Origin: Emticicia sp. CRIBPO
GTDB lineage: Bacteria; Bacteroidota; Bacteroidia; Cytophagales; Spirosomataceae
NCBI RefSeq assembly: GCF_009905725.1
Contig: NZ_JAAAKV010000001.1
Coordinates: 558,001-622,000, forward strand
Reading direction: 5' to 3'
Length of the DNA stretch: 64,000 nucleotides
Positions 1 to 64,000 of the stretch are shown here, piece after piece. Made by a program: the position numbers and the translations under genes. Within the stretch, counting starts at the first letter, position 1, and every line of letters begins with the position of its first letter. Under the pieces are notes generated by a model. It saw nothing but the letters and a program-made list of their open reading frames with translations, searched no databases and was not told where the DNA came from.

Positions 1-65
1 TTTAAGCTGTTAGCTTTTTTGATTTTTGCTGTAAGGTGTAGGCTATATGCTGTAAGCTTTTTGTC
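1..65. repeat. TTAGC/GCTGTTAGC-type intergenic repeat
   Basis: Short degenerate units of the form AGCTGTTAGC, GCTGTAAG and GGCTATATGCTGTAAGC follow one another at the window edge. Similar units recur at about 5441-5470, 7296-7320, 48846-48882, 48981-49014 and 51261-51292, always between genes. This looks like a dispersed simple repeat with no coding role. No gene is visible in the first 132 bases. Confidence 0.5.
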
Positions 66-132
66 GGTTTATGCCACGAGGGCACAAAGGCAAAATGCTT
101 TTGCTCCGAACAAATCGATAGTTAAAAATTGA

Positions 133-582
133 TTATCTGCGACTTATGGCCAGTTCACTGATTTTCTTCATGGCGTTGTCCCAGGCTTCCGACATGATGT
201 CGTAGTACTCGTCGCTCATGTCGACATCTACAGAAAGCGTAGTAATCCCGTCTTTTTCTGTCAAAACGTAAGTCTCCATCGTGTCTTTTACTTCTTTGGC
301 CAGTTCGCTGTCATAGTCTTCCAGGCCGTCCACCACAATCCCGGTGTATTTCACCGACAGGATTTCTCCGGGACGATTGATCATCACCACCCCTACCAGG
401 CCGCTGCCGCTGTCGTCTGTGAATGCCGCTTTGCTGCCTTCTTCCCAGGTGGTTTCGGCGTGTGCACCCTCTCCGAATTCCGCAAACCAGTGTTTGGTGC
501 ACTCGTCATCCACCAGCACTTCAAAGACTTTCTCTTTGGGTGCGGGGATGTCTATTGTTTTTTTGATTACTTTATTGATCAT
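133..582 (-). CDS. SRPBCC (AHSA1-like) domain protein
   Basis: This 149-residue protein has the START/SRPBCC pattern. It starts with a first strand and short helix (IDIPAPKEKVFEVLVDDE), a central glycine-rich region with GEILSVKY, and a C-terminal amphipathic helix (AWDNAMKKISELA). The family folds into a helix-grip pocket that binds hydrophobic ligands, and some members act as Hsp90 co-chaperone-like proteins. The ligand cannot be read from the sequence. The gene is co-directional with the DoxX-like gene just upstream, with about 50 bases between them, so the two may be co-transcribed. The length is typical of single-domain members. Confidence 0.8.
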   Translation of the reverse strand: MINKVIKKTIDIPAPKEKVFEVLVDDECTKHWFAEFGEGAHAETTWEEGSKAAFTDDSGSGLVGVVMINRPGEILSVKYTGIVVDGLEDYDSELAKEVKDTMETYVLTEKDGITTLSVDVDMSDEYYDIMSEAWDNAMKKISELAISRR

Positions 583-633
583 AATTCCTCCTGTTTATTA
601 TGTTGATGAAGCGTAATCAGTTGATGCACAATA

Positions 634-1002
634 CTATGCTGCTTTTGAAATTTTGTGGTAATAAATGTACGAGCCTGCAATCAGCCCGAACCCGATCAGC
701 ATCGGCAGCCAGTGCTTGGCGGGCTCTCCTGTGGCTATCAGGGAATAAGTGGCTCCGACCAGGTCGAAAGTAAGGCCTGCATAAGCCCATTCTTTGATCC
801 TGTAATATCCGGGTATCAGGATGGCGATCAGTCCGGCGAGTTTCGCCACGCCCAGAAACGGGATGATGTAGGCGGGATAACCCAGACCTGTCACGTTTTT
901 TATGGCCTCCGGGGCTGAAATAGCATCAAAAACAGAACCTGTACCTAGTAACAAAGTAAGAATACCGGTGAAAATCCAGAAGAGAATTTTGTTCTTTTTC
1001 AT
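634..1002 (-). CDS. DoxX-like membrane protein
   Basis: This 122-residue protein has four hydrophobic segments. The first follows MKKNKILFWIF, and the central ones are rich in glycine and alanine (FLGVAKLAGLIAILIPGY). That is the layout of the DoxX-like/DUF4345-type four-helix family. Such proteins sit in the inner membrane and are often linked to redox or stress functions, but a specific role is not established here. It lies just upstream of, and on the same strand as, the SRPBCC gene, a common pairing in Bacteroidota. The start at MKKNK is the only sensible one. Confidence 0.75.
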   Translation of the reverse strand: MKKNKILFWIFTGILTLLLGTGSVFDAISAPEAIKNVTGLGYPAYIIPFLGVAKLAGLIAILIPGYYRIKEWAYAGLTFDLVGATYSLIATGEPAKHWLPMLIGFGLIAGSYIYYHKISKAA

Positions 1003-1119
1003 GTTGAGATCATTTAAGGAATGAAAGGGTTTATTGGTTTTATTTTTATTAACACGATTATGGGTTTTATGGACAGGATTACAGGATTTACAGGATGCGG
1101 CGACTAAACGATAAATTAC

Positions 1120-1434
1120 GTTAGCCGAACTGAACTTTACGTTAGCCCAACTGTCTCTTACGTTAGCTCAACGTAACTTTGCGTCGGCTCAACGTAACTT
1201 TGCGTCAGCCCAACGTAACTTTGCGTCAGCCCAACATAACTTTGCGTCGGCCCAACGTAACTTTGCGTCAGCCCAACGTAACTTTGCGTCAGCTCAACGT
1301 AACTTTGCGTCAGCTCAACGTAACTTTGCGTCAGCTCAACGTAACTTTGCGTCAGCCTAACGTAACTTTGCGTCGGCCCAACGTAACTTTGCGTTGCTCA
1401 AACTGCCTCTTGCGTTAACCCAACGCAACTTTAC
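1120..1434. repeat. 21-bp minisatellite, 15 tandem units
   Basis: Fifteen consecutive 21-base units fill this stretch exactly. The core unit is GTCAGCYCAACGTAACTTTGC. The central units are nearly identical, differing at a few positions (CAG/CGG, CCC/CTC). Units 1-2 and 14-15 are more diverged, as expected for an array that renews itself from the middle. Because 21 is divisible by three, one frame stays open for 79 codons and would encode a 7-residue repeat (TLRQPNV). The atypical composition, the lack of any family resemblance and the absence of a leader argue against a gene. The array fills most of the 472-base gap between the DoxX-like and VOC genes. Confidence 0.9.
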
Positions 1435-1474
1435 GTCGCATTTCCTGAAGAATTCTTCCGGTCTTCTGAAAAAA

Positions 1475-1882
1475 TTACTCCTGCGGCATGCCTGAGGGGT
1501 CCATCCACATCACTTCCCAGATGTGACCGTCCAGGTCTTCATAACCCCAGCTGTACATAAAGCCCATGTCGTTCGGTTCATTATGTGCTTTTCCGCCTGC
1601 TTTAATGGCCATATTCACAATACTGTCTACATCAGCCCGGCTTTCGCGGGAAAGGGCCAGGGTTACTTCGGCAGTTTTTGAGGTATCTGGTATTTCCTTT
1701 TTGGTGAAACCCATGAAATAAGGTTCCACCAGCAGCATAGCGAATATGGTATCAGAGATGATCATGCAGGTAGCCTTCTCATCTGTGAAGTTCGGATTGA
1801 AAGAATATCCCAGTTCAGTGAAAAAAGCCACTGATTTGTCAAGGTCTTTTACCGGGAGGTTTACAAAAATCTGAGTTGCCAT
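1475..1882 (-). CDS. VOC (glyoxalase-like) family protein
   Basis: This 135-residue protein has the vicinal oxygen chelate fold signature. An N-terminal strand (IFVNLPVKDLDKSVAFFTELGY) is followed by a second module ending DLDGHIWEVMWMDPSGM. Members bind a divalent metal and act as glyoxalases, dioxygenases or resistance proteins. Bacteroidota carry many uncharacterised paralogues of this size. Metal ligand candidates are the His of GHIWE and the following Glu. The substrate is unknown. The gene stands alone, with repeat DNA downstream and an AT-rich gap upstream. Confidence 0.8.
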   Translation of the reverse strand: MATQIFVNLPVKDLDKSVAFFTELGYSFNPNFTDEKATCMIISDTIFAMLLVEPYFMGFTKKEIPDTSKTAEVTLALSRESRADVDSIVNMAIKAGGKAHNEPNDMGFMYSWGYEDLDGHIWEVMWMDPSGMPQE

Positions 1883-2017
1883 AAGTGATAAGTTATTTTG
1901 TTGTTTATTGAATGTTTTAGCCTGGCTCTACCATTGATAAAATTATTTAAATATCTGCTTATCAATAACATATCAGATAGTTAATCATCTACCTCGCAAG
2001 TGGATTATTAAAGGGCT

Positions 2018-2046
2018 TTACTTTTTTTTGGCTGAAAAAAAAGTAA
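2018..2046. repeat. Inverted repeat in a gene-free stretch (1883-2255)
   Basis: A 12-base stem of TTAC followed by eight T pairs with eight A followed by GTAA across a 5-base GGCTG loop. It could act as a bidirectional terminator or be a dispersed palindrome. The rest of the 373-base gap between the two VOC genes is AT-rich and shows no convincing gene. Confidence 0.5.
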
Positions 2047-2255
2047 CAAAAAAAGCAGCAAAAATTCTAACTCACAAATCTGAAAACTCTTCCCTTTGAA
2101 GATAACATTACGCAGTTTTCAGCTTTGCTCAAACAGAGAATTTTTAAATCGGATATTTGTTTCTTTTTAATTTATAACCTTGACAGTAAGATCAAAAGAA
2201 ACTTAAGTCAGTTTACCTGATGTCAATACATGTTATTTCTAACACTGTAAAATTA

Positions 2256-2663
2256 TTACTCAAGCGGGCAGTTGAGCATCCAGCTGACCCCGAATTTATC
2301 TTTTAACACGCCGATAAGTCCCGCAAAAAAAGGATGCAAGGGTTGAATGGCTTCGCCGCCCGCCGCAAGTCTGTCATAATAAGCTTTGATTTCCTGTTCG
2401 TTGCTGCATACCAGGGCCGGACTGATCGCACTGCCGTGTATGTTGCTTCCGGGAACGGGCATATCTGAGGCCATAAGTACCAGGCCGTCGCTGCTGAGAT
2501 AGCTGTGCAGGACATGCTCCTGCACGTTGTCAGGCCATTGCGAGGCCATCGGTGAATCCCTGACCTTCATGAGATTAAGTTCCCCGCCGAGGCAGGACTG
2601 GTAAAAGGTCATCGCTTCACCGCAATTCCCCTGGAAAGTGAGATATACCTGGATCGCTTTCAT
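2256..2663 (-). CDS. PhnB-like VOC family protein
   Basis: This 135-residue protein matches the PhnB/3-demethylubiquinone methyltransferase-like branch of the VOC superfamily. It has the N-terminal YLTFQGNCGEAMTFYQSCLGG, a central HSYLSSDGLVLMASDMP segment, and a C-terminal LKDKFGVSWMLNCP. The family is common and mostly of unknown function; the name should not be read as a role in phosphonate metabolism. No partner gene is evident. The start at MKAIQVYLTF gives the usual length. Confidence 0.8.
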   Translation of the reverse strand: MKAIQVYLTFQGNCGEAMTFYQSCLGGELNLMKVRDSPMASQWPDNVQEHVLHSYLSSDGLVLMASDMPVPGSNIHGSAISPALVCSNEQEIKAYYDRLAAGGEAIQPLHPFFAGLIGVLKDKFGVSWMLNCPLE

Positions 2664-2826
2664 TCTTTGTCAAGTTTATGATTTATACCCCTTATGCTTC
2701 TTCATTCTAAAGATCGTTACATCATTATGAAACCTTTTGGTTGCCAAATTAAACGAAACCTTTTAGTTGCACAAATATTTTCAGCATTATTTTTTCAGTT
2801 CAATACAAATGAGTAATTCCCGGTCA

Positions 2827-3462
2827 TTAAATCACTTTTTCTTCGTCCCCCCTGATGATAAGCACCTGGTGATCCAACAGCGGCACAGTCCTGGTACCTG
2901 CATCATTTAAGGTTTCCAGGGTAATTTTTGCGGTCTCTTCAAAATCCGGGTTGTCCAGATGTGGCACCACCATTAAATCGGTGAGAGCAAGCCCTTCCCT
3001 GATCAGTTCAGGAGCAGCCATCCGGGTTTCCATGGCTTCTATGCCTATCAGGCTCTGTGCAGCTATCATGGCCCCGGCACTCCAGCCGGCATACACTTTT
3101 CCGCTGTTCACGTGTTGTCTGATGATTTCATCCACCCCGGTGGTCTTCAGAATCCACCTCAAATAATAGGTGTTGCCCCCTCCCGCCCAGATGATGTCGG
3201 CGGCTTCGAGCTTTGCTTTCAGGTCTTCATAGTCATTCACCCAGGTCCTGAGATCGGCCATCGTTACTCGGTACCCGGCTTTGATGAAGGGTTCTCTGAA
3301 AGCATGCAGCCAGTTTTCGGAACCTTCTTCCACATCGGCCGCATTTTCGATCAGGACTATGCTGATGTCCCGGGCGTCTTTTCCGGTCAGTTTGCTTAAG
3401 TCAGCCAGCTGCCCTGCAGAAATGTTCATGGAATACAAAAACAGTTTCGGATAATCAGCCAT
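2827..3462 (-). CDS. Peptidase E-like (S51) protein
   Basis: This 211-residue protein belongs to the class I glutamine amidotransferase-like fold of the dipeptidase E family. The nucleophile elbow is AGWSAGA with Ser128. It is preceded by the IWAGGGNTYYL strand-loop and followed by VVPHLD, which carries a likely catalytic His. S51 peptidases split Asp-X dipeptides in the cytoplasm. Members of this related branch may have other substrates, so specificity is an inference. It lies 12 bases downstream of the SDR gene on the same strand, consistent with a two-gene operon. Confidence 0.75.
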   Translation of the reverse strand: MADYPKLFLYSMNISAGQLADLSKLTGKDARDISIVLIENAADVEEGSENWLHAFREPFIKAGYRVTMADLRTWVNDYEDLKAKLEAADIIWAGGGNTYYLRWILKTTGVDEIIRQHVNSGKVYAGWSAGAMIAAQSLIGIEAMETRMAAPELIREGLALTDLMVVPHLDNPDFEETAKITLETLNDAGTRTVPLLDHQVLIIRGDEEKVI

Positions 3463-3474
3463 GGTTATTGCTAT

Positions 3475-4254
3475 TTAATCTGCCAGTTCACCACAAGTTA
3501 CATTCAAAACCGCTGCGGTTACAACTCCCGCTTTATCTGAGGCCATCAGGACGGCGGCATCTGCCACCTCTCTCAGTAAAGGCAGGCGTTTCAGCATGGT
3601 ATCCGCCGCAAAATTCCGGTCAAACTCTTCCCTCGACAAGCCTGCATTTCCGGCATGGAGGTTAAAGACTTCATCCACACCTGGTGAATCAGGCGAACCT
3701 GCAGACCGCAGACAAACCACCCTGATGCCTCTTTCCCCTACTTCAAAAGCCAATTGTCTGCAGAAACCTTCAATGGCTGCACAGGCCACGCCAAAACCTC
3801 CGAGAGTCGGATAAGGTCTTTTGGCAGCGTTGGCGGTCAGGGCCAGAATTACCCCAGAGGTTTTCATCACCCTTGCGGCAGCGGTGGCCGTTATAAAATG
3901 GCTGTTCATGGCCTTGTGGATGGGCTGAAGAAAATCTCCTGCGTCCATTTCCGTCAGAAGTTTTCCCTGTATGTCATCTGTGCTGATGAGGTTAAAGGAG
4001 ATGTCGATCCGGCCTTCTGTTTCTACTATTCTCTGAAGACCCCGTTCCACCACGCCTTTATCAAAAGCGTCTGAAACAATGACCTCAGCTTTGCCGCCGT
4101 CCTCTTTTATTTTTGCGGCCATGGCCTGAAGCGTTGCCTCGGTTCTTCCTGCGAGGTAGACTTTGGCTCCTTCTGCCGCAAAGGCCAGAGAAACAGCCCC
4201 TCCGACAGCTCCGGCTGCTCCGTAAATGATGGCGACTTTATCTTTGAGTAACAT
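3475..4254 (-). CDS. SDR-family protein with altered active site
   Basis: This 259-residue Rossmann-fold protein has an N-terminal glycine-rich cofactor loop (GAAGAVGGA, residues 12-20) and clear overall similarity to short-chain dehydrogenases. The usual catalytic YxxxK is replaced: the matching position reads FGVAC, with Phe154 and Cys158, and the NNAG motif is also absent. Tyr148 lies nearby but is not followed by a suitable Lys. The protein may bind NAD(P) without normal SDR catalysis, or use a different chemistry. It is divergent from the GlxA-type regulator at 4448, which may control it. Confidence 0.75.
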   Translation of the reverse strand: MLLKDKVAIIYGAAGAVGGAVSLAFAAEGAKVYLAGRTEATLQAMAAKIKEDGGKAEVIVSDAFDKGVVERGLQRIVETEGRIDISFNLISTDDIQGKLLTEMDAGDFLQPIHKAMNSHFITATAAARVMKTSGVILALTANAAKRPYPTLGGFGVACAAIEGFCRQLAFEVGERGIRVVCLRSAGSPDSPGVDEVFNLHAGNAGLSREEFDRNFAADTMLKRLPLLREVADAAVLMASDKAGVVTAAVLNVTCGELAD

Positions 4255-4447
4255 AGTTAAAAAGTTTATGATACAAACCTACGGCAATACGCTGGTTATC
4301 GCGTGGTGCGGATGCGGCAGAATAAGGGGTTGTTTGCGACAATTTTCCTTTTTATATTTGTTTTCCGGTGTTCAACCATGAAATAAGCTATCATCACACC
4401 GGAATCAACCGCCTCCCGTTCACGGAGACAACCTAATAACAAAACCT

Positions 4448-5431
4448 ATGAAACACATTTCGATTCTGATCCCGCAAGGGGCCATCCTGGGCAGCCTTGA
4501 AGGTTCCAGGCAATTACTCACCCAGGTCAACAACTTTTTCAGGATGCGGGGCCAGGAGCCTCTTTTCAATGTCCAGCTGGTCGGAATTACCAAAGAGACC
4601 CCTTTAAGCGGCGGCAGTTTTACGGCCAATGCCGACCTGCTCATCGACGAAGTAAAACAAACCGACCTGATTATCATTCCGGCTGTCGACGGAGATCTCA
4701 GGATTGCGATAGAAAAGAACAAAGACTTTCTTCCGTGGATCGCCCGTCAATACCAGGGTGGTGCAGAAGTGGCCAGTTTGTGCCTGGGGGCTTTCCTCCT
4801 GGCTTCGACGGGCCTGCTTGACGGCAAAAAATGTGCAACCCACTGGCTCGCCGCCAACGACTTCAGGAAGATGTTTCCGGAAGTAGAACTGGTGGAAGAG
4901 AAGATCATCACCGACGAACAGGGGATTTATTCCAGCGGCGGGGCGTTTTCTTATCAAAACCTGATCCTGTACCTGATCGGTAAATATGCGGGGCACGAAA
5001 TGGCGATTATGGCCGCCAAGGTCTTTGCTATCGAGATTGACCGCAAGAGCCAATCTCCTTTCATCATGTTCCAGGGACAAAGAGAGCATGAAGATGAAAC
5101 AGTGAGAAAAGCCCAGGCTTATATAGAAGAGCATTTCCAGGATAAAATTACGGTAGATCATCTTTCTGACCTGCTGGCCCTGAACAGGAGAAGCCTTGAA
5201 AGAAGATTCAAAAAAGCGACTTCCAATACGGTCTCAGAATATATACAGAGGGTGAAAATCGAAGTGGCGAAAAAGGATTTCGAAACTACCCGGAAGAATA
5301 TTTACGAGGTGATGTTCGAAGTGGGTTATTCGGATGTGAAAGCTTTCAGGACCATCTTCCGCAAAACCACGGGGCTTTCGCCGGTGGAATACAGGAATAA
5401 GTACAATAAAGAGGTGATGGTATGGGGATAG
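4448..5431 (+). CDS. GlxA-type regulator (DJ-1/PfpI + AraC HTH)
   Basis: This 327-residue protein has two parts. Residues about 1-190 are a DJ-1/PfpI-like domain with the elbow ASLCLGAFLL. Residues about 220-325 are an AraC/XylS double helix-turn-helix ending in the signature VGYSDVKAFRTIFRKTTGLSP. Regulators of this GlxA/FtrA type sense an unknown small molecule through the N-terminal domain. It is transcribed divergently from the SDR and peptidase E-like pair, with a 193-base shared intergenic region, so those genes are plausible targets. Confidence 0.85.
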   Translation: MKHISILIPQGAILGSLEGSRQLLTQVNNFFRMRGQEPLFNVQLVGITKETPLSGGSFTANADLLIDEVKQTDLIIIPAVDGDLRIAIEKNKDFLPWIARQYQGGAEVASLCLGAFLLASTGLLDGKKCATHWLAANDFRKMFPEVELVEEKIITDEQGIYSSGGAFSYQNLILYLIGKYAGHEMAIMAAKVFAIEIDRKSQSPFIMFQGQREHEDETVRKAQAYIEEHFQDKITVDHLSDLLALNRRSLERRFKKATSNTVSEYIQRVKIEVAKKDFETTRKNIYEVMFEVGYSDVKAFRTIFRKTTGLSPVEYRNKYNKEVMVWG

Positions 5432-5539
5432 ATTTCAGCGATTAGCTATTGGCTTTTAGCCCTTAGCTTCGTCAGATTACCATGAGGGCATTAAGTTTTA
5501 GGGGTATTTTAGATGGATAAGTCTATCTTTATATCGTAG

Positions 5540-5572
5540 TAGATACACACGGCCGTGTGTATCTATTTTTTT
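5540..5572 (+). terminator. Palindrome plus T-run after GlxA-type gene
   Basis: Positions 5540-5565 are a perfect 26-base palindrome (TAGATACACACGG and its complement), followed directly by a run of T. It fits an intrinsic terminator on the plus strand. A close relative of the same palindrome occurs at 63501-63534, so it is also part of a dispersed family. Confidence 0.6.
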
Positions 5573-5595
5573 GTAACAAAGCTCCTAATCAATAT

Positions 5596-5830
5596 CAGAC
5601 GTTGCCTACAACATCTCTGCAAGGCATTCAATCGATGAAATATGTCACCCCTACGGGGTTTTGTTTTTTTGAAAACCTTATTTGCTGCTACAGATATGTC
5701 GCCCTTACAGGGCTTCTTTGATGTAGCTATTCCTTAAAATGTATTCCGGATACTGTCTGCATGAAAGAAATGTGATTGTCAGCAAAAGGATTCATCGCAT
5801 TCGGACGTTGCGTGCAACCTCTCTACAAAA
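5596..5830. repeat. Composite dispersed repeat, copy 1
   Basis: The element has four blocks in order. First is CAGACGTTGCC...TCTCTGCAA at 5596. Second is ATATGTCACCCCTACGGGG at about 5640. Third is CAGATATGTCGCCCTTACAG at 5691. Last is GGACGTTGCGTGCAACCTCT at 5803. The same blocks in the same order form the repeat at 9366-9530. No transposase is present, so it looks like a non-autonomous element or recombination-spread repeat. It occupies the 523-base gap between two convergent genes, in which I see no gene. Confidence 0.7.
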
Positions 5831-5895
5831 TGTCATACGGTCCATTTATTCTATCACTCATCGCGTCCGGGTCATTCTATCATTCTATATTCAAT

Positions 5896-5926
5896 CCCGC
5901 CCGGGCAAAGCCCAGGTCGGGCAGGC
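5896..5926. repeat. CCCGCCCG...CGGGCAGGC palindromic repeat
   Basis: CCCGCCCG and CAGGTCGGGCAGGC flank an internal hairpin, GGGCAAAGCCC. The reverse complement of this layout occurs at 13588-13620. Half-related GC-rich copies are at 12616-12650 and 57681-57715. It behaves as a REP-like intergenic palindrome. Confidence 0.6.
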
Positions 5927-5954
5927 ATTCACTCAATCAAAATTCAAAACTACC

Positions 5955-6854
5955 TCACCCCCTCGGATGAAATTCTTTCAATGTCTGCTGCAGGAACGCC
6001 CGGTCGAGATGGGTGTATATTTCTGTGGTGGTGATGGATTCGTGGCCGAGCATGTCCTGGACAGCCCGTAGGTCGGCACCGCCTTCTATCAAATGGGTCG
6101 CAAAGCTGTGCCGCAGGGTGTGGGGAGATATATTTTTCCTGATGCCTGCTTTTTCTGCCAGGTCTTTGATAATGAGAAAAATCATGACCCTGGTGAGAGA
6201 TTTTCCCCTGCGGTTCAGAAACAGGAAATCTTCGTATCCGTCTTTGATGTCAATGGCTGTGCGGGACTCGTGGATATAAATTTTAGCGTATTTGATGGCC
6301 TGCTGGCCTATGGGTACCAGCCGCATCTTATTGCCTTTACCGGTGACCCTGATAAAACCGATATCAAACTGGCAATCGCTAAGTTTGAGGTTGACCAGTT
6401 CTGATACCCGCAGCCCGCTGCTGTAAATCACTTCCAGGATGGCCTTGTTTCTCGGCCCCTCTGGCAGACTGAGGTCTATCATCGAGATCATGTTTTCAAT
6501 CTCATGAAAGTGCAGGGTATCCGGGAGTTTCCGGGTGATTTTCGGGGAAGAAATCAAGCGGGTGGGATCGATCAAAGTCTCGTTCTCCAGGGCCAGAAAG
6601 GCGTAAAAAGCTTTCAGACCGCTCAGTATCCTGGCCTGTGAAGTGGCAATAAGGCCTATTTCGTTGATGTAAATCAGGAACTGCTGTATTTCCTGTTCGG
6701 TGAGTTTCTCCGGCTTTTTATTGAGTCCTTTGATTTCACCGAACTGGAATAATTTTTCAGCGTCCCTGATGTAGGATTCGACGGAGTTGGGCGACAGCGA
6801 CCGCTCCAGTTTAAGGTAATTTTTAAAATCCCGGAGTTCGGCTGACCAGTCCAT
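5955..6854 (-). CDS. xerD: Tyrosine recombinase XerD
   Basis: This 299-residue tyrosine recombinase has the full active site: Arg149 (SSGLRVSEL), Lys173 (GKGNK), His245 and Arg248 (HTLRHSFATHL), His271 (LGHES) and Tyr280 (EIYTHLD). Residues about 1-95 form the SAM-like core-binding domain. XerD works with XerC at dif sites to resolve chromosome dimers before division. Length and sequence fit the housekeeping enzyme rather than a phage integrase. Its ATG overlaps the stop codon of the upstream OsmC-like gene by one base (TAATG), which suggests translational coupling. XerC and XerD are hard to separate by eye, so the letter is slightly uncertain. Confidence 0.9.
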   Translation of the reverse strand: MDWSAELRDFKNYLKLERSLSPNSVESYIRDAEKLFQFGEIKGLNKKPEKLTEQEIQQFLIYINEIGLIATSQARILSGLKAFYAFLALENETLIDPTRLISSPKITRKLPDTLHFHEIENMISMIDLSLPEGPRNKAILEVIYSSGLRVSELVNLKLSDCQFDIGFIRVTGKGNKMRLVPIGQQAIKYAKIYIHESRTAIDIKDGYEDFLFLNRRGKSLTRVMIFLIIKDLAEKAGIRKNISPHTLRHSFATHLIEGGADLRAVQDMLGHESITTTEIYTHLDRAFLQQTLKEFHPRG

Positions 6855-7264
6855 TACCAGTTAAAGATCATCTCCTGAACCAGGTCCGGGTGTAAACTCA
6901 AAGCTACAGGACAGCTGTGAGCCAGTCTTTCATATCTTTTTTGCTGATCTTCCGTCAGAACGACGTTGCTTTTCATGTCAAATTCCACAATGATCTTCGC
7001 GATTTTGCGGGGAGGCTCAGCACTCATGATCTTGGTAATCTTCAGTTCAGTTCCGGCGAAATCTATTCCTTCTTTTCCTGCTGAAATACCCATGATGGTG
7101 ATGGCACAGTTGCCCAGGGAAGTAGACGCCAGGTCGGTCGGAGAAAAGGCCTCACCTTTACCGTTGTTGTCTACAGGAGCATCTGTGATATAAGTTTTCC
7201 CTGATTTCAAATGAGTTGATTCGGTGCGTAAATCACCAAGGTATCTGATAGAAGAAGTCTGCAT
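6854..7264 (-). CDS. OsmC family protein
   Basis: This 136-residue protein has the OsmC/Ohr pattern, with the N-terminal GEAFSPTDLASTSLGNCAITIM containing one conserved Cys and the C-terminal RLAHSCPVALSLHPDL containing the second. The two cysteines reduce organic or fatty hydroperoxides in OsmC and Ohr proteins. The exact substrate here is unknown. The stop codon overlaps the xerD start, so the two genes are probably one transcript, although their functions are unrelated. Confidence 0.85.
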   Translation of the reverse strand: MQTSSIRYLGDLRTESTHLKSGKTYITDAPVDNNGKGEAFSPTDLASTSLGNCAITIMGISAGKEGIDFAGTELKITKIMSAEPPRKIAKIIVEFDMKSNVVLTEDQQKRYERLAHSCPVALSLHPDLVQEMIFNW

Positions 7265-7368
7265 ATTGCTTTAGTTAATGTTTTTACAAATTTAGGGATT
7301 AGCGGCTAGCTTTCAGCAGAGAGGGCGAGGTTTTTTACGCATCTGCGAAGGTATTACCTTCACAGAGC

Positions 7369-8094
7369 CTATTTTTTAAGCAGATTGACTTTAAGTACTT
7401 TATCCAGTACCTGCTCCTTGAAATTCCTGCTGATGGGTATCTTGAAGTTCCTGATCAGTATCTCATTGTTCTCAATGGCTTCTATTTTTGAAACCGAAAC
7501 TACATATGATTTGTGGACTTTGATAAAATTAGAGTTTTCAAGGTTCTCTTCTACTGTTTTCAATGGCAAAAGGGTCATAAACTTAGCCTTTTCTGTCTGG
7601 ATGATCACATAATTCTGCAATGCCTGCACAAACAATATCTCCCTTACAAATATCTTTTCATACTTATTGTCGCATTTGATAAAGAAGAATTTATCCGCTT
7701 CAATCTCCTGTATACTTTCAAATTTCCGCTGGCGGAGCAGGTGATATTCCCTCGCTTTGCTTACGGCTTTAAAAAACCTGTTGAAAGTGATCGGTTTCAG
7801 CAGGTAATCCATCACATCAAACTGAAAGCCCTCGATAGCGTAGCTGGGAAAGGCCGTGGTAATGATGACCATCGGTAAATCAGACTTGATTTTCAGAAAA
7901 TCAAGCCCGCTCATCAAAGGCATCTGGATGTCCAGGAAAATCAGGTCTACTTTCTCCCTGTCCAGCAGCTTGTTCAGTTCCAGGGGATTTTCTGCCTCGC
8001 CTGTCAGTTCCAGGAAATCGATCTCTTTGACATATCCCGACAAACCTTCCCTGGCCAGGGGTTCATCATCCACAATCACGCATTTTAATTTCAT
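7369..8094 (-). CDS. LytTR-family response regulator
   Basis: This 241-residue protein has a receiver domain at residues 1-120 with acidic pair Asp9/Asp10, phospho-acceptor Asp55 (LIFLDIQMP) and Lys100 (LLKPI). A LytTR DNA-binding domain follows at about 140-238, with FIKVHKSYVVS and IPISRNFK. Regulators of this AlgR/LytR type bind DNA through the LytTR domain when phosphorylated. The gene lies 5 bases after its cognate sensor kinase and is surely co-transcribed with it. The target genes are not identifiable from the window. Confidence 0.9.
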   Translation of the reverse strand: MKLKCVIVDDEPLAREGLSGYVKEIDFLELTGEAENPLELNKLLDREKVDLIFLDIQMPLMSGLDFLKIKSDLPMVIITTAFPSYAIEGFQFDVMDYLLKPITFNRFFKAVSKAREYHLLRQRKFESIQEIEADKFFFIKCDNKYEKIFVREILFVQALQNYVIIQTEKAKFMTLLPLKTVEENLENSNFIKVHKSYVVSVSKIEAIENNEILIRNFKIPISRNFKEQVLDKVLKVNLLKK

Positions 8095-8099
8095 GGGTT

Positions 8100-9230
8100 T
8101 TATTGGTAAGCAAATTCTTCTGTTTTCTTGTGTTGAAAATACAGGCTCAGGTGCACTTTAAAATAATCTTCTGACTCGCTGATATGAAGCTGATAATTTT
8201 TCCCGTAATGCAAATCAAGTCTTCTTTGTACGTTTTTGAGTCCTATGCCTCTGCTTTCGTAGGCTTCATTGCTGTAATTCCTTTGAGTTGATACGCTGTT
8301 ACCTACTATAAGGTCCAGGCTGTTTTCGTCAATTTTCACCTCAATTTCTATCCTGTTCTGCTGATCTTTACCTTTGGAAACGTGCTTGAAAGCATTCTCC
8401 ATAAAAGGCATCAGGATAAACGGAGCAATGGTTTGTCCGGCGGCCGACTGATCGTTCAATTCATAGGATAAACGGGTATGTTGTTCATCAATCCGGAGTT
8501 TTTCCAGCTGGATAAAATCATCCAGGAAACTCAGTTCCCGGCTGAGCTGTATCTCATTTTCATTACACTCATAAAGCTGGTACCGCATCAGGTCCGAAAA
8601 AGTCGCCAGCGATTCAGAGGCCAGGTCAGGGTTTTTGTGAATGAGGACGAAAATAGAATTGATGGTATTGAACAAAAAATGCGGATGAAACTGTGATTTC
8701 AGGAATTTCAGTTCTGTTTCAAGCTTTTCTCTCTCCAGGTCCTGTTGCTTTTTCTGCGATTGAATCCAGTTTTTGGTGAGTTTTATGCTCATGGCCAGTG
8801 TCATGCTCCCGACCGTGGACGGCAGGGTATTGATGGCAAAAAAGAATTTATAGTCTGACAATTCACGGCCGTACAACTCTTTAAAAGTAAGGTCAGACAG
8901 ATAAGCACTGAAATAATATCCGCAGACAATAAAAGCCGCACAGATCAACACTGTAGACAGAAAAAAACCGAGATAAGCTACATAACGGCCTGTGTACAGG
9001 TAGCGGGGCATCAGGAAATACAGGTTAAAATAAACCCCGAAAGCCTGGAAAACGACATAAAACAGGAACTTAACTGAATAGGCAGAATATATAATGTTAT
9101 GTGCCACGTCACCGAAATCGCCGATGGTGATGGTCCACCACATGACATGGTAGGCAAACCAGAAAGGAAGATGGTAAATCTTGTACTTAAAGAACCAGGA
9201 TTCTCCCGGCAGGTTTATTTTGGCATCCAT
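8100..9230 (-). CDS. LytS/YehU-type sensor histidine kinase
   Basis: This 376-residue inner-membrane kinase has about four transmembrane segments in residues 15-150, then a coiled linker (QSQKKQQDLEREKLE). The His_kinase domain has the phospho-acceptor motif FHPHFLFNTINSI, and the HATPase domain has NAFKHV (N box) and GIGLKNVQRRL (G box). This is the usual architecture of Bacteroidota LytS-like kinases that lack a recognisable periplasmic sensor domain. It forms a two-component system with the LytTR regulator immediately downstream. The stimulus is unknown. Confidence 0.9.
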   Translation of the reverse strand: MDAKINLPGESWFFKYKIYHLPFWFAYHVMWWTITIGDFGDVAHNIIYSAYSVKFLFYVVFQAFGVYFNLYFLMPRYLYTGRYVAYLGFFLSTVLICAAFIVCGYYFSAYLSDLTFKELYGRELSDYKFFFAINTLPSTVGSMTLAMSIKLTKNWIQSQKKQQDLEREKLETELKFLKSQFHPHFLFNTINSIFVLIHKNPDLASESLATFSDLMRYQLYECNENEIQLSRELSFLDDFIQLEKLRIDEQHTRLSYELNDQSAAGQTIAPFILMPFMENAFKHVSKGKDQQNRIEIEVKIDENSLDLIVGNSVSTQRNYSNEAYESRGIGLKNVQRRLDLHYGKNYQLHISESEDYFKVHLSLYFQHKKTEEFAYQ

Positions 9231-9365
9231 CTGACAAAAAATTAACGGGAAAAGTAATCACAACACCTCTGAATTAGAAATTTGCTTGACAACAGGTTGT
9301 TTTTTATTGACGAAATACAAATGGTGGTTTATTGAAATGCCTCTGCCTCACAATTTCGCAGCCGT

Positions 9366-9530
9366 CAGACGTTGCCTGTAAGGTCTCTGCAAAACACTCG
9401 CTCATTTACTCCCTAAAATATGTCACCCCTACGGGGTTTTGGTTATTTTCATAACAAATTTGCTACAGATATGTCGCCCCTACAGGGCTTTACGGAGAGT
9501 CAGACGTTGCCTGCAACATCTCTACAAAAC
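9366..9530. repeat. Composite dispersed repeat, copy 2
   Basis: The same ordered blocks as at 5596-5830 are present: CAGACGTTGCC at 9366, ATATGTCACCCCTACGGGG at 9418, CAGATATGTCGCCCCTACAG at 9466 and CAGACGTTGCCTGCAACATC at 9501. This copy is about 70 bases shorter because the spacer before the last block is reduced. It fills most of the gap between the kinase gene and pepP, where I see no gene. Confidence 0.7.
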
Positions 9531-9552
9531 CCACATTCAATCATTCTATCAC

Positions 9553-10818
9553 TCAATCATTCATCATCCTCTCAATCTCCTCTATCTCCAATGGGATGCC
9601 CTCCATCAGGTCAATATTACCGTTTTCAGTCACCAGGATGTCATTTTCCAGCCGGATGCCCAGGCCTTCTTCCGGGATGTAAATGCCGGGTTCGCAGGTA
9701 AAAACCATGCCCGGCTTGAAGATCGCATATTTATCACCCACGTCATGGACATCCAGGCCCAGGAAATGGGAAATACCATGGGGAAAGTATTTTTTGACCT
9801 GAGGATTTTCAGGTGTGATGAGGCCCAGTTTCAGGAGTTCCTCCTTCATCAGTTCGTTGGCCTGTTCTTTCAGCTGCACCAGGGTATTGCCCGGCACGAT
9901 GAGTTTCCTGGACGCATATAGTACGTTCAAAACAGCCTGATAAACTGCTTTTTGCCTTTCTGTGAATTTTCCGCTGACCGGCACAGTCCGGGTGATGTCG
10001 GCTTTATAGTTGGCATACTCCGCCCCGAAATCCATCAGGATAAGGTCGCCTGACTTGCAAAAATTATTATTGGTGACATAATGAAGCACACAGGCGTTTT
10101 CACCTGACGCCAGAATCGGCTGAAAGGCATGTCCCCTGGAGCGGTTCATCAGAAACTCGTGGGTCATTTCGGCTTCCAGCTGGTACTCAAAAACGCCGGG
10201 CCCGATAAACCTTGTAAGTCTCCTGAAGGCCTTACCGGTAATGTCAATGGCTTTTTTCAGCAGTTCTATTTCATGTTTGCTCTTCACTTCCCGCAGCTTC
10301 TGCAGCAAGGGGGCCGAACGGTCGTAGTTGTGCAAAGGGAATTTCTCTTTCAGTTCTTTCAGCAGCTTCCTTTCCCTTGTTTCAAAAGAAATGTCTGCCC
10401 CGTCATGTTCATTCAGGTTCAGATAAATCCTTTCATTAGCCGGAATAAGCCGGTAAACCACACTTTCAAACTGGGATGACCAGTAAACCGTGCGGATACC
10501 GGAAATTTCACGGGCTTCTTCTTTCGTCAGCTTTTCCCCTTCCCATATCCTGATATGCTCGCTCGTTTCCCTGACAAACAAAACCTCTCTCATTTCAGGG
10601 TCCGGATGAGAAGGATTAATCACGAGAAAAGTCTCTTCCTGATCAATCCCGGTCAGGTAAAAAAGATTCGAATTCTGAATAAAGCCCATCGTGCCGTCGG
10701 CGTTTGCCGGCATCGGGTCGTTAGAACAGAAGATAGCTACCGATTGTGGTTTTAACTTTTGGATCAACCGCTGCCGGTTTTGAATAAACAGTTCAGGAGA
10801 AATTTTTTCGTAACGCAT
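9553..10818 (-). CDS. pepP: Xaa-Pro aminopeptidase (M24B)
   Basis: This 421-residue protein has an N-terminal creatinase-like domain (about 1-165) and a C-terminal pita-bread M24 catalytic domain. The metal ligands are visible: two Asp in LMDFGAEYANYKADITRT, the His of PHGISHFLGLDVHD, and Glu residues in FTCEPGIY and GLGIRLEND. The enzyme removes an N-terminal residue next to proline from cytoplasmic peptides and uses two Mn ions. It is divergent from the subtilase gene, with 56 bases between the starts, so the two promoters overlap. Confidence 0.9.
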   Translation of the reverse strand: MRYEKISPELFIQNRQRLIQKLKPQSVAIFCSNDPMPANADGTMGFIQNSNLFYLTGIDQEETFLVINPSHPDPEMREVLFVRETSEHIRIWEGEKLTKEEAREISGIRTVYWSSQFESVVYRLIPANERIYLNLNEHDGADISFETRERKLLKELKEKFPLHNYDRSAPLLQKLREVKSKHEIELLKKAIDITGKAFRRLTRFIGPGVFEYQLEAEMTHEFLMNRSRGHAFQPILASGENACVLHYVTNNNFCKSGDLILMDFGAEYANYKADITRTVPVSGKFTERQKAVYQAVLNVLYASRKLIVPGNTLVQLKEQANELMKEELLKLGLITPENPQVKKYFPHGISHFLGLDVHDVGDKYAIFKPGMVFTCEPGIYIPEEGLGIRLENDILVTENGNIDLMEGIPLEIEEIERMMND

Positions 10819-10874
10819 CCCTTTTTGAGGATTAATTTTAGAATATTTGCAATATTAATTAATATCTGAATAGT

Positions 10875-12464
10875 TTGATCACAAAATTCAAAGAGTCTGC
10901 CTTCTTTTTCATCCTTCTTTTCGGGCTGAGTCATGTCATGCAGGCCCAGCAAAAGTTCTGGGTGTTTTTTGATGAAAGAGAAACAAACGCCGCCCCGGCC
11001 ATTTCCGGAGAGACCATAGAAAACAGAAGAATGCTTCAGCTTCAGGAAATCCAGACATCGGATTTTCCTTTAAAGAAAACCTATATTGATTCATTGCAGT
11101 CCCTCGATATAGAAATACATCGTCAATCCAGGTGGTTGAATGCCGTTTCGGCTGAATTGACGCCCGAACAGAAAAGGAAATTATCGGAGATTTCATTCGT
11201 CAAAGGCCTCCGGGAAATCATCGTGGGCACGTGCCTCGAGGCACGTGCCCACATCCCTTTGGAGGCACGTGCCCACATCCCTTTGGAGGCACAAGCCCAT
11301 GATGATTTCAAACCCGACCTGAGGGTCGATTACGCCCTCAAGCAAATGGGTGTAGAAGGTTTTCTGTTTAATAACCTGGATGGCACGGGTGTTAATATCG
11401 GGGTCATAGATGTCGGTTTTTATGGATTGGAGAAAGACCCGGCCCTGGCTCATGCCGTCGAAAGTCAAAGGATCAAGGCTGTTCATGACTACATCAATCC
11501 GGCCAAAGTGAATCATTTCGATGAAAAAGAAACAGATTCTGATTTTCATGGCACTGAGGTTTTAAAAGCCATTGGTGGCAAAATCGAATCGGAAGATATA
11601 TTGCTGGGCATTTCCAATAAGGCGAGTTTCTACCTGGCGAGAACCGACTCCGGCAAAAGGGAATTCAGAGCAGAGGAAGACAACTGGGTGGCTGCGATCG
11701 AATGGCTCGACAGCCTGGGTGTCAGGCTGGTCAACACTTCGCTGGGCTATGGCTCAGGGTTTACGGATCCGAATGAGAGCTATCTGCCTGAAAACATGGA
11801 CGGCAAAACCAGCGTCATTTCTAAAGCGGCGACGCTCGCCGTCAGGGAAAAAGGCATGATCCTGGTGGTTTCTGCAGGCAATGAAGGCGAAAATCCTGCC
11901 TGGCAGGTAGTTTCAACACCAGGTGATGCTTACGAGCCCATTACGGTCGGAGCAAGTGACCAGCACGGACTCAAAATGGATTACAGCAGCATCGGCCCTG
12001 ATTTTCTACCTTATGTAAAACCGGACGTTGCCTGTTATGCCTTATACGGCACTTCTTTCGCCGCCCCGCTGATAACGGGGTATATCGGGGCATTGCTGCA
12101 ACTGAAACCGGATCTGAAGTCTGAAGATATCAAAGAAGTGTTGTTCAAATCAGGCGATATGTATCCTTTCCCGAACAATTATGTAGGTTATGGCTTTCCG
12201 AATGCGTTAAAGTCACTGAGTATATTACTGGGCCAGGAAATCATCAAAATGTCTGTCAGGATCAAAGCAAAAGATTCCTACGAATTAAAAGATATCAAAG
12301 GTGCCCAGGTGCTCGTTTTTCATAAGACAAGCCCGACCTTGGTGAATGAACAATTCCGTAAAGAAATAAAGAAAAAGACCTTCAAAATAGAAAGACCGGA
12401 AGGCATCACACACACCACCCTCGTTCTGGCTGACAGGAATATTGAGATTGAATGGGAGGATTAA
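10875..12464 (+). CDS. Secreted subtilisin-like serine protease (S8)
   Basis: This 529-residue protease begins at a TTG codon, which gives a good signal peptide (ITKFKESAFFFILLFGL, cleavage near AQA/QQ at about residue 25). A propeptide-like region spans 26-118. The S8 domain has Asp179 (IGVIDVGFYG), His225 (DFHGTEV), oxyanion Asn336 (VSAGNEG) and Ser394 (GTSFAAPL). Residues 121-142 are three LEARAHIP-type repeats encoded by an in-frame palindromic element (see the repeat at 11225). They lie at the junction of propeptide and catalytic domain, where the mature enzyme would be cut. The C-terminal 80 residues are a small domain of unknown role. It is probably periplasmic or exported. Confidence 0.85.
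   Translation: MITKFKESAFFFILLFGLSHVMQAQQKFWVFFDERETNAAPAISGETIENRRMLQLQEIQTSDFPLKKTYIDSLQSLDIEIHRQSRWLNAVSAELTPEQKRKLSEISFVKGLREIIVGTCLEARAHIPLEARAHIPLEAQAHDDFKPDLRVDYALKQMGVEGFLFNNLDGTGVNIGVIDVGFYGLEKDPALAHAVESQRIKAVHDYINPAKVNHFDEKETDSDFHGTEVLKAIGGKIESEDILLGISNKASFYLARTDSGKREFRAEEDNWVAAIEWLDSLGVRLVNTSLGYGSGFTDPNESYLPENMDGKTSVISKAATLAVREKGMILVVSAGNEGENPAWQVVSTPGDAYEPITVGASDQHGLKMDYSSIGPDFLPYVKPDVACYALYGTSFAAPLITGYIGALLQLKPDLKSEDIKEVLFKSGDMYPFPNNYVGYGFPNALKSLSILLGQEIIKMSVRIKAKDSYELKDIKGAQVLVFHKTSPTLVNEQFRKEIKKKTFKIERPEGITHTTLVLADRNIEIEWED
11225..11304. repeat. In-frame palindrome and 24-bp tandem repeat in subtilase gene
   Basis: Positions 11225-11250 are a perfect 26-base palindrome, GGGCACGTGCCTC and its complement. 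From 11239 a 24-base unit (GAGGCACGTGCCCACATCCC plus TTTG) is present twice, then partially a third time. Both the palindrome and the 24-base period keep the reading frame. The core GTGCCTCGAGGCAC recurs between genes at 43014-43037, and a close variant at 44713-44760, so a normally intergenic repeat has entered a coding sequence. Confidence 0.85.
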
Positions 12465-12615
12465 TTCTTCCGAAAAAGGAAGGAACTGGCAGTAAGTCAG
12501 ACGAAGCAATGGAAAAAATATCTGAAAGATTCAGCCTTTTACACCGGTGATTTTACATTCTTTAACAAGCTATTGATCAGGTAATTTAAGAAAACGACAA
12601 ACTTTCCTTTTCCCC

Positions 12616-12650
12616 ATCCGACGTGACCGCCAGGCCGGGCGGGCTTTCTC
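12616..12650. repeat. GC-rich dispersed repeat (copy A)
   Basis: The stretch ATCCGACGTGACCGCCAGGC, followed by CGGGCGGGCTTTC, is almost identical to the reverse complement of 57681-57715. It lies in the 210-base gap between the convergent subtilase and DUF1460 genes and may serve as a terminator-like hairpin. Confidence 0.55.
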
Positions 12651-12674
12651 TTTTACTCCTTTCTTCCAAAAAAA

Positions 12675-13490
12675 TCAGATAGGTCTCAAAACCATCACAC
12701 CTGCGTGTTTCTTGATCCTGTTGAGGTATTCTCCCATGGTTTCTGTGGATACAATTACTTTTTTAAAGTCCAGAGAAGCATGCATCAGGTATAATTTCCC
12801 GTTTTTCCACACCGCAAAGCCTTCGTGATTGACATCCAGGCCGGGTACAGTTGAAGTAAAGGCAATAATATCCCCGGTACGGATCTGGCTTTCATTAGCA
12901 GCGAATTTTGCTTTCGGAATTTCGAACAGTTCGTGCCCTGACAGGTTGCTTTCCATCATTTTAATTTCATTCCAGACCTTATCATCAGTGGCAAAAGCCG
13001 GGTAAAACTGACGGTGTGTACTCATGAAGTTGATCTTTTTAGTGACCTTCTGCCCTATTTCCGGACTCATGTCCTGCACCAGCCCGTTGGCTTCCGCATG
13101 TTTGGCCCAGTCAAAGAAATAATGTATCCTGGAAGCATATCCGTTGATCTCACCGTTGCGGTATCTCAGGTTCTGCAGAGTTCTTCTGTAGTTTTCGTAG
13201 GTTTTGTCTTTGCTGAGTTTGGTCAGGCTGATAGCCAGCACATTTTCGACAAAAGTATAACAATCAAATTCATTGAGGTTACAAACCAGTTGCTCGGAAG
13301 CAAATTCCAGTGTAGATGCCGTATAAGGCAATCCCGCAAAACTCTCTCCTATCTGAACAATGGTCTCTGCCAGGGTATTTTTTTGAGGCAATTTCAGACG
13401 TGCCTCTACGATTTGCTGTGAATTGGACTGGGCAAAAGCCAGTGCCGGAAATAAAAGAAAGGCGAATTTTAAAATGATTTTCCTGGTCAT
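12675..13490 (-). CDS. DUF1460 (NlpC/P60-like amidase) protein
   Basis: The preferred start is the ATG at 13490, which gives a clean signal peptide (MTRKIILKFAFLLFPALAFA); an upstream in-frame ATG at 13514 would add eight residues before it. The body matches DUF1460, a papain-like fold related to NlpC/P60 peptidoglycan amidases. The catalytic Cys lies in NEFDCYTFVENVLA, and a His candidate is in VNHEGFAVW. Homologues have been described as cell-wall peptide amidases, so it is likely to act in the periplasm on muropeptides. It stands alone between the subtilase and the SMI1 gene. Confidence 0.8.
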   Translation of the reverse strand: MTRKIILKFAFLLFPALAFAQSNSQQIVEARLKLPQKNTLAETIVQIGESFAGLPYTASTLEFASEQLVCNLNEFDCYTFVENVLAISLTKLSKDKTYENYRRTLQNLRYRNGEINGYASRIHYFFDWAKHAEANGLVQDMSPEIGQKVTKKINFMSTHRQFYPAFATDDKVWNEIKMMESNLSGHELFEIPKAKFAANESQIRTGDIIAFTSTVPGLDVNHEGFAVWKNGKLYLMHASLDFKKVIVSTETMGEYLNRIKKHAGVMVLRPI

Positions 13491-13587
13491 GGAGATGTCT
13501 GTTTTTATGATCATACAAAATTAAGCACGTTTTCCTTTAAACAAATAATCGGGGAGGATATTGTTTTTTGTTTGTGCTTTAGTGGGT

Positions 13588-13648
13588 GCCTGCCCGACCT
13601 GAACTTCGTTCGGGCGGGGGTGATTTGTGATAAACTGTTCACAAATCA
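13588..13648. repeat. Palindromic repeat plus hairpin
   Basis: Positions 13588-13620 are the reverse-complement form of the CCCGCCCG...GGGCAGGC repeat at 5896. Next to it, TGATTTGTGA (13621-13630) pairs perfectly with TCACAAATCA (13639-13648). The hairpin sits directly after the stop of the minus-strand SMI1 gene. It has no T-run on that strand, so a terminator role is uncertain. Confidence 0.55.
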
Positions 13649-13655
13649 GAAGCGA

Positions 13656-15026
13656 TCACCAGAATCTGTACCACTTTTTCTCGACTTTATTATTTTCATT
13701 ATTTTCTAAAATCGAGATATTATCGTATCCAAATACTCGCAGATTACTGTTTAACTTAGTCAATATAGAATGCTCATCTTTGGTAAATCTTCTTGCAACT
13801 TCCCTATAGTGATTAAAAAGTTCCCAATCTTTTAAACCCGAAAGAGCTTGCAAAGTAGTGTGAACAACCGGATTGGACTCATCATATAAACCTCTTATGA
13901 GGTGATCGAGATAATCTTTTTTGTTTTTCAAACGGCCTAAGTTATAAAATGCAGTTACTCTTGTGTCCATGTCCACATTGTACGTGAATGGGACAAGCTT
14001 TGGGCCATAATCCACGCCGGCCTTTTCGAGCAGAAGAATGTAAAACCGAAGTGTTTCGCTATCACTAATTTTATCAATTTCAGGTTCAGCAACACTCAAC
14101 CATTCCTGACTTTTGTCAGGTGCATACCAGCAAATAAACTGAAAAAAGCAAAGTAGATTATCTGTGAGTAAAGTATGTAAATGAGGCCTGGCTATTTCGT
14201 AATCAAACTTTACCAATAACTCAATCAGCTTAATTCTTAGATGTTCAGACTCAACAGATAGTTGCTGTTCAATGATTTTGACTGTCTCACATTCAATTGA
14301 TTTCAAGTTCAGAATAGACTTCAGACAACCAGACTTAAATGTCTCATCATCTGACATTAAGAATTTCTCAATTATTTCGCGATCTGTCCCGCCCATCAAG
14401 TAACCAAACCAACTGGGCCCGTCTTCCAGTAAATCGCCCGAAATTATTTCATCAAGCCATCTTTCATACCAATCAAGAAAGTTCTCCTCATAGGTAAACT
14501 GAGGCTTTTGCCTGTCAGAATCCAGATTTACTACTTTACCCTTATGATCTCCATTTAAGATAATACCATGATAATAAGTGCATCCCTGATTGCCTATCGG
14601 CAGAATCCCTCCAAATATTCTACCTAATTCCTTTTCATAATCATCATTAGAAATATCTTCATTTTCGTCAATCTTCTTATTCAGAGAAAGCCAATATGAT
14701 TCAGAAATTTCCGGAGAAATAATACAATCCCTGCCTAAGTATTTTTTTGCTTTACTGCTTGTTATTTCATTAAGACCTTCTCCAAGCGAATAGATCCCAT
14801 AAAATGGGCCTGCACCTCCGTTCCCTATATTTGTCATAAAGGATTTATAACACTCTGGAAGATCTATTGAGTATGAGTTTTCGAAACTTCTGATATCATT
14901 AATAGTTGCAGGTTTATTCAATACGTATTTATGCCTTCCCGCTCCAAAAACTTTTAAGCCTGCATCTTTCTCTTTAGCAATGATAAGTTTCTCTTTAATA
15001 CGGTTTATCTGATCGTCAAAGCTCAT
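13656..15026 (-). CDS. SMI1/KNR4 domain protein with HEAT-like repeats
   Basis: This 456-residue protein has an SMI1/KNR4 domain at about residues 35-190, with the core INDIRSFENSYSIDLPECYK and GNGGAGPFYGIYSLGEG. A helical region of about 250 residues follows and reads like degenerate HEAT/ARM repeats, such as YNVDMDTRVTAFYNLGRLKNKKD. SMI1 domains are known as immunity proteins against contact-dependent or polymorphic toxins, and also appear as housekeeping scaffolds. No toxin gene is adjacent here. The gene is AT-richer than its neighbours, which fits acquisition. Its function is otherwise unknown. Confidence 0.75.
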   Translation of the reverse strand: MSFDDQINRIKEKLIIAKEKDAGLKVFGAGRHKYVLNKPATINDIRSFENSYSIDLPECYKSFMTNIGNGGAGPFYGIYSLGEGLNEITSSKAKKYLGRDCIISPEISESYWLSLNKKIDENEDISNDDYEKELGRIFGGILPIGNQGCTYYHGIILNGDHKGKVVNLDSDRQKPQFTYEENFLDWYERWLDEIISGDLLEDGPSWFGYLMGGTDREIIEKFLMSDDETFKSGCLKSILNLKSIECETVKIIEQQLSVESEHLRIKLIELLVKFDYEIARPHLHTLLTDNLLCFFQFICWYAPDKSQEWLSVAEPEIDKISDSETLRFYILLLEKAGVDYGPKLVPFTYNVDMDTRVTAFYNLGRLKNKKDYLDHLIRGLYDESNPVVHTTLQALSGLKDWELFNHYREVARRFTKDEHSILTKLNSNLRVFGYDNISILENNENNKVEKKWYRFW

Positions 15027-15158
15027 TGTAAAAGTATGTTTTAAATTCTCCTGGCATTTTTTCCAGTTTCTATTCCGGCAATTAATCTAATTTCTATCCT
15101 AACCCTGGGCTTTATTGATGGTTTAAGGAAATCATAGGCAAAACCTAAAAAAAATCTT

Positions 15159-16094
15159 TCACTCCACCCGCAAAATCCCCGGCTGCTTATTCACTTTAAA
15201 ATCAAAAACATCATTTCTGGCGTAATGCCCAATGACGTCAAAGTCCAGTTTGCTTTTTGCCAGGACAGAGAAATCGAGTTCAGCAGTCAGCAGCCCTTCT
15301 TCATTCCAGAGCGGCCCGGCCAGTACTTCGCCCATGGGTGAGATGATCACGCTGCCGCCCGGACACATGATTTCGGGTTCGTCTTTCAGGTCTTCCAGGT
15401 ATCTTTCCGGATAATCGGCTTTGGTCACAAACTGGTTCGCGGCCAGCACAAAGCATCTGCCCTCCAAAGCGATATGCTGCATGGTGGATTGCCACGAATC
15501 CCTTGAATCTGCCGTTGGGGCAAGATAAATTTCAACCCCTTGCTGGTACATGGCCATCCGGGCCAGGGGCATATAATTCTCCCAGCAGATCAGCCCTCCT
15601 ATTTTACCGATTTCCGTGTCAAAACTGACCAGGGTACTGCCGTCGCTTTCTGCCCAGATATATCGTTCCAGTCCGGTTGGCTTCAGTTTTCTGTGTTTGC
15701 CCATGAAGTGGCCCTGATTGTCAAAATAAAGCAGGGAGCAATGCAGTGAGCCACCGGTATTCTCTCTTTCCGTAACCCCCAGCCCCACAAAAAGATTTGC
15801 CTTTTTTATGGCTGCACTGATTGTATCAAGGTGCCCAGAGGAAGTATCGAGGCTGTTCTGCCAGTAATCAAACCATTGCTCTCTTCCTTTGTCAGTCCGT
15901 CTGCCGATCGTGGCTTCGAACGTCAGTCCCCTCGGGTAGCAGGGAATGAAGGACTCAGGAAACAATAACAGTTCACAGCCTGCTTCAGCTCCTTTTTCTA
16001 TCCATGAAATGATGATCCCGATGGTCTTTTCAATATCAAACAAGGCCGGCGTGGCCTGCACCACCCCTACTTTCACTTTCTTTTGGTACTCCAC
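15159..16094 (-). CDS. Nitrilase-family carbon-nitrogen hydrolase
   Basis: This 311-residue protein has the nitrilase triad Glu47 (LLLFPESFIP), Lys136 (GKHRKLKPT) and Cys170 (GGLICWENYMPL). The Cys context ICWENYMPLAR and the length point to true nitrilases, which convert aliphatic or aromatic nitriles to acids plus ammonia, rather than amidases. The substrate is not readable from the sequence. It is transcribed alone, 106 bases beyond the end of the cluster at 16.2-19.2 kb. Confidence 0.85.
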   Translation of the reverse strand: MEYQKKVKVGVVQATPALFDIEKTIGIIISWIEKGAEAGCELLLFPESFIPCYPRGLTFEATIGRRTDKGREQWFDYWQNSLDTSSGHLDTISAAIKKANLFVGLGVTERENTGGSLHCSLLYFDNQGHFMGKHRKLKPTGLERYIWAESDGSTLVSFDTEIGKIGGLICWENYMPLARMAMYQQGVEIYLAPTADSRDSWQSTMQHIALEGRCFVLAANQFVTKADYPERYLEDLKDEPEIMCPGGSVIISPMGEVLAGPLWNEEGLLTAELDFSVLAKSKLDFDVIGHYARNDVFDFKVNKQPGILRVE

Positions 16095-16200
16095 AGCCGG
16101 GTTAATTTAAATGTTTCCAAAAATTAGCACAGAACTTCCGGAAAGCCATACATTCCAGGCTTTTTTCACAGAAAAATACAGAACGCATAACCCAACCAGT

Positions 16201-16623
16201 CTATCCAAAAAAAGCGAGGTCAATGTCTGGATCAGCATCCACGCTACACAAAAAACCGGCAGCCTCCTGTATAGAGGATACATTTTTCAGATGAACATTC
16301 CCGGCCGAGTGTATTGTCATTTCCTCTTCCTCTAATTCAAGGTGATCAGGTTTCACGATCACGACATATTCCAGCAAAGGGTGATTCAGCACCACAGACG
16401 CCTTCTGAAGCTCTTCCAGGGTATAAATCCTGTCTAAAGGGGCCACACGGTTGTCAATAATGATATGGAATGTATCTTTAACATCCTTCAACAAGGCCAT
16501 GGTTTCAGTCAATACGCCGGCCATATCCTCCCGGGTAATTTCTGCATGAAAATGGGTTAATGCCGCTACTTTTCCCGGAATCAGCCATCCTGCTTTATAA
16601 TTGGGTGTTCTCATATAAATCAA
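16201..16623 (-). CDS. Uncharacterised small protein (STAS-like fold possible)
   Basis: This 140-residue protein of unknown function alternates strand and helix (IIIDNRVAPLDR, YVVIVKPDHLELEEEE), which loosely resembles SpoIIAA/STAS-like proteins. It overlaps the upstream SDR gene by 29 bases and is therefore almost certainly translated from the same message. A second start three codons in (MRTPNYK) would reduce the overlap to 20 bases. No motif allows a functional name. Confidence 0.65.
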   Translation of the reverse strand: MIYMRTPNYKAGWLIPGKVAALTHFHAEITREDMAGVLTETMALLKDVKDTFHIIIDNRVAPLDRIYTLEELQKASVVLNHPLLEYVVIVKPDHLELEEEEMTIHSAGNVHLKNVSSIQEAAGFLCSVDADPDIDLAFFG

Positions 16624-17434
16624 ATTTTAATGTTTTCAGTAATTCGTTGGTTTTCTTCCACAGGGTTTCTTTATAATCCCGTTCAAAGCTCAATGGTACC
16701 GGTTTTTTATCGACATAAAGCTGTCCGCTTATGCCTTCTATGTCTTTAGAAATACATACATAAATGCCGTTTTGAGAAGTTTTACTCATCAGTGGAGAAA
16801 AAACCCGGGTCAGGAACCTGATAAAGAAAGGCTGATGCCGGGTGAGGTCTGAGCGGACGATACCGGGATGAAACGAATTTACATCCAGGTGCAATTTCTC
16901 AGACAACAGGACAGTGAGAACAGTTTTAGCATGGACAGTGGCTATGGATGCCTTAAAACCATTATAAGCCTTACTAAAATCCAGATTTTCGAAATCAAGC
17001 CTGGTGTTCAGAATGGTCCTGGCTTGTGCCGAAACGTTGACAATCCTGCTCCCGGGTGTCTTTTTCAGCAATGATGCCAGTCTGACAGACAGCACGAACG
17101 GGCTCAGGTAACCGACGGCAAAAGTCTTTTCAAAACCCTCCGGGGTCATTTCTCTTTCGGGAAGTATCACCCCGGCAACATTAGCTAAGAGGTCCAGTCG
17201 GCTGTGTGTTTTGACAAAATCTTCAGTGAATCGGTAAACTTCATTTAAATTACCCAGATCAAGACCAATAAATGTGGCGTTCTGCTCACCCAGCGAAGCC
17301 TCCAAAGCCTTTCCTTTGGTTTTATTGCTCCCGATAAATACCACAAAATAATCTTCGTGGATCAAACCTTTGACGATAGACAGGCCAACACCGGAAGTGC
17401 CGCCTGTGACGAGTGCTGTTTTTTTCTTTTTCAT
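16595..17434 (-). CDS. SDR-family protein, retinol dehydrogenase-like
   Basis: This 279-residue Rossmann protein has the cofactor loop TGGTSGVG (residues 10-17), LLANVAG in place of NNAG, and catalytic Ser135 (NVSAQA). The YxxxK site appears as TVHAK (Thr166, Lys170), so the catalytic Tyr seems to be missing. Tyr158 in the preceding loop is an alternative that only a structure could judge. The gene lies 38 bases after the Crp-type regulator and overlaps the next gene, as part of a co-directional cluster of five. Confidence 0.75.
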   Translation of the reverse strand: MKKKKTALVTGGTSGVGLSIVKGLIHEDYFVVFIGSNKTKGKALEASLGEQNATFIGLDLGNLNEVYRFTEDFVKTHSRLDLLANVAGVILPEREMTPEGFEKTFAVGYLSPFVLSVRLASLLKKTPGSRIVNVSAQARTILNTRLDFENLDFSKAYNGFKASIATVHAKTVLTVLLSEKLHLDVNSFHPGIVRSDLTRHQPFFIRFLTRVFSPLMSKTSQNGIYVCISKDIEGISGQLYVDKKPVPLSFERDYKETLWKKTNELLKTLKFDLYENTQL

Positions 17435-17471
17435 GAAGCAAAACTAGCCTGCTCCTGAAAGAGAAGTGTTA

Positions 17472-18059
17472 TCAATTGTTAACAGTCTGAAGCATCAGCA
17501 TTTTTTTTATGCGGCTCAGCGACACGGGCGTGATGCCCAGGTAAGAAGCGATGTAACGCTGAGAAACCAGGCTTTCAATCCTGGGATAAAACCTGGTAAA
17601 TTTAAGGTATTTATCAGAAGCTTTGACCTGCATAAGACAAATGTCCCGGTTGCTCAGCCTGCTCAGTTCTTTTTCTTTGATGGCTTTCCCTATTCCGGAA
17701 AGTTTTTTAGTTTCAGACAAAACTTTTTTCAGCCGATCGGCATCAAACAACAGCAAAGTGATTTCACAGAGGGCCTGATAGCTGTAAGCAGAAATGCCGT
17801 TTTGCGTCCGGAATGTATTGGTACTCATAAATTCTCCCTCCTGGAAAAAGGCCGTACTTTTCTCGTTCCCTTCTTCATCTATGATAAAACCCCGCATAAT
17901 TCCGTTTTCAATAAACACCTCCCTGTTGTACCGCTCTCCTTCCTGTACCAGTAATTCTCCCTTTTTTAAATGTACCGTCAATGCGAGGTCAACAATGGCA
18001 GTCCATTCCGTTTCGGCTAACGGAGATATCGAATCTATGTATTTCCTGAGGGTTTTCAT
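17472..18059 (-). CDS. Crp/Fnr-family regulator
   Basis: This 195-residue protein has a cyclic nucleotide-binding-like beta barrel at about 25-110 (KKGELLVQEGERYNREVFIENGIMRGF). A C-terminal winged helix follows with the recognition helix IASYLGITPVSLSRIKKML. Bacteroidota have many such Crp-like proteins that lack the Crp cAMP-contact residues, and their ligands are unknown. It lies in a minus-strand cluster between a reductase gene 6 bases upstream and an SDR gene, and may regulate that cluster. Confidence 0.85.
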   Translation of the reverse strand: MKTLRKYIDSISPLAETEWTAIVDLALTVHLKKGELLVQEGERYNREVFIENGIMRGFIIDEEGNEKSTAFFQEGEFMSTNTFRTQNGISAYSYQALCEITLLLFDADRLKKVLSETKKLSGIGKAIKEKELSRLSNRDICLMQVKASDKYLKFTRFYPRIESLVSQRYIASYLGITPVSLSRIKKMLMLQTVNN

Positions 18060-18065
18060 GAGTCA

Positions 18066-18632
18066 TTAACAACGAATATAATGCAGGGCCAGTTCTCCGT
18101 TCGGAAACTGCCGGGTGCTGATGAGTTGCAGTTTTTTCAATTCTTCAGAACGGGTAAATAACGGAATTCCTTTTCCAAAAATAACCGGGTTGATGCATAT
18201 CCGGTAATCATCAATCAGGTTTTCCGCCATCAGCAGTTGCGACACAGACGGACTTCCGAAGATCAGGATATCCTTGCCCGCTTGCTCTTTAATAGCAACA
18301 ATTCGAGCTACCACATTTTCACTGAGAATGGCCGTAATTCCCATCACCTGCCCTTCCAGTGTGCGGGACACAATGATCTTTTCCGTTTTGTTATACCATT
18401 TGGAATAGGCCACTTCCCCCTCAGTCGCACCCGGAATATCTTTTGCCGACGGCCAGTATTTCTCAAGTAGCTGATAAGAAACACGGCCAAACAAAGCCGC
18501 ATCGGCAGTCTGGGTTAATCCGACAACAAATGCGAGGTTTTCTGCCCCGGCTTTAAAACCATCCAGTTCTCCGTTTTCTCCGGCCACGAAGCCGTCGAGA
18601 GAGGTATGGGCGATGAGGGTTAGTTTTCTCAT
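18066..18632 (-). CDS. Dihydrofolate reductase-family (RibD C-like) protein
   Basis: This 188-residue protein has the RibD C-terminal/DHFR-like fold, with an N-terminal LIAHTSLDGFVAGENGELD, central SKWYNKTEKIIVSRTL and C-terminal DYRICINPVIFGKGIPLF. Proteins of this kind (YyaP/YwjB-like) probably reduce a pteridine- or riboflavin-related substrate with NADPH, but none is confirmed. It starts 4 bases after the end of the membrane protein gene upstream and ends 6 bases before the Crp gene. Confidence 0.8.
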   Translation of the reverse strand: MRKLTLIAHTSLDGFVAGENGELDGFKAGAENLAFVVGLTQTADAALFGRVSYQLLEKYWPSAKDIPGATEGEVAYSKWYNKTEKIIVSRTLEGQVMGITAILSENVVARIVAIKEQAGKDILIFGSPSVSQLLMAENLIDDYRICINPVIFGKGIPLFTRSEELKKLQLISTRQFPNGELALHYIRC

Positions 18633-18636
18633 GGTT

Positions 18637-19155
18637 TTATTTGATGAAATTTGATGTCCCGGAAAGCATCTCCTTCAATTCTATTTCATGCTGTATCTTT
18701 CCTATCAGATAAATTAAGTAGATCGCAATCAAATTAATCCCTACTATTATTTGCTCTCCAGATCCACTAAAATGTAATTGAAACTCTCCAAAATAAAGAT
18801 TGAAAAAAGGATTAAGGTCATTTGTATAATCAATGCCAACATTCAGACTAAGGCCGGCAACATACCTGAAGGAAAATACAGGAAGAGCGATATTAAAGCA
18901 CTGTAATATCTGGTTGATCATGGAATATTTTAATCCGGTTTTGGTGGCACCCTTTATCAATAACACGCCACAAAAAATAGTAAAAGTACAAAAACAGGTA
19001 ACAAAAAGAAAAAGAAAAGCACTCGAGCTATTGATACCCAAGTTATTAAATATAGCCCAAAAGGTCAGTAGAAACCCCAGAACCCCGCCGCCAACCTGGT
19101 AGTAAGCCAGTCCTTTAATTTTAGATTTTAAATTATTGTTTAGTTTATTGGTCAT
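18637..19155 (-). CDS. Uncharacterised four-helix membrane protein
   Basis: This 172-residue protein has about four transmembrane helices (GVLGFLLTFWAIF, FLFLFVTCFCTFTIFCGVLLI, IALPVFSFRYVAG and IIVGINLIAIYLIYLIG). The N terminus is basic. No family is recognised. It is the first gene of the minus-strand cluster running to 16.2 kb. It is AT-richer than the genes behind it. Confidence 0.65.
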   Translation of the reverse strand: MTNKLNNNLKSKIKGLAYYQVGGGVLGFLLTFWAIFNNLGINSSSAFLFLFVTCFCTFTIFCGVLLIKGATKTGLKYSMINQILQCFNIALPVFSFRYVAGLSLNVGIDYTNDLNPFFNLYFGEFQLHFSGSGEQIIVGINLIAIYLIYLIGKIQHEIELKEMLSGTSNFIK

Positions 19156-19370
19156 GGTCTATTAAGTTTTGAAAGGAGTTATTTTATCTCCACTCTGGTA
19201 AATCTCAACACTTGGTTTATCAATATGAAAATATAAAAGCCAGGAATATTTTTTATCCACTATATAAAAACCACTTTGTAAGGTAAATATCAAAGCACTC
19301 AATTTATAAAACTAACGGATAAATTTAATAGTCAAAAGCGATCTGAAATTATTCCCGGACCTTTTTCTTC

Positions 19371-19838
19371 CTACCACTTGCTAAAAGGCTCCGCTGTCAG
19401 TTTAGAATTGTAATATTTCTGTTCGCCGGTTACTTCTTTGTCTATCCAGGCAGGGATTTCAAAGGCTTCTTCTTCACTTAATAATTCAATTTCTGCAACG
19501 ATAAGTCCGGCATTATCTCCCAGGAACTCGTCGACTTCCCAGATTTTATTTTCAAAAGCAACTTTATACCTGATTTTCGACAATTCTGAAACCGAAAACT
19601 CATCCAGCAACTCTTTGGCTTCTGTCGCGGGTATCTCATATTCAAATTCAGACCGGGTAGCTCCCGTCGAAAGCCCTTTGATGGTGAGAAAACCCTGTGT
19701 ATCTGTGAGCCGCACCCTGATGGTTTTGTCGGGGTCTGTTAATAAATACCCTTGTCTGAAATGCTGCCCGGCAGGTTTCTCAACTCCCTGCCACATCTGA
19801 TGATGAACTAAAAACTTCCTTTCGATTTCTTTTCCCAT
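19371..19838 (-). CDS. CYTH domain protein
   Basis: The start at 19838 is chosen because the family always begins with the MGKEIERKFLV strand that carries the metal-binding ExExK motif; the open frame extends 19 codons further upstream without similarity. The 155-residue product has the rest of the CYTH tunnel: RVRLTDTQGFLTIKG, FEYEIPATEAKELL, KIRYKV and WEVDEFLGDNAGLIVAEIEL. Bacterial CYTH proteins of this length hydrolyse triphosphate or make inorganic polyphosphate-related products; substrate is unknown. It is a single-gene unit. Confidence 0.85.
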   Translation of the reverse strand: MGKEIERKFLVHHQMWQGVEKPAGQHFRQGYLLTDPDKTIRVRLTDTQGFLTIKGLSTGATRSEFEYEIPATEAKELLDEFSVSELSKIRYKVAFENKIWEVDEFLGDNAGLIVAEIELLSEEEAFEIPAWIDKEVTGEQKYYNSKLTAEPFSKW

Positions 19839-20257
19839 GTGAAGGTTTACTGCTATGATGAATGAGCCAGCAAGATACTTTACGTAGGACTTCAAACGAA
19901 ATTTATTCTGATGTGATTCCGAACTTCTTTTTAAGCGACTACTTCAATTAGATTTATAGATTTACACGACCGTAATAATCTAATTGAATTATATGGCCTA
20001 AATGTCTGCTACTTGAATCTCAGGAACATATCAACCCTTTTCAATTTTTATAATTTTCAAAAAATGTTCTAGCGTCACTACCGCTAAATTACCTTTTTCT
20101 TTAACCAAGAAATTCATTTAATATACACACAATTCAAATCATACTTTCACACTTTAATCAAATTTTCAAAATCTTCTTAGCCCTTTTTTTTAACACAACA
20201 TCTTATAAGTTTCAATTATAAAAATCAGTCACTTTAGATCAAAAAAGTAATTGCCTT
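19839..20257. other. AT-rich intergenic stretch
   Basis: I see no gene, RNA or strong repeat in this stretch. It is very AT-rich and marks the edge of the AT-rich NACHT island to the right. Confidence 0.5.
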
Positions 20258-22186
20258 CTAGTCGAACCATTTCTCATCATTTGCTATCTTACCAACGTGT
20301 ATTATTTCTCGATTTGCATATTGCCTACAAGCTTTTTCTGCCATTGAAGCGATAATTCTCGGATACGATTTAGCATCAGCCATAATATTCTTTGAAATTT
20401 CATAAGGTATAATAACTTTATTTTCATGGTAATGTCTATAAAAAATATAATCATGAAAGCTGAAATTGGGAAGAGCAGAATAAACTTCTTTTATTCTATT
20501 TAATAAATCAATATCATTTGGATTGCGAAAATATTCGCCTACTAAATAATCAAATTTCACTTCATATATTTCGTCCGAAAGTAAATTCGACTCACCTCCT
20601 ATTTCCTTATAAATAAATTCATCTCTTGTCGATTCTGAAAGTCTAAAACTGATCATATAGTTAAACATTTCGTTGCTATTACTTCCTTTAAGAAAAGTGA
20701 TCATTTCAGAAGATTGCATTGAATTAAATGTGGACAATTCAGCGGTACTTTTAAGTGTCCTTATAATTATTAGACATTCTTCTTCACTGAGTTTGGATAT
20801 CAAATCGGAAACTACATTGTACATCTCAATTATTGTCTTTGAGGTTGCCCATGTCAAATACACACAGAGCTTGTAATTAATCTCTTTCGAAAAATTTAGC
20901 TGAGTTCTCCAAAAACTCAAATTGCCAGATTTCATTCTCGCACATCTCGTTCTTTTGCATAAAGAAATATGTAAATTGCCCAGTTCGCTAAACGATTCAT
21001 ATTTTTCCTCTTTTGATTTAATGCCACTAGAAATAATCGCAATTGCATTAATTATCCAAGTATCTCCATAATGCTGTCTAAGAACCTCTACAAATGAATC
21101 CCAATTTTCTAATGCTACTTTCCATTCAATCACCGGCCGGTCGAGTATTGGTTTTAATTCATCTGCTACCTTCTTAATTCCTAAATCAATTTCGTCATTT
21201 ACTTTAAAATCAAAGTATTTTTCACTTGAGGAATAGGAACTCAAGGTCTGAGATAAATACTCTAAAAATGAAATATTTTCGTTCTCGCTTTTTAAAACAT
21301 TTTTCAATGAATAAGTATTCAACAACATACTTAAAAATTGAATGCCACTTTCTAACTTTCTCCTAGCAGTAGCAAATAGGTAGTTCTTAAGAATTCCATT
21401 TAGTAGTGTCTCTTTTAAATAACGTGATTCTTCCAAAACATCAAAACGATTACTTTGTATTAATATTTGTATTTTTCTCTCTTGATAATCCAAAGAATCT
21501 TTCATTACAATTTCACCAAGGAATCTTGTATCTAGTTTGTAGATTATTTGAAGTAGATGTCCATATTCAAGCCACTTAATTAAATCATTATTTGAATAAT
21601 TTAATGCTTCCCTTTTCCATACATTTTCGTTATCAAGGGGATTATTTCTTATCACTCCAATCAGCTCAATTGCATAATCTTTTTTAGGAAATAATTTTAA
21701 TTGTTTAAAGCATTCATTAAAGATTTCAGTTCTTCCACATTCATTGGGTAGCAAGATTGGTTCATTACTAGCGTATCTACTATCTTGATTAATAATACTA
21801 CCTATATTAATTCCATTCAAGATAATTTCAATTACATCTTTCAGTAACACTGGATATTGAGTAAAAACCCAGTCAGAAAGTATTTGTGATGTAATTAGCC
21901 TTGGATAATTTGTGTACCTTAAAACCTTATCTTGTTGCAATTCTCTCAGCTCATGGATTAACATAGGCAACTCTCCTTTATCGAAACAGCCCGAAAAAAA
22001 CCTGACTACATTGTGCCAATAAAAGTTTCTAGCAATCGCATTAAATCTTTCGGGCTTTGACCCATTCTTCTCTCTTCCCACCGGAGCATAGGGTGAAGTA
22101 TTATATAAATATTTCGCACAAAAATACTCTCTTAAGGGCTGTACTTCAAATTCATAAGTCCCTTGTACCCTGAAACAAGGGCACAA
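20258..22186 (-). CDS. C-terminal part of nuclease-NACHT protein (frameshifted)
   Basis: The frame opens at a TTG, but its true beginning is the RVQGTYEFEVQPLREYF segment at about 22170, which continues the upstream gene. This FEVQPLREYF block is the conserved region that follows the NACHT module in STAND proteins. The remaining 600 residues are helical, rich in Leu and Lys, and likely form the sensor repeats. Joined with the upstream frame the protein would be about 1249 residues. The whole region is strongly AT-rich. As it stands this fragment would not be translated normally, unless the frameshift is an error of the assembly. Confidence 0.6.
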   Translation of the reverse strand: MCPCFRVQGTYEFEVQPLREYFCAKYLYNTSPYAPVGREKNGSKPERFNAIARNFYWHNVVRFFSGCFDKGELPMLIHELRELQQDKVLRYTNYPRLITSQILSDWVFTQYPVLLKDVIEIILNGINIGSIINQDSRYASNEPILLPNECGRTEIFNECFKQLKLFPKKDYAIELIGVIRNNPLDNENVWKREALNYSNNDLIKWLEYGHLLQIIYKLDTRFLGEIVMKDSLDYQERKIQILIQSNRFDVLEESRYLKETLLNGILKNYLFATARRKLESGIQFLSMLLNTYSLKNVLKSENENISFLEYLSQTLSSYSSSEKYFDFKVNDEIDLGIKKVADELKPILDRPVIEWKVALENWDSFVEVLRQHYGDTWIINAIAIISSGIKSKEEKYESFSELGNLHISLCKRTRCARMKSGNLSFWRTQLNFSKEINYKLCVYLTWATSKTIIEMYNVVSDLISKLSEEECLIIIRTLKSTAELSTFNSMQSSEMITFLKGSNSNEMFNYMISFRLSESTRDEFIYKEIGGESNLLSDEIYEVKFDYLVGEYFRNPNDIDLLNRIKEVYSALPNFSFHDYIFYRHYHENKVIIPYEISKNIMADAKSYPRIIASMAEKACRQYANREIIHVGKIANDEKWFD

Positions 22187-24006
22187 ACTCTCTCCTGAAG
22201 AACATGAAATAGATTATCCGCAATGTCCGTTTTGTGTCCCTCTTTTATTAAATATTGCTTTAACCGTTGCTTTAATTCATCAATTCCAATACTTCCGCTA
22301 TTACCTAATAACTCAGCTTCAGAATGCAAAATCCAAGCAAGATATTGATGTATATCAATTATTAAGTCTCTGTGATCTCTAATAGTGTAGTTTTTTTCCG
22401 ATTCTCTGTTAAAAAACAATTCAATATAGCTATCATACAAAGCGGTTCTCTTATTCGGCAATGATTCCCCTCTAGTCCTCAATAAACTTATAAAAATTGC
22501 TAATTGCATTGGGCTTTTGGCTAAATCCTTTAGGTGAGGTAGTTGTAGTTTTTCTTCGACTAACCTTCTAATTTCAGCGGATTCTCTACTATCTAACTTA
22601 CTAGCCTTTATCCATTTTTCGACGTATTCTTTGGTAGTTTTCGTGGTAATATCTGTCAGTTGAAAATGGGGATATTCATCAACTGAAAATCCGATAGTAT
22701 CTGAAAAGGCAGCTGGACGTGAAGTAACTACTATTTGAATAGATTTTGAATTCTCCTTTATCCTATTTATCCCTTTGTTTATAAATTCTATTACTTCTTT
22801 TCTAATTTTCAAATCTGCTATTTCATCAAAACCATCAAAGACAAATAATGCAGAACTATTTTTAAGAATTACATTTAGATCATCTGAATTAAAACTATCA
22901 GATTGTGAATGATATAACACATGTCCTATTAAGAATGATTCGAGCGAATTTCTTGAAATTGACTTAAACTGCTCTTCATTTAATCTACTTTGATATGGAT
23001 TTTTGTTCTCAACCCACATTGCGACGTGCCTTAAGTCTATCTTAAAAGGAAGTCGAATAGGAGTAACTCTCATGTGCTCCGGGATCAGTTGAACATCACT
23101 TTCCTTATTTAGGAGTCTGGCTCTGTGAACTTGGCATATAAATTGAGAAATTGTTGACTTCCCCTGACCCGGCCCTCCTTCGAGTAGAACCCGTTCTAAT
23201 TGACTTTGTACTTTGGGATGAAGAAGAAAACTAGCCGCCCCAACATTTTCTATTTCATCAAAATGAGACAAATCTTCATTATAAAATGACCGCCTGTAAC
23301 TTCGTTCGAATAGATCAAGCATTTTTTTCAACAATCTATCTTTTTCGTTAAGCTTTTTGATCCTGATTGGAACATCCGTATACAAATCCAACAATTTATT
23401 TTGCAAATCAATTTGCCTAAATTTAACTTCGTTATCAATTGAATATTGATCAGCTAAATAAGCTTTAACTATTGATTCTCTCCTTTCTTTACTTTCATTT
23501 ATCCCTTGAAACACCAGGGAATTTAGCACATCTTGTCCATTAATTAGTTCAGGAAATGACCATCTAAATATAGAATCTTTTTCTACTAATCTACATAGAT
23601 CATCTCTCCACCAACACAATGAAGAGATAGAAATTTTATCCTCTAGGATTTTGTTAATTTTATCTTTTGAGCCATTATCTAAATGAGCGGTTCCTTTTAA
23701 ATTAGTAAGTAAATAGTATCTTTTAGCTCCTCTTGTAGTAAGTTCATCAACTTTAGGGGCTTCTTTATTAATTACATCACTTAGCCATCTATAAGTATCT
23801 TTGATACTATTTGGATCTCTAACATATTTGACTTGAAATACATAGAAATCTTTCTTATTTGAATCCATTAAGTATGCAATCGCATCTCTTCCACCGTCAG
23901 GTTGCCCAACAGGATACGATTGTGAATCAGGAAACTCTTTTGCTATCAATGTACTGCAAAATTCTTGAAATCTTTCATCTCCTAAGTTTTCAAATTGGTA
24001 ATCCAT
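22132..24006 (-). CDS. N-terminal part: Mrr-like nuclease + NACHT NTPase (frameshifted)
   Basis: Residues 1-170 are a restriction-endonuclease-like (Mrr type) domain with GQPDGGRDA (Asp37, Asp41) and QVK (Gln58, Lys60). Next is a NACHT NTPase with Walker A LEGGPGQGKST at 275-285 and the NACHT-type Walker B LFVFDGFDEIAD at about 385-397. After Ser612 the frame runs out into 12 non-matching residues. The proper continuation lies in the other frame (20258-22170), so one base appears to be missing near 22170. Nuclease-NACHT proteins of this kind are known or suspected antiphage sensors whose nuclease kills the infected cell. The gene is AT-rich and alone, as expected of a mobile defence gene. Confidence 0.75.
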   Translation of the reverse strand: MDYQFENLGDERFQEFCSTLIAKEFPDSQSYPVGQPDGGRDAIAYLMDSNKKDFYVFQVKYVRDPNSIKDTYRWLSDVINKEAPKVDELTTRGAKRYYLLTNLKGTAHLDNGSKDKINKILEDKISISSLCWWRDDLCRLVEKDSIFRWSFPELINGQDVLNSLVFQGINESKERRESIVKAYLADQYSIDNEVKFRQIDLQNKLLDLYTDVPIRIKKLNEKDRLLKKMLDLFERSYRRSFYNEDLSHFDEIENVGAASFLLHPKVQSQLERVLLEGGPGQGKSTISQFICQVHRARLLNKESDVQLIPEHMRVTPIRLPFKIDLRHVAMWVENKNPYQSRLNEEQFKSISRNSLESFLIGHVLYHSQSDSFNSDDLNVILKNSSALFVFDGFDEIADLKIRKEVIEFINKGINRIKENSKSIQIVVTSRPAAFSDTIGFSVDEYPHFQLTDITTKTTKEYVEKWIKASKLDSRESAEIRRLVEEKLQLPHLKDLAKSPMQLAIFISLLRTRGESLPNKRTALYDSYIELFFNRESEKNYTIRDHRDLIIDIHQYLAWILHSEAELLGNSGSIGIDELKQRLKQYLIKEGHKTDIADNLFHVLQERVCALVSGYKGLMNLKYSP

Positions 24007-24408
24007 ATTTTGTTAGTTAACAATGATAAAAAAGAACACCTTCCGAGTTACAGCATACGAAAATACAAAAAAATATATACGAAACAAATATTACAAAACT
24101 GACTTCGGAGAAGTAACTATAATCTCCACTAAAAAATAGCATATTCCCGAACATTGTTCGTATATGCTAATACTTTTTCCTTTTTTGAATTTCTTTTTTA
24201 CCAACAAAATAAAATACCCAGTTACATTCCTACCTTGGCCGCCCCCGCCTAACAAAACCTTAATCTTAAGCATCCCGATTTAAATTTCAGGTAACATTGG
24301 CTGCTATACATTTGTCCCCTGAAACTATTGTATTATTAAACTTTCTATCACTTAATTTTTTATCAGAATAGTCTAATTTCTGCTTAAAAAAGTCAAAAAT
24401 TCAACATT
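24007..24408. other. AT-rich gap with inverted repeat 24137-24169
   Basis: TAGCATAT at 24137-24144 pairs with ATATGCTA at 24162-24169, with an inner GAAC/GTTC pair. The stretch holds upstream DNA for both the NACHT gene (minus) and the SusC gene (plus). A 60-codon open frame here has no features of a gene. Confidence 0.4.
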
Positions 24409-27400
24409 ATGAAGGGATTTGTATGTTTTGGAGGCCGTTTTTTCAAACGGACCGGAACCACTATGCTGCTGCTTTTTGCCCTGACGGGACCCGCCATGGC
24501 AGGAGTACTCAACGGACTCGCCGAAAGGACGGTGTCCGGAAGGGTAACAGATGAAAACAATGAGCCGCTGCCAGGCGTGAGCATTGTAGCGAAAGGAAAG
24601 AAAAACGGAACAAGCACGGATGCAGACGGTAAATTCAAAATTACCGTACAGGAAGAGGAAACAACGCTTGTGTTTTCCTTTGTGGGTTTTCAGACACAGG
24701 AAGTGCTGCTAAACAACCAGAGTGTATTCAATGTAAGCCTGAAATCGGATGCCAAATCATTGCAGGAAATTGTGGTGGTAGGGTATGGTACGCAAAAGAA
24801 AGTTAACCTTACCGGGGCTGTAGACCAGGTGACCAGCGAAGTGCTTGAAAACAGGTCTTTACCTAACCTTACGCAAGGTTTGCAGGGTGTTATCCCTAAC
24901 CTGAACCTGAAAATGGGTGACGGTAAGCCTATCCAGTCACCTTCGTATAACATTAGAGGTACCACTTCTATCGGGCAGGGTGGTAACGCCCTGGTGCTGA
25001 TCGACGGTGTGGAAGGTGACCCGAGCCGTCTGAATCCTAACGATGTAGCCTCGGTCTCTGTTTTGAAAGATGCTGCTTCGGCTTCTATTTATGGTGCCAG
25101 AGGTGCTTTCGGGGTGGTTCTGATCACCACCAGGAACCCGGTTAAAGACAGAACAAGTGTGACTTATTCGGTCAATCAGTCGATCAAAAGTCCTACGGCT
25201 ACGCCTGATTTCGTTACCAACGGTTACCTGTTTGCCAAAATGTTTAACGAAGGCTGGTCGGCATGGAACGATTATTCACAAACTCCTCAGAACGTGAATA
25301 AGACCGTCCGTTTTTCTCCGGCTTATCTTGCAGAACTGGAGCGTCGTGACAAGGACCCGAGCCTGCCTAAAACAGAAGTTGGCTCCAACGGAGAGTATGT
25401 GTATTATGAGAACATGGACTGGTACAAGGAATTGTACAAAAAGAACACCAGTGCCACGGAACATAACCTGTCGTTTTCAGGCAGCAGCGGAAAAGCTGAT
25501 TTTTATGTGACCGGAAGATATTACAACCAGGAAGGTTTATTTAAATATAATTCGGATGATTACAAGATCCTGAGTGTCAGAGCCAAGGGCTCAATCCAGT
25601 TGTATCCATGGTTAAAAGTGACCAACAACGCTGACTTTTCATCCATGAAATACCACAACCCGCTGAACGTTGGTGAAGGGGGAAGTATCTGGAGAAACAT
25701 CTCGGATGAAGGCCACACTATGGCCCCGATGTTCAACCCGGACGGTACACTTACTTACTCGGCGGCGTATACAGTAGGTGATTTCTGGTACGGCAAAAAC
25801 GGTATCGACATGGACAAGAGGGTGTTCCGTAACACCACGGATTTCAGCTCGAAATTCTTCAGTGACAAACTGAGGATAAACGGTAACTTCACGTTCCAGA
25901 ATACCGATAACAACGAATACAGAACGAGAGTGGCTGTGCCTTACAGCAGAAAGCCGGGTGTCATTGAATATGTAGGTACCAACACCAATGACCTTCAGAA
26001 TATCTACAGGGAAACGCTTTACACAGCCTCTAACCTTTATGCTGAGTACGAGCCTAAATTCAGCCGCAGACATGACATGAAGGTGCTCGTAGGTTACAAC
26101 TATGAGCAATCAAACTACCAGAGACTGGAAGCCGTAAGAAACGGGATCATTTATGAAGACGCCACAGACATCAACCTGGCCTTGGGTCAATCGATCACCA
26201 CTTCAGGAGGAAAAGAGAACTGGGCTATTTTGGGTGGTTTTTATCGTCTGAACTATGCATTTGACGAAAAATACCTGGTTGAAATCAACGGCCGTTATGA
26301 TGGTTCTTCCAAATTCCCGTCCGATCAGCGTTATGCTTTCTTCCCTTCTGTATCAGTGGGCTGGAGAGTAGCCAATGAGTCGTTCTGGAAAGTTTCTCCT
26401 AAAGCGATTACCGACTTAAAGATCAGGGCTTCTTATGGTTCATTGGGTAACGGTACCATCGGTTCCTATGCCTTCCAGGAGCAGTTTGCCATCTCACAGT
26501 CAGGAAGGATCCTGAACGGTATCAAACCACAGCAAACCACTATGCCGGGTGTTATCCCTGCAGGTCTGACCTGGGAAACTTCTACTACAGGAGATGTGGG
26601 TCTTGACGTGGGCTTGCTGAACAACAGGCTTTCACTGACTGCCGATGCCTACTGGAGAAAAACTACGGATATGTTTACCGTGGGTATGACTTTACCGGCC
26701 GTGTTCGGAACGAACGTTCCCAAAGGTAACTACGCCGACCTGACGACCAAAGGATGGGAAGCCGTACTGACCTGGAGAGATAAGGTAAACCTGGGTTCCA
26801 AGCCACTTGGTTATGAGATCCGTCTGACGATGTCGGATTACACTTCAAAAATTGACAAATATAATAACCCTGATCAGCGTCTGAGCGATTATTATGCCGG
26901 ACAAACCGTAGGCGAAATCTGGGGATATACCACTGCCGGATTCTTTACTTCTGCAGAAGATGTTAAAAACTCACCTAAGCAAAACCTCTTCAAAGCCTCA
27001 AACACCGGACAATGGCTGCCGGGTGACATCAAGTTTGCCGACCTGAACGGCGACGGGGTGATTGACAACGGAAACAACACCGTAGCAAGCCCGGGCGACA
27101 TGAAGGTGATCGGTAATACAACCCCAAGATACACTTATGGTGTCATGTTGGGAGCTGACTGGAACAACTTCTTTTTTTCAGGTTTCTTCCAGGGTGTGGG
27201 CAAGCAGGACTGGTGGCCGGGTGCTGAAGCCGGAACTTTCTGGGGACAATACAACAGACCTTACAACAAGCTTCCGTCATGGCAGATTGATAACATCTGG
27301 TCTGAAAGCAACCCGAATGCTTATCTGCCAAGATACAGAGGGTATGTGGCCCAGAACGGCCAGGGAGAGCTGAAACAAGCCCAGACCAAATACCTTCAGA

Positions 27401-27666
27401 ATGTGGCTTACATCAGGTTGAAAAATGTTCAGCTGGGTTATAACCTTCCTAAAGTACTGATTCAGAAAGTGGGTATGAACGGAGCCAGGGTGTTTGTGTC
27501 GGGAGAAAACCTATGGTCTTACTCTCCTATGTACAAAATCACCAGGGACATGGACGTGGAAAGTGCTACCGCTTCAGATCAGGTGGTAACCAGCGGAACC
27601 AGTGGTGACGGACACAATTATCCGATTTTAAAAACTTTTACGGTAGGATTGTCAGCTACCTTCTAA
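24409..27666 (+). CDS. SusC/RagA-type TonB-linked outer membrane protein
   Basis: This 1085-residue protein has a signal peptide (hydrophobic TMLLLFALTGPAMAG), then a CarboxypepD_reg domain at about 40-115 (VSGRVTDENNEPLPGVSIV). A TonB plug domain follows (LQEIVVVGYGTQKKVNLTGAV). The beta barrel ends in the aromatic FTVGLSATF. Such proteins pair with a SusD lipoprotein to import glycans or other nutrients with energy from TonB. The SusD gene follows after 18 bases. No glycoside hydrolase, sigma or anti-sigma gene is adjacent, so the substrate is unclear. Confidence 0.95.
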   Translation: MKGFVCFGGRFFKRTGTTMLLLFALTGPAMAGVLNGLAERTVSGRVTDENNEPLPGVSIVAKGKKNGTSTDADGKFKITVQEEETTLVFSFVGFQTQEVLLNNQSVFNVSLKSDAKSLQEIVVVGYGTQKKVNLTGAVDQVTSEVLENRSLPNLTQGLQGVIPNLNLKMGDGKPIQSPSYNIRGTTSIGQGGNALVLIDGVEGDPSRLNPNDVASVSVLKDAASASIYGARGAFGVVLITTRNPVKDRTSVTYSVNQSIKSPTATPDFVTNGYLFAKMFNEGWSAWNDYSQTPQNVNKTVRFSPAYLAELERRDKDPSLPKTEVGSNGEYVYYENMDWYKELYKKNTSATEHNLSFSGSSGKADFYVTGRYYNQEGLFKYNSDDYKILSVRAKGSIQLYPWLKVTNNADFSSMKYHNPLNVGEGGSIWRNISDEGHTMAPMFNPDGTLTYSAAYTVGDFWYGKNGIDMDKRVFRNTTDFSSKFFSDKLRINGNFTFQNTDNNEYRTRVAVPYSRKPGVIEYVGTNTNDLQNIYRETLYTASNLYAEYEPKFSRRHDMKVLVGYNYEQSNYQRLEAVRNGIIYEDATDINLALGQSITTSGGKENWAILGGFYRLNYAFDEKYLVEINGRYDGSSKFPSDQRYAFFPSVSVGWRVANESFWKVSPKAITDLKIRASYGSLGNGTIGSYAFQEQFAISQSGRILNGIKPQQTTMPGVIPAGLTWETSTTGDVGLDVGLLNNRLSLTADAYWRKTTDMFTVGMTLPAVFGTNVPKGNYADLTTKGWEAVLTWRDKVNLGSKPLGYEIRLTMSDYTSKIDKYNNPDQRLSDYYAGQTVGEIWGYTTAGFFTSAEDVKNSPKQNLFKASNTGQWLPGDIKFADLNGDGVIDNGNNTVASPGDMKVIGNTTPRYTYGVMLGADWNNFFFSGFFQGVGKQDWWPGAEAGTFWGQYNRPYNKLPSWQIDNIWSESNPNAYLPRYRGYVAQNGQGELKQAQTKYLQNVAYIRLKNVQLGYNLPKVLIQKVGMNGARVFVSGENLWSYSPMYKITRDMDVESATASDQVVTSGTSGDGHNYPILKTFTVGLSATF

Positions 27667-27684
27667 TTATTAATTCTTATCGAA

Positions 27685-29457
27685 ATGAAAGCAAAATATC
27701 TTTGGATTATACTTTTAGCTCTGGCAGGTGTAGCCTGTGAGCAACTGGACCAGGTGCCGGAATCTACCGCCTCTAAAAATGCCGTTTTCGGCAGCGAAAA
27801 AGGTTTGGAACTGTACGCCAACTCGTTTTACAACATCCTGCCATCAGCCAGTGCAGTGCATCAGAGCGACGCCATGACCGATTACGGTGCAAGAACGCAG
27901 GTACCTGATTTCCTGAGAGAAGGAGCCTTTGGCCCGCGTCAGAGCTCGGGATGGAGCTGGACAAACCTCAGAAGTATCAATTACTTTATCGACAACTGTG
28001 ACAATCCGGCCATTCCGGTAGAGACCAGGAACCATTACATCGCATTGGCCCGTTTTTTCAGAGCCTGGTTTTACTTTGAGAAAGTAGTCAGATTCGGTGA
28101 CGTGCCCTGGATCAACAAAGCCATGGATGTAACCGATAAGGACCTTTTCAATGGCCGTGACTCACGCACCCTGGTGATGGATTCTGTACTGGCTGATTTG
28201 GACTATGCCTGCAAAAACATCAGGACCACCAGCGACAATTCAAGAACGCTGATCACCAAATATGTGGCTTACGGTTTCAAATCAAGGGTTTGTTTGTTTG
28301 AAGGTACTTTCAGAAAATACCAGACCGGCTATAACCTTGGCGGAACAGCCAACAAATGGCTGAACGAAGCGGTTGCTGCTTCAGAAGTGGTGATGAAAGA
28401 AGGCGGGTTCTCGCTGAACGAAGCCGGAGGAACCGATAAATCATACAGACAATTGTTTACAAACAAACTGCCGGTTACTTCAGAAATCATGCTTTCTGCC
28501 GTTGTGGACCCTGCACTGAGTGTGTTTAACGACGCCAACTGGTGGTGGACCAGTGCCACTTACGGGGCCAGAATCAGCTTTAACCGTACTTTCATAAACA
28601 CTTACCTGAACATCGACGGGACACCGTTTACAGGCAAAGCAGGTTACAAAACCATGACCTTTGCAGAAGAAGTCAAAGGAAGAGACAAAAGACTGCAGCA
28701 AACCATCAGGATGGGAAATTATACGAGGATCAACGGCGGAGCCGTGGAAGCCGCCCCTCCTGTCTTCTCTTACACTTACACAGGTTATATGCCGATCAAA
28801 TGGTCACTGGATGATATGTATTATGACGGCGGATCACGTAACGACAACTCGATGTCGATCATGAGATACGCTGAAGTATTGCTGAATTATGCAGAAGCCA
28901 AAGCGGAATTAGGTACACTGACCAACGACGACTGGGCCAAAACAGCCGGAGCATTGCGAAAGAGAGCCGGCATTACCGGGGGACTTACCGCCAAACCTGC
29001 CGTAGTGGATACTTACCTTCAGGCTAATTATTTCCCTGCCATCAACGACGCCACCTTACTTGAAATCCGTCGTGAAAGAGGCATTGAGCTGACACTGGAA
29101 GGCCTTCGTTTTCAGGACATCATCCGCTGGAAAAGAGGCGAGCTGATGGAACAGACCTGGAATGGTTTCTATGTACCCGCCCTTGACGTTCCGATGGACC
29201 TTAACGAAGACGGGAAAATGGACGTGGTTTTCTACAAAGTAAAACCCGCCACTTCATTGCCAGGCGTGACTTACATCAACGTAGCCGAAACAGTCAGTGG
29301 TGTAGCCAATCCGCAAAGATTGTCGAACGACACCTCAGGAGAGTTGACCTGGCTGAATAATATTCCAAGAAAATGGAATGACAGATACTACCTGTACCCG
29401 ATCCCTGAAACCGACCGTCTGCTGAATCCGGCACTGGGTCAGAATCCGGGCTGGTAA
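27685..29457 (+). CDS. SusD/RagB-type outer membrane lipoprotein
   Basis: This 590-residue lipoprotein has signal peptide MKAKYLWIILLALAGVAC, with lipobox Cys18. It has the SusD N-terminal part (KNAVFGSEKGLELYANSFYN, ALARFFRAWFYFEKVVRFGDVPW) and the C-terminal RagB block (EIRRERGIELTLEGLRFQDI). It caps the SusC barrel on the cell surface and binds the ligand. It is co-transcribed with SusC and followed by a strong hairpin terminator at 29466. Confidence 0.95.
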   Translation: MKAKYLWIILLALAGVACEQLDQVPESTASKNAVFGSEKGLELYANSFYNILPSASAVHQSDAMTDYGARTQVPDFLREGAFGPRQSSGWSWTNLRSINYFIDNCDNPAIPVETRNHYIALARFFRAWFYFEKVVRFGDVPWINKAMDVTDKDLFNGRDSRTLVMDSVLADLDYACKNIRTTSDNSRTLITKYVAYGFKSRVCLFEGTFRKYQTGYNLGGTANKWLNEAVAASEVVMKEGGFSLNEAGGTDKSYRQLFTNKLPVTSEIMLSAVVDPALSVFNDANWWWTSATYGARISFNRTFINTYLNIDGTPFTGKAGYKTMTFAEEVKGRDKRLQQTIRMGNYTRINGGAVEAAPPVFSYTYTGYMPIKWSLDDMYYDGGSRNDNSMSIMRYAEVLLNYAEAKAELGTLTNDDWAKTAGALRKRAGITGGLTAKPAVVDTYLQANYFPAINDATLLEIRRERGIELTLEGLRFQDIIRWKRGELMEQTWNGFYVPALDVPMDLNEDGKMDVVFYKVKPATSLPGVTYINVAETVSGVANPQRLSNDTSGELTWLNNIPRKWNDRYYLYPIPETDRLLNPALGQNPGW

Positions 29458-29465
29458 ATAATTTC

Positions 29466-29512
29466 AAAGCTATTTTGCGGAATGCATGTTACATATTCCG
29501 CAAAATAGCTTT
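29466..29512 (+). terminator. Terminator after susCD
   Basis: A perfect 18-base stem (AAAGCTATTTTGCGGAAT and its complement at 29495-29512) encloses an 11-base loop and is followed by TTACTTTGG. It lies 9 bases after the SusD stop codon and separates SusCD from the next gene. It also rules out a start at 29475 for the downstream gene. Confidence 0.8.
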
Positions 29513-29558
29513 TACTTTGGGGGTAGATTTTACCAACCTTAAAAAAACAACAAAATCA

Positions 29559-30401
29559 ATGAAAGCAATCATTTTATGCCTTATGGCAGCCCTTTTTACC
29601 ACTACAGCAGCATTTTCTCAGAAAGAAACGCCTATCGTTGTAGCCAGTTACAATATCAGATATAATACCTCGAATGACGGCGTCAATGCCTGGCCAAACA
29701 GAAAAGAAAATGTAAAAGCCCTGATCAGATACCATGAATTTGACATTTTCGGAGTGCAGGAAGCCCTTCATGGTCAGCTGCAGGACATCTCGGAGCTGAA
29801 AGAATTCACCTACCTGGGTGTGGGCCGGGACGACGGAAAAGAAGCCGGAGAGCACTCGTCAATCTTCTACAAAAACGACCGTTTTAGAGTATTGGAATCA
29901 GGCAATTTCTGGCTGAGCGAAACTCCGGATGTGCCGGGTAAGGGTTGGGATGCCAAATGCTGCAACAGGATTTGTTCATGGGCCAAATTTAAAGACCTGA
30001 GGACCAAAAAAGATTTCTATTTCTTCAATGTGCACTTTGATCACCAAGGTGTGGAAGCGAGAAAAGAATCAGGTAAACTGATGGTGAAAAAAATCCAGGA
30101 AATCGCCAAAGGTGCTACCGCGATTTGTACGGGTGACTTCAACTCAACCCCTGATACGGAACAAATCAAAGCCATGCAAACCATCCTGAATGACAGCAAA
30201 GCCGTTTCAGTATTACCTGCTTACGGACCGGAAGGAACCTTCAACAGCTTCAAATTTGACGCTCCTCTGAAAACCAGGATTGACTATATTTTTATCAGCA
30301 AAGGCATTAAAGTACTGAAATATGGTGTGCTTACCGATGCACTGGAACAAAGATACCCTTCTGACCACCAGCCGGTGGTGGTGAAAGTGGTTTTGCCATA
30401 A
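29559..30401 (+). CDS. Secreted endonuclease/exonuclease/phosphatase-family protein
   Basis: The start at 29559 gives a signal peptide (MKAIILCLMAALFTTTAAFS) and places translation after the terminator hairpin. The 280-residue product has the EEP fold, with ASYNIRY, QEALHGQL (Glu ligand), CTGDFNSTPDT (catalytic Asp/Asn) and SDHQPVVV (catalytic Asp/His). EEP proteins of this secreted type include phosphodiesterases and sphingomyelinase-like enzymes. Next to SusCD it probably works in the periplasm on a phosphorylated or nucleic acid substrate. It has its own transcript, ended at 30421. Confidence 0.8.
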   Translation: MKAIILCLMAALFTTTAAFSQKETPIVVASYNIRYNTSNDGVNAWPNRKENVKALIRYHEFDIFGVQEALHGQLQDISELKEFTYLGVGRDDGKEAGEHSSIFYKNDRFRVLESGNFWLSETPDVPGKGWDAKCCNRICSWAKFKDLRTKKDFYFFNVHFDHQGVEARKESGKLMVKKIQEIAKGATAICTGDFNSTPDTEQIKAMQTILNDSKAVSVLPAYGPEGTFNSFKFDAPLKTRIDYIFISKGIKVLKYGVLTDALEQRYPSDHQPVVVKVVLP

Positions 30402-30420
30402 TCGCGAAAAGAATTTAGCT

Positions 30421-30455
30421 AAGAAGGCTGCCGGACTTGATCCGGCAGCCTTCTT
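30421..30455. terminator. Terminator between convergent genes
   Basis: A 15-base perfect stem AAGAAGGCTGCCGGA with loop CTTGA and its complement ends the plus-strand EEP transcript. The complementary strand also has a hairpin, so it may serve the minus-strand Lrp gene too. Confidence 0.8.
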
Positions 30456-30582
30456 GAATTTAAAAACCCGGGCAACATATATTTACAAAAATTATAATAA
30501 ATATTCTTTCCCATCGGAACAAAGCTCAGGACAAACAAGCATTCTACCTTATCTCCGTTCTGCCGTTTTCCTTTCTCCCCCT

Positions 30583-31047
30583 TTAAATAATCGGCACCGT
30601 CCTTGAAAGGCTTTCTTCCAGCGAGATGAATGTTTCGGTTCTTTGAATCCCCTGCACTTTCTGGATTTTGTCGTGCAGCACTTCACGAAGATGGGCGGTA
30701 TCCCGGCACACCAGTTTAACAAAAATACTGTATATCCCGGTGGTGTAATTGATGTTGACGATTTCAGGGATTTCGACCAGTTGTTTGGCCACATCGTCAT
30801 AGAGATAGCTTTTTTCAAGGTAAATACCCAGAAAAGCATAGATATCCCAGCCTAACCTTTGGGTGTCGATGATTAAACTGCTACCTTTGATGATTCCTGC
30901 AGTTTCCATCTTTTTGACCCGGGTGTGCACCGCTCCCGGCGACAGGAAAACTTTCTCAGAAATTTCTGCATAAGCCATTTTGGCGTCATTGCTTAGTAAA
31001 GTCAGGATTTTAAGGTCGGTTTCGTCAATGCCGGGATACTTTTCCAT
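30583..31047 (-). CDS. Lrp/AsnC-family transcriptional regulator
   Basis: This 154-residue protein has an N-terminal winged helix (MEKYPGIDETDLKILTLLSNDAKMAYAEISEKV, split here by the recognition helix LSPGAVHTRVKKME). The C-terminal RAM/ligand-binding domain has LEKSYLYDDVAKQLVEIPE and EIVNINYTTGIYSIFVKLVC. Such proteins sense amino acids. It is transcribed away from the tRNA-like RNA gene at 31251 and has a typical single-gene layout. Confidence 0.9.
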   Translation of the reverse strand: MEKYPGIDETDLKILTLLSNDAKMAYAEISEKVFLSPGAVHTRVKKMETAGIIKGSSLIIDTQRLGWDIYAFLGIYLEKSYLYDDVAKQLVEIPEIVNINYTTGIYSIFVKLVCRDTAHLREVLHDKIQKVQGIQRTETFISLEESLSRTVPII

Positions 31048-31159
31048 GATATAAAATATTCAGATTTAAGAATGAATTATTTTTACAAACTAAATACAAT
31101 TTAACTATTCACCAAATTAACTAAATATTATCCTAAATATTGATAATTTTTATAAATAA

Positions 31160-31192
31160 TTTGCATCGAAATGGTTTTTCATATTAACTTTG
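31160..31192 (+). promoter_or_regulatory. Putative Bacteroidota promoter for tRNA-like RNA
   Basis: TTTG at 31160-31163 and TAACTTTG at 31185-31192 match the Bacteroidota sigma-A -33/-7 pattern (TTTG, 21-base spacer, TAnnTTTG). A start site near 31199 would give a transcript that ends at the terminator at 31476. It is a motif match only. Confidence 0.5.
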
Positions 31193-31250
31193 CATTGTTA
31201 AACAAAACCACAAATTAGTTTTTAATCGTTGGTTTAGTTCTTATAAATAA

Positions 31251-31419
31251 TGTAGGGTGACGAAACTGGCAGCCGTGCCCTCCTGTCTCGGGGGTGGTGG
31301 TTTCAGGATAAACGAAAAGTAAAGCCGGACGGGTTTTTTCCAAAGTCGACTGGGGTTGACCACCAAATTTTGCTTTTTGGCTAACTGCATCGTGGGCGGT
31401 TCGAATCCCCCTCCTACAG
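31251..31419 (+). ncRNA. tRNA-like noncoding RNA with expanded variable region
   Basis: The 169-base stretch folds into tRNA-like arms. The acceptor is 31251-31257 TGTAGGG paired with 31412-31418 TCCTACA (one G-T pair). T8 and G9 are present. The D stem is ACG/CGT with a GG-containing loop. The anticodon-like stem is CCCTC/GGGGG with loop CTGTCTC, whose triplet would read GTC. The T arm has the canonical TTCGAAT loop, but one C-C mismatch in its stem. Between the anticodon-like stem and the T arm lie about 100 extra bases, where a long-variable tRNA has about 15-20. These bases hold competing short helices (GTCGAC/GTTGAC, TGGTG/CACCA). It does not look like tmRNA. No CCA is encoded. It may be an RNA family I cannot name. 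Confidence 0.6.
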
Positions 31420-31426
31420 CATCGTG

Positions 31427-31476
31427 TGACATGGAAGAAAATTTCTTATTTTTATTTCTTTCATGTCATTTTTTTT
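31427..31476 (+). terminator. Terminator of tRNA-like RNA
   Basis: TGACATGGAAGAAA (31427-31440) pairs with TTTCTTTCATGTCA (31455-31468) with one G-T pair, and a run of eight T follows. It starts 8 bases after the tRNA-like domain, which is strong support for a dedicated RNA transcript. Confidence 0.8.
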
Positions 31477-31639
31477 GCATATTTGTAAATGCTAAAGATA
31501 TTATTTGGTTTTTAGTTTGTTGATGAAGTGTAATTGCGACACGCAGTCCCGAATTGTGGACTGTGTGTTTTGTTTTATAGCTCTTCTTACCTTTCATATC
31601 ATACTGACATTCAACTACTTAATCAAAACTCATCACATT

Positions 31640-31909
31640 TTAAAACCTGGTTTCAGAACTGATTATTACAGGAAACTCACCTCCGTTTTTTCGTGAATTT
31701 AATGCCGGCGACCTGCCGAATCCAAGCCTATTTCCGTAGGCATCGGTCAGATAAAACACCCTCATTCCCGAGGCCTGATCCACGGGTCCCTGATGTACCG
31801 GAAAACCTTCTTTTCGGGAGGTATCCAGACCCCTGATTTTACACTTTTCAAACGGGCCTGTCCGCATCATGAACCCTGGCGTAAACGTTATAACCGGATC
31901 GCCGGTCAT
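31640..31909 (-). pseudogene. Possible gene remnant
   Basis: An 89-codon open frame with coding-like composition (MTGDPVITFTPGF, MRVFYLTDAYGNRLGFGRSP) stands in an otherwise AT-rich 1-kb gap. The open frame continues upstream without another start. No family is recognised. It may be a decayed fragment or a short gene of unknown function. Confidence 0.3.
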
Positions 31910-31948
31910 CTTCCATACTTGTAAGCCGGAACTAAGTGATTGTTTTCA

Positions 31949-31977
31949 TTTGATTACCCGGATTAAAAGTAGATTTG
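31949..31977 (+). promoter_or_regulatory. Putative promoter
   Basis: TTTG at 31949-31952 and TAGATTTG at 31970-31977 are separated by 17 bases, matching the Bacteroidota consensus. It would drive the membrane protein gene at 32065 with a leader of about 80 bases. Confidence 0.45.
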
Positions 31978-32064
31978 CAAATTCTTTGTCAGAGTATCTG
32001 CAATAATTCCTTATTTTTGGAAAGTGAAAAATTTATGTTCCATATTTACTTTAACTGACCTGCC

Positions 32065-32622
32065 ATGATCAAAAATCTCGGTCTCCAGGAGTACCTGTCC
32101 CTGGGTTATATCTATTTACTTATTCTTGGTTTAATTACTGAAAGCATCTTTTATAAACTGCTGGGAATTAACATTCTCAATTACTCCTCCCTTTCCGACA
32201 TCCTGCTCTCTCCCATCAGCCTTATTACCGGCAATCCCATTCTGACGGTATTTTTGCTGGTATTCTTCGGGCTGTCGTTTCTGTATTTCAGATTTTTTTT
32301 CCGTAAATTCCAAAAAAAGAAAGAGGGAGAACCTGCCAAAACATTGTCCAGCGGGAAAATAATGCTGATTTCTTTAGCGATGTTGATTTCACCGTTTATC
32401 GGGGTGGAAATCGGTCGCGGCACCAAACTGAAAAGCCAGATAGAAGCCGGCACTACCAAACCTGACCATCTGATTACTTTCGCCGACTCAAGAACAAAAA
32501 AAGTAAGGGTTATCGGTCAAAATACGGTATATATATTTTTTGTGCCTGAAAAAGAAAAACAGGTAATCATATGCCCTATCGGCAATGCCGTTTTTTCGAT
32601 ACAAAAGCTTAATCTGCCCTGA
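32065..32622 (+). CDS. Uncharacterised membrane protein
   Basis: This 185-residue protein has three transmembrane helices (YLSLGYIYLLILGLITESIFY, ILTVFLLVFFGLSFLYFRFFF and IMLISLAMLISPFIGVEIG). A soluble C-terminal domain of about 60 residues (ITFADSRTKKVRVIGQNTVYIFFVP) follows. No known family is recognised. It precedes the DUF819 gene by 22 bases and is probably co-transcribed with it. Confidence 0.65.
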   Translation: MIKNLGLQEYLSLGYIYLLILGLITESIFYKLLGINILNYSSLSDILLSPISLITGNPILTVFLLVFFGLSFLYFRFFFRKFQKKKEGEPAKTLSSGKIMLISLAMLISPFIGVEIGRGTKLKSQIEAGTTKPDHLITFADSRTKKVRVIGQNTVYIFFVPEKEKQVIICPIGNAVFSIQKLNLP

Positions 32623-32644
32623 ACGTCTAAATAATTAAACCTTT

Positions 32645-33892
32645 ATGGACCAAAAAAGCCTGATTACAAACGATGCTGTAGTAGCCGGAATACTAAGTGG
32701 TATCCTTCTTCTTGTTTTTCATACTTCAAATTCGGCTAACCGGTACTGGAAAAAATTCTACCGGTTTTTTCCTCCTATCCTGCTTTGTTATTTTCTGCCG
32801 GGATTACTCAATTCGTTTCATATCATTTCAGGTGAAACTTCAGGCGTCTACCCTTTTGTTTCCAAATATCTGTTACCTGCCTGCCTCGTTTATTTCACCC
32901 TGAGCCTTGACATGAAAATGCTCAGGATGTTAGGATCAAAAGCTCTTTTCGTTTTTTTCGCAGGATCTTTAGGAATCATTGTCGGCGGCCCTGTTGCGGC
33001 ATTGATCATCAAAAGCCTTTATCCTTCTGTTTTTTCAGGCACGGGAGCTGACGAAGTATGGAGGGGCCTGGCGACCATTGCAGGCAGCTGGATCGGAGGC
33101 GGAGCCAATCAAACCGCTTTAAAAGAAGTGTTTCAGCCCTCCCCCAACCTGTTTTCCCAGATGGTTGCCCTTGATGTCATTGTTGCCGAAATCTGGCTGG
33201 CTTTACTGCTGGTGGGTGTCGGTTACAATGACCGCATCAATCAGTGGATCAAAGCCGATCCGGTCATGATCCACGAAATACAGGAGAAATTAACGGCCGA
33301 CAGCCTGGATAAACAAAAGCACCCGGAGCTTTACGATTATATAAAAATACTGGCCGTCGGCTTTGTATCTACCGGTCTGGCTTACTTCCTGTCTGACCTG
33401 ATTACGCCTTTTATCAAAACCAATTACCCCCAGCTTGAACAATTCAGTCTTACCTCCGGCTTTTTCTGGGTGGTATCTATTGTGACATTGATCGGGATTA
33501 TTTTGTCACGTACTTCGTTCAGAGAACTTGAGCATGTGGGGGCTTCTAAAATCGGCAGCTTGTTCCTTTATATCCTGATCGCCTCCATAGGTATGCAAAT
33601 GAATCTATTCGCCATTGCCGACAACCCTGGTTTACTATGGATCGGCATCATCTGGATACTTATTCATGCTGTCTTTGTCATCGCCGCTGCCAAACTGGTC
33701 AGGGCTCCGTATTTCCTGATGGCAGTAGGATCGCAGGCCAACGTTGGCGGAGCAGCTTCTGCTTCGGTAGTAGCGGCAGCGTTCCATTCGTCACTGGTCA
33801 CCATCGGGGTAATGATGGCGGTATTAGGCTATGCCATAGGTACTTATGGAGGATACCTGACAGCCCAGCTCATCCGCTGGGTAACTACCTAA
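32645..33892 (+). CDS. DUF819-family membrane protein
   Basis: This 415-residue protein has about ten transmembrane helices and the DUF819 features: LPACLVYFTLSLDMKMLRML and GLATIAGSWIGGGANQTALKE near the middle. The C-terminal repeat is VGSQANVGGAASASVVAAAFH. The two conserved Gly-Gly/Asn motifs look like paired re-entrant loops of a transporter. The substrate is unknown. It overlaps no other gene and lies between a small membrane protein and the Wzi-like gene, all on one strand. Confidence 0.85.
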   Translation: MDQKSLITNDAVVAGILSGILLLVFHTSNSANRYWKKFYRFFPPILLCYFLPGLLNSFHIISGETSGVYPFVSKYLLPACLVYFTLSLDMKMLRMLGSKALFVFFAGSLGIIVGGPVAALIIKSLYPSVFSGTGADEVWRGLATIAGSWIGGGANQTALKEVFQPSPNLFSQMVALDVIVAEIWLALLLVGVGYNDRINQWIKADPVMIHEIQEKLTADSLDKQKHPELYDYIKILAVGFVSTGLAYFLSDLITPFIKTNYPQLEQFSLTSGFFWVVSIVTLIGIILSRTSFRELEHVGASKIGSLFLYILIASIGMQMNLFAIADNPGLLWIGIIWILIHAVFVIAAAKLVRAPYFLMAVGSQANVGGAASASVVAAAFHSSLVTIGVMMAVLGYAIGTYGGYLTAQLIRWVTT

Positions 33893-33946
33893 GCTTGGCT
33901 TGGTTTTTGCAATCACACATTTCTATACGCTTTCTTATAAATCCAA

Positions 33947-35419
33947 ATGAGGAATTTACTAAATTATCTGAGCTATTTTCTGACAGGCTTTGCCTGTTTG
34001 CCGACTGCATACGCTCAAAAAGTAAGACCTTATGAATACAAAGTAGAGCTGGGCACTTATTACTCCATCAACAATAAAATTCCTTTCTGGATGCGTAGCA
34101 ATCAGTTCGGGGTGATTCCAAAAACAGGCAATACCGTTTTGTTCCGTCAATCTGTAACATCCAAAAAAGACACTACCGGGAAGTTTTTCAAGTTTGGTTA
34201 CGGAGCAGACATGGCCGTGGTCGTAGGCAACCAGGCACAGTTCCTGTTACCCGAAGCTTATCTTAAATTTGACCTGGGCATTTTCTCCGTTATGGGCGGG
34301 CGTAAAAAACAGGTCCATGGCATCGTAGATAGCACCTTAAGCAGTGGCTCTGTCACCTGGTCAGGCAACTCGCTGCCAATGCCTGAAGTCCAGCTGGCCA
34401 TTCCCGAATACCGGAAATTAATCTTCAAATGGCTGTTTATCAAAGGGCATTACAGCCACGCATGGTTCATGGACCAGGAATATGTAAAGAACTACTATCT
34501 GCATCAGAAAGCCTTGTACGGCAGGATCGGAAAAGCAGGCTCCAAAGTTAAATTTTATGGCGGTATCCTGCACAATGTGCAGTGGGGAGGAAAACCCAAG
34601 TATGATATTCCGGCGTGGGACGGCCGTTTTAAAAACGGGAAATTGCCCAGCAACTGGTTTACCTACAAACAAGTGGTTTTGCCATTTAAAGCCTTGCGTG
34701 ACACGACTTCAGGCTATACCAATTTTGAGCTGGAAAACAGGTTTGGCAATCACGTGGGGCAGTTTGATATCGGAGGCGAAATCAGGATCAGGAAAACCAA
34801 CCTGATGTTATACAAACAGACGATTTTTGAGACAGGACAGACTTTCAGCAGTCTCACCAATGCCGACGACGGGCTTTATGGCTTATCCTTAACGAGCCTG
34901 GCAGAAAAAACAATTTTCCGGCGATTTGTTTTTGAGTTCCTGTTCACCAAAAACCAGGGCAGCTACCAGGCGGGTTTGCCCCGTTTGCTGGGGCTGAAAG
35001 ACCGTCAGTTCGGAAACGATACCTATTATTTCAATCACGCACAGTATCTCGACGGCTGGTCTTATAACCGGATGACGATCGGCACGCCCTTTATGATTCC
35101 GGACCCGGAAATAAGAATAGAGAAAAGGAACACGACCATGCAGTTTTACTCCAACAACAACAGGATCAGGGCCTTTTTCATCGGAATGAATGCAAAACTG
35201 AATTCGGTAGACCTTGAAATGAGGGCATCTCTCAGCAGAAACTTCGGCACGGCGAGAAAAGCGATGGGTCCCGCCGACCAGATGTCGCTGCTTTTCACGG
35301 GCTATGTACCCGCTGCCAAACTGAAAGGAAACATCAAAGTAAGTGTGGGCATAGACCAGGGTGACCTGATCAATGATAACTACGGGGTTAACCTGAGTTA
35401 CCAGAGGATCTGGAAATGA
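33947..35419 (+). CDS. Capsule assembly protein Wzi-like outer membrane protein
   Basis: This 490-residue protein has signal peptide MRNLLNYLSYFLTGFACLPT, cut near AYA/QK. A beta-barrel pattern follows that fits the Wzi/DUF capsule assembly family (YEYKVELGTYYSINNKIPFW, FKFGYGADMAVVVG). The final residue block is NYGVNLSYQRIWK, an aromatic end typical of barrels. Wzi-type proteins attach capsule to the surface in Gram-negative bacteria. In Bacteroidota the branch is common and mostly untested. No capsule gene cluster is adjacent. Confidence 0.8.
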   Translation: MRNLLNYLSYFLTGFACLPTAYAQKVRPYEYKVELGTYYSINNKIPFWMRSNQFGVIPKTGNTVLFRQSVTSKKDTTGKFFKFGYGADMAVVVGNQAQFLLPEAYLKFDLGIFSVMGGRKKQVHGIVDSTLSSGSVTWSGNSLPMPEVQLAIPEYRKLIFKWLFIKGHYSHAWFMDQEYVKNYYLHQKALYGRIGKAGSKVKFYGGILHNVQWGGKPKYDIPAWDGRFKNGKLPSNWFTYKQVVLPFKALRDTTSGYTNFELENRFGNHVGQFDIGGEIRIRKTNLMLYKQTIFETGQTFSSLTNADDGLYGLSLTSLAEKTIFRRFVFEFLFTKNQGSYQAGLPRLLGLKDRQFGNDTYYFNHAQYLDGWSYNRMTIGTPFMIPDPEIRIEKRNTTMQFYSNNNRIRAFFIGMNAKLNSVDLEMRASLSRNFGTARKAMGPADQMSLLFTGYVPAAKLKGNIKVSVGIDQGDLINDNYGVNLSYQRIWK

Positions 35420-35620
35420 AGACAGGGATTGTGTTACGGGCTAAGTGGAGAAAAATGGAATAAACAACATCTTGTGTCGGTAAGCTTTGTTTCAAGGGAA
35501 ACTTTTCCGGATCCGGACACGTCCTTTTTCTTTACTCCTTTTTCTTTTCTCCCCTTCAGACGTTAAAAGCCTGCTGCTAAATAAATATCCCTAAACTACC
35601 GCACTTTCCCTATTTTATTA

Positions 35621-35628
35621 TAATTTTG
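35621..35628 (+). promoter_or_regulatory. Putative -7 box for lepA
   Basis: TAATTTTG matches the TAnnTTTG consensus. No clear -33 TTTG is visible at the right distance. It lies 68 bases before the GTG start. Confidence 0.35.
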
Positions 35629-35695
35629 CAAAACTTTAAAAAGCCTGTTTCCGGTATCTTCCGGAAACAATTACATTTCAATTTCATAAGATTTA

Positions 35696-37483
35696 GTGAA
35701 GCACATTCGTAATTTTTGTATTATTGCCCATATCGATCACGGTAAAAGCACGCTGGCGGATAGATTGTTGGAATTTACCGGAACTGTAACTTCGAGAGAG
35801 ATGCAGGCTCAGCTTCTGGATGACATGGACCTCGAAAGAGAACGTGGAATCACCATCAAGAGCCACGCCATCCAGATGGATTATCTCTTTGAAAATGAGA
35901 AATATACCCTCAATCTGATAGATACCCCCGGTCACGTCGATTTCAGTTATGAAGTTTCACGGTCAATAGCTGCCTGTGAAGGAGCCCTGCTGATCGTTGA
36001 TGCCGCCCAGGGTATTGAGGCCCAGACCATCTCCAATCTTTTCCTGGCCCTGGAACACGACCTTGAAATCATCCCGGTGATCAATAAAATTGACCTGCCC
36101 GGAGCGATGGTGGAAGAGGTGAAAGACCAGATCGTCGACCTTTTGGGTATTGATCCTGACACCATAGTTTTAGCCAGTGCCAAGGAAGGTATTGGTATAG
36201 ATGATATTTTATCGGCCATTATTCACAGAATTCCTCATCCTGTCGGAGATCCCGACGGTCAGCTGCAAGGCCTGATCTTTGACTCTGTCTTCAATTCCTA
36301 TCGCGGTATTGAGGTAATCTTCAGGGTTAAAAACGGAAGAATCAAAAAAGGAGATAAAGTTAAGTTTATCGCCACTGGTAAAGAATATTTTGCGGATGAG
36401 ATCGGAAGTCTTAAGCTCAAAAAACAGCCTCGTGATGTTTTGGAATGCGGCGACGTAGGTTACCTGATTTCCGGTATAAAAGTTGCCAAAGAAGTAAAAG
36501 TCGGTGATACCATCACGCATACAGATAATGCTTCCATTGTGCCTATTCATGGATTTGAAGAAGTTAAGCCGATGGTATTTGCGGGTATTTACCCCGTAGA
36601 CACCACGGATTTTGAAGAACTTCGTGAGGCCATGGAAAAACTCCAGTTGAATGATGCCGCCCTGATCTGGGAACCGGAAACCTCTGCCGCCCTTGGCTTC
36701 GGATTCCGTTGCGGGTTCCTGGGTATGCTGCACATGGAGATCGTGCAGGAGCGTCTGGAGAGGGAATTCAACATGACGGTGATCACGACGGTACCTTCCG
36801 TAAGATTCATCCTGAAGACCAAGAGAGGAGAAACCATACAGGTATCTGCTCCTTCAGAAATGCCTGATCCGAACCTGATCGACTCTATCGAAGAACCCTA
36901 TATCAATGCACAGATCATCACCGCCGCAGATTATGTGGGTGTGATCATGACCTTGTGTATGGAAAAACGTGGTATTGTTAAAAACCAGGTTTATCTGACA
37001 GCCACCAGGGTTGAGCTTACTTTTGAAATGCCGCTTTCGGAAGTCGTATTTGACTTCTTTGATAAGCTGAAAACCATTTCAAGAGGATACGCTTCCCTTG
37101 ATTATTCACTGGCCGGCTATAAAGAATCAGCCCTTGTAAAGCTGGATATCCTGTTGAACGGCGATCCTGTGGATGCCCTTTCGGCCATTGTACACAGAGA
37201 CAAAGCCTATGACTGGGGTAAGAAACTTTGCGAAAAACTCAAAGAGCTTTTGCCAAGACAACAGTTCGAAATTGCCATCCAGGCGGCCATCGGTGCGAAG
37301 ATCATTGCGAGAGAAACCGTAAAAGCAATGCGTAAAGATGTGACAGCCAAGTGTTATGGTGGTGACATCAGCCGTAAGCGTAAACTTCTCGAAAAACAGA
37401 AGAAAGGTAAAAAGCGTATGAGACAGATCGGAAACGTGGAAGTGCCACAGGAAGCTTTCATGGCCGTATTGAAAATTAATTAA
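35696..37483 (+). CDS. lepA: Elongation factor 4 (LepA)
   Basis: This 595-residue GTPase has a GTG start chosen because translation then begins with [18 protein letters not shown], the conserved N terminus. G motifs are IAHIDHGKS (P-loop), DTPGHVDFS and NKIDLPGA. The C-terminal [19 protein letters not shown] is the LepA-specific tail. LepA is a ribosome-bound factor that back-translocates or aids 30S assembly. It is a housekeeping gene and shows no oddity. It has an upstream gap of 276 bases after the Wzi-like gene, with no other feature than the -7 box. Confidence 0.98.
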
Positions 37484-37524
37484 AATATACTCGCTGAGTT
37501 TATAAGTTTTCAGACGGATTCTGT

Positions 37525-37532
37525 TAATTTTG
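37525..37532 (+). promoter_or_regulatory. Putative -7 box for E2 gene
   Basis: TAATTTTG matches the TAnnTTTG consensus and lies 44 bases before the E2 start. It is a weak call, since no -33 element is clear. Confidence 0.35.
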
Positions 37533-37575
37533 AAACGAATTAATTCTAAGCAAAAATAAAGACATACTATAAATT

Positions 37576-39219
37576 ATGGCAGAAGTAATCAGGATGCCCA
37601 AGATGAGCGACACCATGGAAGAAGGTGTAATTGCCGCATGGAATGTTAAAGTCGGTGATGTCGTAAAATCGGGTGACATTTTAGCTGAAGTTGAAACAGA
37701 TAAAGCCACGATGGACATGGAGTCATACTACGATGGCACCATTCTTCATATCGGAGTTCAGAAAGGCGAAGCTGTGCCGATCGATGCGATCATTGCAGTG
37801 ATTGGAAATCCGGGAGAAGATTTTCAGAGTTTATTGAGTGGAAGTACTTCAGCCCCTGCCGCTGCTCCGGCAGAAACCAAAGAAGAAGTGAAAACCGAAG
37901 CCCCTGCAGCTCCTGCCGCAGCCGCTCCGGCCATAGATACCTCATCTATCAAAGCGACACTGGTTACCATGCCGCTTCTGAGTGATACCATGACTGAAGG
38001 TGTGGTTCACGCCTGGCTGAAAAAAGTAGGTGATTCTGTGAAATCAGGCGACATGCTGGCTGAGATCGAAACAGATAAGGCTACGATGGAAATCGAAGCT
38101 TATGAAGACGGTACTTTACTTTATATAGGCGTTAAAGAAGGTGAAGCTGCACCGGTCAATTCCGTTATCGCCGTTATCGGTGAAAAAGGAGCTGATTTCG
38201 AGACTTTACTGAAAGCCAACGCTGCCGATGGAAGTGCCCCAGCACCTGCTGCAGAAGCTCCGAAAGCCGCTGAAGCCGCCCCGGCTGCTGCAGCTGCTGC
38301 CCCGGCTAAAAAAGAAGAAGCTCCTGCTGTAACGCATTCCAATGCAGGTGAAAGAATACTTGCCTCACCGCTGGCCAAGAAACTGGCAGAAGAAAAAGGC
38401 ATTAACCTCGGCACTGTCGCCGGATCAGGTGAAGGTGGAAGGATCATCAAGTCGGATATCGACAACTATGTTCCTAAAGCAGCCCCTGCCGCTCCTGCAG
38501 CCGCTAAAACCCAGCTTTCGCCGTCACTGACAGGCCAGGAAAGCTATGAGGATATTCCTCTGAACCAGATGCGTAAAACCATCGCCAGAAGACTTTCGGA
38601 GTCTAAATTCTCTGCTCCTGAGTTCTACCTGACCATGGAAATCAATATGGACAAAGCCATGGAGGCCAGAACGGCCATGAACGCCATGTCTCCTGTCAAA
38701 ATATCATTCAATGACATGGTCATCAAAGCTGCTGCTGTAGCCCTGACCAAACACCCGAATGTCAACTCTTCTTGGTTGGGCGACAAAATCCGTCGTAACC
38801 ACCATATCCACGTGGGTATGGCGGTGGCTGTTGAAGACGGACTCCTCGTGCCTGTCATCAGATTTGCCGACACCAAGTCGCTTTCTACCCTGGCTGCTGA
38901 AACCAAAGACCTTGGTGGCAAAGCCAAAACCAAACAATTACAGCCTAAGGACTGGGAAGGTAACACTTTCACGGTAAGTAACCTGGGTATGTTTGGTATC
39001 GAACAGTTTACTTCTATCATCAACCCGCCTGAATCATGTATCCTGGCTGTGGGTGGTATCAAAGAAACTGTTGCGGTTAAAAACGGGCAATTCTATGCTA
39101 CCAATGTAATGAAACTGACCCTGACCTGCGATCACAGAGTGGTGGACGGTGCAACAGGTGCTGCATTCCTGGTAACTTTGAAAGATTTGCTGGAAGAGCC
39201 TTATAAATTGCTGGTTTAA
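37576..39219 (+). CDS. Pyruvate dehydrogenase E2 (dihydrolipoamide acetyltransferase)
   Basis: This 547-residue protein has two lipoyl domains, each with a lipoylated Lys in ETDKATM, at about residues 2-80 and 130-210. They are joined by Ala/Pro-rich swinging linkers. A peripheral subunit-binding domain follows (RILASPLAKKLAEEKGINL). The catalytic acyltransferase domain has the DHRVVDGA motif near the C terminus. It transfers acetyl groups to CoA in the pyruvate dehydrogenase complex. No E1 or E3 gene is next to it, so the complex is encoded in separate loci. A terminator follows at 39313. Confidence 0.92.
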   Translation: MAEVIRMPKMSDTMEEGVIAAWNVKVGDVVKSGDILAEVETDKATMDMESYYDGTILHIGVQKGEAVPIDAIIAVIGNPGEDFQSLLSGSTSAPAAAPAETKEEVKTEAPAAPAAAAPAIDTSSIKATLVTMPLLSDTMTEGVVHAWLKKVGDSVKSGDMLAEIETDKATMEIEAYEDGTLLYIGVKEGEAAPVNSVIAVIGEKGADFETLLKANAADGSAPAPAAEAPKAAEAAPAAAAAAPAKKEEAPAVTHSNAGERILASPLAKKLAEEKGINLGTVAGSGEGGRIIKSDIDNYVPKAAPAAPAAAKTQLSPSLTGQESYEDIPLNQMRKTIARRLSESKFSAPEFYLTMEINMDKAMEARTAMNAMSPVKISFNDMVIKAAAVALTKHPNVNSSWLGDKIRRNHHIHVGMAVAVEDGLLVPVIRFADTKSLSTLAAETKDLGGKAKTKQLQPKDWEGNTFTVSNLGMFGIEQFTSIINPPESCILAVGGIKETVAVKNGQFYATNVMKLTLTCDHRVVDGATGAAFLVTLKDLLEEPYKLLV

Positions 39220-39312
39220 TCAGAAAGAATGGAAAAAGTGGAAAGTACTCATTTGCAGCTTTCTTCAGTTTCCTGTAAACATCTGTTTAATCTGCATGGA
39301 ATATAAACCATC

Positions 39313-39347
39313 AAAATCCCCTCTGAACCTTGTTTTGAGGGGATTTT
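39313..39347 (+). terminator. Terminator after E2 gene
   Basis: AAAATCCCCTC (39313-39323) pairs perfectly with GAGGGGATTTT (39337-39347), followed by GATTTT. It lies 22 bases before the hslV start. Confidence 0.75.
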
Positions 39348-39368
39348 GATTTTAACAAATCAAATGAC

Positions 39369-39905
39369 ATGACGAAAATTAAATCAACTACCGTACTGGG
39401 AATCGTACACAATGGAAAAGTCGCTTTAGGGGCTGACGGACAGGCTACTATGGGTAACACCGTAGCCAAATCAAACGTAAGAAAAGTAAGAAGGCTGGCC
39501 GGCGGAAAAATCCTCGCGGGCTTTGCCGGATCAACGGCTGATGCTTTTACCCTGATAGAGAAATTCGAAGAAAAACTGAATGCCTATGGCGGCAATATGA
39601 AAAGAGCGGCCATTGAACTTGCCAAAGACTGGAGAATGGACCGTTACCTGAGACGCTTGGAAGCCATGATGATCGTAGCCAATTCAGAAGAATTGCTGAT
39701 CATATCAGGTACAGGAGACGTACTGGAGCCTGATAACCAGATCGCCGCCATCGGTTCGGGCAGCATGTATGCCCAGTCAGCCGCTATTGCATTAAAAAAA
39801 CACGCCTCAAGCCTTTCTGCTGAAGAAATGGTACAGGAAGGCCTTTCCATTGCAGCTGACATCTGTATTTATACCAACCATAACATCATTATCGAGACTT
39901 TGTAA
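39369..39905 (+). CDS. hslV: ATP-dependent protease subunit HslV
   Basis: This 178-residue threonine protease begins MTKIKSTTVLGIVHNG; processing would expose the catalytic Thr of TTVLGI. The rest matches HslV (GADGQATMGNTVAKS, GFAGSTADAFTLIEKFE). HslV forms a dodecamer that degrades unfolded proteins with the HslU ATPase. hslU is not adjacent, as often seen in Bacteroidota. The gene has its own upstream terminator. A Bcr/CflA transporter gene follows after 18 bases. Confidence 0.95.
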   Translation: MTKIKSTTVLGIVHNGKVALGADGQATMGNTVAKSNVRKVRRLAGGKILAGFAGSTADAFTLIEKFEEKLNAYGGNMKRAAIELAKDWRMDRYLRRLEAMMIVANSEELLIISGTGDVLEPDNQIAAIGSGSMYAQSAAIALKKHASSLSAEEMVQEGLSIAADICIYTNHNIIIETL

Positions 39906-39923
39906 TCTCCCTGGAAAGGATTT

Positions 39924-41135
39924 GTGATAGAAACCCGCAAGAAATATTATCAGCTGATCATCCTGCTGGGTGTGTTATCGGCCCTGATGCCGCTCAGCAT
40001 CGATATGTATCTTCCGGGATTTCCGGCCATTGCCCGCAGCCTGCATACTGATGTAGCCGCTGTAGGAGTTTCACTGGCCGGATTTTTTGTGGGTGTATGT
40101 GCCGGGCAGCTCTTCTATGGTCCGCTGATGGATAAGTTCGGGCGAAAAAAGCCGCTGATCTTTGGTCTGTCGCTGTATTTGCTGGCTTCGCTGGCCTGTC
40201 TGTTTGCAACCCATGTGGAGCAGTTTGTGGGCTTCAGGTTCTTACAAGCTTTTGGCGGATGTGCGGGTTTCGTAGCCAACAGGGCCATTGCCCGTGATCT
40301 TTTTGCCAAAGAAGAAATCGTCAAGGTATTTTCGATGCTCGTGCTGGTCATGGGTATTGCTCCTATTGTGGCCCCGACCCTGGGCAGCTTTATCGTGACA
40401 ACGTTAAACTGGCAGGCGATTTTTGCCTTATTGGCCGTTATATCCCTTTTTCTTGTCCTGAGCGTCATATTCTTTTTACCCGAAACAAAACAACCCGACA
40501 AAAGCTTCTCGCTTCACCCCAAAGCAGTTTTAAAGGAGTATGCAGAAGTCTTAGGCAACAAGCGGTTCATTTTATATACCATAGCTTTTTCGAGTGCCTC
40601 TGCGGGTATGTTTGCCTATATTACTGGCTCACCGTCTCTGTTTATGCATAAATTCGGGTTGACTGAACAGCAATTTGGTATGATTTTCGGACTGAATGCT
40701 TCCTGTTACATCCTCGGATCGCAGGTCAACAGGCTGGTGATCAAATGGAGAACAAGTGAGCAACTGGTCATTATCCTCGGCAGCCTGCTGTTCCTGGTGG
40801 CTTTGATACTGGCGGCATTAACCTATTACGGACTTGATTCCTTCCCGGCCATTTTTACCTGCCTGGCCTTCTTCCTGCTTTTCACCGGGATCATCAACCC
40901 TAATCTGAATGCATTGTCACTTGAGCCATTTACCCGCAATATCGGTGTGGCTTCTGCCCTTTCGGGTTTCCTTCAAATGGGCATCAATGCTTTATCGTCA
41001 TTTACGGTGAGTTATTTTTCAGACGGAACATCCACTTCTATGGTGGCGGTGATTCTGTTTTTTGCCAGTCTCAGCCTTTGTTGTCTGAGTTATCGCAGTT
41101 TAGAACTTTCACCGTTAAGGAGTCAAGATAGCTAA
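39924..41135 (+). CDS. Bcr/CflA-family MFS drug transporter
   Basis: This 403-residue protein has 12 predicted transmembrane helices. The Bcr/CflA marks are MPLSIDMYLPGFPAI at the start of helix 1, GPLMDKFGRKKPLIFG between helices 2 and 3, and GCAGFVANRAIARDLF. It starts at a GTG with a good AGGA-type site (GGAAAGGA) upstream. Such antiporters export sulfonamide, chloramphenicol or bicyclomycin in exchange for protons. It lies 18 bases behind hslV and is probably transcribed with it. Confidence 0.88.
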   Translation: MIETRKKYYQLIILLGVLSALMPLSIDMYLPGFPAIARSLHTDVAAVGVSLAGFFVGVCAGQLFYGPLMDKFGRKKPLIFGLSLYLLASLACLFATHVEQFVGFRFLQAFGGCAGFVANRAIARDLFAKEEIVKVFSMLVLVMGIAPIVAPTLGSFIVTTLNWQAIFALLAVISLFLVLSVIFFLPETKQPDKSFSLHPKAVLKEYAEVLGNKRFILYTIAFSSASAGMFAYITGSPSLFMHKFGLTEQQFGMIFGLNASCYILGSQVNRLVIKWRTSEQLVIILGSLLFLVALILAALTYYGLDSFPAIFTCLAFFLLFTGIINPNLNALSLEPFTRNIGVASALSGFLQMGINALSSFTVSYFSDGTSTSMVAVILFFASLSLCCLSYRSLELSPLRSQDS

Positions 41136-41179
41136 GATTGTTCAGCAAAATCTTACAGAAAAAATCTAAAAAAACTAAA

Positions 41180-41773
41180 ATGAAGCCCTTCCTGAAAAAC
41201 ATAAAACCCAAAATTGCCATTTCCCTGGTACTGGTATTCCTGGTGACGAATGTTCTGACCATTGCTTATTCAAAAATCAAGCTATTCATATTGGTCTATC
41301 CGGCCAATCTGCAGGAGCCATGGCAGTGGTACAGGCTTTTAACTCATCCTTTTTACGGGGCTGGTCTTCTTAACTGGGTCATACTTGTGTTTATGATGAT
41401 CGGTTCCGGCTTCCTGGTCGAAAAACACCTGGAGAAAAAGCAAATATGGACCCTGATCCTGTCTGCCACGGTCATCGGAGGAGCCTCGTATATGTATATG
41501 CACAGGCTTGACGATTTTGATCCCCCTATGGGCTCACCCGCTTTCATCGGATGGGCTTATGTTGTTACCGCTTTTATTCTTGGTCTGACCCATTGGAAAA
41601 CTTCGGGTCTGTTCGAAAAAATCTGGGTTGGCGTCTCTGTTTTACTTCTGATCAATTTCTGCTGGAATGATCACAAATTAAAAAATGAGATTATAATTGT
41701 CATCCTGTTTGCTGTTTTTCTGAATCTATTCCGGATTTTCAGAGAAAAAAAGAAAAATGCAATATTTTCGTAG
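41180..41773 (+). CDS. Rhomboid-like membrane protein lacking catalytic Ser
   Basis: The start at 41180 removes 14 charged residues and begins at MKPFLKNIKPKIAISLVLVF. The 197-residue product has about six helices and a rhomboid-like segment: WQWYRLLTHPFYGAGLLNW, then IGSGFLVEKHLEKKQ. In rhomboid proteases a GxSG motif follows; here the matching place reads MGSPAFIGW, without the expected Ser, so it is probably an inactive relative. The family assignment rests on pattern only and no function is claimed. It is co-directional with the MFS gene. Confidence 0.55.
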   Translation: MKPFLKNIKPKIAISLVLVFLVTNVLTIAYSKIKLFILVYPANLQEPWQWYRLLTHPFYGAGLLNWVILVFMMIGSGFLVEKHLEKKQIWTLILSATVIGGASYMYMHRLDDFDPPMGSPAFIGWAYVVTAFILGLTHWKTSGLFEKIWVGVSVLLLINFCWNDHKLKNEIIIVILFAVFLNLFRIFREKKKNAIFS

Positions 41774-41911
41774 GTCGGAACCTCAAGGCACGGCACTGCG
41801 ACGAACAAATCCCGTCATGATCTCATTCCGGATAATTTTATAGCATTATCCATGAAATAAAGCGTAACTTGTAGAAATATGTAAATTTTCATCTCTGTAA
41901 AACAAATCCGC

Positions 41912-42322
41912 ATGAACAAGCAATATGATATCTGGTTAGATGGGGCCAGGTTTGGTTCAACCAGCCTCGGAAAAGCCGACGTACCTATGAGCATAGTATC
42001 CGGTTCTATTCAACTGGTAAATACGCACCACGACTGTAACTACATCAGGGACTATTGCCTTGAAAACACCATCGGCTTTAATTATTATCAGGATGAAAAG
42101 TCGATTTCAACCCTGAACATTCCAAAGCTCCGGGTATTCACAACAGAAGGAGTTGAAATTAAGGGAAATTCTGCTTCCATAGAAGGAACAGAGACAGACG
42201 GTTTTGAAATTTCTATCGGGGGAATTCCATCGGAGATTTACGAAAGCGAGTTTCCTTATCACATCAAAAACTATCAGGAAACGCTCACAAATTCTGACCT
42301 GAAAAAGGATGTGAAGGAATAA
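41912..42322 (+). CDS. Uncharacterised protein
   Basis: This 136-residue soluble protein has no recognised family. It reads as a beta-rich protein (IWLDGARFGSTSLGKADV, FNYYQDEKSISTLNIPKL). No signal peptide, membrane helix or catalytic motif is evident. It is flanked by the rhomboid-like gene and a PfpI-like gene, both on the same strand, but with gaps above 100 bases. Codon use looks normal, so it is likely a real gene. Confidence 0.55.
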   Translation: MNKQYDIWLDGARFGSTSLGKADVPMSIVSGSIQLVNTHHDCNYIRDYCLENTIGFNYYQDEKSISTLNIPKLRVFTTEGVEIKGNSASIEGTETDGFEISIGGIPSEIYESEFPYHIKNYQETLTNSDLKKDVKE

Positions 42323-42441
42323 TTTCTAAATTCAATCAAATCACAATTGCTGCAATCAAAAAAAATTATTTCTTATTGTACTGAGAAAGTTTAAAATACT
42401 GATTATTTTTAAGCCGGTCCGTCCGTCTAAACATATCAGTA

Positions 42442-43014
42442 ATGAACATTTATCTATTCCTCTTTGATGGTTTCTCTGACTGGGAAATCGCATATCTGAC
42501 ACCCGAACTTCACAAAAGTGAAAAGGTAAACCTGATCACCTTCTCAAAGGATGGCGGGCCTGTCACTTCCATGGGTGGCCTGAAAATCCTCCCTGATATA
42601 TCCATCGAAAAAGTAATAGCAGATGATGTTTCGCTGTTGGTACTTCCCGGCGGAGAAGACTGGAATGAAAGAAAGCTGGAATTTGTATCTGAACTGACAA
42701 AAACAGTTCATGACCACCGGAAACCAATAGCCGCTATATGTGCCGCCACGACATTCCTGGGCTCCAAGGGTTACCTGGATAATGTAAAACATGTGAGCAA
42801 CGACCTGAATTACCTCAAAGCCGTCGCACCGGAATACAAAGGAGACGCCCTCTATCAGCCCGAAATGTTTGCCTCAGATCAGAATATCATCACCGCCAAC
42901 GGAACCGCCCCGATAGAATTTGCAAGAGAGATATTCAGGAAAATCGAATTATGGGAAGAGAGTGAAATAGAAAAATGGTATCAACTATTCAAAAACGGTA
43001 TTTGGGAGGCGTAG
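42442..43014 (+). CDS. DJ-1/PfpI-family protein
   Basis: This 190-residue protein has the DJ-1/PfpI fold with nucleophile Cys in AAICAATTFLGSKGYLD, and the preceding LVLPGGEDWNE acid-loop. This class includes YdeA-like glutamine amidotransferase relatives, proteases and glyoxalase-like proteins. The C terminus (FKNGIWEA) and the stop codon overlap a 24-base palindrome at 43014-43037, so the last residues may have been altered by that repeat. The Crp-type gene follows at 43102. Confidence 0.8.
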   Translation: MNIYLFLFDGFSDWEIAYLTPELHKSEKVNLITFSKDGGPVTSMGGLKILPDISIEKVIADDVSLLVLPGGEDWNERKLEFVSELTKTVHDHRKPIAAICAATTFLGSKGYLDNVKHVSNDLNYLKAVAPEYKGDALYQPEMFASDQNIITANGTAPIEFAREIFRKIELWEESEIEKWYQLFKNGIWEA

Positions 43015-43037
43015 CTCCGTGCCTCGAGGCACGGAGC
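43014..43037. repeat. GCCTCGAGGC palindrome over the PfpI stop
   Basis: GCTCCGTGCCTC and its complement form a perfect 24-base palindrome. Its first base is the last base of the stop codon of the PfpI-like gene. The core GTGCCTCGAGGCAC is shared with the palindrome in the subtilase gene (11231-11244). It can also act as a hairpin at the transcript end. Confidence 0.75.
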
Positions 43038-43101
43038 CGCCGTCGAGGTTCGGGCCAACCCATCCAAAATCACAACAAAAAAAATATAATAATCACATAA
43101 C

Positions 43102-43671
43102 ATGGAAGAATTAATCCAAATCACCAGACAGCTATGGCCTTCAATGTGTCCGGAATTTGAAGATACGCTGCGAAACTCCATCGTCAGGGAGATAATACCC
43201 AAAAAACAATTGGTTCTAAAAGAAGGGCAAACAGCCCACCACATGTATTTTGTTGAACAGGGCTGCCTGAGAGGATATTACCTGAGAGAAGGAAATGAAA
43301 TCAATTCATGGTTTATGAAAGAAGGAGATTTTGTGATCTCCATTATCAGTTTCTATACCCAGATGCCGACCGAAGAAATGATTGAAACACTTGAAGACTG
43401 TGTTTTATGGTCTATTTCCTACGATCAACTTAACGAATTGTATTTTCAATACCCTGAATTTAACCAGGTGGGCCGTTTGTTAACCGAGCGTTATTATGTT
43501 TTAAGTGAGCAACGTACCCAGAATTTAAGAAAGAAAACCGCCGATGAACGCTACCGGCATCTGGTCACTTCTTTCCCTGATATAAGTAATCGTGTTCCTC
43601 TGAAATTCATCGCTTCCTACCTGGGTATCAGTTTTGAAACCCTGAGCAGATTAAGGGCTAAGAAATGGTGA
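43102..43671 (+). CDS. Crp/Fnr-family regulator
   Basis: This 189-residue protein has a cyclic nucleotide-binding-like barrel (IPKKQLVLKEGQTAHHMYF, EQGCLRGYYLREGNEINSW). The C-terminal winged helix carries the recognition helix FIASYLGISFETLSRLRAKKW. It is a paralogue of the regulator at 17472 and, like it, lacks an obvious nucleotide-binding signature. The neighbours are the PfpI-like gene upstream and the sterol desaturase-like gene downstream, both possible targets. Confidence 0.85.
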   Translation: MEELIQITRQLWPSMCPEFEDTLRNSIVREIIPKKQLVLKEGQTAHHMYFVEQGCLRGYYLREGNEINSWFMKEGDFVISIISFYTQMPTEEMIETLEDCVLWSISYDQLNELYFQYPEFNQVGRLLTERYYVLSEQRTQNLRKKTADERYRHLVTSFPDISNRVPLKFIASYLGISFETLSRLRAKKW

Positions 43672-43758
43672 AATAAAACTTCACAATTGACTTTTGTCAA
43701 TTGTTCATAATAAATAAGTTCTGAGTTTTGCAGCATAAACTTTAAAACTATATTCACT

Positions 43759-43976
43759 ATGCGAACAATCCCTCAACAACGCTCAGCGTCGATCATTCTG
43801 GCCTGGCTTATATTGAGTCCCTACCCAAAAATCCGGCAACCCCGACCACATGCTCTTCGCTTATTAATTTCTATCATTGAGGCCCCTTTACCGACTTTAT
43901 ATTTAAGTTTTTTAAAGGAAAAATCAGGCTTTTCCCGAACGATCCAAAACACAAAACAACTTTTAACCGCTGGCAA
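43759..43976 (+). other. Coding-like DNA in two frames before the desaturase
   Basis: One frame is open from an ATG at 43759 (MRTIPQQRSASIILAWLI). The desaturase frame is open from 43881, after a TGA at 43878, and encodes GPFTDFIFKFFKGKIRLFPN continuing into NDPKHKTTFNRWQ right before the annotated ATG. The last segment reads like genuine protein but has no start codon. Hence the true gene may begin in the first frame and be joined to the second by a frameshift. The 305-base gap before 43977 contains nothing else. Confidence 0.45.
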
Positions 43977-44702
43977 ATGCTTACCATCATCTTTATCGTA
44001 TTCGGACTTTGTTTTATTCTTGAACGGATTATTCCCGGGTGGAAATTACCTGAGGTACCGACCTGGACAATCAGAGTTTTAGGAATAAACTTCGTTCAGC
44101 TTGGCGTTGTGACGCTCGCAGGTATAACCTGGGAAAAATGGTTTTCAACATGGTCATTGTTTAACCTTTCAGACCATGTTAATCCTGTTTTCGGAGGACT
44201 CATTGCCTACTTCATTGCCACCTTTATTTTCTACTGGTGGCATCGCTGGAGACACACCGTTGACTTTCTGTGGACGCGTTTTCACCAGATACACCACAGC
44301 CCGCAGCGTATAGAGGTAATTACGTCTTTTTACAAACATCCTTTGGAAATGACGGTAAACTCGATTATCGGTGGTTTGCTCGTTTATTCTCTTCTCGGAC
44401 TCAGTCTGGAAGCAGGTGGAATTTATACACTTTGCACAGCTCTCGGAGAATTTTTCTATCATACAAACGTCAGAACGCCTCAATGGATCGGGTATGTCTT
44501 TCAACGGCCTGAAATGCACAGGATACATCATGAATACAACAAACACACGAACAATTATGGCGATATAGTCTGGTGGGATATGCTATTCGGTACTTATGAA
44601 AATCCTAAAGAATTCAGGACTTCCTGCGGATTCGACAATGATAAGGAACAAAAACTCTTTGATATGCTGAAATTCAAAGATGTTCACAAAGATGCAGAAT
44701 AA
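43977..44702 (+). CDS. Sterol desaturase/fatty acid hydroxylase-family protein
   Basis: This 241-residue protein has about four membrane helices and the three His boxes of the family: HRWRH, HQIHH and HRIHHEYNKH. These bind a di-iron centre that hydroxylates or desaturates lipids. The start at 43977 is the only ATG in this frame. Coding-like sequence extends 96 bases upstream without a start codon, so the N terminus may be truncated by a frameshift. It is convergent with lutC. A long palindrome lies between them. Confidence 0.8.
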   Translation: MLTIIFIVFGLCFILERIIPGWKLPEVPTWTIRVLGINFVQLGVVTLAGITWEKWFSTWSLFNLSDHVNPVFGGLIAYFIATFIFYWWHRWRHTVDFLWTRFHQIHHSPQRIEVITSFYKHPLEMTVNSIIGGLLVYSLLGLSLEAGGIYTLCTALGEFFYHTNVRTPQWIGYVFQRPEMHRIHHEYNKHTNNYGDIVWWDMLFGTYENPKEFRTSCGFDNDKEQKLFDMLKFKDVHKDAE

Positions 44703-44712
44703 TTGATTTTGC

Positions 44713-44760
44713 GTTTGTTTTGTAGGCCCATGCCTCGAGGCACAAGCCTACAAAACAAAC
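44713..44760. terminator. Long palindrome between convergent genes
   Basis: GTTTGTTTTGTAGGC at 44713 pairs perfectly with its complement ending at 44760, and the inner part holds TGCCTCGAGGCA; only three internal positions mismatch. The palindrome includes the stop codon and last codons of lutC (minus strand) and lies 11 bases after the desaturase stop. It belongs to the GCCTCGAGGC family and is likely a two-way terminator. Confidence 0.75.
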
Positions 44761-45329
44761 ACCACCAGACTCCTGGAGCCATGGGCTCCCAGCACCAGTG
44801 ATTGCTCAATGTCAGCGGTTTTAGACGGCCCTGCCAGGAAAGTACTGAAGTTATTTTCTTCGTTTCCGATCCTCTCATAGGCCAGGTGCAGGTCTGCCAC
44901 AATATTTTCTTTTTGGATGACAATAGCCAGGTTCTGACAAATGAACGGGGCAACCCGCTGTCCCATTTCTTTTTCTGTAAGCCAGACGGCCCCGTTTTCA
45001 GCTACCCCGAAAACACCCCGGATGATCGTGAGCTCAACATCACTGAGGCTATGGGGATCTGCTTCCAGCCAGCCGGTTTCGGCGATATCTGCTAACTCAG
45101 GTAAAGTCGTGATCAACCTTAATGAGGTATTATATTCACTCATGATAAATGTCTTGATTTCATCAAAAGAACCAACTTCAACCACAGTTCCGCCGATAGA
45201 AGTCAATACTTCCCTGTATTTCTGAAACACCAAATCAACCTGCAGGTTTAAACCCGTAAGACCCGGCAGGGCTCTCTGCTCCGGTTGACTGGCCTTTATT
45301 TTTGACAATATACTTTCTCTTGAACTCAT
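44748..45329 (-). CDS. lutC: Lactate utilization protein C (LutC)
   Basis: This 193-residue LUD-domain protein has the LutC pattern, with an N-terminal helix (SSRESILSKIKASQ), then VDLVFQKYREVLTSIGG and VLGAHGSRSLVVFVL at the end. It overlaps lutB by one base. LutC is the small subunit of the LutABC complex that oxidises L-lactate to pyruvate in the cytoplasm. The final codons are embedded in a long palindrome. Confidence 0.9.
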   Translation of the reverse strand: MSSRESILSKIKASQPEQRALPGLTGLNLQVDLVFQKYREVLTSIGGTVVEVGSFDEIKTFIMSEYNTSLRLITTLPELADIAETGWLEADPHSLSDVELTIIRGVFGVAENGAVWLTEKEMGQRVAPFICQNLAIVIQKENIVADLHLAYERIGNEENNFSTFLAGPSKTADIEQSLVLGAHGSRSLVVFVL

Positions 45330-46690
45330 TATTTTTTCCGGTTCTTTTTATACCAGTCTCTGAAGCTTTCCGACGGAGGCTCAGGCATTTCCCTGTTTTT
45401 AAACCATGGGTTCATTCCGTTATTTACCAGGAAAGGCAAAGCCTTCATGATTTTGCGTCCTACACTCCCACCCAACTGATACGCTGCAGGGTGTGAAAAG
45501 GTAAAATTCATGGCCTTCATACCCAGTTTCTTGACGGTCGGGGCATGGCCGCTCTGAACCAGCACCTGTCTCCATTTATATAGCTGATCATGAATATCAA
45601 TCTTCACAGGGCACACATTGGAGCATGAACCGCACAAAGTGGATGCAAACGGCAGATCGGCAAATTTGGTCATGTCCAGATTAGGAGCCAGAATAGAGCC
45701 TATAGGCCCCGCTACGGCATTATGGTAACTGTGTCCGCCACTCCGGCGATACACCGGGCAGGTGTTCATACAGGCGGCACAACGGATGCATTTCAAAGAA
45801 TTCCTGAAGTCTTTTCTCCCCAGCTGCGTAGAGCGACCATTATCCACAATCACGATGTGCATCTGTTGCCCTTCACGTGGTTTTCTGAAATGGGAAGAAT
45901 AGGTAGTAATCGGCTGTCCCGTAGCAGACCTGGCTAACAACCGGAGAAAAACGCCCAGGTGCTCGCGTTTCGGGATAATCTTTTCAAAACCCATACAGGC
46001 AATATGTACATCCGCGAGGTGGGCTCCCATGTCGGCATTGCCCTCGTTGGTACAAACCACAAACTCTCCGGTCTCCGCTACGGCGAAATTAACGCCGGTC
46101 AAGGCCAGTTTTCTTTCCAGGAATTTCTCCCTGAGGTGATGACGGGCTACTTCGGTTAAATATTGGGGGTCATTATTACCCTTTTCAGTGTTCAGGTGCT
46201 CATGAAATGTATCGCTGACATCTTCCTTTTTAAGGTGGATGGCCGGCATAACAATATGGCTCGGAGGCTCCTGGCGTAGCTGCACAATCCGCTCGCCAAG
46301 ATCCGTATCTATGACATCAATACCATTATGAGACAAAAACTCGTTCATGTGACATTCTTCCGTCAGCATAGACTTGCTCTTACTCAATGAATTGATGTTA
46401 TTTTCCCTTAGTATCGATAAAACAATCTGATTATGCTCTTCCGCATCGGCAGCCCAGTGTACTTTCACCCCGTTTCTGATGGCCTGCTCTTCGAATGAGA
46501 CCAGGTAGTCATGAAGATTGGAAAGGACATTATTTTTGATCTGCGAGGCCGTTTCCCGGAGCGATTCCCACTCAGGAATCTGGAAGGCCACTTTATCTCT
46601 TTTCTGACGCACCCACCACAATGTTTCATCATGCCAGGTGGTCCGTTCAACATCTTTATTGAATATATCGGCAGCTTCTGAATGTTGCAT
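45329..46690 (-). CDS. lutB: Lactate utilization protein B (LutB)
   Basis: This 453-residue protein has an N-terminal LUD domain (about 60-290). It then has two 4Fe-4S motifs, CIRCAACMNTCPVYR and CGSCSNVCPVKI, and a helical C-terminal domain (DUF3390-like). It is the iron-sulfur subunit of L-lactate dehydrogenase LutABC. It follows lutA by one base and overlaps lutC, so the three genes form one tight operon. Confidence 0.95.
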   Translation of the reverse strand: MQHSEAADIFNKDVERTTWHDETLWWVRQKRDKVAFQIPEWESLRETASQIKNNVLSNLHDYLVSFEEQAIRNGVKVHWAADAEEHNQIVLSILRENNINSLSKSKSMLTEECHMNEFLSHNGIDVIDTDLGERIVQLRQEPPSHIVMPAIHLKKEDVSDTFHEHLNTEKGNNDPQYLTEVARHHLREKFLERKLALTGVNFAVAETGEFVVCTNEGNADMGAHLADVHIACMGFEKIIPKREHLGVFLRLLARSATGQPITTYSSHFRKPREGQQMHIVIVDNGRSTQLGRKDFRNSLKCIRCAACMNTCPVYRRSGGHSYHNAVAGPIGSILAPNLDMTKFADLPFASTLCGSCSNVCPVKIDIHDQLYKWRQVLVQSGHAPTVKKLGMKAMNFTFSHPAAYQLGGSVGRKIMKALPFLVNNGMNPWFKNREMPEPPSESFRDWYKKNRKK

Positions 46691-46691
46691 T

Positions 46692-47405
46692 TCAGTTCGA
46701 GAAGTTTAGGATTTCGGCAATATGCATTACTTTCAGCGGCAGTTTTTCTCTCCTGATGATCCCTTCCAGGTGCATCAGGCAGGAGGTATCTCCACCGGTA
46801 AGCACCTCAGTACCATTTTTAACATGGTCTCTGACGCGGTCAATCCCCATCCTGACAGACACTGCTTCTTCTGTCACACAGAAAGTACCGCCGAAACCGC
46901 AGCATTCATCTTTCCGGTCAAGCGTGACCAGGTCAAGGCCATCGACCATCCTGAGGAGTTTTTCGGGCTTCGAAAAACCGGGAGCATTGAGTTCACTCAT
47001 CTGTGAAAGCTTCAGACCGCGTTGTCCGTGACAGCTTTGGTGCAATCCGACTTTATGAGGAAACCTGGCATCCAGTTTGTCAATTTTGAGTACATCATTG
47101 ATAAACTCCGTCAGTTCGTAAATCCCGCCTTTGGGATGAATACCGACATGCTCTTTGACATGCAGCGTACAGCTTCCCGAGGGGCTGACGATGTAATCGA
47201 ATTCCGAAAAATTATCAATAAATAACTGGCTGCATGATCCTGCCAGGTGCTCAAATCCGGAATTGGCCATAGGCTGGCCGCAACAGGTCTGGTTGAGGGG
47301 GAATCCTACTTCGCAACCCAATTTTTCGAGTAGTTCCAAAGTAGCAACGCCTACCTGTGGATAAAACTGGTCTATGTAACAGGGGATAAAAAGTCCGACT
47401 TTCAT
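46692..47405 (-). CDS. lutA: Lactate utilization protein A (LutA)
   Basis: This 237-residue protein carries two cysteine-rich CCG domains: NQTCCGQPMANSGFEHLAGS and DECCGFGGTFCV. They bind a 4Fe-4S cluster related to heterodisulfide reductase and GlpC subunits. With LutB and LutC it oxidises L-lactate to pyruvate. It is the first lut gene, 143 bases after the rhaI stop, which suggests one transcript with a processing hairpin between (47446-47481). Confidence 0.92.
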   Translation of the reverse strand: MKVGLFIPCYIDQFYPQVGVATLELLEKLGCEVGFPLNQTCCGQPMANSGFEHLAGSCSQLFIDNFSEFDYIVSPSGSCTLHVKEHVGIHPKGGIYELTEFINDVLKIDKLDARFPHKVGLHQSCHGQRGLKLSQMSELNAPGFSKPEKLLRMVDGLDLVTLDRKDECCGFGGTFCVTEEAVSVRMGIDRVRDHVKNGTEVLTGGDTSCLMHLEGIIRREKLPLKVMHIAEILNFSN

Positions 47406-47445
47406 CTATATTTTGGCCGTGCCTTCTGGTTGAATAATGTTGTTA

Positions 47446-47481
47446 TTCTGAACACCACATATCGCTATGCGATGTTCAGAA
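47446..47481. repeat. Nested hairpin between rhaI and lutA
   Basis: TTCTGAAC (47446-47453) pairs with GTTCAGAA (47474-47481), enclosing the smaller stem ATCGC/GCGAT. It has no T-run on the minus strand. It is better read as an attenuator, processing site or repeat than as a full terminator. Confidence 0.5.
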
Positions 47482-47548
47482 GTCCAAATATAATAGTCAC
47501 TGGTGGGTTTTTCAGATAAAAATTACAATTATCGAAAAATAGGGGAAA

Positions 47549-48826
47549 TTACAGGCCCGTCGCAATGGCCTTCGCTCCTCTTTGTTGAATCAGCTGCTTT
47601 CTGATTTCCTTTTCCCTGAATAATCCCAGCGGGCTTAATGCTCCACCGGTTCTGAGTCTTGCTTCAGCCACCAGGGCCCGGGTATCCGTTCTGAAAGCCG
47701 TCTGAAGTATTTCCTGGGCCAGAACCACATCGTTATTCAGCTGGGCTTCATTCAGTTTCTTTTTGTCTACCAGCAAAGCCTGGGCATAAGTAATCATGAT
47801 CGCCTCGACGGCCTGAAGAAGGTCTTCAAGAGGGTCTTTGACATTGTGCGAAGCATCAATCATCCACCCGAAACCTTTCTTACCGAAAGGCGGGTTATTG
47901 TCCTGCTGGCCACTGATCAACTCATTGAATATCAGGAACAACTGATAAGGACGAATACTTCCGACAGTTAAGTCGTCATCGCCGTATTTAGAGTCATTGA
48001 AGTGGAATCCACCCAGTTTGCCCTCCATCATCAGCAAGGCTACGATCTGCTCGATGTTGGCATTAGGTAGGTGATGACCGAGATCGACCAAAGTATAAGC
48101 TTTATCGCCCAGTTTGGAAGCATAAAGCAGTGATTGACCCCAGTCGCCCACGGTCATGGAATAAAAATTGGGTTCAAAAGCTTTATATTCTACAAACACC
48201 TTCCAGTCATCAGGCAAGGCCGCGTAAATCTCCTGCAGACCTTCCAGGGTGTTTTCAAAAGCCCTTCTGAAATTCAACTGACCCGGAAAACATGATCCGT
48301 CAGACAACCACACAGTCAAGGCATCAGAGCCCAGCTCGATACCGTGTTTGATCACTTCAATGTTATGCTCAATGGCCTGCTTTCTCACCCCCCTGTCGAC
48401 GTGTTGCAACGACCCGAATTTATAGCTGAATTCCTGGTTGGGCTGGTCCTGGAACGTATTGGAATTGACTGCATCAAACTTCAGTCCGTACTGCCCTGCG
48501 AGTGCCTTGATAGCACCCGGATTTTGCGGGATGTCCCATGGAATGTGCAGGGAAATCGCCCCGGAAGACTGGTTAAGGGCGTGTAGTAATCCCACATCCG
48601 CTATTTTCTCTTCCAGGCTTCTCGGCTCCCCGCCACCGGCAAAACGTCCGAAACGTGTTCCTCCCGTACCCAGGGCCCATGAAGGGATGGCTATCTGAAA
48701 ATCGATCAGTTTATTAATTACTTCTTCTGACTGCTCAATCGTCGAAAGGGCATAAGCCAGTTTCAGCTGGTGCTGAGAACTGTTTTTCCCGTTAAATCCT
48801 TCTATATCGTTTTTTGAAATACTCAT
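47549..48826 (-). CDS. rhaI: L-rhamnose isomerase (TIM-barrel, RhaI-type)
   Basis: This 425-residue protein matches the xylose isomerase-like TIM-barrel rhamnose isomerase of the Pseudomonas stutzeri type. Metal-site motifs are visible: VFVEYKAFEPNF (Glu), LVDLGHHLPN (Asp/His), GGFHFNDSKYGDDD (His/Asp) and MIDASHN. The enzyme converts L-rhamnose to L-rhamnulose. It lies behind the rhaD gene and before lutA on the same strand, which fits rhamnose catabolism. Its first part is GTGGTRFGRFAGGG, a conserved glycine-rich loop. Confidence 0.88.
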   Translation of the reverse strand: MSISKNDIEGFNGKNSSQHQLKLAYALSTIEQSEEVINKLIDFQIAIPSWALGTGGTRFGRFAGGGEPRSLEEKIADVGLLHALNQSSGAISLHIPWDIPQNPGAIKALAGQYGLKFDAVNSNTFQDQPNQEFSYKFGSLQHVDRGVRKQAIEHNIEVIKHGIELGSDALTVWLSDGSCFPGQLNFRRAFENTLEGLQEIYAALPDDWKVFVEYKAFEPNFYSMTVGDWGQSLLYASKLGDKAYTLVDLGHHLPNANIEQIVALLMMEGKLGGFHFNDSKYGDDDLTVGSIRPYQLFLIFNELISGQQDNNPPFGKKGFGWMIDASHNVKDPLEDLLQAVEAIMITYAQALLVDKKKLNEAQLNNDVVLAQEILQTAFRTDTRALVAEARLRTGGALSPLGLFREKEIRKQLIQQRGAKAIATGL

Positions 48827-48845
48827 TTTTGGTTGAATTGTTTTT

Positions 48846-49014
48846 TAGCCGATAGCTGTTAGCTTCGGGCTATTAGCTTTTTAATTTATTTCTGTTTTTC
48901 ACTTTCAAAGAACCGTTGATATCTGTTACGCAAGGAATAGCTTCGAATTTATCCGAAAATATGAAAGCAATGACATCGGGAGGCTAATAGCTAACCGCTA
49001 AAAAGCCAACAGCC
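48846..49014. repeat. TTAGC-type repeats between rhaD and rhaI
   Basis: Two clusters of units (AGCCGATAGCTGTTAGC at 48846 and AGGCTAATAGCTAACCGC at 48981) occupy the 190-base gap. They belong to the same dispersed simple-repeat family seen at the window start. Confidence 0.5.
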
Positions 49015-49016
49015 AT

Positions 49017-51155
49017 TTATCTCACAAACGCCATCGCTACCCCGCCGTCCACGTTCAGTACGTTTCCGGTCGACTTGTTGAGCAATCCGCCCACAAAAGC
49101 AAAACAGGCGTTGGCGATATCGTCCGGGAGGATGATTTCATTCAGCAAGGTCCTTTTGGCATAATAAGCCGGAAGCTCAGCCACGGTGATTCCGTAAGCC
49201 TTGGCACGACCTTCGGCCCAGCCGCCTGCCCAGATGTTTGAATCGGAGATTACAGCATCCGGATTAACGGTATTGACCCTTATTTTATCGGCACCCAATT
49301 CAGCAGCGTTCAGACGTGTCAGGTGAAGCTGTGCTGCCTTTGCTGAGCCATATCCGGCGTTGTTAGGGCCTGCTACCAGGGCATTCTTAGAGACAATATT
49401 AACCACATCGCCTCCGAAGCCTTGTTTTCTCATGATCGCCACAGCAGCCTGCGTTACGATAAACTGGCCTTTTACGAGGATATCATAAAGTCTGTCCCAC
49501 TCTTCCAGGCTGTGCTCTTCAATAGACCTTGAAATGCTGATACCGGCATTGTTAATAACAATATCCACACCACCGAAAGCTAAGGCAGAAGCTTCAAAAG
49601 CCGCTTTGACGCTTTCAATATCGGTTACATTCAGGACCGTAGTAGCCACAGCATCTTTACCGAACAGTGACACAAACTCAGCTCTCGCCCCTTCCAGCCT
49701 TTCGGCGTTAATGTCATTCAACACAACACAAGCCCCTTCATGGACAAATTTCTTCGCGATAGCCTTTCCTATTCCACCGGCACTCCCCGTGATCAAAGCC
49801 ACCCTGCCCGACAAAGGTTTCGGTTTCGGCATCCTTTGCAGTTTTGCTTCTTCCAGCAACCAGTACTCAATATCAAAAGCTTCCTGACGTGGCAACGAAG
49901 TGTATTCAGAAACCGCCTCGGCCCCTTTCATCACATTGATGGCATTGGTATAATATTCAGATGCTACCCTCGCGGTTTGTTTATCTTTAGAAAACGTAAA
50001 CATACCCACACCCGGATACAGGATCACCACAGGGTTGGGGTCACGCATCGCCGGACTGTTGTCATGCTTGCAGGTTTCGTAATAATCGGTATATAATTGC
50101 CTGTATGACTCAAATGCAGGTGAAAGTCTCTCTTTAATGCCTTTGGTGTCGGTCAGGTCTTCTGAAGCCGCCAGGTCAAGCACGAGCGGAGATATTTTGG
50201 TTCTCAGGAAGTGGTCAGGACAAGAGGTTCCCAAAGGAGCCAGTTTATCCAGGTCATTTGAATTGATGAATTCCAGTACCCTGTCATCGTCCGAGAAATG
50301 GCCCACCATGGTTCTGTAAGACGAACAGAACCCGCGAAGGATCGGGGCCAGTTTAGCGGCCTGGCTCAATCTGTCCGCCTCTTCAAGGCTGCTGATTTTC
50401 TGACCTCCGAAAACAGGTCCTTTTTTGCCATAGTTACTTTCAAGGTATTCAGCACATTTTTCTATCACCTCTAAAGTGTTGATATAACTTTCATAAGCGG
50501 TGTCACCCCAGGTAAACAAACCATGTGAACCCAGCATGATGCCTTTCAGTTGAATGCCTTTTGCGGCCGCTTTTTCAAGACATTCACGCAACTGAAGCCC
50601 CAGGTCGAAACCCGGCCTTTGCCAACCCACCCATCCGATGGTCCCGCCGAAAAGTTCCTCAGTGATTTTCTCACCGTCTTTGGCCGCTGCAATCGCAATC
50701 GCCGCATCCGGGTGCAGGTGATCTATGTGTTTGAAAGGTAAAAATCCATGTAGAGGCGTATCAATGGAAGGTGCTTTTGAAGCCAGGTCAAAGATACAGT
50801 GATTGAACAACTCCACCATCTCATCTTCAAAATCAATGCCTCTGTAGACATTTTCAAGACTGCGAAGCCTTTCCACATACAAAGCTGCACAACCCGATTT
50901 TTTCAGTGTCCCGATGTCACCACCTGAACCTTTGATCCACATTACCTCGGCGTCCTGCCCTGTAAGCGGGTCTTTGTCGGTTATTTTCACAGAGGTGTTG
51001 CCACCGCCGTAATTGGTCAGTCTTAAGTCCGCACCCAGGAGATTGGAACGGTAAATAAACAGGGCCACTTCATCACCGGCCAGTTCTGCCGCCCTGGCGT
51101 CGTCCCACAAATAACTAACATGTTTAAAACTATCCACCCCAAATGTCTTTGTCAT
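49017..51155 (-). CDS. rhaD: Bifunctional rhamnulose-1-phosphate aldolase/short-chain dehydrogenase
   Basis: This 712-residue fusion has a class II aldolase-like N-terminal half (about 1-430). It contains NYGGGNTSVKI, GFLPFKHIDHLHPDA and IMLGSHGLFTWG. A C-terminal SDR half (about 440-712) has GSAGGIGKAIA, NNAGISIS and YGSAKAAQ with the intact catalytic YxxxK. The aldolase cleaves rhamnulose-1-phosphate to DHAP and L-lactaldehyde, and the dehydrogenase part oxidises lactaldehyde to lactate. LutABC would then take lactate to pyruvate. A rhamnulokinase and transporter are expected upstream but not in the window. Confidence 0.92.
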   Translation of the reverse strand: MTKTFGVDSFKHVSYLWDDARAAELAGDEVALFIYRSNLLGADLRLTNYGGGNTSVKITDKDPLTGQDAEVMWIKGSGGDIGTLKKSGCAALYVERLRSLENVYRGIDFEDEMVELFNHCIFDLASKAPSIDTPLHGFLPFKHIDHLHPDAAIAIAAAKDGEKITEELFGGTIGWVGWQRPGFDLGLQLRECLEKAAAKGIQLKGIMLGSHGLFTWGDTAYESYINTLEVIEKCAEYLESNYGKKGPVFGGQKISSLEEADRLSQAAKLAPILRGFCSSYRTMVGHFSDDDRVLEFINSNDLDKLAPLGTSCPDHFLRTKISPLVLDLAASEDLTDTKGIKERLSPAFESYRQLYTDYYETCKHDNSPAMRDPNPVVILYPGVGMFTFSKDKQTARVASEYYTNAINVMKGAEAVSEYTSLPRQEAFDIEYWLLEEAKLQRMPKPKPLSGRVALITGSAGGIGKAIAKKFVHEGACVVLNDINAERLEGARAEFVSLFGKDAVATTVLNVTDIESVKAAFEASALAFGGVDIVINNAGISISRSIEEHSLEEWDRLYDILVKGQFIVTQAAVAIMRKQGFGGDVVNIVSKNALVAGPNNAGYGSAKAAQLHLTRLNAAELGADKIRVNTVNPDAVISDSNIWAGGWAEGRAKAYGITVAELPAYYAKRTLLNEIILPDDIANACFAFVGGLLNKSTGNVLNVDGGVAMAFVR

Positions 51156-51330
51156 TATCGTCTAAATATTTATATAAGAGTAATTTATGCAAAGCAAATA
51201 AAGATAGTAATTTAAACTATCCTATGGTATCCTGTTTTTTGAAAAATAATTTTTGGGGCGGTTGGCTGTCAGCCTTCAGCCATTAGCTTTTCCGGTTCAT
51301 AACAATAGTCATCTGTTGGTAATGATGTAA

Positions 51331-51373
51331 AAAATAACAGGCCGGATGAAAGTTTCATCCGGCCTGTTATTTT
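51331..51373 (-). terminator. Strong terminator after the toxin-antitoxin pair
   Basis: A 21-base perfect stem (AAAATAACAGGCCGGATGAAA and its complement) has a single-base centre, so the effective loop is a few bases. On the minus strand a T-run follows. It ends the vapBC-like transcript. The rest of the 344-base gap to rhaD has a TTAGC-type repeat at 51261-51292 and AT-rich promoter DNA. Confidence 0.8.
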
Positions 51374-51499
51374 ACTTATTTTCTGATCCTGAAGCTAACT
51401 GCAAACCGTCAACAAACGAAAGGCTTCATTAAAATGCCGTCGACAAAGTCACTTTCATGTCACGTAAATCCAAATATCTATTAAAACGAAACATTCTCA

Positions 51500-51922
51500 T
51501 TATCTATTTAACCTCAATTCACAATAGCTTTCCGGGGTATAAACACTTAGTAAACTATTTTTATAGTCTTTTATATTTCTCGTCAATATCAAATCAATTT
51601 CTCCACTCATTTCAGCTGAATAATTTTGCAATGCATCTTCAAAATCTTTAAATGCTGAAGCCAATGCCATTTTTATTACTCCTTTATCTATGGTAAGAAT
51701 TTCCACTATCGAGATCAGACCTGACAATTTTTCAATTACCTTTTCATGCTTTGCTCCTTGCCTTAGCAGATAATAAACATTACTCAAAATAACAGGAGTA
51801 ATAAATCCTTTGATTTCTTTTCTTTCACATAGAGAAAAAATTTCTGCAGCATGTTCCGAAAAAGGCTGCCTGTCAAAAAAGAAATCAAGAATAACATCAG
51901 TATCAATCAGAACTCTTACCAT
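51500..51922 (-). CDS. PIN-domain toxin (VapC-like)
   Basis: This 140-residue PIN-domain protein has the acidic residues of the nuclease site: Asp6 (VLIDTDVILDFFFD), the Glu/Asp in FKDFEDALQNYSA and the final Asp in ILTRNIKDYK. VapC toxins cleave tRNA or rRNA and are held inactive by the partner antitoxin. It overlaps the antitoxin gene by one base, as in typical operons, and is AT-rich like other mobile pairs. Confidence 0.82.
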   Translation of the reverse strand: MVRVLIDTDVILDFFFDRQPFSEHAAEIFSLCERKEIKGFITPVILSNVYYLLRQGAKHEKVIEKLSGLISIVEILTIDKGVIKMALASAFKDFEDALQNYSAEMSGEIDLILTRNIKDYKNSLLSVYTPESYCELRLNR

Positions 51923-52170
51923 TATATATATTTTTCAGATAACCTTTTACCAAGTTCTTTTTTATAATCAAAGTCATTAGGGGCTTTAAATGATCCTTTT
52001 AAGGCTTTAACTGTAGGACTTAATTCTATTTCACTTTTACTTTCATCGCTGGTTATTAACTTAAGATAATTCTCAATGATATCCGACAAACTACGTTCTT
52101 GTGCCAAAGCGTATTTTTTTGCTTTTTCAATAACCGTATGCTCTATAGTCAAAGTTAATTTTGTATTCAT
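51922..52170 (-). CDS. Antitoxin of PIN toxin (DUF6364/RHH-like)
   Basis: This 82-residue protein starts at the second of two in-frame ATGs, MNTKLTLTIEHTVIEKAKKY, which matches the DUF6364-type antitoxin N terminus. The first ATG (52182) would add four residues. It has a short ribbon-helix-helix-like domain and a charged C-terminal tail (KKELGKRLSEKY) for toxin binding. A palindrome 37 bases upstream may be its operator. Confidence 0.75.
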   Translation of the reverse strand: MNTKLTLTIEHTVIEKAKKYALAQERSLSDIIENYLKLITSDESKSEIELSPTVKALKGSFKAPNDFDYKKELGKRLSEKYI

Positions 52171-52206
52171 GGTTTGTATCATTTATTTTACTTTCAGGAA
52201 TAACGA

Positions 52207-52242
52207 CAATACGTGTAAAATAATTTCATTTTACACGTATTG
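52207..52242. promoter_or_regulatory. Palindrome upstream of antitoxin: possible operator
   Basis: CAATACGTGTAAAAT pairs perfectly with its complement across a 6-base gap (15-base arms). It lies just upstream of the minus-strand antitoxin start, where autoregulating RHH antitoxins bind. On the plus strand a run of nine T follows, so it could also end an unseen plus-strand RNA. Confidence 0.5.
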
Positions 52243-52307
52243 TTTTTTTTTCGAGTTAAATATTTTACGACAAAGCAAACTTATTCATCAAAATCCTAAA
52301 TGTTCCT

Positions 52308-53147
52308 TCAAAACGCTGTCGACAAAGTCACTTCTTTCCACTTTTCGAGATCTCCGTTTACTTCCTGTATTTTCTTCTGAGCTACGCTGTAAGCATCTTC
52401 TCCTAAAAATAAATGTAGGGCAGGATTTTCTTCCAGGCTCATTTTTATCATCGCATCTGCAGCCTTTTCAGGATCACCCGGCTGGTTGCCGTCCATCTCG
52501 TCCTGGTGAAAAGCCTCCGATTGCCTCGCTGCTTCATAGGCTTCAATGGAGCGGGCAGGTGTCTTAACCGAGTCTGAACTCAGGAAACTGGTACGGAAAT
52601 AACCCGGATACACCAGCGTGACCTTGACTCCGAAGCCTGCAGCTTCTGCAGCCAGTCCTTCGGTCAAACCCGAAACGGCAAATTTAGTGGAACAGTAGAT
52701 TCCCCAGCCCGCAAAATTGGCGGTATATCCACCGATGGAAGAGATATTGAAGAAATGCCCTCTCTGCCTGGCCCTGAAATGCGGCATCACCTGGCGGATC
52801 ACATGCAGGAGACCGAAAACGTTGACATCGTAATTAGCCCTGGCTTCTTCATCAGAGAGTTCTTCCAGCGTCCCCATCTGGCCGTACCCGGCATTGTTGA
52901 CTACGACATCCAGTCCGCCGAAATGGCTGATGGTCTTCTCAACAGCTTCTTTCACACTGGGTTCACTGACTATATTGACTTCCAGCGGAAGAAAATCTGC
53001 CGACGACTCCCCTATTTGTTCTTCCAGGCTGCTCAGTGTTCTCGAAGTAGCGGCTACACGGTAGCCTTCAGACAAAAGCTTTTTAACCAGGCTCAGTCCC
53101 AGGCCTTTGGAAGCACCTGTCACGAACCATACTTTGTTTGCATTCAT
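52308..53147 (-). CDS. Short-chain dehydrogenase/reductase
   Basis: The start at 53147 (MNANKVWFVTGASKGLGLSL) is the canonical SDR beginning; the open frame has 15 further codons without similarity. The 279-residue product has TGASKGLG, VVNNAGYGQMG, ISSIGGY and YCSTK, the intact YxxxK. It is a classical SDR of unknown substrate. It follows the AraC-type regulator gene by 84 bases on the same strand and is probably regulated by it. Confidence 0.85.
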   Translation of the reverse strand: MNANKVWFVTGASKGLGLSLVKKLLSEGYRVAATSRTLSSLEEQIGESSADFLPLEVNIVSEPSVKEAVEKTISHFGGLDVVVNNAGYGQMGTLEELSDEEARANYDVNVFGLLHVIRQVMPHFRARQRGHFFNISSIGGYTANFAGWGIYCSTKFAVSGLTEGLAAEAAGFGVKVTLVYPGYFRTSFLSSDSVKTPARSIEAYEAARQSEAFHQDEMDGNQPGDPEKAADAMIKMSLEENPALHLFLGEDAYSVAQKKIQEVNGDLEKWKEVTLSTAF

Positions 53148-53231
53148 AATGATATTGTTTAAATGATGCAGCAAAATTACTTTGTACAGCATCGCCCCGG
53201 CTAGCGGGATTCAAACAATAACTTGCAAAAT

Positions 53232-54131
53232 TCAAACAGCCCGGTATTGCGAAGGTGTCAATTGAATATTTTTCTTGAAAAAGTTATTAAAATGAGCAGG
53301 TTCTTCAAAACCAAGACTGTAAGCTATCTCAGAAATGTTCCAGTCAGTGTGCTTTAAAAGCACTTTGGCTTCCTGCGTAAGACGCTCCGATATGATCTCA
53401 GAAGTGGTTTTTTGTGTGGTTTCTTTCAGGGCCCTGTTGAGGTGATTGACATGAACAGCCAGCTGGCCTGCGAAGTCTGAAGCAGAGCGGTAGGTGAACC
53501 GCTGGCGGGCGTCTTCAATAGGAAACTGCCTTTCGAGCAATTCGAGGAATAAAGAAGAAATGCGTTTGGAAGCATTGGAATGATGATTCACCGAGAGGTT
53601 GGCCGGTTGCATCTTCATCGCTTTGTGTATAAGATCAAAGACCAGGTTCCTTAAAACATCATATTTATAGGCATAATCTGACTCGATTTCCTCAGTCATC
53701 GAGCGGTAAATCGCACTGATGGTCTCCACCTGGTCATCGCTGATCGCAAATACCGGTGTGCCCTGAGGCTGAAAAACGGGATAGTCTTTCAACTGACCGA
53801 ACTGATGAAAAAAAGCTTCAGTAAAAACACAGAAAAAGCCCGTCTGCTGTTCGTCAAGCTGTTCCCAGTTGTATGGAATCTGGGGATTGGCAAAAAACAA
53901 GGCCTGTTTTTCAATGTCAACGACCTTATCCGCATAATGCACCCTGTTTTTACCGATGATCAGGCTAATCTTAAAATAATCCTTGCGGCTATATGGAATA
54001 GGTTTGGCCCGGCAACCCATAAAATCGTCCAGCTTAAAAACATTAAAATGACCGATCTCCTTTTTCAGGTTCTCAGGCATCCAGTTCAGCTTGGATTGAT
54101 AAAACGCTTCGATGCTTTCTACTTTGCTCAT
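53232..54131 (-). CDS. AraC-family transcriptional regulator
   Basis: This 299-residue protein has a cupin-like N-terminal domain (about 30-120) and a C-terminal AraC HTH pair. The HTH segments are SDFAGQLAVHVNHLNRALKE and WNISEIAYSLGFEEPAHFNN, ending in NIQLTPSQYRA. Regulators of this type often control an adjacent oxidoreductase, here the SDR downstream. The gene is not near any LuxR-type regulator for the LuxI-like gene behind it. Confidence 0.88.
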   Translation of the reverse strand: MSKVESIEAFYQSKLNWMPENLKKEIGHFNVFKLDDFMGCRAKPIPYSRKDYFKISLIIGKNRVHYADKVVDIEKQALFFANPQIPYNWEQLDEQQTGFFCVFTEAFFHQFGQLKDYPVFQPQGTPVFAISDDQVETISAIYRSMTEEIESDYAYKYDVLRNLVFDLIHKAMKMQPANLSVNHHSNASKRISSLFLELLERQFPIEDARQRFTYRSASDFAGQLAVHVNHLNRALKETTQKTTSEIISERLTQEAKVLLKHTDWNISEIAYSLGFEEPAHFNNFFKKNIQLTPSQYRAV

Positions 54132-54198
54132 ATTGCAAAGTTACAAGATTCAAACATAATGTAGAGAGATATTAAAATATAAATAGTCTTGAAATTAT

Positions 54199-54837
54199 TT
54201 ATACTTCATTGATCTTTCTTATGATCTTATCTCTTTCAATCTCATTAACTGTAAAAAAGAGGGCTTGTGAAATATCATCAGGTGTTTTTATCGGTTCTCC
54301 AAGTACACTAAAGTCCCAACCAGAAGATTTTCTAAGTTGCTCAACTAGTCCAAGGGTGGTTAATGAAATGAAATTTGTAACGTTATTTTTTAATCCAAAT
54401 TCTATTACCTCCAGCAACATTAGCGGAAGCACTTTATGGTTTGTCTCTTCTATAAATTTATCTGAGGCACAAAATCTAGTAATTTCCCAGATTTTATTTG
54501 AATTTGGTATATCGATTAAATCTATTGCTTCGGCATATCTTTCCGCCAACATATACGGTGTGTCTGTTGAAATAAGTCTGCAGCAAGCGTTCACTTGCCT
54601 ATTCTCATTCAGATTGATAACATAAGTAGTATTTGTTTTATCATATTTATCATATTCTTTTTTACCTATTTTTTTTAATCCAGTCTTCCATTTCCTTTTT
54701 CCAATAAACACATCGTATCTTAATTTATGCATTGAATTCAACACATCTTTATTAAAGTTTTCACGTCTATCGATGATAAAAGGAGATAAGTTCACTTTTT
54801 GGTTAGTTAAAGGATATGCAAATTTTACACACAACAA
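54199..54837 (-). CDS. LuxI-family acyl-homoserine-lactone synthase homologue
   Basis: This 212-residue protein has all the invariant residues of autoinducer synthases in the right order and spacing: Arg40 and Phe44 (LRYDVF), Trp50 (RKW), Glu61, Asp63 and Asp66 (EYDKYD), Arg87 (CCRL), Glu118 and Arg121 (IWEITRF). The fold also has the C-terminal RKSSGW block. LuxI enzymes join S-adenosylmethionine and an acyl chain to make AHL signals. They are known mainly from Proteobacteria. No LuxR gene is in the window. The gene is AT-rich against its neighbours, which supports horizontal transfer. Its activity is an inference. Confidence 0.82.
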   Translation of the reverse strand: MLCVKFAYPLTNQKVNLSPFIIDRRENFNKDVLNSMHKLRYDVFIGKRKWKTGLKKIGKKEYDKYDKTNTTYVINLNENRQVNACCRLISTDTPYMLAERYAEAIDLIDIPNSNKIWEITRFCASDKFIEETNHKVLPLMLLEVIEFGLKNNVTNFISLTTLGLVEQLRKSSGWDFSVLGEPIKTPDDISQALFFTVNEIERDKIIRKINEV

Positions 54838-54900
54838 TAAATATACGAAACACTTTACATAAATACCAACAAATCCAAAACATTATAGGAGAATAAAAAC

Positions 54901-54930
54901 CCGACATTGCATGCAACATCTCTACAAAGG
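54901..54930. repeat. GACATTGCATGCAACATCTC solo repeat
   Basis: The block CGACATTGCATGCAACATCT followed by CTACAAAG is a third copy of the end block of the composite repeat (5803 and 9501). It lies in the 415-base gap between the LuxI-like gene and cydA. The rest of the gap is AT-rich with no gene. Confidence 0.6.
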
Positions 54931-55252
54931 CCCGATCGAAGCTGAGATCAATCACGAATTCGCTCAATCTCTAAATCAGAACCCACAAATAAAAAAATCA
55001 CTTTCTCCATCCATATATCACATTCCTGACCTAACTTGCAGCATCAGAATCCCACCGCTGAGCAGCCTGATTTCAGCCTTCAATTCCGGTTCATTTCTTT
55101 CTGCTCGAACCTTACATCGACCCTCATAAAAAAGAATGGTTTCGAAGGAAACCCTCAGGCAAAACCGCCACAAAGACGTGTATCCAAGGTTTGTCAGGAT
55201 GGTGATTTGTCAACAGGCTTTCCCGATTTTTTTAAATTAAAACTAAGAAATC

Positions 55253-56626
55253 ATGAATGTTGAAGTATTGTCCCGTATTCAGTTTGCTTTTACTATCGCC
55301 TTTCATTACATCTATCCTCCTTTAAGCATCGGTCTCGGTCTAGTGATGGTCCTCATGGAAGGCATGTACCTCAAAACCGGTCAGAAAGTTTATGAGGATA
55401 TGACCAAATTTTACACTAAAATATTTGCCCTGATCTTCGGCATCGGCGTGGCCACCGGCATTGTGATGGAATTTGAATTCGGCACCAACTGGGCCGTTTA
55501 CTCTAAATATGTCGGGGACATTTTCGGGAGTGCACTGGCAGCTGAAGGTATTTTTGCCTTTGCCCTTGAGTCCGGATTCCTGGGTATCCTGTTATTCGGA
55601 TGGAACAAAGTGAGCCCCAGGGTGCATTTCTTTTCTACTGTGATGGTTACACTGGGTTCCATGTTTTCAGCCATCTGGATCGTGGTAGCCAACTCCTGGC
55701 AGCAAACACCGGCAGGCTATCACATCGTCGGGGAAGGCACCAATGCCCGTGCAGAGATCACCGATTTCTGGGCGATGGTGTTTAACCCTTCTTCTGTGGA
55801 GCGTATTCTTCATGTCTGGACAGGGGCTTTCATTGCCGGGGCATTCCTGGTGGTGAGCATCAGTGCTTATTACCTGATCAGGAAAAAACACGTTGATTTT
55901 GCTCAGAAATCTTTCAGAATCGCCTTTTATGTGGTAGCGATTTCCTCTGTGGTTCAGTTGTTTATCGGACATCGTTCGGCCGAGGTGGTGGCCGAATACC
56001 AGCCCGCCAAACTGGCCGCTATGGAAGGACATTTCGACAGCCTGGCGGTGGCCGACATGTACCTGTTCGGGTATGTCGACAAAAAGAATGAGAAAACACA
56101 TGGCCTGAGCATTCCCAAAGGCCTGACCATGATGATGCACCAGGACCTGACTACTCCGGTCAGGGGACTCAAAAGTTTTAAGCCGGAAGACCGTCCCACT
56201 TCGCCCAACATCGTTTTCCAGACCTATCACATCATGATCAGCATCGGGATGTTCCTCATCGCATTGTCCATTTTCGGGACGTACATGCTATGGAAGAAAA
56301 AGCTGTTTGACCAGCCCTGGCTTCTACAGGTTTTTGCCTGGAGTGTCCTGCTGCCGCAAATTGCCAACCAGGTGGGCTGGTATGCTGCAGAAACAGGTCG
56401 CCAGCCATGGGTGGTTTACGGCCTGCTGAGAACCTCAGATGCCTTGTCAAAGGCGGTGACCGCCGAGCAGGTCATGTTTTCGCTGATCATGTTTACCGTC
56501 ATTTACACCTTGCTGTTTGCTTTGTTTATCTACCTACTGAATAAAAAAATAAAGCACGGGCCTTATTATGAGGATCATTCAGAACACAGTCCGAAATTAA
56601 AAACCATTGCAGACAACATCCAATAA
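55253..56626 (+). CDS. cydA: Cytochrome bd ubiquinol oxidase subunit I
   Basis: This 457-residue protein has about nine transmembrane helices and the heme ligands: His18 ([11 protein letters not shown]) and the GRQPW motif at 382-386. A Q-loop region follows helix 5. CydAB reduces oxygen to water with quinol under low oxygen. The Q-loop is of the short type, normal for Bacteroidota. cydB follows after 4 bases. Confidence 0.95.
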
Positions 56627-56630
56627 AACT

Positions 56631-57665
56631 ATGGCTACTTTTTTAGGTTTAGATTACGCCACCTGGTGGTTTCTGGTCATCGGTGCAGTATTTACAGGAT
56701 ACGCTATTCTTGACGGCTTCGACCTCGGAGCCGGGGCCCTTCATTTGTTTTTCAAAAAAGAAGAAAGCCGCAGGATCGCCATCAACGCCATCGGCCCGGT
56801 ATGGGACGGCAACGAAGTCTGGCTGGTCATCGGCGGGGGAGCCTTGTTTGCAGGATTTCCGGCGGTTTATGCTACAGTCTTCTCGGCTTTTTATGTGCCG
56901 TTTATGCTCTTTCTGTTTGTTCTCATTTTAAGGGCCATTTCCATAGAATTCAGAAGCAAAGAACCCATGTTCTGGTGGCGGGGCATGTGGGATATCTCCT
57001 ATTCCCTGTCCAGCTCTATGATCGCTTTCCTGCTGGGTGTGGTGTTGGGAAACCTGCTGCTGGGCATCCCGATCGACAAAGAAGGGAATTTCACAGGTTC
57101 CCTGGTCTATTTCCTTAACCCTTATTCGGTTCTGGTGGGAATAACCACCCTGTCCCTTTTTATGATGCACGGAGCCATTTACCTGGTCATGAAAACAGAA
57201 AACCGCCTGTACGCCAAGCTGACGATTCTGGTGCGGAATACGACCATATTTTTTATCATTTGTATGCTTTTGCTGAGTTTTTATACTATTTTGTATGTCC
57301 CTCACCTGGCGTCCAACATCCGGGCCAATCCCTGGATGTTCATCATGCCGATCCTGATGGTGCTGAGCATTGCGAACATTACCCGGGAAATCACCCGAAG
57401 GAATTACCTTTACGCCTTCCTTTCTTCAGGATTTACCGTGAGTTTGCTGTTGCTGCTCGTAGCCGTTGAGTTATATCCCAACATGGTGGTCTCAACACTC
57501 GACCCGGCTTTTAACCTGACCGTCCATAATGCTTCAGCTTCTGAAAAGTCACTGAAAATAGTCCTGATCTTTGCAGCTGTCGGCGTTCCGCTGGTTTTAA
57601 CTTATACCACTTTTGTCTTCTGGACGTTTAAAGGGAAAGTGAAACTGGAGGAGCATAGTTACTGA
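56631..57665 (+). CDS. cydB: Cytochrome bd ubiquinol oxidase subunit II
   Basis: The start at 56631 (MATFLGLDYATWWFLVIG) follows the cydA stop by 4 bases; the open frame upstream overlaps cydA and adds nothing useful. The 344-residue product has eight to nine helices, with GYAILDGFDLGAGALHLFF and GPVWDGNEVWLVIGGGALFA, both conserved in CydB. It forms the bd oxidase with CydA. No cydX or cydCD gene is adjacent. Confidence 0.95.
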   Translation: MATFLGLDYATWWFLVIGAVFTGYAILDGFDLGAGALHLFFKKEESRRIAINAIGPVWDGNEVWLVIGGGALFAGFPAVYATVFSAFYVPFMLFLFVLILRAISIEFRSKEPMFWWRGMWDISYSLSSSMIAFLLGVVLGNLLLGIPIDKEGNFTGSLVYFLNPYSVLVGITTLSLFMMHGAIYLVMKTENRLYAKLTILVRNTTIFFIICMLLLSFYTILYVPHLASNIRANPWMFIMPILMVLSIANITREITRRNYLYAFLSSGFTVSLLLLLVAVELYPNMVVSTLDPAFNLTVHNASASEKSLKIVLIFAAVGVPLVLTYTTFVFWTFKGKVKLEEHSY

Positions 57666-57680
57666 AGTGACTGAAATACG

Positions 57681-57715
57681 GGGAAAGCCCGCCCGGCCTG
57701 GCGGCTACGTCGGAC
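57681..57715. repeat. GC-rich dispersed repeat (copy B)
   Basis: GGGAAAGCCCGCCCGGCCTG, followed by GCGGCTACGTCGGAC, is the reverse complement, with a few changes, of 12616-12650. It is intergenic between cydB and the small protein gene and could fold as a terminator hairpin. Confidence 0.55.
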
Positions 57716-57783
57716 GAGGACTTGCTGCGAAGTAATTATGAAAGCCGCATGGTCCTTTCTGCTTATTTTTTAATTTTGTCATT

Positions 57784-57978
57784 ATGAATAAAAGAAATAT
57801 CATTCTGATCTGTATCGGGGTCGTTGCCGGAGCGGTGGGCGGTTACCTGTATTACCATTTTGTAGGTTGCAATTCCGGCACCTGCATGATCACTTCCAAA
57901 CCTGTCAACAGTACGCTTTACGGAGCCATGATGGGCGGCCTGGTATTGAGTATGTTTTCAAAAGAATCCAAACGATAA
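57784..57978 (+). CDS. Small DUF6132-like membrane protein
   Basis: This 64-residue protein has an N-terminal transmembrane helix (ILICIGVVAGAVGGYLYYHF) and a conserved cysteine pair in GCNSGTCMITSKPVNS. A second short hydrophobic stretch (GAMMGGLVLSM) follows. It resembles the DUF6132 family. The gene starts 6 codons before no other start and ends 3 bases before the rhodanese-thioredoxin gene, so it is translated with it. The two Cys suggest a redox or metal role. Confidence 0.7.
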   Translation: MNKRNIILICIGVVAGAVGGYLYYHFVGCNSGTCMITSKPVNSTLYGAMMGGLVLSMFSKESKR

Positions 57979-57981
57979 AGC

Positions 57982-58671
57982 ATGAGAAACCAACTGTTAA
58001 GTATTATTTTCCTGTCCGCCATTACATTCTGCAGCCAGGCACAGGAACTCGAACCGGAAGATTTTGCGGGTAAAATCAAGGCTTTGCCTGAAGTGCTGCT
58101 CCTGGATGTCAGAACTCCACAGGAATTCGAAAAGCAACATTTAAGCAAAGCCGTCAACATCAACTGGAAAGAAGCGGGCTTTGAAAACAAGGTGGCGGGT
58201 TATGACAAAACCAAGCCGCTGATGGTTTATTGCCTCAGTGGTATCAGGAGTAAGCAGGCCGCCGAAAAATTGCGGGCCATGGGTTTTACGGAAGTTTATG
58301 AACTGAAAGGCGGCATTGTCAAATGGAATGCGGCGGGTTTATCAGGCCCCTCTGCCGGATGGACGGGCATCAGTCAACAGGAATATACCAGCCTGACCAC
58401 TTCCTCACAGCTGGTCCTGGTCGATTTCTTCGCGGAATGGTGCGGACCATGCAAAAAGATGGAACCTTACCTGAATCAGTTCAAAACCGACCTGGCCGGA
58501 AAAGTTTCTATTGTACAGATAGACGCCGATAAGAATAAAAGCATCGTTGCCGACCAGAAAGTAGATGCCCTGCCTGTTTTCAAATTGTACAAAAACAATG
58601 AAGTGGTGTGGCAATACTCCGGATACATCAGCAAAAAAGACATGCTTAAACAACTGAAAAAGTGGATGTAA
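57982..58671 (+). CDS. Rhodanese-thioredoxin fusion, exported
   Basis: This 229-residue protein has a signal peptide (MRNQLLSIIFLSAITFCSQA). A rhodanese domain at about 25-125 carries active Cys84 (MVYCLSGIRS). A thioredoxin domain at about 130-229 carries WCGPC (Cys154, Cys157). It would act in the periplasm, where the thioredoxin part could reduce the persulfide made on the rhodanese part. Its link with the small Cys protein and cydAB suggests a redox or sulfur-detoxification role. The order of the domains is a known fusion but rare. Confidence 0.88.
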   Translation: MRNQLLSIIFLSAITFCSQAQELEPEDFAGKIKALPEVLLLDVRTPQEFEKQHLSKAVNINWKEAGFENKVAGYDKTKPLMVYCLSGIRSKQAAEKLRAMGFTEVYELKGGIVKWNAAGLSGPSAGWTGISQQEYTSLTTSSQLVLVDFFAEWCGPCKKMEPYLNQFKTDLAGKVSIVQIDADKNKSIVADQKVDALPVFKLYKNNEVVWQYSGYISKKDMLKQLKKWM

Positions 58672-58722
58672 TGCTACGGCTCCGTCTATAACTTTTCAAT
58701 CGATCATTTGACAATCATACAG

Positions 58723-58760
58723 CAATATATTCCTCCTTTTACCTCCGGAGGAATATATTG
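58723..58760. repeat. Inverted repeat upstream of ABC gene
   Basis: CAATATATTCCTCC (58723-58736) pairs perfectly with GGAGGAATATATTG (58747-58760) across a 10-base loop. It lies 52 bases after the rhodanese-thioredoxin stop and 128 bases before the ABC gene, so it may be a terminator or a leader element. It has no long T-run. Confidence 0.5.
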
Positions 58761-58888
58761 TATTCCTCTTATCCCACAATTCCTGTCGTTTATCACTTTT
58801 ATTCAGGGAATTCCTCCCATTTGGTATTCTGATTGTAAGGTAAAATCCTTAATTTGTAATCTATATCATTTACCAAACTATCTGAACC

Positions 58889-59764
58889 ATGAAATTGTCT
58901 GTATCAGGACTTAACAAAACTTATTCAAATGGTGTCCATGCCCTCAAGGACGTCAACCTGACCATTAACCAGGGGATGTTCGGGCTGCTTGGCCCGAACG
59001 GTGCCGGAAAATCATCGCTGATGCGTACCATCGCCACCCTGCAGGAACCCGATTCCGGGGAAATTTTCCTGGGAGACATCAATGTACTGACCCAGAAAGA
59101 TGAGGTCAGACAAACCCTGGGTTACCTGCCCCAGGAATTCGGCGTGTATCCTAAAGTGGATGCCGTCACCCTGCTTAACCACCTGGCCGTGCTCAAAGGC
59201 ATTACTAATAAAGGCGAGAGAAAAGAAGTGGTGGAAGCCCTTCTGCACAAAACCAACCTGTGGGACGCCCGTAAGAAAAACCTTGGCGGGTATTCAGGCG
59301 GCATGAAACAGCGTTTCGGTATTGCACAGGCTTTGCTGGCCAATCCCAAACTGATCATCGTGGATGAGCCGACCGCAGGACTTGACCCTGCGGAACGTAA
59401 CCGTTTCCTTAATCTTTTGTCGGAGCTCGGCGAAAACACCATCGTCATTTTGTCTACCCACATTGTTGAGGACGTCAAAGAGTTGTGCTCAGATATGGCG
59501 ATCATCAACAGAGGGCAGGTACTTTACAAAGGCAATCCTTTTGACGCCATTAATGAACTGGAAGGAAAAGTCTGGAGCAAGAGAATCGCCAAAGCAGAAC
59601 TGGCTGACTATAAGAATAATTTCAAGGTGATCTCCGAAAAACTGATTGGCGGAACGCCGCTGATCCATATCCTTTCTGAAGAAGGAAACCCTGACGGAAC
59701 TTTTGAAGGAGTTGCCGGCGACCTGGAAGACGTTTATTTCTCCAGAATCATTACCGCAGCCTGA
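58889..59764 (+). CDS. ABC transporter ATP-binding protein
   Basis: This 291-residue ATPase has Walker A GPNGAGKSS (residues 35-43), signature YSGGMKQRFGIAQ and Walker B LIIVDEPTAGLDPAE. A C-terminal regulatory stretch follows. The neighbouring permease-peptidase gene starts after 21 bases, so the two form one transporter. Substrate unknown; the family is near the ABC-2/NatA group. Confidence 0.92.
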   Translation: MKLSVSGLNKTYSNGVHALKDVNLTINQGMFGLLGPNGAGKSSLMRTIATLQEPDSGEIFLGDINVLTQKDEVRQTLGYLPQEFGVYPKVDAVTLLNHLAVLKGITNKGERKEVVEALLHKTNLWDARKKNLGGYSGGMKQRFGIAQALLANPKLIIVDEPTAGLDPAERNRFLNLLSELGENTIVILSTHIVEDVKELCSDMAIINRGQVLYKGNPFDAINELEGKVWSKRIAKAELADYKNNFKVISEKLIGGTPLIHILSEEGNPDGTFEGVAGDLEDVYFSRIITAA

Positions 59765-59785
59765 ACCCTTTAAAAACCGACGATT

Positions 59786-62700
59786 ATGTTAAGAGAAATT
59801 TTACGATTTGAATTCGATTACCGGAAAAAGCGACCGGCTACCTATATTTACTTTGGGATTTTATTTCTATTTTGCTTTGGAGCGGCAACTTCAAAATATA
59901 TTTCGATAGGGGGTGTGGCGGGTGGCCAGATCAAGGAAAACTCTCCTTTCAACCTGGCTTTCATGACCGTGATCATGACCTTCGTCTTTACCTTCATTTG
60001 TTCAGCCATCATGGGTGTGGCAGTACTCAGAGACTTTGATCACAAAACAGAGTCTATGATGTTTACTACTTCGATGTCCAAATTCGATTATCTATTTGGC
60101 CGTTTCCTGGGTTCTTTCCTTGTAATGGTACTGATTTATTCTTCTATATGGCTTGGCTTTATGACTGGCTATTCCATCGGAAAATTCCTGCCATGGGACC
60201 CTTCGTGGAAAGAAAAAGAAATGCTCGCCTTTAATGCCTGGTCTTATTTACAACCTTATTTTGTATTCGGTGTAACGAACCTGTTCATCCAGGGAGCTAT
60301 CTTCTTTGCTTCCGGTGCATTAAGCCGAAAAACTATTGTCATTTACACACAAGGTATCATTTTACTTGTTTTATATCAGGTAACTTCAGACATACTTTCT
60401 GACATTGAAAACAAGACATTCGCCGCTTTGATTGATCCATTTGCCTTAAGAGCGTTCGAGATACACACCGAATACTGGACTCCAGCTCAGAAAAACACAC
60501 AGATTGTACCACTTACCGGCCTCTTGCTTTACAACAGGCTTATATGGTGTGGTTTTGCTGTCTTTATTTTGGCTGCTACTTATTTTGCTTTCAACTTTAA
60601 CGTTGTCCAGAAGAGTTTCTTCAAATCAAAAAAAACAAAAAAGTCAGAAAATAACCTGATAAAACCAGAAACTGTTAAGATTCCTCTGGTTCACCAACAC
60701 AGCGGATTTACAACCTCAATTCAACAACTTATCCAGCAGACAAAGTTTTACTTAAAACTGATCTCCCGAGAAATACCTTATCTTGCCATTGTGTTTGTGG
60801 GTATTTTTAATCTTGTAGTTAGCGGATTCTACTTCGACCAAATGTATGGTACAAGTTCTTACCCTGTTACGGCCAATGTAATTGAGCTATTGAGTGAATT
60901 TGATCTATTTTTCCTGATCATTATTGTGTTTTACTCAGGTGAACTTGTCTGGAAAGAAAGAAGTGTCAACTTCAACCTGATCGTTGATGCTACGCCTGTG
61001 GCCGACTGGGTCAACCTGACGGCCAAGTTCCTGGGTTTATTGCTGAGTAACATCATCCTGATCTTTATCCTGATTTTCTGCGGGGTTTGTATTCAGGCGG
61101 CTTTGGGCTACTTTAATTTTGAATTGCCGCTTTATTTCAAATCGCTTTTTTCGAGTACACTCGCCTTCATCCTTTTGTATTCTTTGCTCAGTTTCTTTGT
61201 GCAGGTGGTTTCCAACAGCAAATTTGTCGGTTTTGCCCTCATGTTTGTGTTCTTTATCACGACCTTCTTTTTAGGTGCTGCGGGTATACAACACCCGATG
61301 CTGATCTTCGGCAGCGGCAGGCTGGGAAGTTATTCGGACATGAACGACTTCGGGCACTTCCTGACGTCATTCTCCTGGACCAAGCTTTACTGGACGGGGC
61401 TTTCGGTGCTGCTTTTTGCACTGGCCATCGTATTCGGGGTAAGAGGCTCTGAAGCCATTCTGAAAAGCAGGATCAAAGTGGGTAAGCTGAGATTAACCAG
61501 GCCTATGCTTGCTTTTGTGCTGACTTCGTTGCTGGTCTTCATCATGTCGGGCTGTTATATTTTCTATAACACCAACAAGCTCAATGAATATACCAGCCAG
61601 GAAGACCGTGAAAAACTGCAGGTAGAATATGAAAAAACCTTTAAAAAATACGAAAAGACAGATCAGCCCAGAATCATCGAAGCCAATCTTAAAGTGGAAA
61701 TCTATCCTGAAAAGAGGGACTTCACGGCGGAAGGTTTTTACTGGATGAAGAATAAAACCAAAAAGGTGATCTCGGAAGTGCATATCCAGAACGACGTTTT
61801 ACATAAAATGAAACTGGAATACCTGACTTTCTCCACAGGTGCCAAAGTGAAGCAGAAATGGGACAAATTTGACTACACCATTTACCAGCTTAACAAGCCT
61901 TTGCAACCGGGTGATTCGGTCAAACTATCATTCAAAACCGTCTTTGAGACCAAAGGTTTTGTGGCTTCAGGCTCCAATACCAACGTGGTTTACAACGGTA
62001 CATTCTTTAACAACGGCTATTTCCCGAGCCTGGGTTATAGCTCTGATTTTGAAATCGGGGACGATGACGAAAGAAGGAAATACAAACTGCCTGAAAAAGA
62101 AAGGATGCTGGAACAGAATGATCCGCGTGGTCTGGCGATGAACCTGTTTGGTGACGACGCTGATTATATCCGTTTTGAGATGCAGATCGGCACCTCAAAA
62201 GACCAGATCGCCATTGCCCCGGGTTATCTTCAGAAAAGCTGGGAAGCGGGTGACAGGAAGTATTTCCATTACAAAATGGATGTACCGATGGTCAATTTCT
62301 ACTCGATCGTCTCTGCCAGGTATGAAGTAAAACGTGACAAATGGAAGGATGTGGACCTTGAAATCTATTACCACAAAGGCCACCCTTACAACCTCGAAAC
62401 GATGATGACTTCGATGAAAAGGTCCTTTGATTATTTCTCAAAAAACTTCAGCCCTTATCAGTACAGACAGATGAGGATCATGGAATTTCCGAAGTATTCA
62501 GACTTTGCTCAATCTTTTGCCAATACTGTTCCGTTCTCTGAGGGCATAGGTTTTATCCAGAAAATCAAAGACCCTGAAGAAGACCTGGACATGCCGTTTT
62601 ATGTAACCGCCCACGAGCTCGGACACCAGTGGTGGGGTCACCAGGTGCCGGAAGCGGGTGTGAAAGGCAATGCGATGTTATCAGAAACCCAGGCCCAGTA

Positions 62701-63415
62701 TTCTGCCCTGATGGTCATGAAAAACAACCAGTCGCCTGAACTGATGCAGAAGTTCCTGAAATATGAACTGGACAGATACCTGAGAGGACGCTCGGCTGAA
62801 CGTAAGAAAGAACAACCGCTGGTGGAAGTTGAGGCACAGGGCTATATCCATTATCAGAAAGGTGCTTTGGTGATGTATGCCCTGCAGGATTACATCGGAG
62901 AAGACAAGGTAAACCTGGCCTTGCGTAACTTCCTGGCAGAATGGCAATATCCGGGGCCGGACCATCCGAAAGGCAGGTACCCGACCAGTCGTGACCTGCT
63001 AGGTTTCTTCAAAGCCCAGACACCTGACAGCCTGCAGTATGTCATTGAAGATATGTTTGAGACCATCACTTTGTATGAAAACAAAGCCGAAAAAGTAAGT
63101 TACAAAAAACTGAAAGACGGCAAATATGAAGTGACGCTGAGCGTCAACAGCGAGAAATTCAGGGCCGATAAAGAAGGCAATGAAAAAAGCATTGCCTCAA
63201 ACGACTGGATAGACCTTGGGGTGTATACCCTCGACAAAAAAGGAGAACAAAAGCTGATCTATCTGAAGAAATATAAAGTCAAAAAAGGTAAGAGTGAGTT
63301 TAAGATCATTGTTAAAGAGCTGCCTTCAAAAGCAGGCATTGACCCGATCAACAAGCTGATAGACAGACACTCTGACGACAATACCAAAACCGCTGAAGCG
63401 GCAGAGGTATCCTGA
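59786..63415 (+). CDS. ABC-2 permease fused to M1-family aminopeptidase
   Basis: This 1209-residue protein has about ten transmembrane helices in the first 580 residues, typical of an ABC-2 type permease. A periplasmic M1 metallopeptidase domain spans about residues 610-1080, with the zinc motif HELGH (His943, Glu944, His947) and the distal Glu966 (SETQAQYSAL). The upstream ATPase would power it. Such fusions are known in Bacteroidota, but the substrate is unknown. It may couple export with trimming of a peptide. The terminator hairpin at 63420 follows. Confidence 0.9.
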   Translation: MLREILRFEFDYRKKRPATYIYFGILFLFCFGAATSKYISIGGVAGGQIKENSPFNLAFMTVIMTFVFTFICSAIMGVAVLRDFDHKTESMMFTTSMSKFDYLFGRFLGSFLVMVLIYSSIWLGFMTGYSIGKFLPWDPSWKEKEMLAFNAWSYLQPYFVFGVTNLFIQGAIFFASGALSRKTIVIYTQGIILLVLYQVTSDILSDIENKTFAALIDPFALRAFEIHTEYWTPAQKNTQIVPLTGLLLYNRLIWCGFAVFILAATYFAFNFNVVQKSFFKSKKTKKSENNLIKPETVKIPLVHQHSGFTTSIQQLIQQTKFYLKLISREIPYLAIVFVGIFNLVVSGFYFDQMYGTSSYPVTANVIELLSEFDLFFLIIIVFYSGELVWKERSVNFNLIVDATPVADWVNLTAKFLGLLLSNIILIFILIFCGVCIQAALGYFNFELPLYFKSLFSSTLAFILLYSLLSFFVQVVSNSKFVGFALMFVFFITTFFLGAAGIQHPMLIFGSGRLGSYSDMNDFGHFLTSFSWTKLYWTGLSVLLFALAIVFGVRGSEAILKSRIKVGKLRLTRPMLAFVLTSLLVFIMSGCYIFYNTNKLNEYTSQEDREKLQVEYEKTFKKYEKTDQPRIIEANLKVEIYPEKRDFTAEGFYWMKNKTKKVISEVHIQNDVLHKMKLEYLTFSTGAKVKQKWDKFDYTIYQLNKPLQPGDSVKLSFKTVFETKGFVASGSNTNVVYNGTFFNNGYFPSLGYSSDFEIGDDDERRKYKLPEKERMLEQNDPRGLAMNLFGDDADYIRFEMQIGTSKDQIAIAPGYLQKSWEAGDRKYFHYKMDVPMVNFYSIVSARYEVKRDKWKDVDLEIYYHKGHPYNLETMMTSMKRSFDYFSKNFSPYQYRQMRIMEFPKYSDFAQSFANTVPFSEGIGFIQKIKDPEEDLDMPFYVTAHELGHQWWGHQVPEAGVKGNAMLSETQAQYSALMVMKNNQSPELMQKFLKYELDRYLRGRSAERKKEQPLVEVEAQGYIHYQKGALVMYALQDYIGEDKVNLALRNFLAEWQYPGPDHPKGRYPTSRDLLGFFKAQTPDSLQYVIEDMFETITLYENKAEKVSYKKLKDGKYEVTLSVNSEKFRADKEGNEKSIASNDWIDLGVYTLDKKGEQKLIYLKKYKVKKGKSEFKIIVKELPSKAGIDPINKLIDRHSDDNTKTAEAAEVS

Positions 63416-63419
63416 TTTC

Positions 63420-63449
63420 ATTTGGCCCCGCCTGAAGGCGGGGCCAAAT
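63420..63449 (+). terminator. Hairpin after the M1 fusion gene
   Basis: ATTTGGCCCCGCC with loop TGAA and its complement form a perfect 13-base stem, 4 bases after the stop codon. It is followed by GTCAATAATTG, without a T-run, so it may be a stabilising hairpin. Confidence 0.6.
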
Positions 63450-63476
63450 GTCAATAATTGTTGCTCGAGGAGATTC

Positions 63477-63497
63477 CGGGCCTGAAGGCCCGTTTTT
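63477..63497 (+). terminator. Intrinsic terminator
   Basis: CGGGCC, loop TGAA, GGCCCG and then TTTTT form a compact terminator. It lies 28 bases after the previous hairpin and probably ends the ABC-M1 transcript. Confidence 0.7.
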
Positions 63498-63500
63498 AAG

Positions 63501-63534
63501 TCTGCAGATACGCACGGCTGTGCGTATCTGCAGA
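63501..63534. repeat. AGATACGCAC palindrome
   Basis: TCTGCAGATACGCAC and its complement flank GGCT, a 15-base perfect stem. Its core resembles the 26-base palindrome at 5540-5565 (AGATACACACGG). It lies in an intergenic region rich in hairpins before the last gene. Confidence 0.6.
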
Positions 63535-63638
63535 TTCAAAAAATACATTTTTATACCCGCCAATTTCAATTATTCCCTCTGCACTTCCAACCATCCGGCT
63601 TTAAAAAGAATCAATAAGTCAACAACAACCTTACAAAC

Positions 63639-64000
63639 ATGAAACATCTATTTGTACTTCTGGCTCTTCTTACTGCATTAAAAACCTGTGGCGATGAAGA
63701 TCCTGCTGCACGCAACGCCAACGGAGAACTTTGTTTTGTCATCAAGGGGGATGAAATTACGGTCATTAACAGAACAGGTAAAACCGCTCACTACGACCTG
63801 ATTGATGCAGAAATGCTGCCCAGAGTTAACAGAATTCCATTTGACTGCAGCAATTTTGAGATACTGGAATCCGGTAACTCCAGGACATATGACCTGAATA
63901 AACTACTGGAGGACGGAAGGAATCCACTGGTACTTACCTGGTGGGAATGCAAACGCGATAAAATCAGCAACATGGGTCACCATACCCTGGTCACCACGAC
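63639..64000 (+). CDS. Lipoprotein, 3' end outside window (partial)
   Basis: The frame from ATG 63639 stays open to the end of the window. The first residues (MKHLFVLLALLTALKTCGDE) are a lipoprotein signal with lipobox Cys17. The visible 120 residues have a beta-rich pattern with several Cys (LCFVIKGDEITVINRTG, PFDCSNFEILESG, WWECKRDK) and no recognised family. It is probably a periplasmic or outer-membrane lipoprotein of unknown function. Confidence 0.7.
   Translation, partial: MKHLFVLLALLTALKTCGDEDPAARNANGELCFVIKGDEITVINRTGKTAHYDLIDAEMLPRVNRIPFDCSNFEILESGNSRTYDLNKLLEDGRNPLVLTWWECKRDKISNMGHHTLVTT

Follow-up and report, generated by a model that had tools for sequence, protein, structure and literature searches.

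LasI, TofI, TraI, BjaI and RpaI, all AHL synthases of the PF00765 family, are paired with LuxR-type receptors. The orphan AHL synthase is also a known kind, exemplified by AgpI of the myxobacteria. According to the accessible text of the study that describes it (PMC7862692), E. coli expressing AgpI of Archangium gephyra produced AHLs, the genome of A. gephyra itself shows no apparent receptor, and both AgpI and VitI, from Vitiosangium, were shown to be active. The luxI gene that we describe here in Emticicia sp. CRIBPO resembles these two, as that text presents them, in being a solo gene of the LuxI type, with a G+C content below that of its genome and found outside the usual AHL lineages. It differs in that relatives from Chelatococcus and Vitiosangium are 56-70% identical to AgpI, while none of the relatives listed for our protein exceeds 33%, and in that our protein is a predicted synthase from the Bacteroidota, a phylum where such a gene is unexpected.

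Reports of AHLs in this phylum do exist, as far as the accessible portions of the papers tell. Cyclobacterium marinum and Arenibacter palladensis were AHL-positive by biosensor, one of the Bacteroidota isolates belonging to Cytophagales (PMC10052519), and Porphyromonas gingivalis gave trace OC8-HSL and has an HdtS-like ORF (PMC7300016). An AHL was reported for Tenacibaculum maritimum, yet its genome, according to the available excerpt, holds no AHL synthesis gene (PMC5561996), and a 2024 paper states in its accessible part that Flavobacteria have no described LuxRI homologues (PMC10764354). The Bacteroidetes of biofilm metagenomes appear with LuxR and without LuxI in the available text of PMC6000730, work that an excerpt of PMC11069264 cites as a source on genes for LuxI and LuxR from Nitrospira or Bacteroidetes. 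Dyadobacter is credited with LuxR solos and dialkylresorcinol genes, luxI being named in the accessible text only for Variovorax (PMC9430724), and the LuxI of particle metagenomes is ascribed mostly to Proteobacteria, with Sphingobacteriales named among the AHL-producing isolates (PMC7843935). In the parts of the literature searched, which took in few subscription papers, we found no description of a luxI gene in a Bacteroidota genome.

The window, that is, the whole stretch of 64,000 nucleotides that was analysed, covering positions 558001-622000 of its contig, contains the gene in the following setting:

54199-54837, minus strand: luxI-family gene, predicted AHL synthase, 212 codons from TTG 54837 (PF00765, phmmer, AlphaFold2, Foldseek)
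53232-54131, minus strand: AraC-type regulator, 67 bases downstream of luxI (HTH_18, 3e-19)
52308-53192, minus strand: short-chain dehydrogenase (SDR), downstream of araC (PF00106, 159 bits)
55253-56626, plus strand: cydA, cytochrome bd oxidase subunit I, divergent and upstream of luxI (PF01654, 547 bits)

The original prediction of a frame at this place, lying between an AraC-type regulator and cydA, is borne out on both counts, and luxI, araC and the SDR gene come in that order on the minus strand, 67 and 39 bases apart. The genome (6.06 Mb in 39 contigs, completeness 97.81) carries a Bacteroidota marker in a SusC/RagA protein (828 bits) and has luxI as its single PF00765 gene. Relatives of this SusC/RagA protein on plasmids are spread over 134 records, 124 from Bacteroidota genera, 2 from Gemmatirosa and 8 not listed by name. 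One could suspect that luxI belongs to another bacterium and entered through contamination during assembly or binning, given that its composition is unlike that of the genome and that it is the sole copy in the family sample of 222 genomes. We regard this as highly improbable, however, since luxI lies at about 612 kb of an 866,625-base contig, the contamination estimate is 0.59%, and the neighbouring AraC-type protein has paralogues at 49-59% identity elsewhere in the same genome.

The assignment to the LuxI family, questioned here against other GNAT-like families, held up well. The protein matches PF00765 (Autoind_synth) with 93.6 bits, versus a cut-off of 24, over profile positions 7-181 of 183, and it stays under the cut-offs of both the GNAT family PF13444 (20.6 bits) and FeeM (PF21926, 16.3 bits with a cut-off of 27, 77 bits less than for PF00765), which leaves it outside FeeM. 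The FeeM/PF13444 acyltransferases have the GNAT fold and some residues in common with it, but the two look-alikes of this type that were checked are without Trp at position 50. Among NCBIfam models, the top two, with 79.7 and 76.2 bits (cut-offs 250 and 292), represent AHL synthases of the TraI type, so the protein falls outside the TraI equivalog NF052393 (79.7 versus 250 bits); an exosortase-associated acyltransferase model matches weakly (28.4 versus a cut-off of 111.95 bits) and a transposase model gives a sub-cut-off 17.5 bits. AHL synthases also make up 6 of the 7 matches in a phmmer search of PDB sequences at E<=1, with LasI the best at 1.1e-19.

A PF00765 match over the cut-off is by itself no proof of LuxI identity, because two GNAT look-alikes of the phylum also pass it: L005 (33 bits), which keeps several of the residues but has Arg at the W50 position and Gly at T120, and L002 (27.9 bits), which deviates at W50, E61, E118 and R121. 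The residues were examined in an alignment of 22 rows, made of the window protein and 21 of the best 80 of 305 relatives, where R40, V43, F44, E61, D63, D66, Y72, R87, E118 and R121 are invariant (22/22) and W50 is kept in at least 90%. A Trp at 50 is not universal, since a proteobacterial relative (L029) has Tyr there. For EsaI, the conserved residues named in the accessible text of PMC5131480 are F28, W34, D45, D48, R68, E97 and R100. The EsaI-numbered set is found in the window protein as R40, F44, W50, E61, D63, D66, R87, E118 and R121, EsaI itself being outside the alignment; these are the nine LuxI residues, from Arg40 to Arg121, that had been claimed from the start, and all are present, eight of them invariant. 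The set takes in R24 and E43 (EsaI numbering), which are further conserved LuxI residues. As regards acyl length and the choice between ACP and CoA, T160 or T161 may stand at the place of EsaI Thr140, again with EsaI outside the alignment. On sequence grounds, the high PF00765 score and the complete set of residues together argue strongly for LuxI identity, and the protein is a genuine LuxI-family enzyme and very probably an AHL synthase.

An AlphaFold2 model of the protein (pLDDT 84.8, pTM 0.84) points the same way. Residues 1-12 of the model are below pLDDT 50 and its first strand starts at residue 18, and the N-terminus of LasI agrees, so GTG 54795, giving 198 aa, is the likelier start of luxI. 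When compared with the PDB through Foldseek, ranks 1-12 are all AHL synthases (BjaI, LasI, TofI, MesI, RpaI and EsaI, TMq 0.80-0.68), with BjaI at TMq 0.80 and LasI at TMq 0.78 and TMt 0.84. Within the first 50 of 198 matches at E<=0.001, on which these figures rest, the best non-LuxI chain among ranks 13-24 is a GNAT at rank 13 (TMq 0.57) and FeeM comes at rank 19. The model thus appears to adopt the LuxI version of the GNAT fold, with the predicted fold and pocket residues of LasI, TofI, TraI, BjaI and RpaI. The structural check proposed with the original prediction came out in its favour, AHL synthases being matched first and the SAM pocket being judged by residues rather than coordinates. 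This fold match is not independent of the sequence result, because the alignment given to AlphaFold2 consists of LuxI relatives. These data also bear on a LuxI relative with changed chemistry, one that would make an N-acyl amino acid or another amide and no homoserine lactone. Identities of at most 33% to relatives among the matches listed, together with the weak FeeM similarity of 16.3 bits, would be in keeping with such a shift; but the SAM-pocket residues, W50 included, are kept, PF00765 exceeds FeeM by 77 bits and FeeM appears only at rank 19 of the fold search, and we find this chemistry improbable.

Unlike LasI, TofI, TraI, BjaI and RpaI, the window protein has no LuxR-type receptor that we could find in its genome. 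The absence of LuxR noted for the vicinity extends to the whole genome, where the autoinducer-binding domain PF03472 gave 0 matches at E<=0.001 (an E. coli control was positive), so that the cognate LuxR of a LuxI/LuxR system is not found there. No PF03472 match in the order sample is over the cut-off either, the one match in 390 genomes having a sub-cut-off 21.1 bits. In the nearest neighbours in the tree, from Chelatococcus (L027) and Oceanibaculum (L028), a gene for a LuxR with PF03472 (110.6 and 107 bits) lies immediately upstream of luxI, and since these are paired, the window luxI may have arrived unpaired or may have lost its partner afterwards.

Some AraC-family proteins bind small ligands, and a complete quorum circuit with another kind of receptor could be imagined around the adjacent AraC-type regulator, 67 bases downstream of luxI and on the same strand. 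A repeated motif at this locus is relevant here:

54141-54156, minus strand: TGTTTGAATNTTGNAA motif, copy 1, between the luxI stop and the araC start, candidate AraC operator
53223-53238, minus strand: TGTTTGAATNTTGNAA motif, copy 2, exact, at the araC end and upstream of the SDR gene

These are the only two exact copies in the 64 kb, one before araC and one before the SDR gene, and none precedes luxI. Allowing up to 2 mismatches brings the count to 4 versus 1.87 expected, a number reached by 12 of 100 shuffles, for a motif chosen post hoc from repeats. Near matches occur at 6 of 9 AraC loci (8 of congeners and the genome's own paralogue, with L115 and L116 left out), and lie beside the AraC gene in 3 of them by raw count (L114, L118 and the own paralogue, L117). 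We put forward TGTTTGAATNTTGNAA with modest confidence as a candidate AraC operator, and because it precedes araC and the SDR gene, these two look like a separate unit rather than the missing receptor of luxI. Moreover, homologues of the AraC-type protein are present in congeners without luxI. A circuit of this sort therefore seems improbable to us, and the suggestion of an unknown signalling pair gains little. No luxI was found beside the 11 other AraC loci, with about 1.5 kb read on each side, and an SDR gene accompanies one of them (L110, 34%). On the other flank, cydA finds a match in 1 of 9 congeners, at 41% identity, and as this holds for cydA and cydB alike (55253-57665, plus strand), the neighbourhood of luxI is variable within the genus. 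Comparison of gene order with the congeners accordingly gave no boundaries for an insertion. A TANNTTTG box was searched for upstream of luxI and is absent; one sigma-70-like site (9/12) lies just upstream of the gene, where such sites occur at chance frequency.

The base composition of the gene sets it apart from its genome. Among 135 ORFs drawn from the window and nine 20-kb stretches, luxI has the lowest G+C (31.3%, versus a mean of 44.7%, SD 3.9; z -3.4), which confirms the AT-richness originally noted, and the fourth lowest GC3 (26.9%, mean 50.5%). Around it lies the following block, beyond which G+C is 42-46% over 54900-55199:

54100-54899, no strand: AT-rich block around luxI, 100-base windows of 22-41% G+C

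G+C, GC3 and the AT-rich block all fit a gene acquired from elsewhere. Such a gene may be silent or inactive: the transferred synthase could be decaying, its frame still intact and of no use to the host. The gene is an orphan, AT-rich, found in one of ten species of the genus and without a receptor that we could find, and axenic culture of A. gephyra gave no detectable AHL, according to the accessible text of PMC7862692. The frame of luxI, however, is full-length, and its catalytic residues are intact despite the great distance from its relatives, so we consider silence or decay rather unlikely.

Other observations were made in the same stretch. When the DNA of 54100-54900 was searched against plasmids, the only match was of 62 bases (54154-54215), covering the 3' end of luxI; they are 79.4% identical (E 5e-3) to a region without annotation on a plasmid of Rhizosphaericola mali. 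In another AT-rich patch, near luxI, a DUF6364 gene and a PIN-domain gene (51500-52182, minus strand) overlap by one base and are probably a toxin-antitoxin pair. Farther away, an AT-rich gene pair at 20258-24006 (minus strand, G+C 31-33%) encodes a 624-aa NACHT protein (PF05729), with one weak PADLOC match of 20.2 bits, and a 642-aa protein with no Pfam match at 1e-5 and no PADLOC match at 1e-3; it looks like an acquired defence-type island.

How rare the gene is can be seen from genome samples, which overlap from genus through relatives, family, order and class to phylum. At E<=0.001, PF00765 matched 1 of 10 genomes of the genus, 1 of 222 of the family (the other 221 being without a match), 3 of 59 in the relatives sample (2 over the cut-off), 3 of 390 in the order (2 over) and 16 of 395 in the phylum (10 over). 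Matches above 80 bits are the window gene in every sample and, in the phylum sample, one further genome (G404). The window protein as query matched 2 of 395 genomes of the class, the second at 19.9 bits in a 772-aa frame. Sixteen weak PF00765 loci in other genomes of the phylum were considered, 4 by eye and the other 12 by score and frame length: L005 proved to be a 256-aa GNAT, L002 is also a GNAT and has a long C-terminal part, and L003 and L016 resemble integrases; none of these four was accepted as LuxI.

The locus in G404 is as follows:

13301-15405 of contig C44 (19.7 kb), locus L020: luxR (plus strand) facing two tandem luxI (minus strand)

It is like the window luxI in its phylum, by database grouping, and in its PF00765 scores (82.1 and 91.6 bits), and unlike it in the adjacent LuxR (PF03472, 57.6 bits); its two LuxI proteins share 23% and 21% identity with that of the window. 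The contig has 33.6% G+C, versus 31.7-34.4% in 6-kb stretches from three further contigs in that bin, with 26% in the luxI part, and a locus of this type occurs in 1 of 61 genomes of G404's family. It may be genuine or a binning error.

No close homologue of the window protein was found in any of our searches. Single-protein scans of genome contigs and viral contigs returned no relative, a scan of viral contigs with an alignment returned 1, and a pattern-based genome scan, biased by patterns built in part from rhizobial proteins, returned 305, the best 80 of which are at most 32% identical and bear proteobacterial names in 79 of 80 titles, the remaining one being titled 'Bacterium'. On plasmids, all 552 matched records are below 60% identity, and the matches listed (30 of 453; 60 of 552) are at most 33% identical, with proteobacterial names; no relative over 33% identity is thus present among the matches listed for plasmids and the genome scan. 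Matches at E<=0.01 came from five phage records, and chromosomal genes are present in the one of them that was inspected. In Acinetobacter phage MD-2021a (by annotation) and IMGVR_UViG_3300037791_000022 (by eye), luxI sits beside ordinary-looking chromosomal genes (L025, L123), and because of such neighbours both may be bacterial sequence in virus collections. In a tree of 40 rows (the window protein, 32 of the 80 loci, 5 plasmid or phage records and the 2 G404 proteins), the window protein groups with Chelatococcus and Oceanibaculum (85/81), yet it sits on the longest branch (4.89) and has an odd composition.

What the data show is that the protein belongs to the LuxI family, with its residues and predicted fold, and that the gene is foreign in composition, rare and accompanied by zero PF03472 matches in its genome. 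Of the three options first raised (a transferred orphan synthase, a relative with a new substrate, an unknown signalling pair), the transferred orphan is the best supported, with no PF03472 in the genome, presence in 1/10 of the genus and 1/222 of the family, and the lowest G+C. We consider it probable that luxI is a horizontally acquired LuxI-type AHL synthase kept as an orphan, its signal being meant most likely for LuxR-bearing neighbours and not for self quorum sensing, because no LuxR is recognisable in the genome. Activity of the enzyme, which is probable, is inferred, as are its product and the release and target of the signal. By family analogy, the enzyme would bind S-adenosylmethionine in an N-terminal pocket (R40, F44, W50), while an acyl chain from acyl-ACP or acyl-CoA would enter the tunnel of the GNAT fold; the chain would be joined to the SAM amino group and then lactonised, yielding an AHL and methylthioadenosine, and the AHL would diffuse out of the cell.

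Bacteroidota make iso-branched acyl groups, and BjaI, the closest fold match, was solved with isovaleryl-CoA, a link to iso-branched AHLs that is suggestive only. A speculative extension, doubtful for now, is that an active orphan LuxI turns iso-branched acyls (isovaleryl-CoA or iso-acyl-ACP) into unusual AHLs that serve as a one-way means to steer or jam LuxR-bearing neighbours, and that sporadic genes of this sort explain the AHL activity reported for some Bacteroidota isolates.

An intact chromosomal luxI makes it possible to clone and assay such a gene from this phylum, and it adds a phylum to those with orphan AHL synthases. If active, it would provide a signal from a cell without the usual receptor, and this bacterium may send a message that it is unable to read itself.
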